DNA of 40,420 bases. Origin: Alphaproteobacteria bacterium (GTDB lineage: Bacteria; Pseudomonadota; Alphaproteobacteria; Micropepsales; Micropepsaceae). The notes beneath the pieces were generated by a model. The model made no database searches and was not told the DNA's origin. It was given only the letters and a program-made list of their open reading frames with translations. Each line of letters begins with the position of its first letter. Positions within the stretch are counted from its first letter, which is position 1. The translations under genes and the position numbers were made by a program. Positions 1 to 40,420 of the stretch are shown here, one piece after another. The DNA lies in NCBI GenBank assembly GCA_947474645.1, contig CANJJD010000024.1, positions 1 through 40,420 on the forward strand, written 5' to 3'.

Positions 1-147
1 CCACTACAACACCGTCCGGCCGCACTCATCCCTGGGATATCGGCCACCCGCACCGCTGGCATTCAGCCCTGTCCCACCACCTCTGGATCAGGCGGCGGCG
101 ATGCAATAGTCTCTCTATGCCGGTGGTACAAAATATCCGTCAGGTCA
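1..147 (+). mobile_element. Right end of an IS3-family insertion sequence (cut by window edge)
   Basis: The first 109 bases encode the C-terminus of an IS3-type transposase. About 38 bases later the sequence ends in ...caggtca at 147, so the inverted complement begins TGACCTGACGG, which fits the TG...CA termini of IS3-family elements. Immediately after 147 the reading frame of a different gene resumes (I-A-R-E-H-V-T), so 147/148 is the likely insertion junction. The left end and any target duplication lie outside the window. The boundary is inferred from the frame change and terminal pattern, not from an alignment. Confidence 0.75.
2..109 (+). CDS. IS3-family transposase, C-terminal fragment (partial at window start)
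   Basis: Frame 2 is open from the first base and ends with TAG at 107-109, giving 35 residues that start HYNTVRPHSSLGYRPPAP. The YNxxRPHSSLGYxxP block is the characteristic C-terminal end of the rve integrase core of IS3-family OrfB/OrfAB transposases. The catalytic DDE residues would lie upstream, outside the window. Only the tail is visible, so it cannot be told whether the element is intact. The protein would cut and join the IS ends during transposition. Confidence 0.85.
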   Translation, partial: HYNTVRPHSSLGYRPPAPLAFSPVPPPLDQAAAMQ

Positions 148-441
148 ATCGCCCGCGAGCATGTCACCAGCTATTTCAAGCGCCATGCGGATGCCGTCAA
201 AACCGTCACCGTGCCGGCCTATGTGCCATTGGCACGTGAACTGCCGGGTCGCATCAGCGTGGACGAACTGGCCGATCTCGCCTTCCTGCGCGCCGTCTAT
301 GCGCGCCTTGGCGCTGCGGCGGGCGAGGCGAAGCTGACGGACGTTCTGCAGCTTCTGGATACCGATCCCGCCATTCGTACCATCAACGCCCATGTCCGCC
401 AGAAGCCGCTCACCGAAGTCGAGCGGCTGGACGCAGGCGCC
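148..441 (+). pseudogene. Remnant C-terminus of SpsF-type nucleotidyltransferase, in frame with the aldo/keto reductase
   Basis: Reading frame 1 continues upstream of the GTG at 211 to the IS junction and encodes REHVTSYF, then VPLARELPGRISVDE, then an LADLAFLRAVY stretch, and ends NAHVRQK. This resembles the C-terminal part of SpsF-like cytidylyl/nucleotidyltransferases, where EHVT..., a xLTVDxPEDL segment, a xLxDVLxLLD helix and a final NAHxRQK recur. The N-terminal nucleotide-binding part is missing, displaced by the IS, so this activity must be lost. There is no stop before the aldo/keto reductase, so the original gene was probably a two-domain fusion for activated-sugar or surface polysaccharide synthesis. 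Family assignment is from memory of the motif pattern. Confidence 0.6.
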
Positions 442-1275
442 CGCCTGGGCATCGGTACGGTGCAGTTCGGCCAGGCCTATGGCGTCTCGAACCTGCGCGG
501 CCAGGTGCCCCTGGCCGAAGCGCGCACCATCCTGGCGCGAGCGGCGCGGGCCGGGGTTGGACTTTTGGATACCGCCGCCAATTACGGCGATGCCGAACAG
601 GTGCTGGCCCAGGCCGACACCAGTGCCTTCCGCATGGTCACCAAGACCATCAGCGTCAGCCATGGCGTCCCGGCGGTGATCGCGCGCGCCCGCCGGTCGA
701 TTGCGGCTCTGGGGCGCGTGGACCTGCTCTTGGTGCATGCCGTATCCGATCTTCTGGGCGCACAGGGCGAGGAATTGTGGGCCGCGCTGCGCCGCCTGAA
801 AGACGAGGGCGCCGTCGGCGGCATAGGCATCTCCGCCTATGTCGCGGACGATCCTGCCGCGCTGGCGCAACGCTTCAAGCCCGATGCCATGCAGGTGCCG
901 TTCAGTCTTCTGGATCAGCGGCTGTTGCGCGACGGCTCGCTGGCGCGGCTGAAGGACATGGGCGTGGAGGTGCATGCCCGCTCCATCTTCCTGCAGGGCC
1001 TATTGTTTCTGGAAACGCCGCCGGAAAATCTGCGCTATGCCGCGCCGCTGCTGAACAATGTGCGCGGGCGGATCGCGGCGGCGGGCACCACGCCCTTGAC
1101 CGCGGCGCTAAGCTTTGTGTTGTCCTGTCCGCAGGTGGATGTGGCGGTGGCCGGGGTGACGGCGCTGAAGGAACTGGAAGAAATACTGGCGGCCGCCGCC
1201 GCGCCGGTGCCGGCGCTGGACTGGTCCGGCTTTGCCCTGACCGATGCGCGGCTGCTGACGCCGGCGCTCTGGTAA
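211..1275 (+). CDS. Aldo/keto reductase (C-terminal part of an IS-truncated two-domain protein)
   Basis: From the GTG at 211 the product has 354 residues. Residues 1-70 are the nucleotidyltransferase remnant, and the aldo/keto reductase barrel starts near residue 78 (ARLGIGTVQFGQAYG). The full catalytic tetrad is visible: Asp120 and Tyr125 in LLDTAANYGD, Lys145 in VTKT and His176 in LLLVH. Members reduce carbonyls or oxidise alcohols with NADP(H). This subfamily is often linked to nonulosonic acid or other surface-sugar loci, which suits the fused SpsF-like part. The frame is open back to the IS junction, so the start is uncertain; 211 is the first reasonable codon, and read-out transcription from the IS is possible. 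The gene ends TAA directly against the stop of the next, opposite gene. Confidence 0.75.
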   Translation: MPAYVPLARELPGRISVDELADLAFLRAVYARLGAAAGEAKLTDVLQLLDTDPAIRTINAHVRQKPLTEVERLDAGARLGIGTVQFGQAYGVSNLRGQVPLAEARTILARAARAGVGLLDTAANYGDAEQVLAQADTSAFRMVTKTISVSHGVPAVIARARRSIAALGRVDLLLVHAVSDLLGAQGEELWAALRRLKDEGAVGGIGISAYVADDPAALAQRFKPDAMQVPFSLLDQRLLRDGSLARLKDMGVEVHARSIFLQGLLFLETPPENLRYAAPLLNNVRGRIAAAGTTPLTAALSFVLSCPQVDVAVAGVTALKELEEILAAAAAPVPALDWSGFALTDARLLTPALW

Positions 1276-2376
1276 CTACGCCAGCAAACCCGCCACATGC
1301 GCGGCGATGGCCAGTGACGAGGTCAGGCCGGGCGATTCCATGCCGAACAGGTTGACCAGTCCCGGCAAGCCATGCGCCTCAGGCCCATCAATGCGGAAAT
1401 CGACTGTCGGCTGGCCCGGTCCGGTTAGCTTGGGCCGCACCCCGGCATAATCGGGGGTGAGCATCTCGGCCTTCACGCCGGGCCAGTAAGATGCGATCAC
1501 CGGGGCAAAGGCGGCGGCGATGTCCGGCGACACGGTGTAATCAATATCGGCGGGATCGTTGCTGGCCAGCCATTCGACATTGGGGCCGAAGCGCGCCCGG
1601 CCGCCCATGTCCAAGGTGACATGCACGCCCAGCCCGCCGGGCTCCGGCACTGGATAGACCAGGTGCTTAAACGGACTTTTTACCGCCAGGCTCGCATAGC
1701 TGCCCTTGGCCAGCACCAGCGGCGGGATATTCGCAAGACCCTCGATGCTCGCCGCCACTTTCTGCGCCCACAAGCCGGCGGCATTGACCACCAGGCGCGT
1801 CTCCAGCGCGATCTCATCTTCCTGGCTGGTCACCGACACGGTCCAGCCATTGGCGTTGCGCATTATCCTCTTCACTTCGCTGTCGCGCACCAAAGTGCGG
1901 TCGCCCAGCAGCGCCAGCATATATTGATGACTGTCGATGATGCCGGTGGAGGGCGAGAACAGGCCTTCCTCGGCTTTGACCTCCGGCTCCAGCGCCGCGA
2001 TAGCCTTGGCGGTGAGGGGCTTCAGATCCTCCACCCCATTGTCCGCCGCCGCTTTGGCCAGGGCCGCGATCTGGGCGCCTTGCCCGGCTTGGCCCACGAT
2101 CAACTTGCCCAATTGTTTGTGCGGTACGCCATGGCTGGCGCAGAAATCATAGAGCAGACGCTTGCCTTCGACGCACAGCCGCGCCTTCAGCGAGTCCTTG
2201 GCGTAATAGATGCCGGCATGGATCACCTCGCTGTTGCGGGCGCTGGTTTCCATGCCGATATGTTCGTTCTTCTCCAGGATGATGGTGTCATGGCCGGCCA
2301 GCGCCAGTCCACGGGCAATGGCCAGCCCCACCACGCCCCCGCCGATCACCACCGCGTCGGTCTCGAACTTTTCCAT
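1276..2376 (-). CDS. FAD-dependent oxidoreductase, L-2-hydroxyglutarate dehydrogenase family
   Basis: This 366-residue protein of the DAO/L2HGDH type begins with a dinucleotide-binding fold (VVIGGGVVGLAIARG, then the Glu of ILEKN that would bind ribose). The ETSARNSEVIHAGIYY segment follows and is the family signature next to the flavin in LhgO/L2HGDH proteins. A C-terminal GMESPGLTSSLAIA block is also typical. The likely reaction is oxidation of L-2-hydroxyglutarate to 2-oxoglutarate, passing electrons to the quinone pool; other 2-hydroxyacids or amino acids are possible substrates. No signal peptide is visible. It is divergent from the DUF218 gene with 73 bases between, and its stop codon abuts the stop of the aldo/keto reductase. 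Confidence 0.8.
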   Translation of the reverse strand: MEKFETDAVVIGGGVVGLAIARGLALAGHDTIILEKNEHIGMETSARNSEVIHAGIYYAKDSLKARLCVEGKRLLYDFCASHGVPHKQLGKLIVGQAGQGAQIAALAKAAADNGVEDLKPLTAKAIAALEPEVKAEEGLFSPSTGIIDSHQYMLALLGDRTLVRDSEVKRIMRNANGWTVSVTSQEDEIALETRLVVNAAGLWAQKVAASIEGLANIPPLVLAKGSYASLAVKSPFKHLVYPVPEPGGLGVHVTLDMGGRARFGPNVEWLASNDPADIDYTVSPDIAAAFAPVIASYWPGVKAEMLTPDYAGVRPKLTGPGQPTVDFRIDGPEAHGLPGLVNLFGMESPGLTSSLAIAAHVAGLLA

Positions 2377-2449
2377 CCGCTGGTTCTGCCGAAAAAGCGC
2401 AGCGGCCGCAATCCTTGTCTGGAGCGGGCTTTTATGACGCTATGGCGCC

Positions 2450-3220
2450 ATGTTCTTCGCGGTCTCCAAGATATTCTGGCTGCTGGCGGCGCCCAGCCAT
2501 TGGCTGTGCCTTTTGATTCTGGCCGCCGCCCTGTGCCTGTTCCTGGGCCGGCTACGCGCCGCCCGCATCCTGACCGCCGCGGCGGTGGCGCTGCTGGTGG
2601 TGGCGGGGATGCTGCCGCTGAGCGGGTACCTGGTCCGTGCGATCGAGAACCAGTATCCGCGCACCGCCTGGCCGGCCAAGGTTGACGGCATCCTGATCCT
2701 GGGCGGCGGCTATAACACCTGGGTGCTGCGCACCCGCCATGCGCCGGCCACCAACGGCACTGCCTACCGCCTGACCGAGGCCTATGCCGCTGCCCGGCAT
2801 TATCCCAATGCGCGCGTCGTGTTCGCCGGCGGCTCCGGCATCCTGGGCGGCGTGGACTGGTCGGAAGCGGAAACCGCGCGCTATGTCCTGGCCGGAATGG
2901 GGCTGGCGCCATCGCGCCTGATCCTGGAGCCGCGCTCGCGCAATACCCATGAGAATATTCTTTTTGCCAAGGCGATGGTGAAACCCAGGCCTGGAGAAGT
3001 GTGGCTGCTGGTGACATCGGCGGTGCACATGCCGCGCGCCATGGGGATCGCGCGCAAACAGGGTTGGCCGATGCTGCCCTGGCCCAGTGACTACCTCACC
3101 GGCCCGGATATCGGCTTTGGCGGATTTCTGGATATCGGGTCTAATCTCGCCATGACCGATTTTGCGACACATGAGGCCATCGGTCTTGTGGCGTATCGCC
3201 TGACCGGCAAGTCGAAATAA
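2450..3220 (+). CDS. DUF218 (YdcF/ElyC-like) membrane protein
   Basis: This 256-residue protein has two N-terminal membrane helices (about residues 5-30 and 38-58), followed by a DUF218 domain in the periplasm. Family landmarks are ILILGGGYNT near residue 80, VVFAGGSG, the SRNTHENILFAK block and LVTSAVHMPRAMGIAR. E. coli ElyC, which shares this layout, affects peptidoglycan assembly at low temperature, and YdcF/SanA are relatives. The biochemical activity of the family is not well defined, so no specific reaction is claimed. It ends TAA at 3218-3220, and recG's stop begins at the very next base on the other strand. Confidence 0.8.
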   Translation: MFFAVSKIFWLLAAPSHWLCLLILAAALCLFLGRLRAARILTAAAVALLVVAGMLPLSGYLVRAIENQYPRTAWPAKVDGILILGGGYNTWVLRTRHAPATNGTAYRLTEAYAAARHYPNARVVFAGGSGILGGVDWSEAETARYVLAGMGLAPSRLILEPRSRNTHENILFAKAMVKPRPGEVWLLVTSAVHMPRAMGIARKQGWPMLPWPSDYLTGPDIGFGGFLDIGSNLAMTDFATHEAIGLVAYRLTGKSK

Positions 3221-5302
3221 TTATCCCGTGCGCAGGTAGCGCACCGCTTCGTCGCGCCCGAACAGGTAGAGCAGCACCCGCAAGGCGTTGCCGCGCGGCG
3301 ATTTGAGATCCGGATCGCGCGTCAGGATCAGCCGCGCGTCATCATGCGCCACCGCCAGCAAGTCGGCATGGGCGGCCGGGTCCGCCATGCGGAATTCTTC
3401 CATGCCGCTTTGCCGCTTGCCCAGCACCTCGCCGGGACCGCGCAAGCGCAAGTCTTCTTCGGCGATGACAAAGCCGTCATCGGTTTCGCGCATGGTCTTG
3501 AGTCGCGCCTTGGCGGTGACGCCCAGCGGTTCATGCCACAGCAGGATACAGCTTGATTTGCCGCTGCCGCGCCCGACGCGGCCACGCAACTGGTGCAGTT
3601 GGGCCAGGCCGAAGCGCTCGGCATGCTCCACCACCATGATGGTGGCTTCGGGCACGTCCACGCCCACTTCGATCACCGTGGTGGCGACCAGCAGTTGTGT
3701 TTCGCCGGCCTTGAAGGCGGTCATGGCGGCATCGCGCTCCGCCGCTTTCATCTTGCCATGGATCAAGCCCACGTTCAGGCCCAGCGCCTGGCGCAGCATC
3801 ACGGCGCGCTCCTGCGCGGCGGCCAGGTCGATCTTTTCGGATTCTTCCACCAGCGGGCACACCCAATAGGCGCGGGCGCCCCGGTCCAGCGCGATGCGCA
3901 GATGGGCGATCAGATCGTCCATGCGGGCGGCGCCCATCACCCGCGTCTCCACCGGCTTGCGGCCGGGCGGGCGGCCGGTGATCTTGGAAACGTCCATGTC
4001 GCCATAGGCGGTCAGGGCCAAGGTGCGCGGTATGGGCGTGGCGGTCATCACCAACACGTCGGCCGGCTTGCCCTTGCTTTGCAATTGCATGCGCTGGTGC
4101 ACGCCGAAGCGGTGCTGCTCGTCCACCACTGCCAGGCCCAGATCCTTGAAGGTGACGTCCTCGGAAAACAGCGCGTGGGTGCCGACCAATATGTCGATCT
4201 CGCCGGCCGCCAATTTCGCCAGGGTGGTTTCGCGGCCCGCGCCTTTTTCTCGTCCCGTAAGACAAGCGAGCCGTATTCCCGCCGCCGCCGCATAAGGCTC
4301 CAGCGAGGCCAAGTGCTGGCGCACCAATAGTTCGGTGGGCGCCATCAGCGCCGCCTGCAAGCCATCTTCCACCGCCTTCAGCATCGCCAACAGCGCCACG
4401 ATGGTCTTGCCGGAGCCGACATCGCCTTGCAGCAGCCGCAGCATGCGTTTCTCGCTACCCATGTCCTGTTCGATTTCCGCCAGCGCCGAAAGTTGCGGAT
4501 CGGTCAGGGTGAAGGGCAGGGCGGCGATGGCCCTGGCCTTCAGCTTGCCGGTACCGCTGATCACCCGCCCCTTGCCGCCGCGCAGATTGGCGCGGATCAA
4601 CAGCAAGGCCAGTTGATTGGCCAGCAGCTCGTCATAAGCCAGCCGCTGCCGCGCCGGGGTGGTGGGGGCAAGATCGCTGTCATGGGCGGGACCGTGCGCC
4701 GTTTCCAGCGCCGCACCGAACACGTCCCACTTGCGCTGCTTCACAAAGGCCGGGTCCTGCCATTCGGGCATCTCCGGCACTTTTTCCAGCGCCCCGCGCA
4801 CCGCCTTGGCCATCGGCCGCGCCGTCAGGCCTTCGGTCAGGGGATAGATGGGTTCATGCAGCGGAAACGACGCAATATCCTCCAGCGCCACCACGTAATC
4901 GGGATGGGTCATCTGCAGCCGGTCCTTGAAGCGCTCGATGCGCCCCGACAGCACGCGCGTCTCGCCCAGCGGCAACTGCTTGGCCAGGTAATCGGCATGG
5001 GCGCGAAAGAACACCAGTTCCATCATCGCCGTCTCGTCCGACACCATCACTTTATAGGGCTGGGATTTCACCCGCCCCGGGCGGTGTTCCAGCACCGTCA
5101 CCGTCACGGTGGCGATCCGCCCCGGTTCGGCCGCTGCCAGCTTGGGCTGATAGGAGCGGTCCACCACCCCCACCGGCAAATCGAACACCAGGTCCACCAG
5201 CCGCGGCCCGGCCACCTTCTGGATCAGTTTTTCCAGCTTGGGGCCCACCCCGGACAGGGTGCGGATCTCGGCAAACAGGGGGAAAAGAATCGCGGGCCGC
5301 AT
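3221..5302 (-). CDS. recG: ATP-dependent DNA helicase RecG
   Basis: This is a full-length 693-residue RecG. An N-terminal region with the wedge/OB fold (about residues 55-140) binds branched DNA. The helicase core has Walker A LLQGDVGSGKT (293-300), motif II DEQH (394-397), motif III TATPIPRTLAL, and the C-terminal QLLVATTVIEVGVDVPEA and QLRGRVGRG motifs. RecG reverses stalled replication forks and moves Holliday junctions during repair. The start MRPAILFPLFAEIRTLSGVGPKLEKL matches the usual alphaproteobacterial N-terminus, although no clear Shine-Dalgarno precedes it. It is divergent from sdhE-mfd with 62 bases between; this arrangement recurs in Alphaproteobacteria. Confidence 0.97.
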   Translation of the reverse strand: MRPAILFPLFAEIRTLSGVGPKLEKLIQKVAGPRLVDLVFDLPVGVVDRSYQPKLAAAEPGRIATVTVTVLEHRPGRVKSQPYKVMVSDETAMMELVFFRAHADYLAKQLPLGETRVLSGRIERFKDRLQMTHPDYVVALEDIASFPLHEPIYPLTEGLTARPMAKAVRGALEKVPEMPEWQDPAFVKQRKWDVFGAALETAHGPAHDSDLAPTTPARQRLAYDELLANQLALLLIRANLRGGKGRVISGTGKLKARAIAALPFTLTDPQLSALAEIEQDMGSEKRMLRLLQGDVGSGKTIVALLAMLKAVEDGLQAALMAPTELLVRQHLASLEPYAAAAGIRLACLTGREKGAGRETTLAKLAAGEIDILVGTHALFSEDVTFKDLGLAVVDEQHRFGVHQRMQLQSKGKPADVLVMTATPIPRTLALTAYGDMDVSKITGRPPGRKPVETRVMGAARMDDLIAHLRIALDRGARAYWVCPLVEESEKIDLAAAQERAVMLRQALGLNVGLIHGKMKAAERDAAMTAFKAGETQLLVATTVIEVGVDVPEATIMVVEHAERFGLAQLHQLRGRVGRGSGKSSCILLWHEPLGVTAKARLKTMRETDDGFVIAEEDLRLRGPGEVLGKRQSGMEEFRMADPAAHADLLAVAHDDARLILTRDPDLKSPRGNALRVLLYLFGRDEAVRYLRTG

Positions 5303-5364
5303 GGCGGAAAAGATAATAGCCGCCGCCCGTTGTTCTGAAAGACCGCCAAGGCTATATCCGCCCC

Positions 5365-5661
5365 ATGACAGACCTTGACCAGGGTGGCTCTTCGGAGAAC
5401 CGCCGGAAACGCCTTTTGTTTCGGGCCCAAAGGCGCGGCTTCAAGGAGGTTGACCTGATCTTCGGCGCCTATGCCGACAGCCACCTGGCCGGGCTGGACG
5501 AGGCCGGGCTGGACCAGTTCGAGGCGCTGCTCACCGCGCCCGACCAGGATGTCTATGCCTGGCTGCGCGGAGCCGCGGCGGTGCCGGCGGAATTCGACAA
5601 TCCGGTGTTCGCCGGGCTGAAGGCGGTGTGCGAGCAGCAGACGCCGCGGTGGATCAGTTAA
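5365..5661 (+). CDS. sdhE: Succinate dehydrogenase FAD assembly factor SdhE
   Basis: This 98-residue protein of the SdhE/YgfY (Sdh5, DUF339) family helps attach FAD covalently to the succinate dehydrogenase flavoprotein. The RGxxE motif is present as RRGFKEVD, followed by the helical bundle with the conserved aspartate/tryptophan region DQDVYAWLRG. The N-terminal 12 residues are a short variable extension. The TAA stop (5659-5661) is followed with no gap by the start codon of mfd, so the two are probably co-transcribed and translationally linked. This recG / sdhE-mfd neighbourhood is recurrent in Alphaproteobacteria. Confidence 0.92.
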   Translation: MTDLDQGGSSENRRKRLLFRAQRRGFKEVDLIFGAYADSHLAGLDEAGLDQFEALLTAPDQDVYAWLRGAAAVPAEFDNPVFAGLKAVCEQQTPRWIS

Positions 5662-8600
5662 TTGGACCGTCTCGATACCATCGCCTTGCAGCAAGGCCGC
5701 CTGACCGTTTCGGGCGTGCCGCAGGGTTACGACGCCTATGTGGCGGCGGAGGCGGCGCGGCGGCGCGGCGGCCCGGTGCTATTCGTGGCGCTGGACGATG
5801 TGCAGGCCGATGCGGCCGAACGGGCACTGGGCTTCTTCGCGCCCCAGATGCCGGTGCTGGCTTTTCCCGCCTGGGATTGCCTGCCGTATGACCGCGTTTC
5901 GCCCAAGTCCGATATCGAGAGCCGGCGGCTGGCCACCCTGGCGGCGCTGGCGCGTGATACCGGCAGGCCTTGCGTCATCGTCACCACCATCAATGCCCTG
6001 TTGCAGCGTGTGCCGCCCAAGGACGTGATCGCCGGCGCCAGCTTCATCGCCACCAACGGCGCCGAGGTGGACCGTGACGCACTGGTCGGCTTCCTGTCGG
6101 GCAACGGTTATGTCCGCGCCGGCACGGTGCGCGAGCCGGGCGACTTCGCCCTGCGCGGCGGCATCGTGGATTTGTGGCCGCCGGGGGAAGAGCAGCCGCT
6201 GCGGCTGGATTTCTTCGGGACGACCCTGGACGCCATCCGCCGCTTCGACGCCGAAACCCAACTGTCCGACAAGAAGCCGGTACCGGACATCACGCTCTTG
6301 CCCGCCAGCGAAGCGCCCTTGAATGCCGCCGCCATCAGCCGCTTCCGCACCGGCTATGTCGCGGCCTTCGGCGCGGCGGGCGATGATCCTTTGTATGAAA
6401 GCGTCAGCGCCGGCCGCAAGACCCAAGGCATGGAACATTGGCTGCCGCTGTTTTACGAACGGCTGGACACGCTGTTCGACTACTTGCCGCGCTGCCTGAT
6501 CCTGCTGGGCCATCAGGCGGAAGAATCCAAGGCGGCGCGGCTGGAATTGATCGCCGACTATTACCAGACCCGCGAACAGTTCCGGCATCAGAAAGACGAC
6601 AAGCACGCCATCAAGGCGCCGCCCTACAAACCATTAAAGCCGGAGACGCTGTATCTCAGCGATGCGGAATGGAAGGTGGCGCTGGGCAAGAACATCCTGC
6701 GTGAGCTGTCACCCTTCCAAGCGCCCGACAGCATGACCAGCCTGGATGCCGGCGGGCGGCTTGGCCGCGACTTTGCGCCGGAACGCCAGGGCGGCAACCT
6801 CAATGTCTTCCAGGCCGCCGCCGATCATCTGAAGTCGCTGCAAGCCGCCGGCAAGCGGGTGCTGGTGGCGAGCTGGACCGAGGGCTCGCTGGAACGCATG
6901 GGCGGGGTGCTGTCCGACCATGGCGTCACGCCGATCAAGAAGGTGGCCGACTGGCCCGAGGCGCTGAAGCTGGACCCAACGGCTTTCGGCATCACCTGTC
7001 TGGGGATCGAGCGCGGCATCGAAGGGCCCGATTTCGCCATCCTGTCGGAACAGGATGTGCTGGGCGACCGCATGGTGCGCGCCGCCGGCCGCGCGCGCCG
7101 GGCGCAGAATTTCATTGCCGAGGCGTCCTCGCTGACGCCGGGCGACCTGGTCACCCACATCGAACATGGCGTGGGCCGCTATCTGGGCCTGAAGGCGATT
7201 GACGCGCTGGGTGCGCCGCATGACTGCCTGGAATTGCAATATGACGGCGGCAAGCTGTTCCTGCCGGTCGAAAATATCGAACTTCTGACCCGCTACGGCT
7301 CGGACGAGGGCGCCCAGCTCGACCGCCTGGGCGGGGCAGGCTGGCAAAAGCGCAAGGCCGAGATGAAGGAGCGGGTGCGCGCCATCGCCGCCGAGCTGAT
7401 CAAGATCGCCGCCGCCCGCCAGTTGAAATCCCTGCCGCCGGTGGAACCGCCATCGGGCCTGTATGACGAATTTTCCGCCCGCTTCCCCTATCAGGAAACC
7501 GAAGACCAGGAGAAAGCCATCAGCGATGTGGTGGGCGACCTGGCCGCCGGCCGTCCGATGGACCGGCTGGTGTGCGGCGATGTCGGCTTCGGCAAGACCG
7601 AAGTGGCGATGCGCGCCGCGTTTGTCGCCGCCATGGCGGGCGAGCAGGTGGCGGTGGTGGTGCCCACCACGCTTCTGGCGCGCCAGCATTATCGCAGCTT
7701 TGCCGAACGCTTTACCGGCTTTCCGCTGACAGTGCGCCAGCTTTCGCGCTTCGTGGAACCGAAGGAAGCCGCCGAAACCAAGGTGGCGCTGGCGGACGGC
7801 AGCGTGGACATCGTGGTGGGCACCCATGCCCTGCTGGCCGAAAGCATCAGTTTCAAGCGCCTGGGCCTGGTGATCGTGGACGAGGAGCAGCATTTCGGCG
7901 TGGTGCACAAGGAACGGCTGAAGAACCTCAAGGCCGATGTCCATGTCCTGACTCTCACGGCCACGCCCATTCCGCGCACCCTGCAACTGGCGCTGTCCGG
8001 TGTGCGCGACCTGTCGCTGATCACCACCCCGCCGATTGACCGGCTGGCGGTGCGCACGTTCGTGACGCCCTTCGATCCTCTGGTGGTGCGTGAGGCCCTG
8101 CTGCGCGAGCATTACCGCGGCGGCCAGAGCTTCTTCGTGGCGCCGCGCATCGCCGATTTGCGCGAGGCGGAAGTCTTCCTCAAAAGCGTGGTGCCGGAGG
8201 TCAAATCTGCCGTCGCCCATGGCCAGATGTCGCCCAAGCTGCTGGAAGAGGTGATGACCGCCTTTTATGAGCGCAAGGTGGACGTGCTGGTCTCCACCAA
8301 CATCGTGGAATCCGGCCTCGACATCCCCACCGCCAACACGCTGATTGTGCAGCGCGCCGACATGTTCGGCCTGTCGCAGCTTTACCAGTTGCGCGGCCGC
8401 ATCGGCCGTTCCAAGACCCGCGCCTATGCCTATCTCACCACCCCCGCCGAGAAGAAACTGACCGAAACCGCCACGCGGCGGCTGGAAGTGTTGCAGTCGC
8501 TGGACCAGTTGGGGGCAGGATTCTCGGTCGCCAGCCATGACATGGACATTCGCGGCGCCGGCAACCTGCTGGGCGAAGAACAATCCGGCCATGTCCGCGA

Positions 8601-9135
8601 GGTCGGCATCGAGCTCTACCAGGAAATGCTGGAAGAGGCGGTCTCCAGCATGCGCGAAGGCGGCGAGGCCGATGTCACCGACCAATGGTCGCCCGCCATC
8701 AACCTGGGCGCCTCAGTGATGATCCCGGAAAGTTACGTCGCCGACCTCAATGTCCGCATGTCGCTCTATCGCCGCCTGGCGGGAATCGAGACGCGCGAAG
8801 ACATTGACCGTTTCGCCGCCGAACTGATCGACCGTTTCGGCCCGCTGCCCGAGGAAGTCCATCACCTGTTCGAGATCGTCACCATCAAGCAGTTGGCCAA
8901 GGCGGCAGGGGTGGAGAAGATTGATGCCGGTCCCAAGGGCGGCACCATCGCCTTCCGCGGCAACCAGTTCGCCAATCCCATGAAGCTGATCCAGTTCATC
9001 AGCCAGCATGCCGGCACGATGAAAGTGCGGCCTGACCAGAAGATCGTGGTATCGCGCGACTGGCCCACGCCCGACGACCGGCTCAAGGGTGCCAAGGCGC
9101 TGCTGGGGCAGTTGGCGAAGCTGGCAGCCGTCTAG
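5662..9135 (+). CDS. mfd: Transcription-repair coupling factor Mfd
   Basis: This 1157-residue Mfd removes RNA polymerase stalled at lesions and recruits UvrA. The N-terminal part is UvrB-like. The RNA polymerase-interacting (CarD-like) domain begins near residue 490 with GDLVTHIEHGVGRYLG. The translocase core follows, with Walker A CGDVGFGKTE (near 638), DEEQHFGV (near 740), TATPIPRTLQLALSG, VSTNIVESGLDIP and QLYQLRGRIGRS, and a C-terminal TRCF domain ends the protein. The start is a TTG directly after the sdhE stop codon; no ATG lies in frame before the conserved N-terminus, and the Shine-Dalgarno is weak, which suggests coupling to sdhE. Its end overlaps the opposite gene by 4 bases. Confidence 0.97.
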   Translation: MDRLDTIALQQGRLTVSGVPQGYDAYVAAEAARRRGGPVLFVALDDVQADAAERALGFFAPQMPVLAFPAWDCLPYDRVSPKSDIESRRLATLAALARDTGRPCVIVTTINALLQRVPPKDVIAGASFIATNGAEVDRDALVGFLSGNGYVRAGTVREPGDFALRGGIVDLWPPGEEQPLRLDFFGTTLDAIRRFDAETQLSDKKPVPDITLLPASEAPLNAAAISRFRTGYVAAFGAAGDDPLYESVSAGRKTQGMEHWLPLFYERLDTLFDYLPRCLILLGHQAEESKAARLELIADYYQTREQFRHQKDDKHAIKAPPYKPLKPETLYLSDAEWKVALGKNILRELSPFQAPDSMTSLDAGGRLGRDFAPERQGGNLNVFQAAADHLKSLQAAGKRVLVASWTEGSLERMGGVLSDHGVTPIKKVADWPEALKLDPTAFGITCLGIERGIEGPDFAILSEQDVLGDRMVRAAGRARRAQNFIAEASSLTPGDLVTHIEHGVGRYLGLKAIDALGAPHDCLELQYDGGKLFLPVENIELLTRYGSDEGAQLDRLGGAGWQKRKAEMKERVRAIAAELIKIAAARQLKSLPPVEPPSGLYDEFSARFPYQETEDQEKAISDVVGDLAAGRPMDRLVCGDVGFGKTEVAMRAAFVAAMAGEQVAVVVPTTLLARQHYRSFAERFTGFPLTVRQLSRFVEPKEAAETKVALADGSVDIVVGTHALLAESISFKRLGLVIVDEEQHFGVVHKERLKNLKADVHVLTLTATPIPRTLQLALSGVRDLSLITTPPIDRLAVRTFVTPFDPLVVREALLREHYRGGQSFFVAPRIADLREAEVFLKSVVPEVKSAVAHGQMSPKLLEEVMTAFYERKVDVLVSTNIVESGLDIPTANTLIVQRADMFGLSQLYQLRGRIGRSKTRAYAYLTTPAEKKLTETATRRLEVLQSLDQLGAGFSVASHDMDIRGAGNLLGEEQSGHVREVGIELYQEMLEEAVSSMREGGEADVTDQWSPAINLGASVMIPESYVADLNVRMSLYRRLAGIETREDIDRFAAELIDRFGPLPEEVHHLFEIVTIKQLAKAAGVEKIDAGPKGGTIAFRGNQFANPMKLIQFISQHAGTMKVRPDQKIVVSRDWPTPDDRLKGAKALLGQLAKLAAV

Positions 9136-10442
9136 AACAGCGGCTTGCCGGTGGCGCGGGGCAGGGAGACGCCCAATAGCTTCGCCACCGTCGGCGCGAT
9201 GTCGCGCATATCAATCTCGCCCAACGCCTTTTTCGGCACGTCCGGCCCCGCGATCAGAAAGGTGGAGCGCATCGCATCCCAGTCGGGGAAATAGCCATGG
9301 GTGCCCTTGTCCACGCTGGGGCTGATCAGCAGGCCCGTCAGCGCTTTGCCGGCCTTGAAGCCGGGGGCGAAGCTGACCCAGAAATCGGCTTCTTTCGCGC
9401 CGCCCTGTTTGACGATCTCGGCGCGATCCATCACACCGGCAATGCCGTTCTTGGGGTCGGCGGCCAGCTTTTTCAGCAGCGTTGCGACCTTCTCCTTCAC
9501 CGCCATATCATTACGGTCCTTCAGCACAATGATGTCCGAGCCCGCCTGGTACCAGGGCATGGCCCGCCAATCCTTCACCTTGCCTTTGTCCAATGTGACC
9601 AGCCCGGCCTCCACAAACGCCGTGACCAGATTCACGTCCTGGCTGATAGCGGCAAAGCCATGGTCGGACACCAGCGCCACCACGATATCGGGTTGGGCCT
9701 GGCGCGCCGCCGCGACCAGATCGCCGACAATCGTGTCCAGCGCTTCCAGATTGGTACGGGCCTGTGGCGTATCGGGGCCGTAGTGATGCTCGGTCTCGTC
9801 CAGGCTGGACAGATGCACGGCGGAAAATTGTGGATGGTCGGCGGCCATGATGGCGGCCGCCGCCTTGGCCCGCGCGACATCCGACTCCAGGGTGATGCCC
9901 AAAGTGGCGGCGAAGGTGGTGCCCGGTATTTTATTGATCCGCTCGGCCAGGCCCGGCGTGGAGACGGCGCGCACCACTTTCACGTCCTCAGGAGAATAGG
10001 AGCGCCAATATTCGGGGATATTGTCTGAGATGGAGAGGCTGCCCGCCGTGGCCGGCCAGCAAAAGGCCAATGTCTTGCCGCCCTTGGCATGCACCATGTC
10101 GAACAGGCTGGGGACCTTCACATCCTCGGCATACCAGTACCAGCCTTCCATGTTCTTGCCCAAGGGATCGAAGGTGAGGTTGCCGGCGATGCCGTGCAGC
10201 GCGGGCGAGGTGCCCGTCACCAACGTGGTGTGATTGGGATAGGTGACGGATGGCAGCATGTCCCGCACGCCATCGGCCCAGGCGCCATCGGTCATCAGCT
10301 TGCGCAGATTGGGCAGCTTCATGCCGCGCGCCGGCGCATCGGTGACGTCCTTGCTGCGCAGCCCGTCGATGGAGATCATCAGCACCGGATGGGCGGAGGC
10401 GGGAACCGCCATGAACAGGAGGGCAAACAGCAGCGCGCGCAT
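9132..10442 (-). CDS. Secreted alkaline phosphatase superfamily protein, nucleotide pyrophosphatase/phosphodiesterase type
   Basis: This 436-residue protein has a Sec signal peptide (MRALLFALLFMAVPASA, then HP). It shows the two-metal NPP active site: Asp26 in ISIDGL, nucleophile Thr67 in PSVTYPNHTTL, the Asp/His pair in SSLDETEHHYGP, Asp-His in VSDHGF, and a final His in THGYFPD. NPP enzymes hydrolyse phosphodiester or pyrophosphate bonds of nucleotides, phospholipids or similar compounds in the periplasm. The substrate cannot be read from the sequence. A good Shine-Dalgarno (GAGGTGA) stands just before the ATG. The stop overlaps the end of mfd by 4 bases in convergent orientation. Confidence 0.88.
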   Translation of the reverse strand: MRALLFALLFMAVPASAHPVLMISIDGLRSKDVTDAPARGMKLPNLRKLMTDGAWADGVRDMLPSVTYPNHTTLVTGTSPALHGIAGNLTFDPLGKNMEGWYWYAEDVKVPSLFDMVHAKGGKTLAFCWPATAGSLSISDNIPEYWRSYSPEDVKVVRAVSTPGLAERINKIPGTTFAATLGITLESDVARAKAAAAIMAADHPQFSAVHLSSLDETEHHYGPDTPQARTNLEALDTIVGDLVAAARQAQPDIVVALVSDHGFAAISQDVNLVTAFVEAGLVTLDKGKVKDWRAMPWYQAGSDIIVLKDRNDMAVKEKVATLLKKLAADPKNGIAGVMDRAEIVKQGGAKEADFWVSFAPGFKAGKALTGLLISPSVDKGTHGYFPDWDAMRSTFLIAGPDVPKKALGEIDMRDIAPTVAKLLGVSLPRATGKPLF

Positions 10443-10607
10443 CGGTCACCTCGTTGGTACGGTGAGGCTAGCAGGCCTCCCGGAACCCCGTAGTGCGGCG
10501 GAAAGTCCCGGTTTTCGTGGCCAGTAATGCGGCAGCGGGAACTCCATCTAGGAGTTTCTTAAGAATCGCCGTACCAAAATAGCGGTCACACGAATTTGGA
10601 GAATGAC

Positions 10608-10841
10608 ATGCGCGCGATCGGTGCGACCCTTGTGGCGACTATCCTGACTTTTTCCAGCGCCTTTGCCGCTGACGGCGCATTGATCGCCGGCAAGCCCGCC
10701 GGCACCAGGCAGGCCCAGATCGAAACCGGTGGTGTGCTGCTGGTTGCGGGCATCGTGGCAGTGGCGGCGGTGATCGCCGTGGTCGCCTCCACCACCCAGG
10801 GCAACAGCACCCCGACGCCGACGCCTTCGACCACCGCCTAG
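10608..10841 (+). CDS. Small secreted or membrane protein of unknown function
   Basis: A GGAG ribosome site at 10598-10601 stands six bases before the ATG at 10608, which makes this the start rather than a TTG at 10596. The 77-residue product has a signal peptide (about residues 1-20, ending SSAFA before ADG), a short polar stretch, one strongly hydrophobic helix (GGVLLVAGIVAVAAVIAVV), and a tail of Thr-Pro repeats (TPTPTPS). It may be a small inner-membrane protein or an exported peptide anchored by its helix. I do not recognise the family. It ends 8 bases from the stop of the convergent VOC gene. Confidence 0.7.
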   Translation: MRAIGATLVATILTFSSAFAADGALIAGKPAGTRQAQIETGGVLLVAGIVAVAAVIAVVASTTQGNSTPTPTPSTTA

Positions 10842-10849
10842 GCGGCGAC

Positions 10850-11233
10850 CTATCGGGCGGACGCGTCTTCCTGGAACAGGCCGAAGATGTTCTTTTCGGT
10901 GTCCACCAGGTAGGCGGTCCAGCCGATCTCTTTCACCGCGAATTTGGGCAGGGCGACAATGGCGCCCGCCGCCACCGCTTTTTCGATATAGGCGTCCAGC
11001 GACGGCACCAGCAGGGTGACGACAAAGGCGTTGGGCGCCTGCATCGGCTGCACCATGCTGGGCCGCTTCAGCAATCCGCCCGCCATCGCGTTCGGTTCGT
11101 TGGTGGCGATGCGGTAATATTCGATATCGGCCGCCTCGTAATAGGTGAAGCTCCAGCCGAACACCTCGCCATAGAAACGCTGGGCGCGCTTGCAGTCATC
11201 GGCGTGGATTTCGAAATAGCAGGGTGCGGGCAT
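10850..11233 (-). CDS. VOC (glyoxalase/bleomycin-resistance fold) family protein
   Basis: This 127-residue protein has the paired beta-alpha-beta-beta-beta units of the vicinal oxygen chelate fold. It starts PCYFEIHADDCKRAQRFYGEVFGW, the usual N-terminal strand and helix, and ends with YLVDTEKNIFGLFQE, where the Glu is a common metal ligand position. Such proteins include glyoxalase-like enzymes, dioxygenases and binding proteins, and the substrate is not predictable here. The ATG at 11233 is preferred over GTG codons 6-9 bases upstream because a GAGG lies 8 bases before it. It follows the retropepsin gene with only 2 bases between, so it is the third gene of the acyl-CoA dehydrogenase unit. 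Confidence 0.85.
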   Translation of the reverse strand: MPAPCYFEIHADDCKRAQRFYGEVFGWSFTYYEAADIEYYRIATNEPNAMAGGLLKRPSMVQPMQAPNAFVVTLLVPSLDAYIEKAVAAGAIVALPKFAVKEIGWTAYLVDTEKNIFGLFQEDASAR

Positions 11234-11235
11234 GG

Positions 11236-11970
11236 TCACCACCTCAGGATCAGTTTGCCGCCGCTGAAACTATAGGATTTCAGGCGGCTGAGAAATGCCA
11301 TCCCCAGCAGGGACGATCCCATCCGCGCGCTGTTGACGGACATGCGGACACGGGAAAGCCGGACGGCGCCCACAACCAGTTCGTCGGCCACGATGCTGGC
11401 GCCATGGCCGATGCCGTTGGCCGAACCGAAGGGCTTGTCGAAGGTCAGGTCTTCCAGCTTCAGGCCGATGCGGCGGGCATCTTCCGGATCGAGCACGATG
11501 TCGGTGGCGCCGGTATCAATCAGGAACTGGATCTTCACGCCGTTGACCGTGCCATAGACATGGTAATGACCGTCTTCGCCCTCCGACACGGTCATCTCCC
11601 GCGCCCCAGTCTGGATGGCGTAGCTGGGAATCATCGCGCCGCGCAGCCGCGTTGCCAGGTCCATCAGCTCGTTCTGGAAGACAAAGCCCAGGATCAGCAC
11701 CGCGCCCAGCGCCAGCCAGAGCAGGACATTGCGCACGGTCTGCCTGACGTTGAATTGGCGCACGAACAGCAGGCTGCTGGACACCAGCACCAGGAACCCC
11801 AGGGTCTGCACCATGCCCGGATCGCCCAGCGGAGAATCGCTGCCGGGAAACCAGCGGTCCAGCAGGAAGATGGTCAGGCCCGCGGCGGCCATCACCCCGA
11901 GCCAGAGATAAAGGCCCAGACGCGGGCGCTTGCCGGGCGGCGGCGTAGGCCCGCCCCACGGGCTGGACAT
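11236..11970 (-). CDS. Membrane-anchored retropepsin-like aspartic protease (TIGR02281-type, clan AA)
   Basis: This 244-residue protein has three likely N-terminal membrane segments (around residues 18-36, 52-68 and 80-97), followed by a retroviral-protease-like domain. Its catalytic motif is FLIDTGATDIVL, and a flap and second conserved block (SSLLGMAFLSRLKSY) come near the C-terminus. The DTGA motif is the hallmark of aspartic proteases acting as homodimers, and the domain should face the periplasm. The ATG at 11970 overlaps the stop of the acyl-CoA dehydrogenase gene by one base (TGATG), which fixes the start despite open frame upstream. The physiological substrate of this widespread alphaproteobacterial family is unknown to me. 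Confidence 0.85.
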   Translation of the reverse strand: MSSPWGGPTPPPGKRPRLGLYLWLGVMAAAGLTIFLLDRWFPGSDSPLGDPGMVQTLGFLVLVSSSLLFVRQFNVRQTVRNVLLWLALGAVLILGFVFQNELMDLATRLRGAMIPSYAIQTGAREMTVSEGEDGHYHVYGTVNGVKIQFLIDTGATDIVLDPEDARRIGLKLEDLTFDKPFGSANGIGHGASIVADELVVGAVRLSRVRMSVNSARMGSSLLGMAFLSRLKSYSFSGGKLILRW

Positions 11971-13772
11971 CAATCCAGCTCCATCACCACGGCACTGCCG
12001 GCCTGGATGCGTTCCAGCAGCATGGGGCATTCGGGCACCATGCGCTCTATCCAGTAGCGGGCGCACATCAGCTTGTCCTTGTGCAGTTGGTCATCCTTGC
12101 CCAGGCTGGCCTTGGCCATCTTGCCCCACATCAGGGCGACCATGGTGATGCCCATCAGGCGCAGGTAATCGGTGGCGCCGGCGCCCGCGTCATTGGGATT
12201 TTTCATTCCATTGGCCGCCAGCCACATGGTGGCGCCCTGCAGGGCTTCGGTGCCGCGCTTCACCCCGGCCACGAAACTTTTCATGGCCTCGTCTTTTTCA
12301 TGCTCGGCGATCCAGCCGGTGAGAAGGCCGAACAACGCCATCGGGGCGGCGCCGCCCTTGCGGCCCAGCTTGCGGCCCACCAGGTCCATGGCCTGCACGC
12401 CATTGGCGCCTTCATAGACCATGTTGATGCGGGCATCGCGCACGAACTGCTCTACGCCATTGTCGCGGATATAGCCGTGGCCGCCATAGCATTGCATGCC
12501 GAGGTTGGTGGCCTCGAAACCCATATCGGTGCCGAAAGCCTTGATCACCGGGGTCATCAGGTCCGCCAGCAGGGCGGCACTTTCCGCATTGGGGCGTTTG
12601 GACTCGCCGATGGAAAGGTTCAGCGTCGTCCAGGCCGCCAGCGCCCGCAGCCCTTCCACCGCGGCGCGCGCCTGCAACAGCATGCGCTTGACATCGGGGT
12701 GCACGATTTCAAGGTCGGCGGGCTTGTCCGGCTCCTTCGCCCCGGTCAGGGCGCGGCCCACGCGGCGTTCATGGGCATAGGCATAGCCATTCTGGTACGC
12801 GACTTCGCCCAGCCCGATGCCCTGGATGCCCACGCCCACGCGGGCGGCGTTCATCATCCCGAACATGCCGGCCATACCCGCGGAGGAGGAGCGTTTCTCG
12901 CCCGGCTTGGGCGGGGTGGGCTTGGGGCCCAGCCGCCAGGCGGTGGCGTCGTCGAAGTTCAGCACGCAGGTGGCCTGGCCCTTGATGCCCATCTTGTGTT
13001 CGATGCCGCCGGTGTTGACGCCGTTGCGCTGCGCCATGGCGCCGTCTTCCTTGACGATGAACTTTGGCACCATGAAGAAATTGACGGTGGAAAGGTCGTC
13101 ATGAATCTGGCCGTTCTCGTCTGGGATCTTGGCGATCACCATGTGAATGATGTTGCCGGTCAGGTCCTGGTCGCCGCCGGAGATGAAGATCTTGGTGCCG
13201 TTCATCTTGTAGGTGCCGTCCGGCTGTTCGACGGCCTTGGTCTTCATCAGCTTGAGATCGGTGCCGCAGCCCGGCTCGGTCAAGGCCATGGTGCCGGCCC
13301 ATTCGCCCGACACCATCTTGGGCGCGATATGCTGCTTCATCCATTCCGCGCCGGTCTCCAGCAGCGCGCCATAGGCGCCCGCCGTCAGCATGGGATACAT
13401 GGCCAGGCTCTGGTTGGCGCTCATCCCCATTTCGTGGACCGCCATGGTGATGACGTGCGGCATGCCGGCGCCGCCCACGCTTTCGGGCGCGCCCAGACCG
13501 CCCCAGCCGGCCTCGGAATAGGCTTTATAGGCTTCCTTGAATCCCTTGGGCGTGGAAACGGTGCCGTTCTCGAAGCGGCAGCCTTCCTCGTCGCCCGATT
13601 GATTCAGCGGCTGCAGAACCTCCTCGCAGAACTTGCCGGCATTGGAGAGGATGTCATCCACCAGCTCCTGCGACAGGTCGGTAAAGCCGGGCAGGTCGCG
13701 CTGCTTTTCCAGCTCCAGCACCTCGTGGAACAGGAAGCGGAAATCTTCGACTGGCGCGCGATAGATGGGCAT
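11970..13772 (-). CDS. Acyl-CoA dehydrogenase (600-residue FadE5/DmdC-like type)
   Basis: This large acyl-CoA dehydrogenase (600 residues against about 380 for the short type) has an N-terminal extension, the ACAD N and middle domains (ALTEPGCGTDLKLMKT contacts flavin and substrate), the ACAD C-terminal helical domain (QCYGGHGYIRDNGVEQFVRDARI), and an extra C-terminal domain. The likely catalytic base is the Glu in VYEGANGVQ. It oxidises an acyl-CoA to the trans-2-enoyl-CoA with FAD and passes electrons to ETF. Relatives include fatty acyl-CoA enzymes and methylmercaptopropionyl-CoA dehydrogenase, so the substrate is open. It is first of a tight minus-strand unit with the retropepsin and VOC genes. 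Confidence 0.93.
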   Translation of the reverse strand: MPIYRAPVEDFRFLFHEVLELEKQRDLPGFTDLSQELVDDILSNAGKFCEEVLQPLNQSGDEEGCRFENGTVSTPKGFKEAYKAYSEAGWGGLGAPESVGGAGMPHVITMAVHEMGMSANQSLAMYPMLTAGAYGALLETGAEWMKQHIAPKMVSGEWAGTMALTEPGCGTDLKLMKTKAVEQPDGTYKMNGTKIFISGGDQDLTGNIIHMVIAKIPDENGQIHDDLSTVNFFMVPKFIVKEDGAMAQRNGVNTGGIEHKMGIKGQATCVLNFDDATAWRLGPKPTPPKPGEKRSSSAGMAGMFGMMNAARVGVGIQGIGLGEVAYQNGYAYAHERRVGRALTGAKEPDKPADLEIVHPDVKRMLLQARAAVEGLRALAAWTTLNLSIGESKRPNAESAALLADLMTPVIKAFGTDMGFEATNLGMQCYGGHGYIRDNGVEQFVRDARINMVYEGANGVQAMDLVGRKLGRKGGAAPMALFGLLTGWIAEHEKDEAMKSFVAGVKRGTEALQGATMWLAANGMKNPNDAGAGATDYLRLMGITMVALMWGKMAKASLGKDDQLHKDKLMCARYWIERMVPECPMLLERIQAGSAVVMELD

Positions 13773-13840
13773 GGGGATATCCGTGATGTGACGCGAAGAC
13801 TCTTAGCCCGCGCCGCCCGATGTGGCCATTGTGCAGGCGC

Positions 13841-13873
13841 AAAAAGAAATGGCCCGGCAAAGCGCCGGGCCAT
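13841..13873 (-). terminator. Intrinsic terminator of the low-complexity secreted protein gene
   Basis: On the minus strand a perfect 10-bp stem (atggcccggc / gccgggccat) with a 5-base loop is followed by TTTCTTTTTG. It lies 17 bases past the stop codon of the gene at 13891-14340 and upstream of the acyl-CoA dehydrogenase start, so it separates the two units. Confidence 0.85.
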
Positions 13874-13890
13874 CTCGTCATGCATCTGTC

Positions 13891-14340
13891 CTACTGGACG
13901 GTGTTGGACGGCGCGGGGTTGGCCCCGGGCGCAGTGCTGACCGGACCGGTCGTCCGGCCGCGAGTCACTGTCGTGTCGGCATTGGCATGGGCCTTGGCGT
14001 TCATTTTGCCGGCCGGCGTCTGGGCGTCGGCGTTGACGCTACCGGCATTGTTGCCCGCGGTGGCGGTGTTGATGTCGCCGCTGGCGGTCAGGCCACCATT
14101 GCTGGTGGACGCACCGGCATTGGCCTGGGCGTTGCCGTTGACCGCCTGGGCCGGGGTGCTGATCGCGCCGGCTGTGTTGGAGCCGACACCGGCCGACGTG
14201 CCGGCCACGCCGGTGGTGGTCGCCGCGCCGACACCGACGCCGCCCGTGGCGCCGGCACCGGCCGCCATGGCCGGCACGGCCACCAGCACGGCGCCGCAAA
14301 GCAGGGCGGAAATGCAGGCATTGTTGAGGGTGCTTTTCAT
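13891..14340 (-). CDS. Secreted low-complexity Ala/Gly/Thr/Asn-rich protein of unknown function
   Basis: This 149-residue product has a clear Sec signal peptide (MKSTLNNACISALLCGAVLV, cleaved after AMA near residue 27). The rest is low-complexity sequence built almost only from A, G, T, N, S and V, including GVGVGAATTTGVAG and ANAGASTSNGG. The start is supported by an AAGGAG Shine-Dalgarno 6-8 bases before the ATG, and the end by a strong intrinsic terminator. The opposite strand is also open across the region, but without comparable start and stop signals. It is probably a periplasmic or surface protein of disordered structure. I do not recognise a family. Confidence 0.75.
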   Translation of the reverse strand: MKSTLNNACISALLCGAVLVAVPAMAAGAGATGGVGVGAATTTGVAGTSAGVGSNTAGAISTPAQAVNGNAQANAGASTSNGGLTASGDINTATAGNNAGSVNADAQTPAGKMNAKAHANADTTVTRGRTTGPVSTAPGANPAPSNTVQ

Positions 14341-14427
14341 CGTGAGTCTCCTTGAGCCGGATTGGGTTTCACACGAAGCAACGGCCTGTCGCCGCCGCCG
14401 TTCCGAAGGTTCCGGAATGTGGAGAAT

Positions 14428-14440
14428 TGGTGACCTCGGG
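14428..14440. repeat. 13-base inverted copy of the tRNA-Arg 3' end
   Basis: The bases tggtgacctcggg here are the exact reverse complement of 14607-14619, the last 13 bases of the tRNA-Arg gene including CCA. Nine of them (gtgacctcg) also repeat directly at the 5' end of that tRNA (14542-14550), as expected from acceptor-arm pairing. The copy lies 104 bases before the tRNA. It may be a relic of recombination at the tRNA or chance. Confidence 0.5.
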
Positions 14441-14456
14441 TGGGGTGAGGCGATCA

Positions 14457-14480
14457 GCAATCAACCGGCAGGTTGATTGC
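14457..14480. repeat. Perfect 10-bp inverted repeat upstream of tRNA-Arg
   Basis: The arms gcaatcaacc and ggttgattgc flank a 4-base spacer (ggca). No T-tract follows on either strand, so it does not look like an intrinsic terminator. It sits between the divergently oriented low-complexity gene (start 14340, minus) and tRNA-Arg (14544, plus), 64 bases before the tRNA. A regulator operator or an RNA hairpin is possible. Confidence 0.6.
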
Positions 14481-14543
14481 CGCCGAACGAACCACCGCAG
14501 CGCTGGCGTTGGGGAGCGAAATATTGCAAAAGTTCCGCCGTGT

Positions 14544-14619
14544 GACCTCGTAGCTCAGCAGGATAGAGCGGCGGTTTCCTAAACCGTAGGCCGGTGGTTC
14601 GAGTCCCCCCGAGGTCACC
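14544..14619 (+). tRNA. tRNA-Arg (anticodon CCT)
   Basis: This is a 76-base cloverleaf. The acceptor GACCTCG pairs with CGAGGTC, with A73 and an encoded CCA. The D-arm is GCTC/GAGC, and the anticodon loop TTCCTAA gives CCT, which reads AGG. The T-arm is GGTGG-TTCGAGT-CCCCC, with one T·C mismatch in the stem (14594 against 14606). It lies 4 bases before the stop of the opposite-strand OppA-like gene. Confidence 0.93.
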
Positions 14620-14623
14620 ACTC

Positions 14624-16189
14624 TTACTTTATCCAAAGCCAGCGGCTGCGATGGAAATCCCAGGCGTTCCGGACATAGCCGCCGACGCGCGGACCCACCG
14701 CTTCGGTCTGTGACAGAAAGCGGATCGGCACCCAGGGCATGTCGGCCAGCGCGATTTTTTCCGCCGCCTGCAGCAGGGCGGCGCGTTTGCCCGGATCGGC
14801 CTGGGTTTGCGCCGCCGCCATCGCGGCGTCGAATTTGGGATTGTTGTAGCCCGCATAATTGCCGGGGCTGCCCGTGCGCAGCAGGTCCAGGAAATTGGTG
14901 GCATCGCTGAAATCGGCCAGCCAGTTGGTATAGGCAAGCTGGTACTGGCCCTGGCGCAGGGCGCGCAGCACCAGCGGATAATCGGCGGTGACGATGCGCA
15001 CTTCCACAAAGATTTGCCGCGCCATCGCCTGGAACACCGCCGCCAGCCGCTTGTTGTCGGGATTGCCCGGCGTCATGTAGGTCAGGGCCAGCTTGTTGAA
15101 CGGCCCATAACCGGCGTCCTGCATCAGCTTGCGCGCCAGGGCAACGCGCGCCGGCATGGAGATGCTTTTGAAATCCATCTGCGGAACTTTATTTTGGTCG
15201 CTCCGGCTTTCGCCGACGCTCCCGCGAGCCAGAGACGGCGGGACATAGGAATAGGCCGGCGTCTCGTCCAGCTTCAGAACTTTGCCGGTCACTGCCTCGC
15301 GGTCATAGACAAGATTGAGGGCGCGCCGCACCCGGATGTCGGCCAAAGCGGGATCGCGCAGGTTGATCGGCAGGTAGGCCAGCGCCAGCGACGGCATCAC
15401 ATGCAACGCGCCCGGCATGTTGGCCCTGATCCAGGGCAATTGCGCGGTGGGCAGCGGCGTCTGCATGTCCAGCTCGCCCGCCCGCAAGCGCCGCAGCGCG
15501 CTTTGGGTATCCACCGTGGTATAGTAATTGACGGTGTCGATCTTCACCGCCGCGGCGTCATAGAAGCGCGGATTTTTCACCAGGGTGACATGGTCGCCCG
15601 GCGTCCAGGCCTTCAGCAGATAGGGCCCATTGGTGACGGCGCGGCCGGGCTGGAGAACTGGATGAGGCGGCAGGGGCAGGGCGCAAGGCAGGGTAAAAAG
15701 CTCCGGCAAATAGGGCGCGGGATACTCCAGGGTGACGCGCAAGGTCATCGCGTCCGGCGCCGTCACGCCCAGCGCCGTGGGTGGCAGTTTTCCGGCGCTG
15801 ATGGCGCGCGCATTCTTCAGCAGCCACAGGTTCTGCGCCGTGCGCGAGGCGGTCTTGGAATCCAGCACCCGCCGCCAGGCGGAGAGAAAGTCCTGCGCCG
15901 TCACGCGCGTGCCGTCGGACCAGCGGCTTTCGCGCAGGTGAAAAGTCCAGGTCAGGCCGTCTTGGGATGTTTCCCAGCGCGTGGCGATTCCGGGGATGGG
16001 CCGCGCCGCCGCATCCAGGGTGGTCAACCCCACCATCATGTCGCCCAGGATATTGGACTCCATAATGCTGCCGGCATGGGCGGGATCGAGGGATTCCGGC
16101 TCCGCGCCGTTGCCGCGGTTGAGCACGCTTTGGCCTTGGGCGCTGCCCGCCGCCAGAAAGAACAGCAAGGCGAGCAAGGCTTGCTTCAT
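14624..16189 (-). CDS. Peptide-type ABC transporter substrate-binding protein (SBP family 5), second of a tandem pair
   Basis: This 521-residue OppA/DppA-like periplasmic binding protein has a Sec signal (MKQALLALLFFLAAGSAQGQ). It carries the family 5 landmarks NRGNGAEPESLDP near the N-terminus, GLTWTFHLRESRWSDGTRVT, TNGPYLLKAW and VRRALNLVYDREAV. Such proteins capture oligopeptides or other bulky solutes and deliver them to an Opp-type permease. The ATG at 16189 overlaps the stop of the upstream paralogue in an ATGA junction, so the two are coupled; longer in-frame extensions upstream are not needed. No permease is adjacent on this transcript. The nearest Opp-type pore is in the operon at 18288-22982. 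Confidence 0.9.
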   Translation of the reverse strand: MKQALLALLFFLAAGSAQGQSVLNRGNGAEPESLDPAHAGSIMESNILGDMMVGLTTLDAAARPIPGIATRWETSQDGLTWTFHLRESRWSDGTRVTAQDFLSAWRRVLDSKTASRTAQNLWLLKNARAISAGKLPPTALGVTAPDAMTLRVTLEYPAPYLPELFTLPCALPLPPHPVLQPGRAVTNGPYLLKAWTPGDHVTLVKNPRFYDAAAVKIDTVNYYTTVDTQSALRRLRAGELDMQTPLPTAQLPWIRANMPGALHVMPSLALAYLPINLRDPALADIRVRRALNLVYDREAVTGKVLKLDETPAYSYVPPSLARGSVGESRSDQNKVPQMDFKSISMPARVALARKLMQDAGYGPFNKLALTYMTPGNPDNKRLAAVFQAMARQIFVEVRIVTADYPLVLRALRQGQYQLAYTNWLADFSDATNFLDLLRTGSPGNYAGYNNPKFDAAMAAAQTQADPGKRAALLQAAEKIALADMPWVPIRFLSQTEAVGPRVGGYVRNAWDFHRSRWLWIK

Positions 16190-17841
16190 TCGAATTGTTT
16201 CAGTCGCGCCGCTTGGTCGATCGTAATCCAGCGCGCGCGGTGCTTGTCCATGCCGTTGGCGTGCCAGCCTTTGACATAGGGCCATGCCAAATTTGGGTCG
16301 ACCCAAAAATAGAGTGGCACCAGCGCGTGGTCTTTCAGGGCAAGGTCCTCGGCCTGGGCGAGCTTGCGCCCACGGCTGACAAGATCGGTGTCCTGTTGCG
16401 CCGAGGCGAGCAAGGCATCGAAGGCGCGATTGCTATATTGGCCGTCATTGTTGCCGCTGCCAGTCTGCAGGAGTTCCAGAAAGGTGGCTGCATCATCGAA
16501 ATCGGCGCCCCAGGCGCGTTCCGACAGGTCGAAATCATGGGCGTGGCTCTGGGCCAGAAAGACCGCGAAATCCATGGGAACGATGGTGATATCGATATAG
16601 GCCTGCGCCAACATCTGCTGGATTGCGGCGGCCACCGCGCGATAAGGGCCGGGTGCGGTGCTGCGGATCAGGAAGGTGGTGGTCAGCCTGTTTGTCTCGC
16701 TGAAGCCTGCCTGGTGCATCAGTGTGCGGGCGCGTTCAATGCGTGATGCCAGCGGCATGGCCTTGAAAGCCAAATTGTTGCCACCGGGGAAGTTGGCGAT
16801 GTTCGGCGGAACCAGGCTGTAAGCGGGCGTGTCACCGATCCGGCGGATGCGCTGCGCTATGGCTTCGCGATTGATGGCCAGGTTGATTGCCTCGCGCACG
16901 CGCACGTCGTTAAAGGGCGCGCGGCGATGATTGATGTCTATATATTCGACGCTGAACACCGAAACGGGGTGGAGTAGCTGCGGCAGGTTTGCGCGTATCC
17001 AGTCGATGCGCTGGGCGGGAATCCTGTCATGGATGTCCAGCTCGCCGGCGCGCATCCGTTGCAGGGCGGCGCTGTAGTCGTCGGTGGGATAGAAAAGTAT
17101 CCGTTCCACTGCGACATTCGCAGCATCAAAGAAACGGGGGTTTTTCTCCAACAGGACGTGACCGTTTGGAATCCATTCTTTCAGGATGAATGGGCCACTG
17201 CTCACGTGATTGCCGGGTCGGGCCCAATTCTTGCCTTTGGCGGCGATGACATGCCGCGGCAAAGGGTGCGTACAGGCGTGCATCAGCATCTGCAGCAGAT
17301 AGGGCGCTGGCCGCTCCAACGTGACTTCGAGTTCGTACTTTCCGACCGCCTTCACGCCCAATCTGTCCGGCGGCAGTTTGCCGACATTGATAGGTTCGGC
17401 GTTTTTGACCACATAGAGGTAGTAGGCGTAACGCGCTGCGGTGGCCGGATCGAGCAACCGCCGCCATGAAAACACCACATCGTCGGCCGTGATGGGTACG
17501 CCGTCGGACCATTGCGCTTGGCGCAACTTGAAATTCCAGGTGAGGCCGTCCGGCGATGTTTTCCATTCTGTCGCCACGCCCGGAACAGGTTGTGCCCGAG
17601 CATCTTCGGTTATCAGGCCCATCGTCAGATTGCCGATGATGTTGTCGTCCTGGGTGCCGGTCGAAAGCGAGTTGTCGAGGGTTTCAGGCTCTGCGCCATT
17701 GCCCCATCGCAGGACCCCTTTGTCCGGGATGGTGGAACGGGACGAGGTTGAAGGCGACCGCAGCGCCAGGTACCCCCCCGCCGCCAGGCTCACGCCCCCC
17801 GCCACGGCCAGGCGGCGGTTCCATGTCTTGCGCGATGTCAT
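16186..17841 (-). CDS. Peptide-type ABC transporter substrate-binding protein (SBP family 5), first of a tandem pair
   Basis: This 551-residue OppA-like protein is a paralogue of its downstream neighbour: LRWGNGAEPETLDNS here matches NRGNGAEPESLDP there. It also has GLTWNFKLRQAQWSDGVPIT, SSGPFILKEWIPNGHVLL and VREAINLAINREAIA. The N-terminus (SRKTWNRRLAVAGGVSLAAGG) is a basic stretch with an Arg-Arg pair before a hydrophobic helix. This could be a Sec anchor or a weak Tat-like signal, and no clean cleavage site is seen. It heads a two-gene unit with a 4-base ATGA overlap. The pair probably differ in ligand preference, and the substrate cannot be named. Confidence 0.9.
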   Translation of the reverse strand: MTSRKTWNRRLAVAGGVSLAAGGYLALRSPSTSSRSTIPDKGVLRWGNGAEPETLDNSLSTGTQDDNIIGNLTMGLITEDARAQPVPGVATEWKTSPDGLTWNFKLRQAQWSDGVPITADDVVFSWRRLLDPATAARYAYYLYVVKNAEPINVGKLPPDRLGVKAVGKYELEVTLERPAPYLLQMLMHACTHPLPRHVIAAKGKNWARPGNHVSSGPFILKEWIPNGHVLLEKNPRFFDAANVAVERILFYPTDDYSAALQRMRAGELDIHDRIPAQRIDWIRANLPQLLHPVSVFSVEYIDINHRRAPFNDVRVREAINLAINREAIAQRIRRIGDTPAYSLVPPNIANFPGGNNLAFKAMPLASRIERARTLMHQAGFSETNRLTTTFLIRSTAPGPYRAVAAAIQQMLAQAYIDITIVPMDFAVFLAQSHAHDFDLSERAWGADFDDAATFLELLQTGSGNNDGQYSNRAFDALLASAQQDTDLVSRGRKLAQAEDLALKDHALVPLYFWVDPNLAWPYVKGWHANGMDKHRARWITIDQAARLKQFE

Positions 17842-17964
17842 GCAGGTCTTCTACCACGCGTGTCGCGGTATTGGCCGGTTTTATGCCGTCAAGCATCCGG
17901 TGCGCTGAACCTTGCCGAAACCATCGGCCAGGGCGCGATACACAATAGAGTGACGTCTATCCGA

Positions 17965-17992
17965 TAAAAAAGCCGCCCTTGGCGGGGCGGCT
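17965..17992 (-). terminator. Intrinsic terminator after the 58-residue membrane protein gene
   Basis: On the minus strand an 8-bp GC stem (agccgccc / gggcggct, loop of 6) is followed by TTTTTTATC. It starts 5 bases after the stop codon at 17997. On the plus strand the hairpin is followed only by TGTTTT, so activity there would be weak. Confidence 0.85.
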
Positions 17993-17996
17993 TGTT

Positions 17997-18173
17997 TTAA
18001 TGCGGGAGCTGGCTGTCTTCCACCAGTTGGTGCGGCTGGGGATTCCACATCCCCGATTCATAGACATAGACGCCAAACGCGGCGATGGCGACGGCTATGA
18101 CGACTGCCACCAAGGTGCGGGACTTTTTGTCCGGCGCTTCTTCTGCATGGTGGAATTCACCGAGGTTACTCAT
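17997..18173 (-). CDS. Small single-span membrane protein (58 residues)
   Basis: The ATG at 18173 follows a strong GGGAGGT ribosome site with 4-base spacing, and the frame runs to TAA at 17997 just before an intrinsic terminator. Together these make a short gene credible. The product starts MSNLGEFHHAEEAPDKKSRT, then has one hydrophobic helix of about 20 residues (LVAVVIAVAIAAFGVYVY), then a short tail ending EDSQLPH. By charge the N-terminus is probably cytoplasmic. It sits between two peptide-transport units but has its own start and end signals. I do not recognise a family; the sequence does not match the aa3 oxidase subunit IV pattern known to me. Confidence 0.75.
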   Translation of the reverse strand: MSNLGEFHHAEEAPDKKSRTLVAVVIAVAIAAFGVYVYESGMWNPQPHQLVEDSQLPH

Positions 18174-18287
18174 GATACCTCCCGATTGTGTGATGGTGTT
18201 GACGCATCTCCCGTTCAGTCAGCCGCTTCTCAAAGGGCGGCGCAGTGCCCCATTTATAACACAATTCGCGGTGGCGGCGGGAGGGGC

Positions 18288-20051
18288 TTATTCGTGTTCC
18301 GCCACGAAATGACCGGGCGCCACCTGCTCCAGTTTGGGCCTGTAGCCCGGTTCGCCCAGGCGGGATTTCAGGAAGGTGAGCTGGGCGCGCGGGTCCAGCG
18401 GCGAGGGCAGGTCGCCGGTCAGCAGCAGCCGCGTCTTGGCCCGTTCAATGCGGGGATCGGGCGTGGGCACCGCCGACAGCAGCGCGCGGGTGTAGGGGTG
18501 GCGGGGGTCTGCATACAGGGCGGCGCTGGGCGCCGATTCCACCACCCGGCCCAGGTACAGAACCATCACCCGGTGGGACAGGCGGCGCACCACCGACAGG
18601 TCGTGGCTGATGAAGATCAGGGCCAGGCCCGTTTGTGCCTGCAGGTCCCGGATCAGCGCCACGATCTGCGCCTGGATGGAGACATCCAGCGCGCTCACCG
18701 CCTCGTCGCAGACCAGCATCCTGGGTCCCACGATCATGGCGCGGGCCAGGCCGACGCGCTGGTTCTGGCCGCCGGACAGTTCATGGGGATAGCGATTGAT
18801 CCAGCCGGGCTCCAGCCCGACGCGCTCCATCATGGCGCGCACCCGCTGGCGCACCGTCTCGCGCGACAGTCCAGGTTCCAGCGCTTTCAGCGGTTCGGCG
18901 ATGGAGACGCCGATCGGCATGCGCGGGTCCAGGCTGGCCAGTGGGTCCTGGAACACGATCTGGAAATCTTGGCGCAGTTTGCGGATGTCCGATTGGGTTT
19001 GCGCGTCCAGGTCGCGGCCCAGCCAAACCACGTGCCCACCCGTCTTGGGCAGAAGCTGAAGCACGGCGCGCGCCAGGGTGGACTTGCCGCAGCCCGATTC
19101 ACCGACCACGCCCAGGGTTTCGCCCTGGTGCAGCGTGAAGCTGATGCCGTCCACGGCGCGCAGGGTCTGTGCCGGGGCGAACAGCCCGTTCTTGATGGGG
19201 AACGATACTTTCAGCTCATCCACCGTCAGCAGTGGCGCCCCGATCTCGGTGACCGGCGCGGGGGCTTCGTCGGCCTTGGGGATCGCGTCCAGCAGCATGC
19301 GGGTATAGGCGTGGCGGGGGGCATAGAAGATGTCGTCGGCGCTGCCGCTTTCCACGATCTCGCCGCGGGCCATGACCTGTACCCGGTCGGCGATGCCGGC
19401 GATCACCCCCATGTCATGGCTGACCATGGCGATGGCGGTGTGCTTTTCATCTTTCAGGTTGCGCAGGATTTCCAGGATCTGCGCCTGCACCGTCACATCC
19501 AGGGCGGTGGTGGGCTCGTCGGCGATGATCAAATCGGGCCCGGTGATGGTGGCCATGGCGATCATCACCCGCTGGCGCATGCCGCCGGACAGTTCATGGG
19601 GATACTGGCCCAGCCGCCTCGTACTTTCGGGAATGCGGACATACTCCAGCATCTCCCGCGCGCGGCTTTCGGCCTCGGCGCGCTCCACATGCCGGTGCAG
19701 CATCAGCGCCTCGGTGATCTGCTGGCCCACTTTCATGTGCGGCGTCAGCGAGGTCAGCGGGTCCTGGAAGATCATGGTGACGGCGCTGCCGCGCAAACTG
19801 TTCAGACGCTTTGGCGAAGCACCCAGGATTTCCTCGCCGCGATACTTGACGCTGCCGCTGGCGCGGCCGTTGGCGGCGAGCAGGCCAAAGGCGGCCAGAA
19901 ACAACTGGCTCTTGCCCGAGCCGGACTCGCCCACCACGCCCAGGCATTCGCCGGGATTGATGGTCAGGCTGGCGTCCTTGACCGCATGCACATCGCCGTC
20001 GGGCAGGGCAAAATGCACGTTCAGGCCGGCGATTTCCAGCAGCGCGCTCAT
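18288..20051 (-). CDS. Fused double ATPase of an Opp-type ABC transporter (OppD-OppF fusion)
   Basis: This 587-residue protein contains two complete nucleotide-binding domains. The first half has Walker A GVVGESGSGKS (near residue 40), LSGGMRQRVMIA and DEPTTALDVT. The second has GVVGESGCGKST, LSGGQNQRVGLARA and DEAVSALDVS. Each ends with the Opp-family extension (HAYTRMLLDAIP and HPYTRALLSAVPTPDP). It powers import through the OppB/OppC-like pore. The fusion recalls YejF and GsiA. The start ATG at 20051 overlaps the OppC stop by 4 bases (ATGA), which rules out the much longer upstream open frame. It is the last gene of the operon that begins at 22982. Confidence 0.93.
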   Translation of the reverse strand: MSALLEIAGLNVHFALPDGDVHAVKDASLTINPGECLGVVGESGSGKSQLFLAAFGLLAANGRASGSVKYRGEEILGASPKRLNSLRGSAVTMIFQDPLTSLTPHMKVGQQITEALMLHRHVERAEAESRAREMLEYVRIPESTRRLGQYPHELSGGMRQRVMIAMATITGPDLIIADEPTTALDVTVQAQILEILRNLKDEKHTAIAMVSHDMGVIAGIADRVQVMARGEIVESGSADDIFYAPRHAYTRMLLDAIPKADEAPAPVTEIGAPLLTVDELKVSFPIKNGLFAPAQTLRAVDGISFTLHQGETLGVVGESGCGKSTLARAVLQLLPKTGGHVVWLGRDLDAQTQSDIRKLRQDFQIVFQDPLASLDPRMPIGVSIAEPLKALEPGLSRETVRQRVRAMMERVGLEPGWINRYPHELSGGQNQRVGLARAMIVGPRMLVCDEAVSALDVSIQAQIVALIRDLQAQTGLALIFISHDLSVVRRLSHRVMVLYLGRVVESAPSAALYADPRHPYTRALLSAVPTPDPRIERAKTRLLLTGDLPSPLDPRAQLTFLKSRLGEPGYRPKLEQVAPGHFVAEHE

Positions 20052-20962
20052 CGGTCTTTCGGGTCCATGGCGTCGCGCAAGCCGTCGCCGACATAATTGA
20101 AGCAGAACAGGGTGACGGCCATGAACAAGGCCGGGAACAGCAGCATCCAGGGCGCGGTTTCCATCTGGTCGGCGCCGTCGGAGATCAGGACGCCCCAACT
20201 TGTCAGCGGCTCCTGGATGCCCAGCCCCAGGAAGGACAGGAAGCTCTCGGTCAGGATCACGCCCGGCACGGTCAGGGTGACATAGACCATCACCGGGCCT
20301 ACCACATTGGGAATGACATGGCGGGTGATGATGGCGAAGGGCCCGACGCCGCCGGCGCGCGCCGCCTCGATGAATTCCTTCTGCTTGATGCTCAGGGTCT
20401 GGCCGCGCACGATGCGCGCCATGGTCAGCCATTCCACCGCGCCGATGGCCACGAACAGCAGGATGAAATTGCGGTCGAACAGCACCATCAGGATGATGAC
20501 GAAAAAGACGAAGGGCAGGGAATACAGAATGTCCACCACGCGCATCATCAGCGCGTCCACCCGTCCGCCCAGATAGCCGGCGGTCGCGCCATACAGCACC
20601 CCGATCAGCAGCGACACCAAGGTGGCCACCAGCCCCACCGCCAGCGACACCCGCGCGCCGAACAGCACCCGCACGAACAGGTCGCGTCCCACCGAGTCGG
20701 TGCCGAAGATATGGCCGGGCGCGGTGCAGGCCGTTTCCACCGGCCACCAGCCGGGCGCGCAGGCTATGATGTCGTAATTCACTTCGTCATAGGCGTAAGG
20801 CGACAGCAGCGGCGCCAGCAGCGCCAGAGCCGCGATTGCGGCCAGGATGACGATACCGGCCATGGCGGCGCGGTTCTTGACCAGGCGGCGGCGCGCATCC
20901 ACCCACAGGCTGCGGCCCTTGATCTCGTCCACGGCTTTGAGGGTCTGGCCGGTCGCGATCAT
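20048..20962 (-). CDS. Opp-type ABC transporter permease, OppC-like
   Basis: This 304-residue inner-membrane permease has an N-terminal cytoplasmic stretch, a first helix (MAGIVILAAIAALALLAPLL), and a periplasmic loop ending HIFGTDSVGRDLFVRVLFGAR, the standard OppC/DppC signature. Further helices follow, with the ATPase-docking EAA loop FIEAARAGGVGPFAIITRHVIPN. A final DGLRDAMDPKDR matches the usual C-terminus. It forms the translocation pore with the OppB-like subunit. ATGA overlaps join it to both neighbours (20048-20051 and 20959-20962). Confidence 0.93.
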   Translation of the reverse strand: MIATGQTLKAVDEIKGRSLWVDARRRLVKNRAAMAGIVILAAIAALALLAPLLSPYAYDEVNYDIIACAPGWWPVETACTAPGHIFGTDSVGRDLFVRVLFGARVSLAVGLVATLVSLLIGVLYGATAGYLGGRVDALMMRVVDILYSLPFVFFVIILMVLFDRNFILLFVAIGAVEWLTMARIVRGQTLSIKQKEFIEAARAGGVGPFAIITRHVIPNVVGPVMVYVTLTVPGVILTESFLSFLGLGIQEPLTSWGVLISDGADQMETAPWMLLFPALFMAVTLFCFNYVGDGLRDAMDPKDR

Positions 20963-21903
20963 GCCTGCCGGACCTTGGGATCAAGAACCCCGTAGAGAAT
21001 ATCGGCCAGAAGATTGAGCAGGATGACCAGGGTCGCGTAACAGATTACCACCCCCAGCACCAAGGTATAGTCGCGGTTCAGCGCGCCCTGGATGAAATAG
21101 CGGCCGATGCCGGGCAGGCCGAAAATCTGCTCCACGATCAGCGAGCCGGTAAGAATGGCGGCCAGCGCCGGCCCCAGGTAACTGACCAGCGGCAGCACCG
21201 CGGCCCTGAGCGCATGGCGCATCACGATGCGCCGGGCCGAAAGGCCCTTGGCGCGGGCGGTGCGAATATAATTGGCTCGCAGCACTTCCACCATCGCGCC
21301 GCGCATCAGCCGCGAGACAATGGCGATCTGCGGCAGCGCCAGCACCGTCACGGGCAGGATCATGTTGGCCAGCGCGCCGCCGTTCCAGCCGCCCACCGGC
21401 AGCGACAGGTCATGGCCGAAAAGCGTCACGCCATAAATCCCGAACACCAGGGTCAGCAGCGGCGCGGTGACGAAGGTGGGAATGGTGATGCCCAGCATCG
21501 CCACCCCCATCACGGAATAATCCTGCCACTGGTTCTGCCGCAGCGCCGCCATCACGCCCAGGAAGCTGCCCAGCAGCAGCGCGATGGTCATGGCGCTGAG
21601 CCCCAGCCGCATGCTGACCGGCAGGCCGGTGGCGATCAACTGCACCACCGTGAAATCCTTGTTCTTGTAGGACGGCCCCAGGTCGCCATGCGCCAGCTTG
21701 CCCAGATAGAGGAAGTATTGCTGCACCAGCGGCTTGTCGAGGTCATAGGCCGCCTTGATGTTGCGCTCCACCTCCGGCGGCAGGCGGCGCTCGCTGTCGA
21801 AGGGTCCGCCCGGCGCGGCGCGCATCATGAAAAAGGCCAGGGTGACGATCACGAACAAAGTGGGGATCGCGCCCAGGATGCGGCGCAGCGCATAGCCCGT
21901 CAT
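20959..21903 (-). CDS. Opp-type ABC transporter permease, OppB-like
   Basis: This 314-residue permease begins MTGYALRRILGAIPTLFVIV, the typical first helix of OppB/DppB proteins. It has the periplasmic segment LGPSYKNKDFTVVQLIATGLP and the EAA loop YIRTARAKGLSARRIVMRHALR. A periplasmic-side EQIFGLPGIGRYFIQGALNRDY and a C-terminal LLADILYGVLDPKVR complete the family pattern. The start at 21903 is chosen because it lies in an ATGA overlap with the binding-protein stop; an 18-residue longer frame is not needed. It pairs with the OppC-like subunit to form the pore. Confidence 0.93.
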   Translation of the reverse strand: MTGYALRRILGAIPTLFVIVTLAFFMMRAAPGGPFDSERRLPPEVERNIKAAYDLDKPLVQQYFLYLGKLAHGDLGPSYKNKDFTVVQLIATGLPVSMRLGLSAMTIALLLGSFLGVMAALRQNQWQDYSVMGVAMLGITIPTFVTAPLLTLVFGIYGVTLFGHDLSLPVGGWNGGALANMILPVTVLALPQIAIVSRLMRGAMVEVLRANYIRTARAKGLSARRIVMRHALRAAVLPLVSYLGPALAAILTGSLIVEQIFGLPGIGRYFIQGALNRDYTLVLGVVICYATLVILLNLLADILYGVLDPKVRQA

Positions 21904-22982
21904 CGCGAGACGAACTCCTTCCAGCGCGAGGTCAGGCGCCCGCCATTGGCCAGCCACCAGCCGTCGTCAATGGCGAAGGCATGGACGAAATTCTCCGGCG
22001 CGGTGGTCAAGGCGGTGCGCATGGCGATGCCGGTTTCCGGATTGCTGCCCACCAGCGCAATCGAGGACCGCCGCGCCGGGCCGTAAGGCACCCAGTTGGC
22101 CACGCCCGCCAGCGGCGCAGAGCCGGTGGCATAGGCGATGTAATCCAGCGCCCGCGTCTTGTTGGGACTGCCGGAGGGAATGCCCAGCACGTCCATCTCA
22201 TAAAGCTGGTGATCCCAGATCACGCCGGGGGTGAAATCCTTTTGCGCGGCGACATCGCCGTTCAGCGCCGTGGCCATGACCGCCTGGCCGTTCTTGACCC
22301 AGCCCAGCGCGCCGATGCTGTCATGCGCCCAGATCGGGTTCAGCGCGGTCAGTTTTGCAAAGGCGCGGTCCAACCCTTCCGGCGTGTCCAATGTCTTGTA
22401 GACATCGCCCGGCGTCACGCCGTCGGCCAGCAGCGCCATCTCCAGGTTGAACTTGGCCGTGGCGCGGGACAGCGCGCGCTTGCCGGGAAATTTCCGCGTG
22501 TCGAAAAAGTCCGCCAGGGTGGCGGGCACGCGCTTGATGTCGGGGGCATGGACCATCACCTGGGAATAGACCATGCCGCCCACCCAGCAGGGACCGATGG
22601 CGCCCGGCACGAAATCGCGGACCGCCGGCACGCCATCGGCGCCGTCCGGCAGCATGCCAGGATCAATCTTCGCCAGCAGGTTCTGCTTGCAGGCCTGGAC
22701 CGCCACCGGCAGTTCCATGTCGATCACATCGGCTTTGAACTGGCGCTTCTCCACCATGGTCCTGAGGTCGGTGATGTTGCCGTCCCAAAGGGCGGTGCGG
22801 ACATCCACGCCCCTGTCGGCGCCATAGGGGCGCATCTGGGCGGATGCCTGGGCGCGGCCATAGGCGCCGGGCCAGGTCATTACCGTCAGGACGCGCGCGC
22901 GGGGGGTCAGGAAAAAAAGCAGGCCGACCACGGCGATCAGCAGGACGGCCAACGGGAACAGGAAGCGACGCCGCAATGTCAT
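21900..22982 (-). CDS. PotD-like (polyamine-type) extracellular solute-binding protein
   Basis: This 360-residue binding protein is of the spermidine/putrescine class rather than the larger OppA class. It has an N-terminal signal anchor (RRRFLFPLAVLLIAVVGLLFFL), then VLTVMTWPGAYGRAQ, FKADVIDMELP, ATLADFFDTRKFPGKRAL and a C-terminal IDDGWWLANGGRLTSRWKEF, all typical of PotD/PotF-like proteins. By family it would bind polyamines or similar small cations, but ligand residues cannot be confirmed. It is the first gene of the operon and is linked by an ATGA overlap to an Opp-type permease, an unusual partner for this class of receptor. The ATG at 22982 is chosen because it precedes the signal anchor. 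Confidence 0.85.
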   Translation of the reverse strand: MTLRRRFLFPLAVLLIAVVGLLFFLTPRARVLTVMTWPGAYGRAQASAQMRPYGADRGVDVRTALWDGNITDLRTMVEKRQFKADVIDMELPVAVQACKQNLLAKIDPGMLPDGADGVPAVRDFVPGAIGPCWVGGMVYSQVMVHAPDIKRVPATLADFFDTRKFPGKRALSRATAKFNLEMALLADGVTPGDVYKTLDTPEGLDRAFAKLTALNPIWAHDSIGALGWVKNGQAVMATALNGDVAAQKDFTPGVIWDHQLYEMDVLGIPSGSPNKTRALDYIAYATGSAPLAGVANWVPYGPARRSSIALVGSNPETGIAMRTALTTAPENFVHAFAIDDGWWLANGGRLTSRWKEFVSR

Positions 22983-23011
22983 GCGGGCACAGTAACGAAC
23001 CGGCGCGAAAC

Positions 23012-23692
23012 TTACAGGTCCATTTCGTAGCCCAGGTCCACCGACGAACTGTCCACCCCAGTGTTGAGGCAGTTGCTCTGGATGGTGCCGGACACGGCGC
23101 ATTTGTGGGGAACGTTGCTGACTTTCGTCCAGCGGTACATGGCGGTGAGGCGCGAGCTCTCATCCAGCGGCAGGGCGAAGCCGGTCATGAAGCTGTAAGC
23201 GGGATCCCAGCGGCTCTGGCTCATATAGGTGTTGCCGCCGCCCGAGGCAGACATATCGGTATGCAGCGCGCCCACGCCCATGCCGACAAAGGGCTGCACG
23301 GGGGCATCCAGCGGCATGGGGATGTCCCACAAAACATTCATCATGCCGCCGGCGCTCTGGCTGCGGCCGTTGGCGGCGACCTGGACGCCGTTCAGGCTGA
23401 CCTTGGACAAGGGCTGGTAGCGGTACATGCCTTCGACTTCCAGCCGCAGGTTCAGGGGCAGGCGGGTGCCCATGAACAGCGAACCGCCGCCGCCCGAGGC
23501 AAAGGAGCCGCGCAGCGCGGTCGCGCCCGGCGTGGTGGGTGCCCAGGTGGTGACATGGTTGCCGCTGAAGCTGTAGCTGCCGCGCAGGCCGGCATAGACG
23601 CCGTTGGTGATGCCGTCGCCTTCCGGCTGGGAAAGGGCAGGACCGGCCCAGAGCAGCGCCAGGCCCACCGTCATCGCCTTGTGCATACCCAT
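23012..23692 (-). CDS. Outer-membrane beta-barrel (opacity/porin-like) protein
   Basis: This 226-residue protein has a Sec signal (KAMTVGLALLWAGPALSQ) and alternating aromatic and polar strands typical of 8-stranded barrels (GVYAGLRGSYSFSG, LNLRLEVEGMYRYQP, VQPFVGMGVGALHTD, SRLTAMYRWTKVS). It ends VDLGYEMDL, a C-terminal strand closing on a hydrophobic residue. Two cysteines near the end (HKCAV and SNCLN) may form a disulfide in a loop. The ATG at 23692 is preferred over a TTG ten codons earlier because a GAGGGG site lies 8 bases before it. A CtrA-type box lies 46 bases upstream. A structural or adhesive role is likely; no ligand is evident. Confidence 0.8.
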   Translation of the reverse strand: MGMHKAMTVGLALLWAGPALSQPEGDGITNGVYAGLRGSYSFSGNHVTTWAPTTPGATALRGSFASGGGGSLFMGTRLPLNLRLEVEGMYRYQPLSKVSLNGVQVAANGRSQSAGGMMNVLWDIPMPLDAPVQPFVGMGVGALHTDMSASGGGNTYMSQSRWDPAYSFMTGFALPLDESSRLTAMYRWTKVSNVPHKCAVSGTIQSNCLNTGVDSSSVDLGYEMDL

Positions 23693-23736
23693 TGCCAAAC
23701 CCCTCGAAATGCTGGTTTTCAAGGTGGCCCCGACTG

Positions 23737-23752
23737 GTTAATGAAAGGTTAA
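23737..23752 (-). promoter_or_regulatory. CtrA-type binding box upstream of the barrel protein gene
   Basis: Read on the minus strand the bases are TTAACCTTTCATTAAC, an exact match to the CtrA consensus TTAA-N7-TTAAC of Alphaproteobacteria. The box lies 46 bases before the preferred start codon of the outer-membrane protein gene. No second box occurs in the window that I could find. Confidence 0.55.
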
Positions 23753-23780
23753 TTTCCAAGGCCTTGGCGGGTCTAAAGCC

Positions 23781-23809
23781 TTGCTTTTGCTATGGCCGGA
23801 CCATAGAAC
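23781..23809 (+). promoter_or_regulatory. Likely sigma-70-type promoter of tRNA-His
   Basis: A TTGCTT (-35) and TAGAAC (-10) are separated by 17 bases. The -10 ends 36 bases before the first base of the mature tRNA. The same distance and spacing occur at tRNA-Leu, which supports the call. Confidence 0.5.
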
Positions 23810-23845
23810 GCCGGTCCCTGCGCCACGGTGGCCGCAAGGCCGTGT

Positions 23846-23922
23846 GCAGTTGTAGCTCAGTTGGTTAGAGCGCCGGATTGTGGATCCGGAGGTCGGTGGT
23901 TCAAGCCCACCCAACTGTACCA
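23846..23922 (+). tRNA. tRNA-His (anticodon GTG), lacking G-1, with U72 and A73
   Basis: This is a 77-base cloverleaf. The acceptor GCAGTTG pairs with CAACTGT, making a G1·U72 pair. The discriminator is A73 (23919) and CCA is encoded. The D-arm is GCTC/GAGC, the anticodon stem CCGGA/TCCGG with loop TTGTGGA, and the T-arm GGTGG-TTCAAGC-CCACC. The base before position 1 is T, so the near-universal G-1 paired to C73 is absent. This form is known from a subgroup of Alphaproteobacteria including Caulobacter, whose HisRS reads the anticodon, A73 and U72 instead. Confidence 0.95.
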
Positions 23923-24018
23923 TTTTTCCGACATTGCCCGTTTCGCGCTTGCCATCCATTGGGTCGCGCTGGGCGCGCGACCCGTCCTCGCTGCGCTCGG
24001 ACCCACCCAACTGTACCA
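23906..24018 (+). repeat. Direct repeat of the tRNA-His 3' end with an enclosed hairpin
   Basis: The 17 bases cccacccaactgtacca form the end of tRNA-His (23906-23922) and recur exactly at 24002-24018, 96 bases downstream. The 79-base spacer holds a perfect 9-bp GC stem (gggtcgcgc at 23961-23969 and gcgcgaccc at 23975-23983) without a T-tract. Such a repeat is what integration into a tRNA leaves (attL/attR), but the spacer is far too short for a functional island. It could be a scar, a decayed second tRNA, or a small tRNA-associated repeat. Confidence 0.7.
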
Positions 24019-24081
24019 ATTTCTTCCGGAACCAATTTCGCCAACCGCATGTTCCCTTCCGGCAAAACCGGAAAAACACGC

Positions 24082-24273
24082 ATGCGCAAACTGCTGTTGA
24101 TCGGCCTGGGCCTCTGCGCCCTGGGTGCGATGTGGAGGGTCGAGGAGGAAGAGGACGGCGTGGTCGTTGCCATGTCGCCCTTCCTGGCGGCCCTGGCCAT
24201 CGAAACGGGTATCTTTCTTCTTCGCCGTCACCAAGGCTCCCTATTGGGCCTGGTGGGACCGCGCCGGGATTAA
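24082..24273 (+). CDS. Small hydrophobic protein of unknown function (63 residues)
   Basis: ATG at 24082 to TAA at 24273. The product starts MRKLLLIGLGLCALGAM (signal-like or first helix), has an acidic patch (WRVEEEEDG), then a second hydrophobic segment (VVVAMSPFLAALAIETGIFLL) and a basic tail. It could be a two-span inner-membrane protein. The ribosome site is weak (only GGA about 10 bases upstream). It is followed 4 bases later by another small gene. I do not recognise it, and it may not be translated. Confidence 0.45.
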   Translation: MRKLLLIGLGLCALGAMWRVEEEEDGVVVAMSPFLAALAIETGIFLLRRHQGSLLGLVGPRRD

Positions 24274-24277
24274 TCTC

Positions 24278-24472
24278 ATGAGCAGCATCAAAAATCCCGA
24301 AAACGAAGCCGAAGATCCGGCGCCCATGCCGCCGCGCCAGTACAGCAAGATGGCGCCGCTGCCCGACGCGCCGCCGGGCCTGGAGCAGGACAGCCACGGC
24401 AATCCCATTCCTTTGTCGCAGCGCACCAAGGAAAACCAGGAAAAGGCGATCACCGGCCGCAAGGACGGCTAG
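24278..24472 (+). CDS. Small polar, probably disordered protein of unknown function (64 residues)
   Basis: ATG at 24278 to TAG at 24472. The product is rich in Pro, Glu, Asp, Lys and Gln (PENEAEDPAPMPPRQYSKMA, LPDAPPGLEQDSHGNPIPLS) and has no signal or membrane segment, so it should be cytoplasmic and largely unstructured. It lies 4 bases after the preceding small gene and 53 bases before the NHL gene, which has its own strong ribosome site. Codon use resembles the neighbours, with G/C in most third positions, which supports coding. No family is recognised. Confidence 0.5.
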   Translation: MSSIKNPENEAEDPAPMPPRQYSKMAPLPDAPPGLEQDSHGNPIPLSQRTKENQEKAITGRKDG

Positions 24473-24525
24473 CGACTCGCTCCCCCAGCGCCCTTCCGGT
24501 AAGAAGGCACAAAAAGGGGAATGGG

Positions 24526-25968
24526 ATGCGCAAGATTGTGATTGCACTGGCCGTGATGCTGGCTTCGGGCGCGGCGCTGGCCGCCGACGCGGTCAAAAAA
24601 GACCAGACCATTCTCGAACGGCTCTATGCCAATACCGGCGTCTACAACAAATCAGCTTCGGCCACGACGCCGGGCTTTGTCTCCGATCCCGGCTGGCCCG
24701 CGCCCTTGCCGCATAGCTGGCTGCTGGGCCAGGTCGGCGGGCTCTATGTGGACCGCCACGATCACATCTGGGTCTATAACCGCCCGCGCACCATGACCAC
24801 CGACGAAGCGGCGCTGGAAACGCGCGGCGGAAGCGGCGGCAAGAACGGGCAGGGGTTCGATCGTCCCCATGGCGCCATCGCCGACTGCTGCAACGCCGCG
24901 CCTTCGGTGCTGGAGTTCGACACCGCCGGCAGGCTGCTGCGCAGTTGGGGCGGGCCGGCCGATCCGGGCTGGCTGGAAAGCCATTGCAAGGCGGCGGACG
25001 GCTGCATCTGGCCCAACAGCGAGCATGGCATTTATGTGGACCATAACGACAATGTCTGGATCGCGGGCAATGGCGGCAAGCCGGTGGACCCGGCTTCGGC
25101 CTGGACCACCCACAGGGAAGGCGCCGACGGCTTTGTCCTGAAGTTCGACCGCGACGGCAACTTCAAGATGCGCATCGGCGGCACACCGACGGCGCCGGCC
25201 AGCAACGACACCAAAGGCGGCATTAACGGCACGCCGCTGCTGTATTTGCCGGCCGACATGGTGGTGGACCCCAAGACCAACCGGCTTTATATCGCCGACG
25301 GTTACGGCAATCGCCGCATCCTGATCGTGGACGCCGATAGCGGAAAATATGTCGGGCATTTCGGCGCCTATGGCGGCAATCCGGTGGACGATGCCGCGGC
25401 CGCGGCGGCGGGACGCTGGCTGCCGGAGGCGGCGAAGGGCAACAGGAAGCCCGCTTTCTTCCGCAACCCGGTCCACTGCGTCAAGCTGGCCGATGACGGC
25501 AAGCTCTATGTCTGCGACCGCGGCAATGACCGCATCCAGGTGTTCGACAGCGCCAGCCCCGAGCTGGGCAAGCCGTGCAGCAATCCGGATGGTATGGCCG
25601 GCAAGTGCGGCTTTGTCGCCGAGCGCGGCATCAGCGCCGGTACCGAAACCATTCCCGTCATGCCGGGTACTTCGGTGTCGCTGAACTTCTCCAAGGACAA
25701 GGGGCAGAGCTGCCTTTATGTCGGCGACAATTCCAACATGACCATCTATCTGCTCAACCGCGCCAACCTGCAGGAACTGGGACGGCTGGGCCGTTCGGGC
25801 CGCGATGCCGGCCAGTTCCACTGGCTGCATCAGGTCAGTCTGGACTCCAAAGGCAACATCTATACGGCGGAAGTGGATAGCGGAAAGCGCATCCAGAAAT
25901 TCGTGCGCTATGGCGCGATGGGCTGCAGCGGCACCGGGTCCGAAACAGTCGGGGGCGTGGCGAAGTGA
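24526..25968 (+). CDS. Secreted cysteine-rich NHL-repeat beta-propeller protein A
   Basis: This 480-residue protein has a Sec signal (MRKIVIALAVMLASGAALA) and repeated NHL blades: GGLYVDRHDHIWVYNR, HGIYVDHNDNVWIAG, PADMVVDPKTNRLYIADGYG, VHCVKLADDGKLYVCDRGND, and LHQVSLDSKGNIYTAEVDSG. Ten cysteines occur in the mature part (DCC, SHC, DGC, VHC, YVC, KPC, GKC, QSC, GCSG), which suggests disulfide bonding in the periplasm. NHL propellers are binding scaffolds or lyase/hydrolase-like enzymes, and no catalytic set is recognised. A strong AAGGGGAA site precedes the ATG. It overlaps the next paralogue by 4 bases (GTGA). Confidence 0.8.
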   Translation: MRKIVIALAVMLASGAALAADAVKKDQTILERLYANTGVYNKSASATTPGFVSDPGWPAPLPHSWLLGQVGGLYVDRHDHIWVYNRPRTMTTDEAALETRGGSGGKNGQGFDRPHGAIADCCNAAPSVLEFDTAGRLLRSWGGPADPGWLESHCKAADGCIWPNSEHGIYVDHNDNVWIAGNGGKPVDPASAWTTHREGADGFVLKFDRDGNFKMRIGGTPTAPASNDTKGGINGTPLLYLPADMVVDPKTNRLYIADGYGNRRILIVDADSGKYVGHFGAYGGNPVDDAAAAAAGRWLPEAAKGNRKPAFFRNPVHCVKLADDGKLYVCDRGNDRIQVFDSASPELGKPCSNPDGMAGKCGFVAERGISAGTETIPVMPGTSVSLNFSKDKGQSCLYVGDNSNMTIYLLNRANLQELGRLGRSGRDAGQFHWLHQVSLDSKGNIYTAEVDSGKRIQKFVRYGAMGCSGTGSETVGGVAK

Positions 25969-27404
25969 GGCGCGGGCGATTGGCAATGCTGTTGCCGGTT
26001 TTGGCCTTGCTGGCCGTGCCGGTGCTGGCGCAGGACACCGGAGCCATTGCCAAGCGCCTTGTGCAACAGAGCGGCGTGCACCACCGCATTGGCCACACGC
26101 CGGATTTCGTGGTCGATCCGTCCTGGCCGCAGGAACTGCCGCAACATTGGCTGCTGGGCCAGATCGGCGGGGTGTTCGTAGACCGCCACGATCACATCTG
26201 GGTGACGCAGAACCCGCGCACGCTGACCAATGAGGAAACCGGCCTGGAGGCAGCGGTGCCGGGCTCCGCCGTGAGCGGCCTTGGTTTTGCGCGCGCCAAC
26301 GGACCCATCTCGGATTGCTGCCGGGCGGCGCCTTCGGTCCTGGAATTCGATGCGAACGGCAAGTTGCTCCAGGCCTGGGGCGGCGCCGCCGATCCGGGCT
26401 GGCTGGAAAAACATTGCCGCAAGGAAGACGGCTGCATATGGCCCAGCAGCGAACACGGCATCTATGTCGACGACAAGGACAATGTTTGGCTCGGCGGCAG
26501 CAATCCGGGGCGCGCCCCGGCGGACCAGACGGCATGGACCACCAACCGCGAAGGTCCGGACGGTTTTGTCCTGAAGTTCGACCGCCAGGGCAATTTCAAG
26601 CTGCGTATCGGCGCGCCGGCCAAGGGTGCGTCCAGCAATGACGCCAATGGTGGCCTCAACGGAACGCCGCAACTGTTTCGCGCGGCCGACATGGTCGTGG
26701 ATCCGGCAACGAACCGGCTTTATATCGCCGACGGATACGGAAACAGGCGCATCGTGATCGTGGACGCCGATAGCGGCAAGTATCTGGGCCATTTCGGCGC
26801 CTATGGAAACAGCCCGGTTGACGAAAAAGCGGCGGCGGCGGCCGGCACATGGCTGCAGGACGCCGCGAAGGGAAACCGCAAGCCGGCTTTCTTCCGCACG
26901 CCGGTCCACTGCGTGAAGATCGCGGATGACGGCAAGATCTATGTCTGCGACCGCGGCAATGACCGCATCCAGGTGTTCGACAAGAACGATCCGGCGCTGG
27001 GCAAGCCCTGCAGCAATCCGGACGGTGCGGCGGGCCGCTGCGGGTTCGTGGCAGAGCAGTGGATCAGCCCGAAGACCGAAACCATGCCTGTTCTGCCCGG
27101 TACGGCCGTGGCGGTCGGATTCTCGCGCGACAAGGCGCAGAGCTGCCTCTATGTCGGCGACAATACCAACATGACAATCTACGTCCTCAATCGAAAGACC
27201 TTGGGCGAAGTGGGCAGGCTGGGCCGCAGCGGCAAGATGGCGGGCCAATTCCAATGGCTGCACCAGCTCAGCGTGGACAGCAAAGGCAACATCTATACCG
27301 GTGAAGTGGATAGCGGAAAGCGCGTCCAGAAATTCGTGCGCTATGGCGCGGCGGGCTGCAGCGGCACCGGTTCAGACCAGGTCGGCGGCGTCGTGGCGAA
27401 ATAG
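25965..27404 (+). CDS. Secreted cysteine-rich NHL-repeat beta-propeller protein B (tandem paralogue)
   Basis: This 479-residue paralogue of the preceding gene has its own signal peptide (AMLLPVLALLAVPVLAQ). All ten cysteine positions are kept (DCC, KHC, DGC, VHC, YVC, KPC, GRC, QSC, GCSG), as are the blade motifs GGVFVDRHDHIWVTQNP, ADGYGNRRIVIVDADSGKY and CDRGNDRIQVFDKND. The N-terminal region before the first blade is the most divergent part. Translation starts with a GTG that overlaps the stop of the first gene. The last 100 bases of both genes are almost identical, so the duplication is recent or maintained by gene conversion. The pair may form a heterodimer or act on related ligands. Confidence 0.8.
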   Translation: MRRGRLAMLLPVLALLAVPVLAQDTGAIAKRLVQQSGVHHRIGHTPDFVVDPSWPQELPQHWLLGQIGGVFVDRHDHIWVTQNPRTLTNEETGLEAAVPGSAVSGLGFARANGPISDCCRAAPSVLEFDANGKLLQAWGGAADPGWLEKHCRKEDGCIWPSSEHGIYVDDKDNVWLGGSNPGRAPADQTAWTTNREGPDGFVLKFDRQGNFKLRIGAPAKGASSNDANGGLNGTPQLFRAADMVVDPATNRLYIADGYGNRRIVIVDADSGKYLGHFGAYGNSPVDEKAAAAAGTWLQDAAKGNRKPAFFRTPVHCVKIADDGKIYVCDRGNDRIQVFDKNDPALGKPCSNPDGAAGRCGFVAEQWISPKTETMPVLPGTAVAVGFSRDKAQSCLYVGDNTNMTIYVLNRKTLGEVGRLGRSGKMAGQFQWLHQLSVDSKGNIYTGEVDSGKRVQKFVRYGAAGCSGTGSDQVGGVVAK

Positions 27405-27420
27405 CGCTGGATTTCCGGCG

Positions 27421-28632
27421 TCATTTGCGCGGCGCGACCAATTTCGTCACCCGGCCGGTGCTGGTATCGCCGACAAAGATGTTGCCGCTGGCGTCAAAGG
27501 CGAAATAGGCCGCTTCGATGAATTGGCCATGGCCGATGCCCATGCCATTGCCCACCGCGCCGATCACCTTGCCGCTGCGATCCAGCTTCAGCACCTGGCC
27601 ATCCTGTCCCGTCGCCATCCAGGGATTGCCGTCGGCATCAAAGCCCAAGGTGCTGGACAAGTTGCGCGTCAGGATGGTGCGCAGGAACTTGCCCTCGGCA
27701 TTGTAGACCTGGATGCGATACTGCTCCCGGTCGCCGATCCAGACATCGCCGGTCTTGGGATCGACCGCCAGGCCATGCACCTGGTCGAACTTGCCCTGGC
27801 CGGCTTCGTTGCCGAACCATTGGCCGATGAATTTGCCGTTGCGGTCCAGGCGCAGCACCCGCGCCGCGCCCATCAGATTGGTGGGGTCGTCGGAATCCAC
27901 GTCGCGCGGGCTCTCATTGCCATGGCCCTGGCCGATATAGATGTCACCGTTCGGGGCAAAGGCGATGGCGATGGGTTGCCACAGATAGCGCTGGCCCTTG
28001 GCCTCATCCCAGTCGCCGCGATGGCCCTTGACGCCGAAGGTTTGCAGCAGCTTTCCGTCGGGGCTGATTTTCTGCACCGTCGCGCCATTGATGTCGCAGA
28101 TCCAGGCATTGCCTTCGGCATCCACCGCCATGCCATGCGGCTTGTCCTGATGGCCGATCACATCCTCGCCGACCGTCAGGATCAATTTGTAGTTGCGATC
28201 AAACTTGAAAAGCTGGGGATGGCCCGGCGCCTTGCGCTGATAGACCCAGATATTGCCTTTGGCATCGATACCGACGGACGGCGGGCCGCCATAGCCGGGC
28301 GGCAGGTGAATGGGATAGGCGAAGCTGTAGCCCATGGTCTGTTTCCACTGCACCCGGTCCAAGGTCAGCCGATTGGGGCCGAAACGATTCTGGCACAGGG
28401 TCGAGCCGGTGCAGCGAAAGCTGGTGAAGGTGTCGTCACCCGCCACATGCGGATGCACGGTGATGCGGCCTTCTTCGTCCACGCTCGTATGGCCGGCGGG
28501 ATCGGCGGACGAGGGCTGCAGGAACCAGGCCGGCGAGCCGTTTTCGGCCGGGCCTTCGCGCGGTGGCGTGGTTGCGGCCACCGCCGCTGTCGTGCCCAGC
28601 GCCAGCAGGGCGGCGCACGCAAACTGTCTCAT
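27421..28632 (-). CDS. Secreted NHL-repeat protein (six-bladed propeller, peptidyl-alpha-hydroxyglycine lyase-like)
   Basis: This 403-residue protein has a Sec signal (MRQFACAALLALGTTAAVA). Its NHL blades include PPSVGIDAKGNIWVYQR, KPHGMAVDAEGNAWICD, PIAIAFAPNGDIYIGQGHGN, VHGLAVDPKTGDVWIGDREQ and YFAFDASGNIFVGDTSTGRV. The blade style (HG.AVD..GN.W..D) resembles the lyase domain of peptidylglycine amidating enzymes and related bacterial six-bladed propellers, though activity is not assured. It is more distant from the two cysteine-rich paralogues, with only three cysteines after the signal, but lies convergent with them 16 bases away. A periplasmic role is expected. Confidence 0.78.
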   Translation of the reverse strand: MRQFACAALLALGTTAAVAATTPPREGPAENGSPAWFLQPSSADPAGHTSVDEEGRITVHPHVAGDDTFTSFRCTGSTLCQNRFGPNRLTLDRVQWKQTMGYSFAYPIHLPPGYGGPPSVGIDAKGNIWVYQRKAPGHPQLFKFDRNYKLILTVGEDVIGHQDKPHGMAVDAEGNAWICDINGATVQKISPDGKLLQTFGVKGHRGDWDEAKGQRYLWQPIAIAFAPNGDIYIGQGHGNESPRDVDSDDPTNLMGAARVLRLDRNGKFIGQWFGNEAGQGKFDQVHGLAVDPKTGDVWIGDREQYRIQVYNAEGKFLRTILTRNLSSTLGFDADGNPWMATGQDGQVLKLDRSGKVIGAVGNGMGIGHGQFIEAAYFAFDASGNIFVGDTSTGRVTKLVAPRK

Positions 28633-28681
28633 GATGGTTCCGCCCGTGTTTTCCCTGATCCTAGGGCGCGGGCGGCGGAGG

Positions 28682-29323
28682 TTAAAGGGCGGAGGTGAAC
28701 GCCGCCTGGGTCTTGGCCTTGACCTCGTCCAGGGTCACGCCGGGCGCCAGCTCGATCAGCTTCAGGCCGCGTCTGCCCCGTTCCAGGGTGAAGACGCACA
28801 GATCGCTGATGATCATGTCCACGCATTCGGTGCCGGTCAAAGGCAGGGTGCAGGCTTTGAGGATCTTGCTCTCGCCCGCCTTGTTGGTGTGTTCCATCAC
28901 CACCACGATCTTCTTGACGCCGGCCACCAGGTCCATGGCGCCGCCCATGCCCTTGACCATCTTGCCGGGGATCATCCAGTTGGCGATGGCGCCGTCTTCC
29001 GACACTTCCATGGCGCCCAGCACCGACAGATCAATATGGCCGCCGCGGATCATGCCGAAGCTGTCGGCGGATGAGAAATAGCTGGTGGAGGGCAATTCGG
29101 TGATGGTCTGCTTGCCGGCATTGATCAGGTCGGGATCTTCCTCGCCCGGATAGGGAAAGGGGCCCATGCCCAGCATGCCGTTCTCGCTTTGCAGCGTGAC
29201 CTTCAAGCCGTCGGGAATGTAGTTGGCCACCAGGGTCGGGATGCCGATGCCCAGGTTCACATAGAAGCCGTCTTTCAATTCGCGCGCGGCGCGGGCGGCG
29301 ATATCTTCGCGAGACCAGGCCAT
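28682..29323 (-). CDS. 3-oxoacid CoA-transferase, beta subunit (ScoB/AtoA family)
   Basis: This 213-residue beta subunit of a family I CoA-transferase has the [15 protein letters not shown] segment and the catalytic glutamate in [10 protein letters not shown], followed by [15 protein letters not shown] and the [20 protein letters not shown] block typical of succinyl-CoA:3-ketoacid transferases. With the alpha subunit it moves CoA from succinyl-CoA to acetoacetate or a related 3-oxoacid, feeding ketone bodies or fatty-acid breakdown products into the TCA cycle. Its ATG overlaps the alpha-subunit stop by one base (TGATG). Exact substrate preference is not readable. Confidence 0.92.
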
Positions 29324-30045
29324 CAGACGGCTCCCATGGTGGGACGCGGGCGCGTGGTGACACGCTCGATCGGCTTCTTGTAGTCGCGGCCCTGCAAAAT
29401 GCGCTGCACGAAAATCCCCGGCGTGTGGATGTTGCCCGGATCGAGCTGGCCCGGCTCCACCAGTTCTTCCACTTCGGCGATGGTGACCTTGCCGGCCGTG
29501 GCCATCACCGGATTGAAATTGCGCGCGGTCTTGCGATAGACGAGGTTGCCTTCGGTGTCGCCCTTCCATGCCTTGACGATGGAAAGATCGGCCTTCAGCC
29601 AGCGCTCGCGCACATAGGTCAGGCCATCGAACACTTCGGTGGGCTTGCCGTCCGCCACCACCGTGCCGACGCCGGTGCGGGTATAGAAGGCGGGAATGCC
29701 GGCGCCGCCGGCGCGGATGCGTTCCGCCAGGGTGCCTTGGGGGTTCAATTCCAGTTCGAGCTTGCCGGTGAGATAGAGTTCCTCGAACAGCTTGTTCTCG
29801 CCGACATAGGAGGAAATCATCTTCTTGATCTGGCCGTTGTTCAGCAGCACCCACAGGCCCAGCCCGTCGGCGCCGCAATTGTTGGCGATGACGGTGAGGT
29901 TCTTGACCCCATCTTCCTTCAGGGCGGTGATCAGGTTTTCGGCGTTGCCCGACAGGCCGAAGCCGCCGGACATCACGGTCATGCCGTCAAAGGTCAGGCC
30001 TTTGAGGGCCGCAGCCGCATCGGGATAGACTTTGCTTTCGGCCAC
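29323..30045 (-). CDS. 3-oxoacid CoA-transferase, alpha subunit (ScoA/AtoD family)
   Basis: This 240-residue alpha subunit contains the CoA-binding [13 protein letters not shown] segment, [45 protein letters not shown] and [20 protein letters not shown], all standard for this family. The start is the GTG at 30045 (VAESKVYPD), which follows a GAAGGAAA ribosome site; an ATG 13 codons earlier would add a basic stretch absent from relatives. It forms a two-gene unit with the beta subunit and is divergent from hisS across 180 bases. Confidence 0.92.
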
Positions 30046-30225
30046 GGATGCTTTCCTTCGTCTTTTGTTTAGTTCGCATTGCAGCATGGGCTCACGCAAG
30101 GGACAAAGCGGCGCGCTTGTAAGTGCTTGATTTGTAATATCTTGTGACGGTTCCTTGCCGTCCTGCAGGGGGGCCGGTACAACCCCCGCCAGCCCAAGAT
30201 TCCAGCAGATTCCCAAGAGTTTTCG
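30046..30225. other. Divergent intergenic region between CoA-transferase and hisS, with two leader hairpins
   Basis: These 180 bases must hold promoters for both directions, but I see no convincing -35/-10 pair. Two short hairpins lie in the hisS leader: gacgg/ccgtc (30146-30150 and 30158-30162, loop 7) and ggggg/ccccc (30169-30173 and 30183-30187, loop 9). No His-rich leader peptide is evident. Confidence 0.3.
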
Positions 30226-31704
30226 ATGTCCTCGCCCAAACCCGTCAAACCAAAGGCCAGGCTGCCGCGCGGTTTCCGCGACCGGGGCGCCGCCGAGATC
30301 ATGGCCGAGCAGAAGATGCTGGCCACCATCCGCAGCGTTTACGAAAGCTATGGCTTCGATCCGCTGGAAACGCCGGCCTTCGAATATACCGACGCGCTGG
30401 GCAAGTTCCTCCCCGATGTGGACCGCCCCAATGAAGGCGTGTTCTCGCTCAAGGACGATGACGAACAATGGATGAGCCTGCGCTATGACCTGACGGCGCC
30501 GCTGGCCCGTCATGTCGCGGCCAATTTCCAGCACTTGGCCAAGCCGTTCCGCCGCTATCAGGTGGGCAGCGTGTGGCGCAACGAAAAGCCCGGTCCCGGC
30601 CGCTACCGCGAATTCACCCAGTTCGACGCCGACACGGTGGGCAGCGCCAGCGCTTCCGCCGATGCCGAGCTGCTGATGATGCTGTCCGACACGCTGGAGG
30701 CGCTGGGCCTGAAGCGCGGCGACTACATCGTCAAGCTGAACAATCGCAAGCTGCTGGACGGCGTGCTGGAAGCCAGCGGCGTGGCGCTGGAAGACCGCGT
30801 CCGGCGCGGCATCGTGTTGCGCGCCATCGACAAGATCGACCGCCTGGGCGTGGACGGCGTTTCCGCGCTGCTAGGCGAGGGCCGCAAGGATGACTCCGGC
30901 GACTTCACCAAGGGCGCAGGTCTGAGCGCCGATCAGGCGCATCGCATATTGGCCTTCGTGGCGCCGGATGCGGCGGACGAAGATGCGCATCTGCGCCAGA
31001 TCGGCACCTTGGTGGGATCGAGCGCCATCGGTGCCGCGGGCCTGAACGAGTTGGAACAGATCGTGCGCCTGTTGCAGGCCTGCGGCTATGGCCCCGACCG
31101 GGTGCTGTTCGACACCGGCGTGGTGCGCGGGCTGGATTATTACACCGGCGCGGTGTTCGAGGCGCAGCTTACTTTCCCCATCAAGAATGAAGACGGCGAG
31201 GAAGTCGTGTTCGGCTCGGTGGCGGGCGGCGGGCGTTACGACGACCTGGTGGCGCGTTTCACCGGCCAGCAGGTTCCGGCCACCGGCGTGTCCATCGGCG
31301 TGTCGCGCCTGATGAGCGCGCTGGCCTCGCGCGGCCTGATGACTGCTGCGGTTTCGCCGCTGGTGGTGGTGACGGTGTTCGACAAGGCCGAAGCGGCGGC
31401 CAGTTTCGCCATGGTGCAGGAATTGCGCGCGGCCGGCATCCGCGCCGAGGCCTATGTCGGCAACGGCAAGATGGGCGACCAGTTCAAATATGCCGACAAG
31501 CGCGGCGCCGCCATCGCGGTGATCGAGGGCGGTGACGAGCGCGCCCGGGGCGAAGTCACCTTGAAGGACCTGGCGCTGGGCACGGAACTGGCCAAGTCGG
31601 TGGAAAGCCGCGCCGAGTGGGTGGCCAACCGCGAAGCCCAGAAGAGCGTTCCGCGCAGCGGCCTGGTGGCGGAAGTAAAGGCGATGCTGAAAGGCCGAGC
31701 CTGA
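30226..31704 (+). CDS. hisS: Histidine-tRNA ligase (divergent alphaproteobacterial type)
   Basis: This 492-residue class II synthetase charges tRNA-His. Motif 1 lies in the first 60 residues. The [11 protein letters not shown] block (85-95) and motif 2 ([20 protein letters not shown], about 117-136) follow. The histidine-binding motifs are [12 protein letters not shown] and [10 protein letters not shown], and a C-terminal anticodon-binding domain completes the enzyme ([15 protein letters not shown] onward). LRYDLT and GRYREF match eukaryotic or archaeal-like HisRS rather than the E. coli LRPEGT and GRYRQF, as expected for the divergent enzyme paired with a tRNA-His lacking G-1, which is also in this window. 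The stop overlaps hisZ by one base. Confidence 0.96.
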
Positions 31705-32831
31705 TGCCCGCCTTTCCCTATTACGACCCCAAGGCGCTCGAAGCCCTGAACGGCCAGGCGGTATCGCTGCTGGGCCTGTTCGCGTCACGCGGTTATGCGC
31801 GCGAGGAACCGGCGGTGCTGCAGCCGGCCGAGATTTTCCTGGACCGCTCCGGCGAGGAAATCCGCCGCCGCACCTTCACCCTGATGGACCCGTCAGGGCG
31901 CGAATTGTGCCTGCGCCCCGACCTCACCATTCCCATCTGCCGCGAAGCGGTGCAGTCCAAACGCAGCTTCCCGGCGCGCATCGCCTATAACGGGCCGGTG
32001 TTCCGCCACCAGCCGGGCGAGCCGCATCGCCCCACCCAGTTTTTCCAGGCGGGTGTGGAGCTGCTGGGGCTGGAAGACCGCGCCGCCGGTGAAACCGAAA
32101 TTCTCTCCTTGGCGGTGGATGCGCTGAAGGTCTGTGGCGTGTCGGATTTTTCCATCCGCATGGGCGATCTGGCCCTGTTCAACGCCTTGGTGGACGCGCT
32201 GGCATTGCCGGTGGGCTGGCGCTCGCGCCTCAAGCGTCACTTCTGGCGCGCCGGTTATGTCGAAAGCCTGCTCTATTGGCTGGGCCATGGCGACGGCAAG
32301 GCCAAGCTGCCCGGCACCCGTGAAGAGATTGAAATCCTGCTGGACGCGCGCGCCGACGCGCCCCTGGCGGGCCGCACCCGTGAAGAGATCATCGCCCGCG
32401 CCCTGGAACGCGCGGCGGAAGCGGAGAATTTACGGCTGGACGCCAAGCAGGCTGATGCTATCGCCCAGCTCCTCGACATCTCGGGGCCTGCGGAAGAAGC
32501 CTTGGCCAAGGTGCGCGCCTTGCTGGCCACCGCCGGCATCAACCTGGACGCGCAGCTCGCCGCCATGGATGCACGCCTGGCCACACTCAAATCGCTGAAC
32601 ATCGATCCGGCGCGGGTGCAGTTCACCGCCCATTTCGGCCGCAACATGGAATATTACACCGGCCTGGTGTTCGAGTTCTGGTCCCGCGACAAGGAAGGCC
32701 CAGTGCAGATCGCCGGCGGCGGCCGCTATGACTCCATGATGGAAATGCTGGGCGCCAAAAAGCCGGTCAGCGCCATCGGCTGCGCCATCCGCACCGAACG
32801 CGTGCTGGCCGCCAAGCGGGGAGGCAAGTGA
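31704..32831 (+). CDS. hisZ: ATP phosphoribosyltransferase regulatory subunit HisZ
   Basis: This 375-residue HisRS paralogue lacks the anticodon-binding domain. It keeps the class II fold ([40 protein letters not shown]), but the tRNA-synthetase function is not expected because the motif 2 arginine-rich loop is altered. HisZ binds the short form of HisG and is needed for its activity and histidine feedback. The TGATG overlap with hisS and a further TGATG into hisG point to one transcript. The C-terminal [15 protein letters not shown] resembles the histidine-binding motif, consistent with sensing histidine. Confidence 0.93.
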
Positions 32832-33559
32832 TGCTGACGCTTGCCATTCCCTCCAAGGGCCGCCTGAAGGACAATTGCAACGCCTGGTTCGCCGAACGCG
32901 GCGTGACCATGGAACAGACCGCCGGCGCCCGCGGGTATCGCGCCAGCTTTGCCGGCATGCCCGAGGTTGACGTCATGCTGCTGTCGGCGGGCGAGATCGC
33001 GTCTGCGCTGCTGACGGGCGACATTCATCTGGGTATCACCGGCGAGGATTTGCTGCGCGAGGAAGCGCCGGAACTGACCGGCCGCATGCATCTGATCAAA
33101 CCTTTGGGCTTCGGCTTCGCCGATGTGGTGGTGGCAGTACCGGGTTCCTGGATCGACGTTACCAGCATGGCCGACCTGGACGATGTCTGTGCCGCCTATG
33201 CGAATGCGCACAAGCGGCGCCTGCGGGTTGCCACCAAATACGCCCAGCTCACCCGCAGCTTCTTCGCCCAGGCCCGAATTTCCGATTACCGCATCGTGCC
33301 CAGCGCCGGCGCCACCGAAGGCGCGCCCGCGGCGGGCACTGCCGAAGCCATCGTGGACATCACCACCACGGGCGCGACCTTGCGCGACAATGGGCTGAAG
33401 ATCCTGGACGATGGCGTGATCCTGAAAAGCCAGGCGCAGCTTGCCGCCTCGCTCACCGCCGACTGGAGCGGCGATGCGCGCAAGACGTGTGAGACGCTGC
33501 TCTCCAAGCTCGATCCGGCCAACCCGCTCTTTGCGGCGTTGAAGGCACAATTGCCGTAA
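32831..33559 (+). CDS. hisG: ATP phosphoribosyltransferase catalytic subunit, short form
   Basis: This 242-residue HisG catalyses the first step of histidine synthesis, joining PRPP to ATP. The N-terminal [14 protein letters not shown] is typical, as is the PRPP-binding loop near [16 protein letters not shown]. The long-form regulatory domain (about 70 extra residues) is absent, in keeping with a HisZ-dependent enzyme. The ATG at 32831 is preferred to the GTG at 32828 because GAGG lies six bases before it. It overlaps the hisZ stop by one base, and its own stop abuts the opposite protease gene. Confidence 0.95.
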
Positions 33560-34930
33560 TCAGGGAATCTGCGCCGCGTCTCGCAAGTCGGGATCGGCGA
33601 TATGTTCTTTCTTCCAGCGCATCGCGGCTTCAATGCGGGTGCGGCCGGAGGGATGGTCGTAGAAGATGATCTCCTCCCACTTGCCCGGCTCCAGCTTGCG
33701 ATAGGTGGAGAGTTTCAGCATCACGGTGGCGAAGGCGTCGGGCTTGCGCACCGCATCCAGCCCGAAAATATCGGCCTGGTATTCGGTGGTGCGGATGATC
33801 GAGTTGGTCACCGGGGTCGCCAGGAACATGTAGATGCTGGACAGCGCCACCAGCAGCGGCAGCCCGGCCACGTCACTCAATTTTCGCACCTGCCATTGGC
33901 CGCCGAACACCTCGCAGGCCAGCAGGAAGGCACGGTTGACGAAGGCAAAGCCCACCAGGATCACCAGCGCCGCCAGCAGCAGCAACCGGGTCATGTGATC
34001 CATCACATAATGGCCCATCTCATGGCCCAGCACCGCCAGCACTTCATCAGGCGAGCCCTGTTTCAGCAGATTGTCGTTCAGGGAAATGCGCGCGGTGCCG
34101 AACATGCCGGAGACATTGGCGGACACCCGGTTGGATTGGCGCGAGGCGTCCACCAGCCAGACATTGTCCACCGGAACGTCATTGGCCCGGGCCATGGACA
34201 GGATCTGGGCTTTCAGCGGCCCGGCCGGCAGCGGCGAATAATGATTATAGAGCGGCGCCACGAAAATGGGCCAGATCACCCATGTCACGACCTGAAAGCC
34301 GATGACCAGGCCCGCGCCCCAGATCCACCAATTCTCGCGCGCCCGGCGGATGGCGGCATAGAGCACCGGCAGCAACACCAGCATGGTGACGAAGGTCAGA
34401 GCAAAGCCGATGCCGAAGTCGCCCAGCCATTGCCAGAAATTCTGGTTGGACAGGCCATAGGCATGCTCGCGGAAAAACCCTTCGTAAAGGGTGAGGGGGA
34501 ACATCGCCGCCGCCATCAGCGGCACATAGATTGCGACATACAGCATGACCTGGAAGGTGCGGCTGTGGGTGCGATCCTCCACCCAGTCGCTGATGCGGCT
34601 GGAAATCTGCAATGTCAGCAGCAGCGCCGCCACGCCCACGCCATAGAGCAGGTCCACAAGCTGCAGCCAGTAGCCGCCTTCGAAATAGGCGTCGGACTTG
34701 GTGCGCGCCGCGCCGCTGACCCGCGCCAGATACTTGTCCGTCGCCTTGGCCGCGTCGAAGGCGGGCGTGCCCATATAGGGCAGGGTGCCGACCTGAACAT
34801 GGGTGGTGGGGGCGGCACGCGGGCCGAGCTGCACTTCGCTTGGTTGTGTTGGCGCCACCGCCGGCTGCGCCATGACCGGCGCCGCAACGGTGACGAACAG
34901 CAAAAAGGCTGCGATCCGGTGCCAGAGCAT
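33560..34930 (-). CDS. Ste24/CAAX-type M48 membrane metallopeptidase
   Basis: This 456-residue protein has an N-terminal signal or first helix (IAAFLLFVTVAAPVMAQ), several membrane spans, and the CAAX protease N-domain (TLYEGFFREHAYGLSNQNF). The zinc-binding HEMGHYVMDH sits between helices, with the third ligand in TTEYQADIFGLD and a final HPSGRTRIEAA block. M48A proteases cleave membrane or misfolded proteins; in bacteria the role is envelope quality control rather than prenyl processing. The ATG at 34930 is chosen over a GTG three codons earlier because AGGG lies 8-9 bases before it. Confidence 0.88.
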   Translation of the reverse strand: MLWHRIAAFLLFVTVAAPVMAQPAVAPTQPSEVQLGPRAAPTTHVQVGTLPYMGTPAFDAAKATDKYLARVSGAARTKSDAYFEGGYWLQLVDLLYGVGVAALLLTLQISSRISDWVEDRTHSRTFQVMLYVAIYVPLMAAAMFPLTLYEGFFREHAYGLSNQNFWQWLGDFGIGFALTFVTMLVLLPVLYAAIRRARENWWIWGAGLVIGFQVVTWVIWPIFVAPLYNHYSPLPAGPLKAQILSMARANDVPVDNVWLVDASRQSNRVSANVSGMFGTARISLNDNLLKQGSPDEVLAVLGHEMGHYVMDHMTRLLLLAALVILVGFAFVNRAFLLACEVFGGQWQVRKLSDVAGLPLLVALSSIYMFLATPVTNSIIRTTEYQADIFGLDAVRKPDAFATVMLKLSTYRKLEPGKWEEIIFYDHPSGRTRIEAAMRWKKEHIADPDLRDAAQIP

Positions 34931-34992
34931 GCGCGGCACCCTATCAGGATTTGTCGGGCGCCAAAGCCCTTATTGCTGCTAGACTATGTGCA

Positions 34993-35745
34993 ATGTTGCG
35001 CCCCATTTTCACCATTATTTTTCTCGGCGCCTGGCCGGTGATGGCGCAGGCCGCGACCGGCAGCGCCGCGCCGGTGTCGGAGCGGGCGCATTACCGCCGT
35101 TGCCTGGCGGACAGCAGCGCCAATCCCGCCCTCGCGCTCAGCGATGCCGAAGCCTGGGTAAAATCCGGCGGCGGGGTTCCGGCGGAACACTGTGCCGCGT
35201 TGGCGCTGGTCACACTCAAGCGCTATGCGGAAGCCGGCGCGCGGCTGGACCGCATCGCCAGCGGGCGCGCCACCCTGGATGTGGAATTCCGCATCGCCCT
35301 GTACGACCAAGCGGGCAATGCCTGGATGCTGGCCGGCCAGGGCGCCAAGGCGGTGCAAAGCCTGTCCGGCGCCCTGGTGCTCTCAGCGGGCGATGCCGAC
35401 CTGTTCACCGATCTGGCGCGCGCCCAGGCCATGGTGCGCAACTGGCGCGAAGTGGTGCTGGATCTGAATGCCGCGTTGCAGCTCAGCCCGCGCCGCGCCG
35501 ACCTGCTGGTGCTGCGGGCCAGCGCCAAGCGCGCCTTGAAGCAATATGCCGAAGCGCGCGCCGACCTCGTCGAAGCGCTGAAACTGAAACCGGGCGATGG
35601 CGACGCGCTGGTGGAAAGCGGGTTGCTGCGCCGACAGTTGGGCGATCTGGGTGGCGCGCGGCGCGATTTCCAGGCGGCGCTGAAGGCGGGCTCCGCTCCC
35701 GCGGCCGCGCAGGCAAAAGAAAATCTCGAAGCCCTCAGGCCCTGA
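34993..35745 (+). CDS. Secreted TPR-repeat protein
   Basis: This 250-residue protein has a signal peptide ([20 protein letters not shown]) and several tetratricopeptide repeats in the mature part, for example [60 protein letters not shown] and [23 protein letters not shown] arrays mediate protein-protein contacts, and the partner is unknown. The ATG at 34993 is chosen because it precedes the signal peptide directly; a TTG at 34951 would put a polar extension before it. It is divergent from the protease, and its end overlaps queG by 11 bases in convergent orientation. Confidence 0.75.
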
Positions 35746-36856
35746 GCCACTCGCTGCGGACGCTGTCGTCCGGCTCGCTTGCGGCATGGCGCGCGGCCAG
35801 GCTTTCGAAATCGGCAGGAGGCAGCAGGCGCGACAGCGCCCATACCGCGGCGCCGCGCACCAGCGCTAAATCATCCTTCAGCGCCGTCTCGGCCGATGGT
35901 GCCAAGCCGGTATCGCCGCTGTTGCCGATGGCGATCATCACATTGCGCAGGAAGCGCGTCCGGCCGATGCGCTTGACCGGCGACTTGGCGAACAGGGCGC
36001 GAAACCCCGCATCGTCCAGCGCCGCCAGTTCGGCCAGGGACGGCGCCTTCAGTTCTTCGCGCGCCGCCAGCTTCATTTCCGACGCGGCGCTGGCGAACTT
36101 GTTCCAGGGGCACACCGCCAGGCAATCGTCGCAGCCATAGATGCGGTTGCCCATGAGGCTGCGAAATTCCCGCGGGATGGGGCCCTTGTTCTCGATGGTG
36201 AGATAGGAAATGCAGCGCCGGGCATCGAGGCGATAGGGCGCGGGGAATGCGTCGGTGGGGCAGATGTCGAGGCATGCCTGGCAGTTTCCGCAGTGATCGC
36301 TTTCGGCTTCATCCGGCGGCAGATCCAAAGTTGTGAAGATGCTGCCCAGGAACAGCCAGGAGCCGAACTCGCGCGATACCAGGTTGGTGTGCTTGCCTTG
36401 CCAGCCCAGGCCGGCAAGCTGGGCCAGCGGTTTTTCCATCACCGGGGCGGTGTCCACGAACGCTTTCACTTCGGCGGCGAAACTCTGGAAAATATATCCG
36501 GCCACCGCCTTCAGCTTCTTCTTCACCACATCGTGATAATCTTCGCCCAGGGCATAGGCGGAAATGGCGGCTTTGCTCTTCTGCGCCAGGATGGACAGGG
36601 GATCGTGTTCGGGTCCGTAGTTCAGCCCCAGCATGATCACGCTTTTGGCCGCGGGCCACATCGCTTGCGGGTCGGCGCGCCAGCCTGCGCGATCCGCCAT
36701 CCAGCTCATCTCGCCATGATGCCCGGCTTCCAGGAATTGGCTTAAGCGCGCGGCATTGTCCGGCGCTGCCGTGGCGCCGGCGAAGCGCACAATATCGAAG
36801 CCGGCGCTTCGCGCTTCGGCTTCGATACTTTTTTTGATTGTCGCAGGATCACGCAT
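35735..36856 (-). CDS. queG: Epoxyqueuosine reductase QueG
   Basis: This 373-residue cobalamin and iron-sulfur enzyme makes queuosine in tRNA from epoxyqueuosine. Two 4Fe-4S clusters are visible, with ligands in [12 protein letters not shown] (the first CxxCxxxCP) and in [10 protein letters not shown]. The conserved [17 protein letters not shown] motif binds near the active site, and a C-terminal HEAT-like helical part ([14 protein letters not shown]) follows. The start is uncertain: ATG at 36856 begins RDPATIKKS as in relatives, while an ATG at 36901 has a closer ribosome site. The gene is third of the unit mtgA-GST-queG. Confidence 0.93.
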
Positions 36857-36945
36857 ATCGTTTGTCGCATTCTCGTCCGTAACCCAGCTTCGCGCGATCA
36901 TACTCCGGGGCAAAGCCTTCGGCTCCGGCGCGTTCTCTTATCTGG

Positions 36946-37590
36946 TCAGAAATCGAGTTCGGCATAATGGGCGGACGGCGGCTGGCCCGGAACGCGGTCG
37001 GCCAGCAGGGAGCGGAAGGATGGGCGCGATTTCATCCGCACATACCATTCGGCGGCGGTGGGAAATTCCGTCCAGGGCACTTCGCCGAAATAATCCAGCG
37101 CCGACAGATGCGCCGCCACCGCCAGGTCCCCCAAGGTGGTTTCGCGGCAGGCGAGATTGCCGTTGCTCTCCGCCGCCGCGCCGATCGCCTTCAACGCCAG
37201 CTTCAATTCCTCGCGGCCGCTGCGGATGACATTCATGTCCGGGGCGCGGCTGAAACCGGCGCCGGTGAAACGCGGCGCGGCTTTTTCATAAACGATGCGC
37301 TGGGTCACCTGTTCATGGAACGGGCCCATCGCCCAGTCCACCCAGCGCAGGCAAGCCAGCCGCGCGGCATCGTCGGCGGGGGCCAGCGGATGGTCGGGAT
37401 AATGATGTTCCAGGTGATCCAGGATCGCCCACACGCCCTCGGCGCGGGTGCCGTCCATGTCCACCAGGACCGGCATGGACTGCCTGGAATCGTCGGACAT
37501 CACCGGATCGCAGGCCACCCGCTTTTCGGCCACCATCAGGCGGGCCAGGCGGCAACTGGGTGACAGCATCAGGTGAATCAGGCGGCGCAT
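36946..37590 (-). CDS. Glutathione S-transferase family protein
   Basis: This 214-residue GST-fold protein has an N-terminal thioredoxin-like domain (LIHLMLSPSCRLARLMVAEK, with SxxxR in the usual glutathione site, and MPVLVDMDGTRAEGVWAILDHLE carrying the cis-proline and acidic site) and an all-helical C-terminal domain (TLGDLAVAAHLSALDYFGEVP). Substrate is not predictable, and detoxification or a redox role is possible. It lies 24 bases after mtgA and 89 before queG, an order I know from other Alphaproteobacteria, which suggests a shared transcript. No clear ribosome site precedes the ATG. Confidence 0.88.
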   Translation of the reverse strand: MRRLIHLMLSPSCRLARLMVAEKRVACDPVMSDDSRQSMPVLVDMDGTRAEGVWAILDHLEHHYPDHPLAPADDAARLACLRWVDWAMGPFHEQVTQRIVYEKAAPRFTGAGFSRAPDMNVIRSGREELKLALKAIGAAAESNGNLACRETTLGDLAVAAHLSALDYFGEVPWTEFPTAAEWYVRMKSRPSFRSLLADRVPGQPPSAHYAELDF

Positions 37591-37614
37591 GGGACGGTCT
37601 TGTAAAGAAGGCGC

Positions 37615-38337
37615 CTACTTAACGCAAAAGTTCAGCCCGTCGCGCATCACCATCGCCCCGCGCCCCTGCAGCATGCCGGTGCGCCGGCGCACATAGCGGC
37701 CCGGATGCGCCGCCTTCCATTTGTGGGGGTTGGGCAGGATGGCGGCCAGCCGGGCGGCCTGTTCGCTGGTCAGCGAGCCGGCATCGGTGCCGAAATAGGC
37801 GCTGGCCGCGGCCTCGGCCCCGAAGATGCCGTCGCCCCAGTCCACCAGGTTCAGATAGGCCTGCATGATGCGTTTCTTGGGCCACAGCGCCTCGATCATC
37901 ACCGTGAGATAGGCCTCGATCCCCTTGCGGATCCAGCTTCGCATCGGCACCAGGAACAGGGTGCGGGCGGTCTGCTGGGAAATGGTGCTGGCGCCGCGCA
38001 TCGGCTTTTTGGGATGGCGTTTATGGTCCGCCATCGCCTTGTTGATGTTGACCCAGTCAAAGCCGTTATGGGTGCAGAAATTCTGGTCCTCGGCCCCGAT
38101 CACCGCCCGCTCCAGCCGGGGCGAGATGTCGTCGGTCCAGGCATAGGACGCGCCCTTGCCCATGACCAGGCTGCGCAGCATGTCCGGGGTGCCGGGAATG
38201 GGCAGGAAGCGGAAGATCAGCAGCAGCAGGATGGGGGCAGGGACCAGCAGGATGAAGATGGATAGCGCCAGCTTCCACAGCCAGCCGCGCCCACGCCAAA
38301 GCCTGATTGCTCTAGTCCGATTCTCCGGCCCCGCCAT
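37615..38337 (-). CDS. mtgA: Monofunctional biosynthetic peptidoglycan transglycosylase
   Basis: This 240-residue GT51 glycosyltransferase polymerises lipid II into glycan strands at the inner membrane. One N-terminal membrane helix (LALSIFILLVPAPILLLLIF) is followed by the GT51 motifs: AVIGAEDQNFCTHNGFDW with the catalytic Glu, RGASTISQQTARTLFL, and KRIMQAYLNLVDWGDGIFGAE. There is no transpeptidase domain, so it is the MtgA type. It is divergent from uppP (82 bases), and both genes act in the same lipid II cycle: one uses lipid II, the other recycles its carrier. Confidence 0.94.
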   Translation of the reverse strand: MAGPENRTRAIRLWRGRGWLWKLALSIFILLVPAPILLLLIFRFLPIPGTPDMLRSLVMGKGASYAWTDDISPRLERAVIGAEDQNFCTHNGFDWVNINKAMADHKRHPKKPMRGASTISQQTARTLFLVPMRSWIRKGIEAYLTVMIEALWPKKRIMQAYLNLVDWGDGIFGAEAAASAYFGTDAGSLTSEQAARLAAILPNPHKWKAAHPGRYVRRRTGMLQGRGAMVMRDGLNFCVK

Positions 38338-38419
38338 GGGGCCAGCATAACAAACTTTATAAGGTGCGCGAGGTGCGGCGCGATGCTACCTCTTCGCCGC
38401 GCCGTCTCAGGATTCGCCC

Positions 38420-39226
38420 ATGCACGATATGCTGTTATCCGTGATCCTGGGCGTGGTGGAAGGCATCACCGAATTCCTGCCCATTTCCTCCACCGCCCAT
38501 TTGCTGGTGACCGAACGCCTGCTGGGCCTGGGCCATGACTGGCAAGCCTTCACCGTGGTGATCCAGCTTGGCGCCATCCTGGCGGTGGTGGCTGTCTATT
38601 TTCAGGTGTTCTGGAAGGCGTTGATCGGTCTGCCCCGCTCGGCCGAGGCGCGGCGCTTTGCGCTGGGGCTGATCCTGGCGCTGTTGCCGTCGGTGGTGGC
38701 GGGGCTTGCCTTGAAGAAATTGCTGGACCGCGTCCTGCTCGATCCGGCCCATGCCATGCCCTTCATCGCCGGCTGCTGGATCGCCGGCGGCATCATCATC
38801 TTGGGTGTAGAGCGCATCGCGCCCAAGGCGCGCTTTCTGGAAGGCGACAAGCTGCCTCTGTCCAAGGCGTTCCAGATCGGCTGCTGCCAGGTCCTGTCCA
38901 TCATTCCGGGCGTGTCACGCTCCGGCGCCACCATACTGGGCGCCGAGATGCTGGGGGTGGATCGCCGGGCCGCAACCCTGTTCACCTTTTACCTGGCGGT
39001 ACCCACCATGATGGGCGCCACTATCCTGGAGCTGCACGACAAGGCCGGGGCCCTCGCCCAAGGCCAGGTGCTGAACATCGCCATCGGCTTTGTCGTGTCG
39101 TTTGTGGTGGCGTTCTTCGTGATCCGGCAATTCCTGGCCATCGTCACGCGCTACGGCCTCAAGCCGTTCGGCTGGTACCGTATTGCGGCGGGTATCGCCT
39201 TGTTCGGCTATCTAGCCGTTCACTGA
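38420..39226 (+). CDS. uppP: Undecaprenyl-diphosphate phosphatase (BacA type)
   Basis: This 268-residue polytopic membrane enzyme removes one phosphate from undecaprenyl pyrophosphate, regenerating the carrier for wall and polysaccharide synthesis. The two BacA signatures are present: GVVEGITEFLPISSTAHL (Glu14 and Glu18) near the N-terminus, and PGVSRSGATI in the middle. Overexpression of such enzymes gives bacitracin resistance. An AGGA site lies 8 bases before the ATG. The stop overlaps the opposite NDUFA9-like gene by 7 bases. Confidence 0.96.
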   Translation: MHDMLLSVILGVVEGITEFLPISSTAHLLVTERLLGLGHDWQAFTVVIQLGAILAVVAVYFQVFWKALIGLPRSAEARRFALGLILALLPSVVAGLALKKLLDRVLLDPAHAMPFIAGCWIAGGIIILGVERIAPKARFLEGDKLPLSKAFQIGCCQVLSIIPGVSRSGATILGAEMLGVDRRAATLFTFYLAVPTMMGATILELHDKAGALAQGQVLNIAIGFVVSFVVAFFVIRQFLAIVTRYGLKPFGWYRIAAGIALFGYLAVH

Positions 39227-40161
39227 ACCGGAAGCGCCGCGTACTCGCCCTTGGCGCGATAGCGCCACAGATAGGACGGGATCACCGCCTCCACCGAGGT
39301 CGGCGTGATGCCCAGATCCGCCAGGCCCGCCGCGGTGGGCGCCACGACATTGTCTTTTTTCAGCAGCCGCACCTGGTCGATGGTCAGGATCGGGTTGGGC
39401 AGAAGCTGCAGGAAGGCCGCCTTCAGCGTCGCCAGGCCGAAGGGCAGGGGCACCAGCAGGCGCTTGCGCCCGGTCTCGCGCAGGATCAGTTGCAGCAATT
39501 CCTTGAAGGAATAAGTGGCCGGACCGCCCAGTTCATAGGTGCGGCCGTCCTGCTTGCCCAGCGCCGCCAGTATCGCCTGGGCCACATCGCCCACGAACAC
39601 CGGCTGGAAGCGGGTATGGCCGCCGCCTACCAGCGGCAGAGCAGGCAACAAGCGCGCCATGCCGGCGAACTTGTTGAAGAAGCCATCCTCGGGCCCGAAG
39701 ATGATGGAGGGACGCAGGATCACCGCATTGGGGAACGCCTCGCGCACCGCCTTTTCGCCTTCGGCCTTGGTCACGGCATATTCGGCTTCGCCATTCAGAT
39801 CGGCGCCGATGGCCGAGATATGCACCAGCGCACTTATCCCCGCGGCGGCCGCAGCTTGCGCGATATGGGCGGCGCCTTCGGACTGCACGTCCTCGAAGGT
39901 CTGGCCCTTCTGGAACAGGATGCCGGTGAGGTTGATCACCGCGTCCGCGCCCATCATCGCCCGGGCGACGGACTCAGGCTCCGAAACGTCGCATTTGACG
40001 AAATCGATCTGGCCCACAGTTCCCAGAGGCCGCAGGAAGAAGGCGCGGGCGGGATGGCGCGTCGCCACCTTGATCCGCCAGCCGGCGCGGGCCAGCGCCC
40101 GCACCGTGTGGCGCCCCAGAAAGCCGGAGCCGCCGAAAACCGTGACCAGTTGGGTGTTCAT
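39220..40161 (-). CDS. Complex I NDUFA9-like NAD(P)-binding protein (atypical SDR)
   Basis: This 313-residue extended SDR-like protein begins with LVTVFGGSGFLGRHTVRALA (the GGxGFxG nucleotide site). It has IDFVKCDVSEPESV, INLTGILFQKGQTFEDVQ and the YAVTKAEGEKAV segment with a Tyr-x-x-x-Lys-like pair, and RPSIIFGPEDGFFNKFA. Similar proteins are accessory subunits of complex I in Alphaproteobacteria and mitochondria (NDUFA9), where the bound NADPH is thought to be structural. Catalytic activity is therefore doubtful. The gene is next to uppP, an order that recurs in related genomes. Confidence 0.9.
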   Translation of the reverse strand: MNTQLVTVFGGSGFLGRHTVRALARAGWRIKVATRHPARAFFLRPLGTVGQIDFVKCDVSEPESVARAMMGADAVINLTGILFQKGQTFEDVQSEGAAHIAQAAAAAGISALVHISAIGADLNGEAEYAVTKAEGEKAVREAFPNAVILRPSIIFGPEDGFFNKFAGMARLLPALPLVGGGHTRFQPVFVGDVAQAILAALGKQDGRTYELGGPATYSFKELLQLILRETGRKRLLVPLPFGLATLKAAFLQLLPNPILTIDQVRLLKKDNVVAPTAAGLADLGITPTSVEAVIPSYLWRYRAKGEYAALPVQ

Positions 40162-40269
40162 CGTTGCAAAGTCCAGGGCAAGAGAGCGGGATTCTGGGCG
40201 CGATATTAGGCCCCCGGCAGGGGTCCGCGACAGGGCTTTTTAGCCGCAAAAGCGGGAAAAATCCCAATA

Positions 40270-40298
40270 TTGACTTGGGGGTGGCGCGCCCCTAAACA
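40270..40298 (+). promoter_or_regulatory. Likely sigma-70-type promoter of tRNA-Leu
   Basis: TTGACT (-35) and TAAACA (-10) are separated by 17 bases. The -10 ends 37 bases before the first base of the tRNA. The arrangement is almost the same as at tRNA-His. Confidence 0.6.
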
Positions 40299-40335
40299 TC
40301 GCGCCCTTGCCCGGACGGCGTGGCTAGTCCGGTGT

Positions 40336-40420
<85 letters not shown>

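Follow-up and report, generated by a model that had tools for sequence, protein, structure and literature searches.

A G-1-independent type of tRNA-His/HisRS pair in a lineage near Micropepsaceae and its occurrence, probably through lateral transfer, beyond the Alphaproteobacteria

Histidine identity through an extra 5′ guanosine (G-1) is close to universal. How one bacterial group left this rule is disputed, with eukaryotic gene transfer and convergence both put forward (PMC3937112, PMC5370408). A window of 40,420 nucleotides (the whole stretch of DNA that was analysed) from an alphaproteobacterial genome carries a tRNA-His gene and hisS, and raises the questions whether both belong to the exceptional system and from where that system came. 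The pair is the known alphaproteobacterial G-1-independent pair, present in a lineage near Micropepsaceae. With high confidence, the two genes represent the two halves of a G-1-independent histidine identity system, and the bacterium appears to charge tRNA-His by a rule that does without the near-universal extra 5′ G.

The tRNA-His gene

The following features were located using ARAGORN and direct reading of the letters.

23846..23922, + strand: tRNA-His(GTG), CCA encoded (ARAGORN and direct reading)
23845..23845, + strand: base -1, a T, no encoded G-1 (direct reading)
23880..23882, + strand: anticodon GTG (ARAGORN and direct reading)
23918..23919, + strand: U72 (23918) and A73 (23919) (direct reading), identity elements in Caulobacter according to PMC9976931

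The ends of the gene read ...CCGTGT/GCAGTTG...CAACTGT-A-CCA, with a G·U pair at 1-72. The T at -1, G1·U72 and A73 claimed by a sequence-only reading of this DNA were thus borne out by ARAGORN and by the letters. Among 40 distinct tRNAs of the genome, all of which were read, G1/U72/A73 was found in only tRNA-His and one CAT-anticodon tRNA; the remaining tRNAs have a Watson-Crick 1-72 pair, except for one Met tRNA with C1/A72. The tRNA-His 3′ end is repeated over 21 bases at 24002-24022. An attachment-site scar was one idea for this repeat; a second copy was present at 0 of 12 related loci.

The source genome (99.6% complete) was searched for HisRS, tRNA-His and Thg1. It contains one HisRS, the other two PF13393 matches being hisZ, and one tRNA-His among 41 tRNA matches. 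No second, standard tRNA-His with G-1:C73 occurred among these 41 matches of an assembly whose tRNA set is incomplete, since genes for the Trp, Ala-TGC, Gln-TTG and Ile-GAT tRNAs were not seen in it; a second tRNA-His could therefore still exist.

HisRS, its motif-2 loop and the covarying tRNA

30226..31704, + strand: hisS, encoding a 492-aa histidyl-tRNA synthetase of G-1-independent type (ORF, NCBIfam, HisRS tree)
30577..30615, + strand: motif-2 loop, residues 118-130 (13 residues), with Lys121 and Gly123 at E. coli Arg116 and Gln118
31617..32831, + strand: hisZ-type ORF adjoining hisS, for a regulatory subunit of ATP phosphoribosyltransferase with no assigned role in tRNA biology; the ATG at 31704 is its probable start
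32828..33559, + strand: hisG, next gene downstream

The hisS ORF scored 392 bits with NCBIfam hisS (cut-off 286.75). The motifs LRYDLT (residues 85-90) and GRYREF (residues 125-130), on which the sequence-only reading had partly based its assignment, are both present. As markers of enzyme type they were rejected, because they occur together in few A73-type rows (6/31) and also in 4 of the 28 rows with C73 tRNAs. Lys116 combined with a residue other than Gln118 (E. coli numbering) was found in 31/31 HisRS rows of the A73-type clade. Gly123, described in PMC3937112 as the diagnostic residue in motif 2 of G-1-independent HisRS, is present in the loop of this enzyme. Used alone, Gly123 was rejected as a marker, as the C73 rows L262, L266 and L271 also carry Gly there. 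Lys121 and Gly123 together mark the enzyme type better than LRYDLT/GRYREF.

In the HisRS tree, the enzyme does not group with the E. coli type and lies inside the clade of enzymes from genomes with a U72/A73 tRNA-His. The claimed membership in the G-1-independent subgroup is accordingly supported by tRNA bases, HisRS phylogeny and Gly123. tRNA and enzyme covary across genomes: in a scan of the class, HisRS was at least 47% identical to that of the window in 49 of the 50 genomes with a U72/A73 tRNA-His. The first tRNA pattern used for the class missed tRNAs without T32 and a wider pattern was then used, giving one match each for the A73 genomes G170 and G366 among the matches listed. In G039, G356, G265, G387 and G388 no tRNA-His was found by pattern, and the best match of model R1 was another tRNA.

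In Caulobacter, the HisRS identity elements are A73, U72 and the anticodon (PMC9976931), and in vivo its pair behaves orthogonally to that of E. coli (PMC3875453). By analogy with this work on Caulobacter crescentus, the mature tRNA-His most likely begins at G1, G-1 probably being dispensable, and HisRS most likely reads A73 and U72 along with the GUG anticodon. In its motif-2 loop, Lys121 and Gly123 occupy the positions of Arg116 and Gln118 of the standard enzyme. Several observations count against this explanation. PMC5370408 reports that A73 contributes to identity in Caulobacter only in a minor way, G is encoded at -1 in 7 of 41 related alphaproteobacterial tRNA-His genes, and the assembly of G335, from the same family, has the tRNA and no PF13393 gene. 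The tRNA-His of G202 carries G73 and lies at a contig end; this case and G335 were taken as assembly faults, without proof.

The window shares the absence of an encoded G-1, U72, A73, Gly123, a HisRS in the same clade and the lack of a detected Thg1 with the alphaproteobacterial pair ('RRCH clade' of PMC3937112; Caulobacter crescentus). It differs in belonging to a lineage near Micropepsaceae, outside the groups that PMC3937112 names, and in having tRNA-His 6.3 kb upstream of hisS. The standard E. coli pair has the same anticodon and an enzyme of the same family (PF13393 plus anticodon-binding domain), but its HisRS forms a separate branch of the tree and its G-1, C73 and motif-2 Arg116 and Gln118 are all absent here.

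Relatives outside the Alphaproteobacteria and the origin of the pair

A U72/A73 tRNA-His without encoded G-1 was found in 7 of 395 sampled genomes of the phylum of a Kryptoniota genome (that genome included), in one further Bacteroidetes MAG and in the unplaced AUK090. The HisRSs of all nine genomes and the alphaproteobacterial enzyme form a single clade (97/91; 100/99 after dropping motif 2 and five distant rows), and the tRNA state changes once on the HisRS tree (50 scored rows). Ten Bacteroidota rows as a clade apart from the alphaproteobacteria were rejected (p-AU 0.0022), this grouping having been chosen after seeing the tree. Given this single clade, the single change and the rejection of a eukaryotic source described below, the G-1-independent pair is not confined to the alphaproteobacteria and its spread was probably lateral. 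Literature searches retrieved no earlier report of such an occurrence beyond the alphaproteobacteria.

One further-reaching reading, with a probability of roughly 0.55, is that the pair is a bacterial tRNA-His and HisRS module of several Bacteroidota/Kryptoniota lineages and AUK090, which alphaproteobacteria did not invent and which was not imported from eukaryotes. It would have reached the alphaproteobacterial ancestor laterally (or an unsampled donor would have supplied both sides), probably as tRNA and enzyme together, the identity switch having occurred once in the lineage of the HisRS clade and then been handed on, not re-evolved. The relatives that carry this pair in a different phylum offer an outgroup for the identity switch, making its origin directly testable. 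They also suggest that a synthetase, although essential, can cross phyla with its tRNA as an orthogonal unit. For code expansion they are a source of orthogonal HisRS/tRNA-His pairs that are divergent, the key motif-2 site being Gly, Asp or Lys.

Only the HisRS gene may have crossed between alphaproteobacteria and Bacteroidota, after which each recipient's tRNA-His became U72/A73; we regard this as a possible but somewhat doubtful course. The single change on the HisRS tree fits it as well as joint transfer. Bacteroidota A73 tRNAs resemble alphaproteobacterial C73 tRNAs (0.68-0.73) nearly as closely as they do alphaproteobacterial A73 tRNAs (0.69-0.76; means, positions 1, 72 and 73 excluded), the AUK090 tRNA shows no preference between the two, and tRNA and hisS lie on separate contigs in G390, G389, G435, G655 and G552. 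However, Bacteroidota A73 tRNAs are less like the C73 tRNAs of their own phylum (0.64-0.70), they have A38 in common with those of alphaproteobacteria (49/52 A73 genes vs 1/24 C73 genes), and tRNA-His is found near hisS in several lineages.

Addition of G-1 after transcription by a Thg1-type enzyme, leaving histidine identity functionally standard, is how eukaryotes treat an A73-bearing tRNA-His (PMC6471195). It is the least probable alternative here: a PF04446 search of the source genome and 14 controls gave no match in the source genome and, among the controls, matched only Methanosarcina, and Arg116 and Gln118 of the standard enzyme have given way to other residues in motif 2. Acquisition of the alphaproteobacterial HisRS from a eukaryote, as stated in PMC3937112, is very improbable. 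A73, LRYDLT and GRYREF are common to the human system and this one, but the eukaryotic pair needs Thg1, and its HisRS does not stand as sister group to the alphaproteobacterial enzymes. Constraining 20 alphaproteobacterial rows and human HisRS as one clade was rejected (p-AU 9.9e-5, with one long-branched eukaryote in the tree), Bacteroidota HisRSs branch beside the alphaproteobacterial enzymes, and PMC5370408 cites a survey that did not support eukaryotic transfer. Because that clade was rejected, 'eukaryote-like' motifs should not be taken as origin. Contamination or misassembly of metagenome-assembled genomes, equally improbable as a source of the Bacteroidota cases, would be in keeping with the metagenome assemblies among them, with none of those checked being closed and with the 13.8-kb AUK090 contig. 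Against it, ten genomes in three HisRS lineages are involved, their HisRSs are ∼40-43% identical to that of the window, and in G390 the tRNA lies on a 189-kb and hisS on a 101-kb contig. The gene after hisS is also conserved: it is identical in kind in L097-L100 (4/4), and in G647, G451, G410 and, weakly, G552 it encodes a HutH-type lyase.

The histidine pair of the window

In the window, tRNA-His and hisS lie 6.3 kb apart, with hisZ and hisG beyond:

23846-23922, + strand: tRNA-His(GTG), called by ARAGORN
30226-31704, + strand: hisS, 492-aa ORF (NCBIfam hisS, 392 bits)
Reading frame open from 31617, with its start codon probably the ATG at 31704, + strand: hisZ, downstream of hisS
32828-33559, + strand: hisG, after hisZ and on the strand of hisS

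Direct reading of the sequence gave the tRNA-His acceptor stem as GCAGTTG/CAACTGT, with a G·U pair at 1-72, A at 73, an encoded CCA and T before G1, confirming the bases named in the sequence-only reading. The hisS product carries the Pfam catalytic and anticodon-binding domains. Its nearest relatives were found in alphaproteobacterial MAGs (up to 97% identity); among named cultured species, the nearest was from Rhizomicrobium electricum (Micropepsaceae, 69%).

The genome assembly (2.64 Mb, 54 contigs, 99.61% complete) contains one HisRS, and the two other matches to PF13393, the HisRS/HisZ catalytic family, are hisZ. A second, standard tRNA-His was sought; among 41 RF00005 matches, identified using ARAGORN, the only tRNA-His was that of the window. 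Genes for tRNA-Trp, Ala-TGC, Gln-TTG and Ile-GAT were not seen by these two methods, so a further tRNA may have been missed. Among 40 distinct tRNAs, G1/U72/A73 was present in tRNA-His and one CAT tRNA only. PF04446 (Thg1, which adds G-1 after transcription) gave no match in this genome and, among 14 control genomes, matched only Methanosarcina.

Published work places the trait in alphaproteobacteria, sets out the recognition rules for Caulobacter and treats a single bacterial origin as probable, a eukaryotic source being disputed among these papers (PMC3937112, PMC9976931, PMC3875453, PMC5370408, PMC8305728, PMC6471195). The window pair is a new instance of this known G-1-independent system, as had been proposed from sequence, given its tRNA bases and the position of its HisRS in the A73-type clade (A73 type: U72/A73 tRNA-His, mostly without encoded G-1, and its HisRS; C73 type: C73, nearly always with G-1). 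Two findings are new, as far as searched: relatives of the pair outside its own phylum, and an enzyme history confined to a single clade; the literature search, with subscription papers mostly outside its reach, found no report of an A73-type pair in Bacteroidota.

Two consecutive NHL-repeat proteins (24526-27404) lie between tRNA-His and hisS. Both align to one stretch in each of the loci L043 and L050 and, by this resemblance, look like a local duplication. The 3' end of tRNA-His including CCA (23906-23926) recurs 96 bases downstream at 24002-24022 (20/21 identical); no such second copy was found at 12 related loci.

Covariation within Alphaproteobacteria

T72/A73 tRNA-His was found by pattern in 50 of 387 class-level genomes, after variable arms of other tRNAs and chance matches had been discarded by eye. 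ARAGORN, run on 42 of the 50, called tRNA-His in 38. The four left uncalled were G123, G338 and two in which a contig end truncates the gene, G147 and G328. HisRS at least 47% identical to that of the window was present in 49 of the 50. The exception, G335, has A73-type tRNA-His, yet the PF13393 search found neither a HisRS nor a HisZ gene in it, probably reflecting an assembly gap. This genome belongs to the same family as that of the window and is rated 100% complete.

A73-clade HisRS was assigned in 59 of the 387 genomes. For 57, of which 11 are also represented in the tree, this followed from identity of at least 47%; for the other two, G175 and G251, from tree position. U72/A73 tRNA-His was present in 55 of the 59, including G175 and G251, where it was read by eye beside hisS. 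The tRNA-His of G202, at a contig end, has U72/G73, and none was found in G265, G039 and G356. No C73 tRNA-His was among the matches listed for the 59, G170 and G366 each having a second match beyond those listed. In 41 A73-type genes (G202 and G335 included) base -1 was T in 33, G in 7 and C in 1; it was G in 25 of 26 C73 genes read, and C in a Harrisonbacteria record (L238/L105).

In G175 and G251 (family f83), tRNA-His lies immediately 5' of hisS (L354, 9066-9139; L355, reverse strand) and is uncalled by ARAGORN. It retains G1·U72, A73 and the anticodon, but its T-loop reads AGCGTAA and its D-loop lacks GG; some other tRNAs of these genomes (Phe, Thr) likewise have odd T- or D-loops. G076 carries two full-length A73-type HisRS genes (L360, L361; 57% and 56% identity to that of the window).

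Kin in another phylum and the HisRS tree

Beyond the class, a HisRS scan matched records from Bacteroidetes, Kryptoniota and Saccharibacteria, among others, with identities of 27-43%. The tRNA-His of G390 (Kryptoniota), G389 (Bacteroidetes MAG) and G395 ('bacterium AUK090') has G1·U72 and A73, and its base -1 is C or T; that of the Saccharibacteria/Patescibacteria-type G391, G392 and G396 has G-1 and C73. In the phylum of G390, at least 7 of 395 genomes, G390 included, showed the U72-A73 pattern, a lower bound as G388 has the enzyme without a pattern match; all seven were ARAGORN tRNA-His, with T or C at -1. This phylum is taken to be of Bacteroidota type from the titles of its records and from the closeness of the G408 HisRS to chain 6nhi. 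NCBI ranks Kryptoniota as a phylum within the FCB group.

Using G390 HisRS as query on 40 genomes, 11 with this enzyme gave 260-995 bits and 29 controls at most 229. The 11 are eight genomes with the tRNA, AUK090, G387 and G388; in the last two the enzyme is present and no tRNA-His was found. With the window's HisRS, the 11 gave 259-360 bits versus 91-222 in 19 control loci. All seven controls with tRNA-His read had G-1 and C73. A HutH-type aromatic amino acid lyase, a histidine-metabolism neighbour, follows hisS at four loci of Bacteroidota-type genomes (L370, L371, L372 and, weakly matched, L373).

In a careful IQ-TREE analysis of 73 HisRS rows, a single branch (bootstrap 97, SH-aLRT 91) separated the 31 A73-type rows, 22 with tRNA-His read as U72/A73 and nine labelled by enzyme kinship alone, from all others. 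This clade contains AUK090, two Bacteroidota groups and G552, from the phylum of G390, beside 20 alphaproteobacterial rows (100/99). When motif-2 columns were dropped along with five rows, those of human, AUK090, L270 and two archaea, support was 100/99 for the clade of 30 and 100/100 for G552 with alphaproteobacteria. Over 50 rows (22 U72/A73, 28 C73, the E. coli state being assumed), tRNA state changed once. Alphaproteobacterial HisRS and human as one clade was rejected (p-AU 9.9e-5), as was a sole clade of ten Bacteroidota rows (p-AU 0.0022), a grouping named after the tree was seen.

Motif 2 and a proposed joint transfer

Arg116 (E. coli numbering) has a role in motif 2. Lys replaces it in 31/31 A73-type rows and Gln118 occurs in none: at site 118 the 20 rows from alphaproteobacteria carry Gly, the 10 from Bacteroidota carry Asp, and AUK090 carries Lys. 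Of the remaining 42 rows, only L105 has Lys116, with Gln and C73 retained; Gly118 accompanies C73 in L262, L266 and L271. By these counts, Lys116 together with Gln118 loss is the better marker of the A73 type within this set. LRYDLT and GRYREF, earlier taken as signs of the type, occur together in 6/31 A73-type rows but also in 4/28 C73 rows. PMC3937112 states contact of the motif-2 Gln (there numbered 123) with G-1:C73.

L105 HisRS, with Lys116 and Gln118, is sister to the A73 clade and may show an intermediate state. Its tRNA-His (11363-11435), just 3' of hisS, has C73 and C rather than G at -1.

Leaving out positions 1, 72 and 73, seven distinct Bacteroidota A73 tRNAs had mean identities of 0.69-0.76 to alphaproteobacterial A73 tRNAs, 0.64-0.70 to Bacteroidota C73 tRNAs and 0.68-0.73 to alphaproteobacterial C73 tRNAs; AUK090 tRNA-His showed no preference. 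A38 was present in 49/52 A73 genes versus 1/24 C73 genes. Same-strand tRNA-His lay within 10 kb upstream of hisS at 17 of 36 alphaproteobacterial loci with that much upstream sequence, and immediately 5' in five f83 genomes (G083, G316, G378, G175, G251). It was also near hisS in AUK090 (~0.3 kb), G647 (~3 kb), G451 (~5 kb) and G410 (~8 kb), and on separate contigs in G390, G389, G435, G655 and G552. These identities, A38 and the linkage, counted in A73-type genomes, suggest that joint transfer of tRNA and enzyme is likely, if weakly supported.
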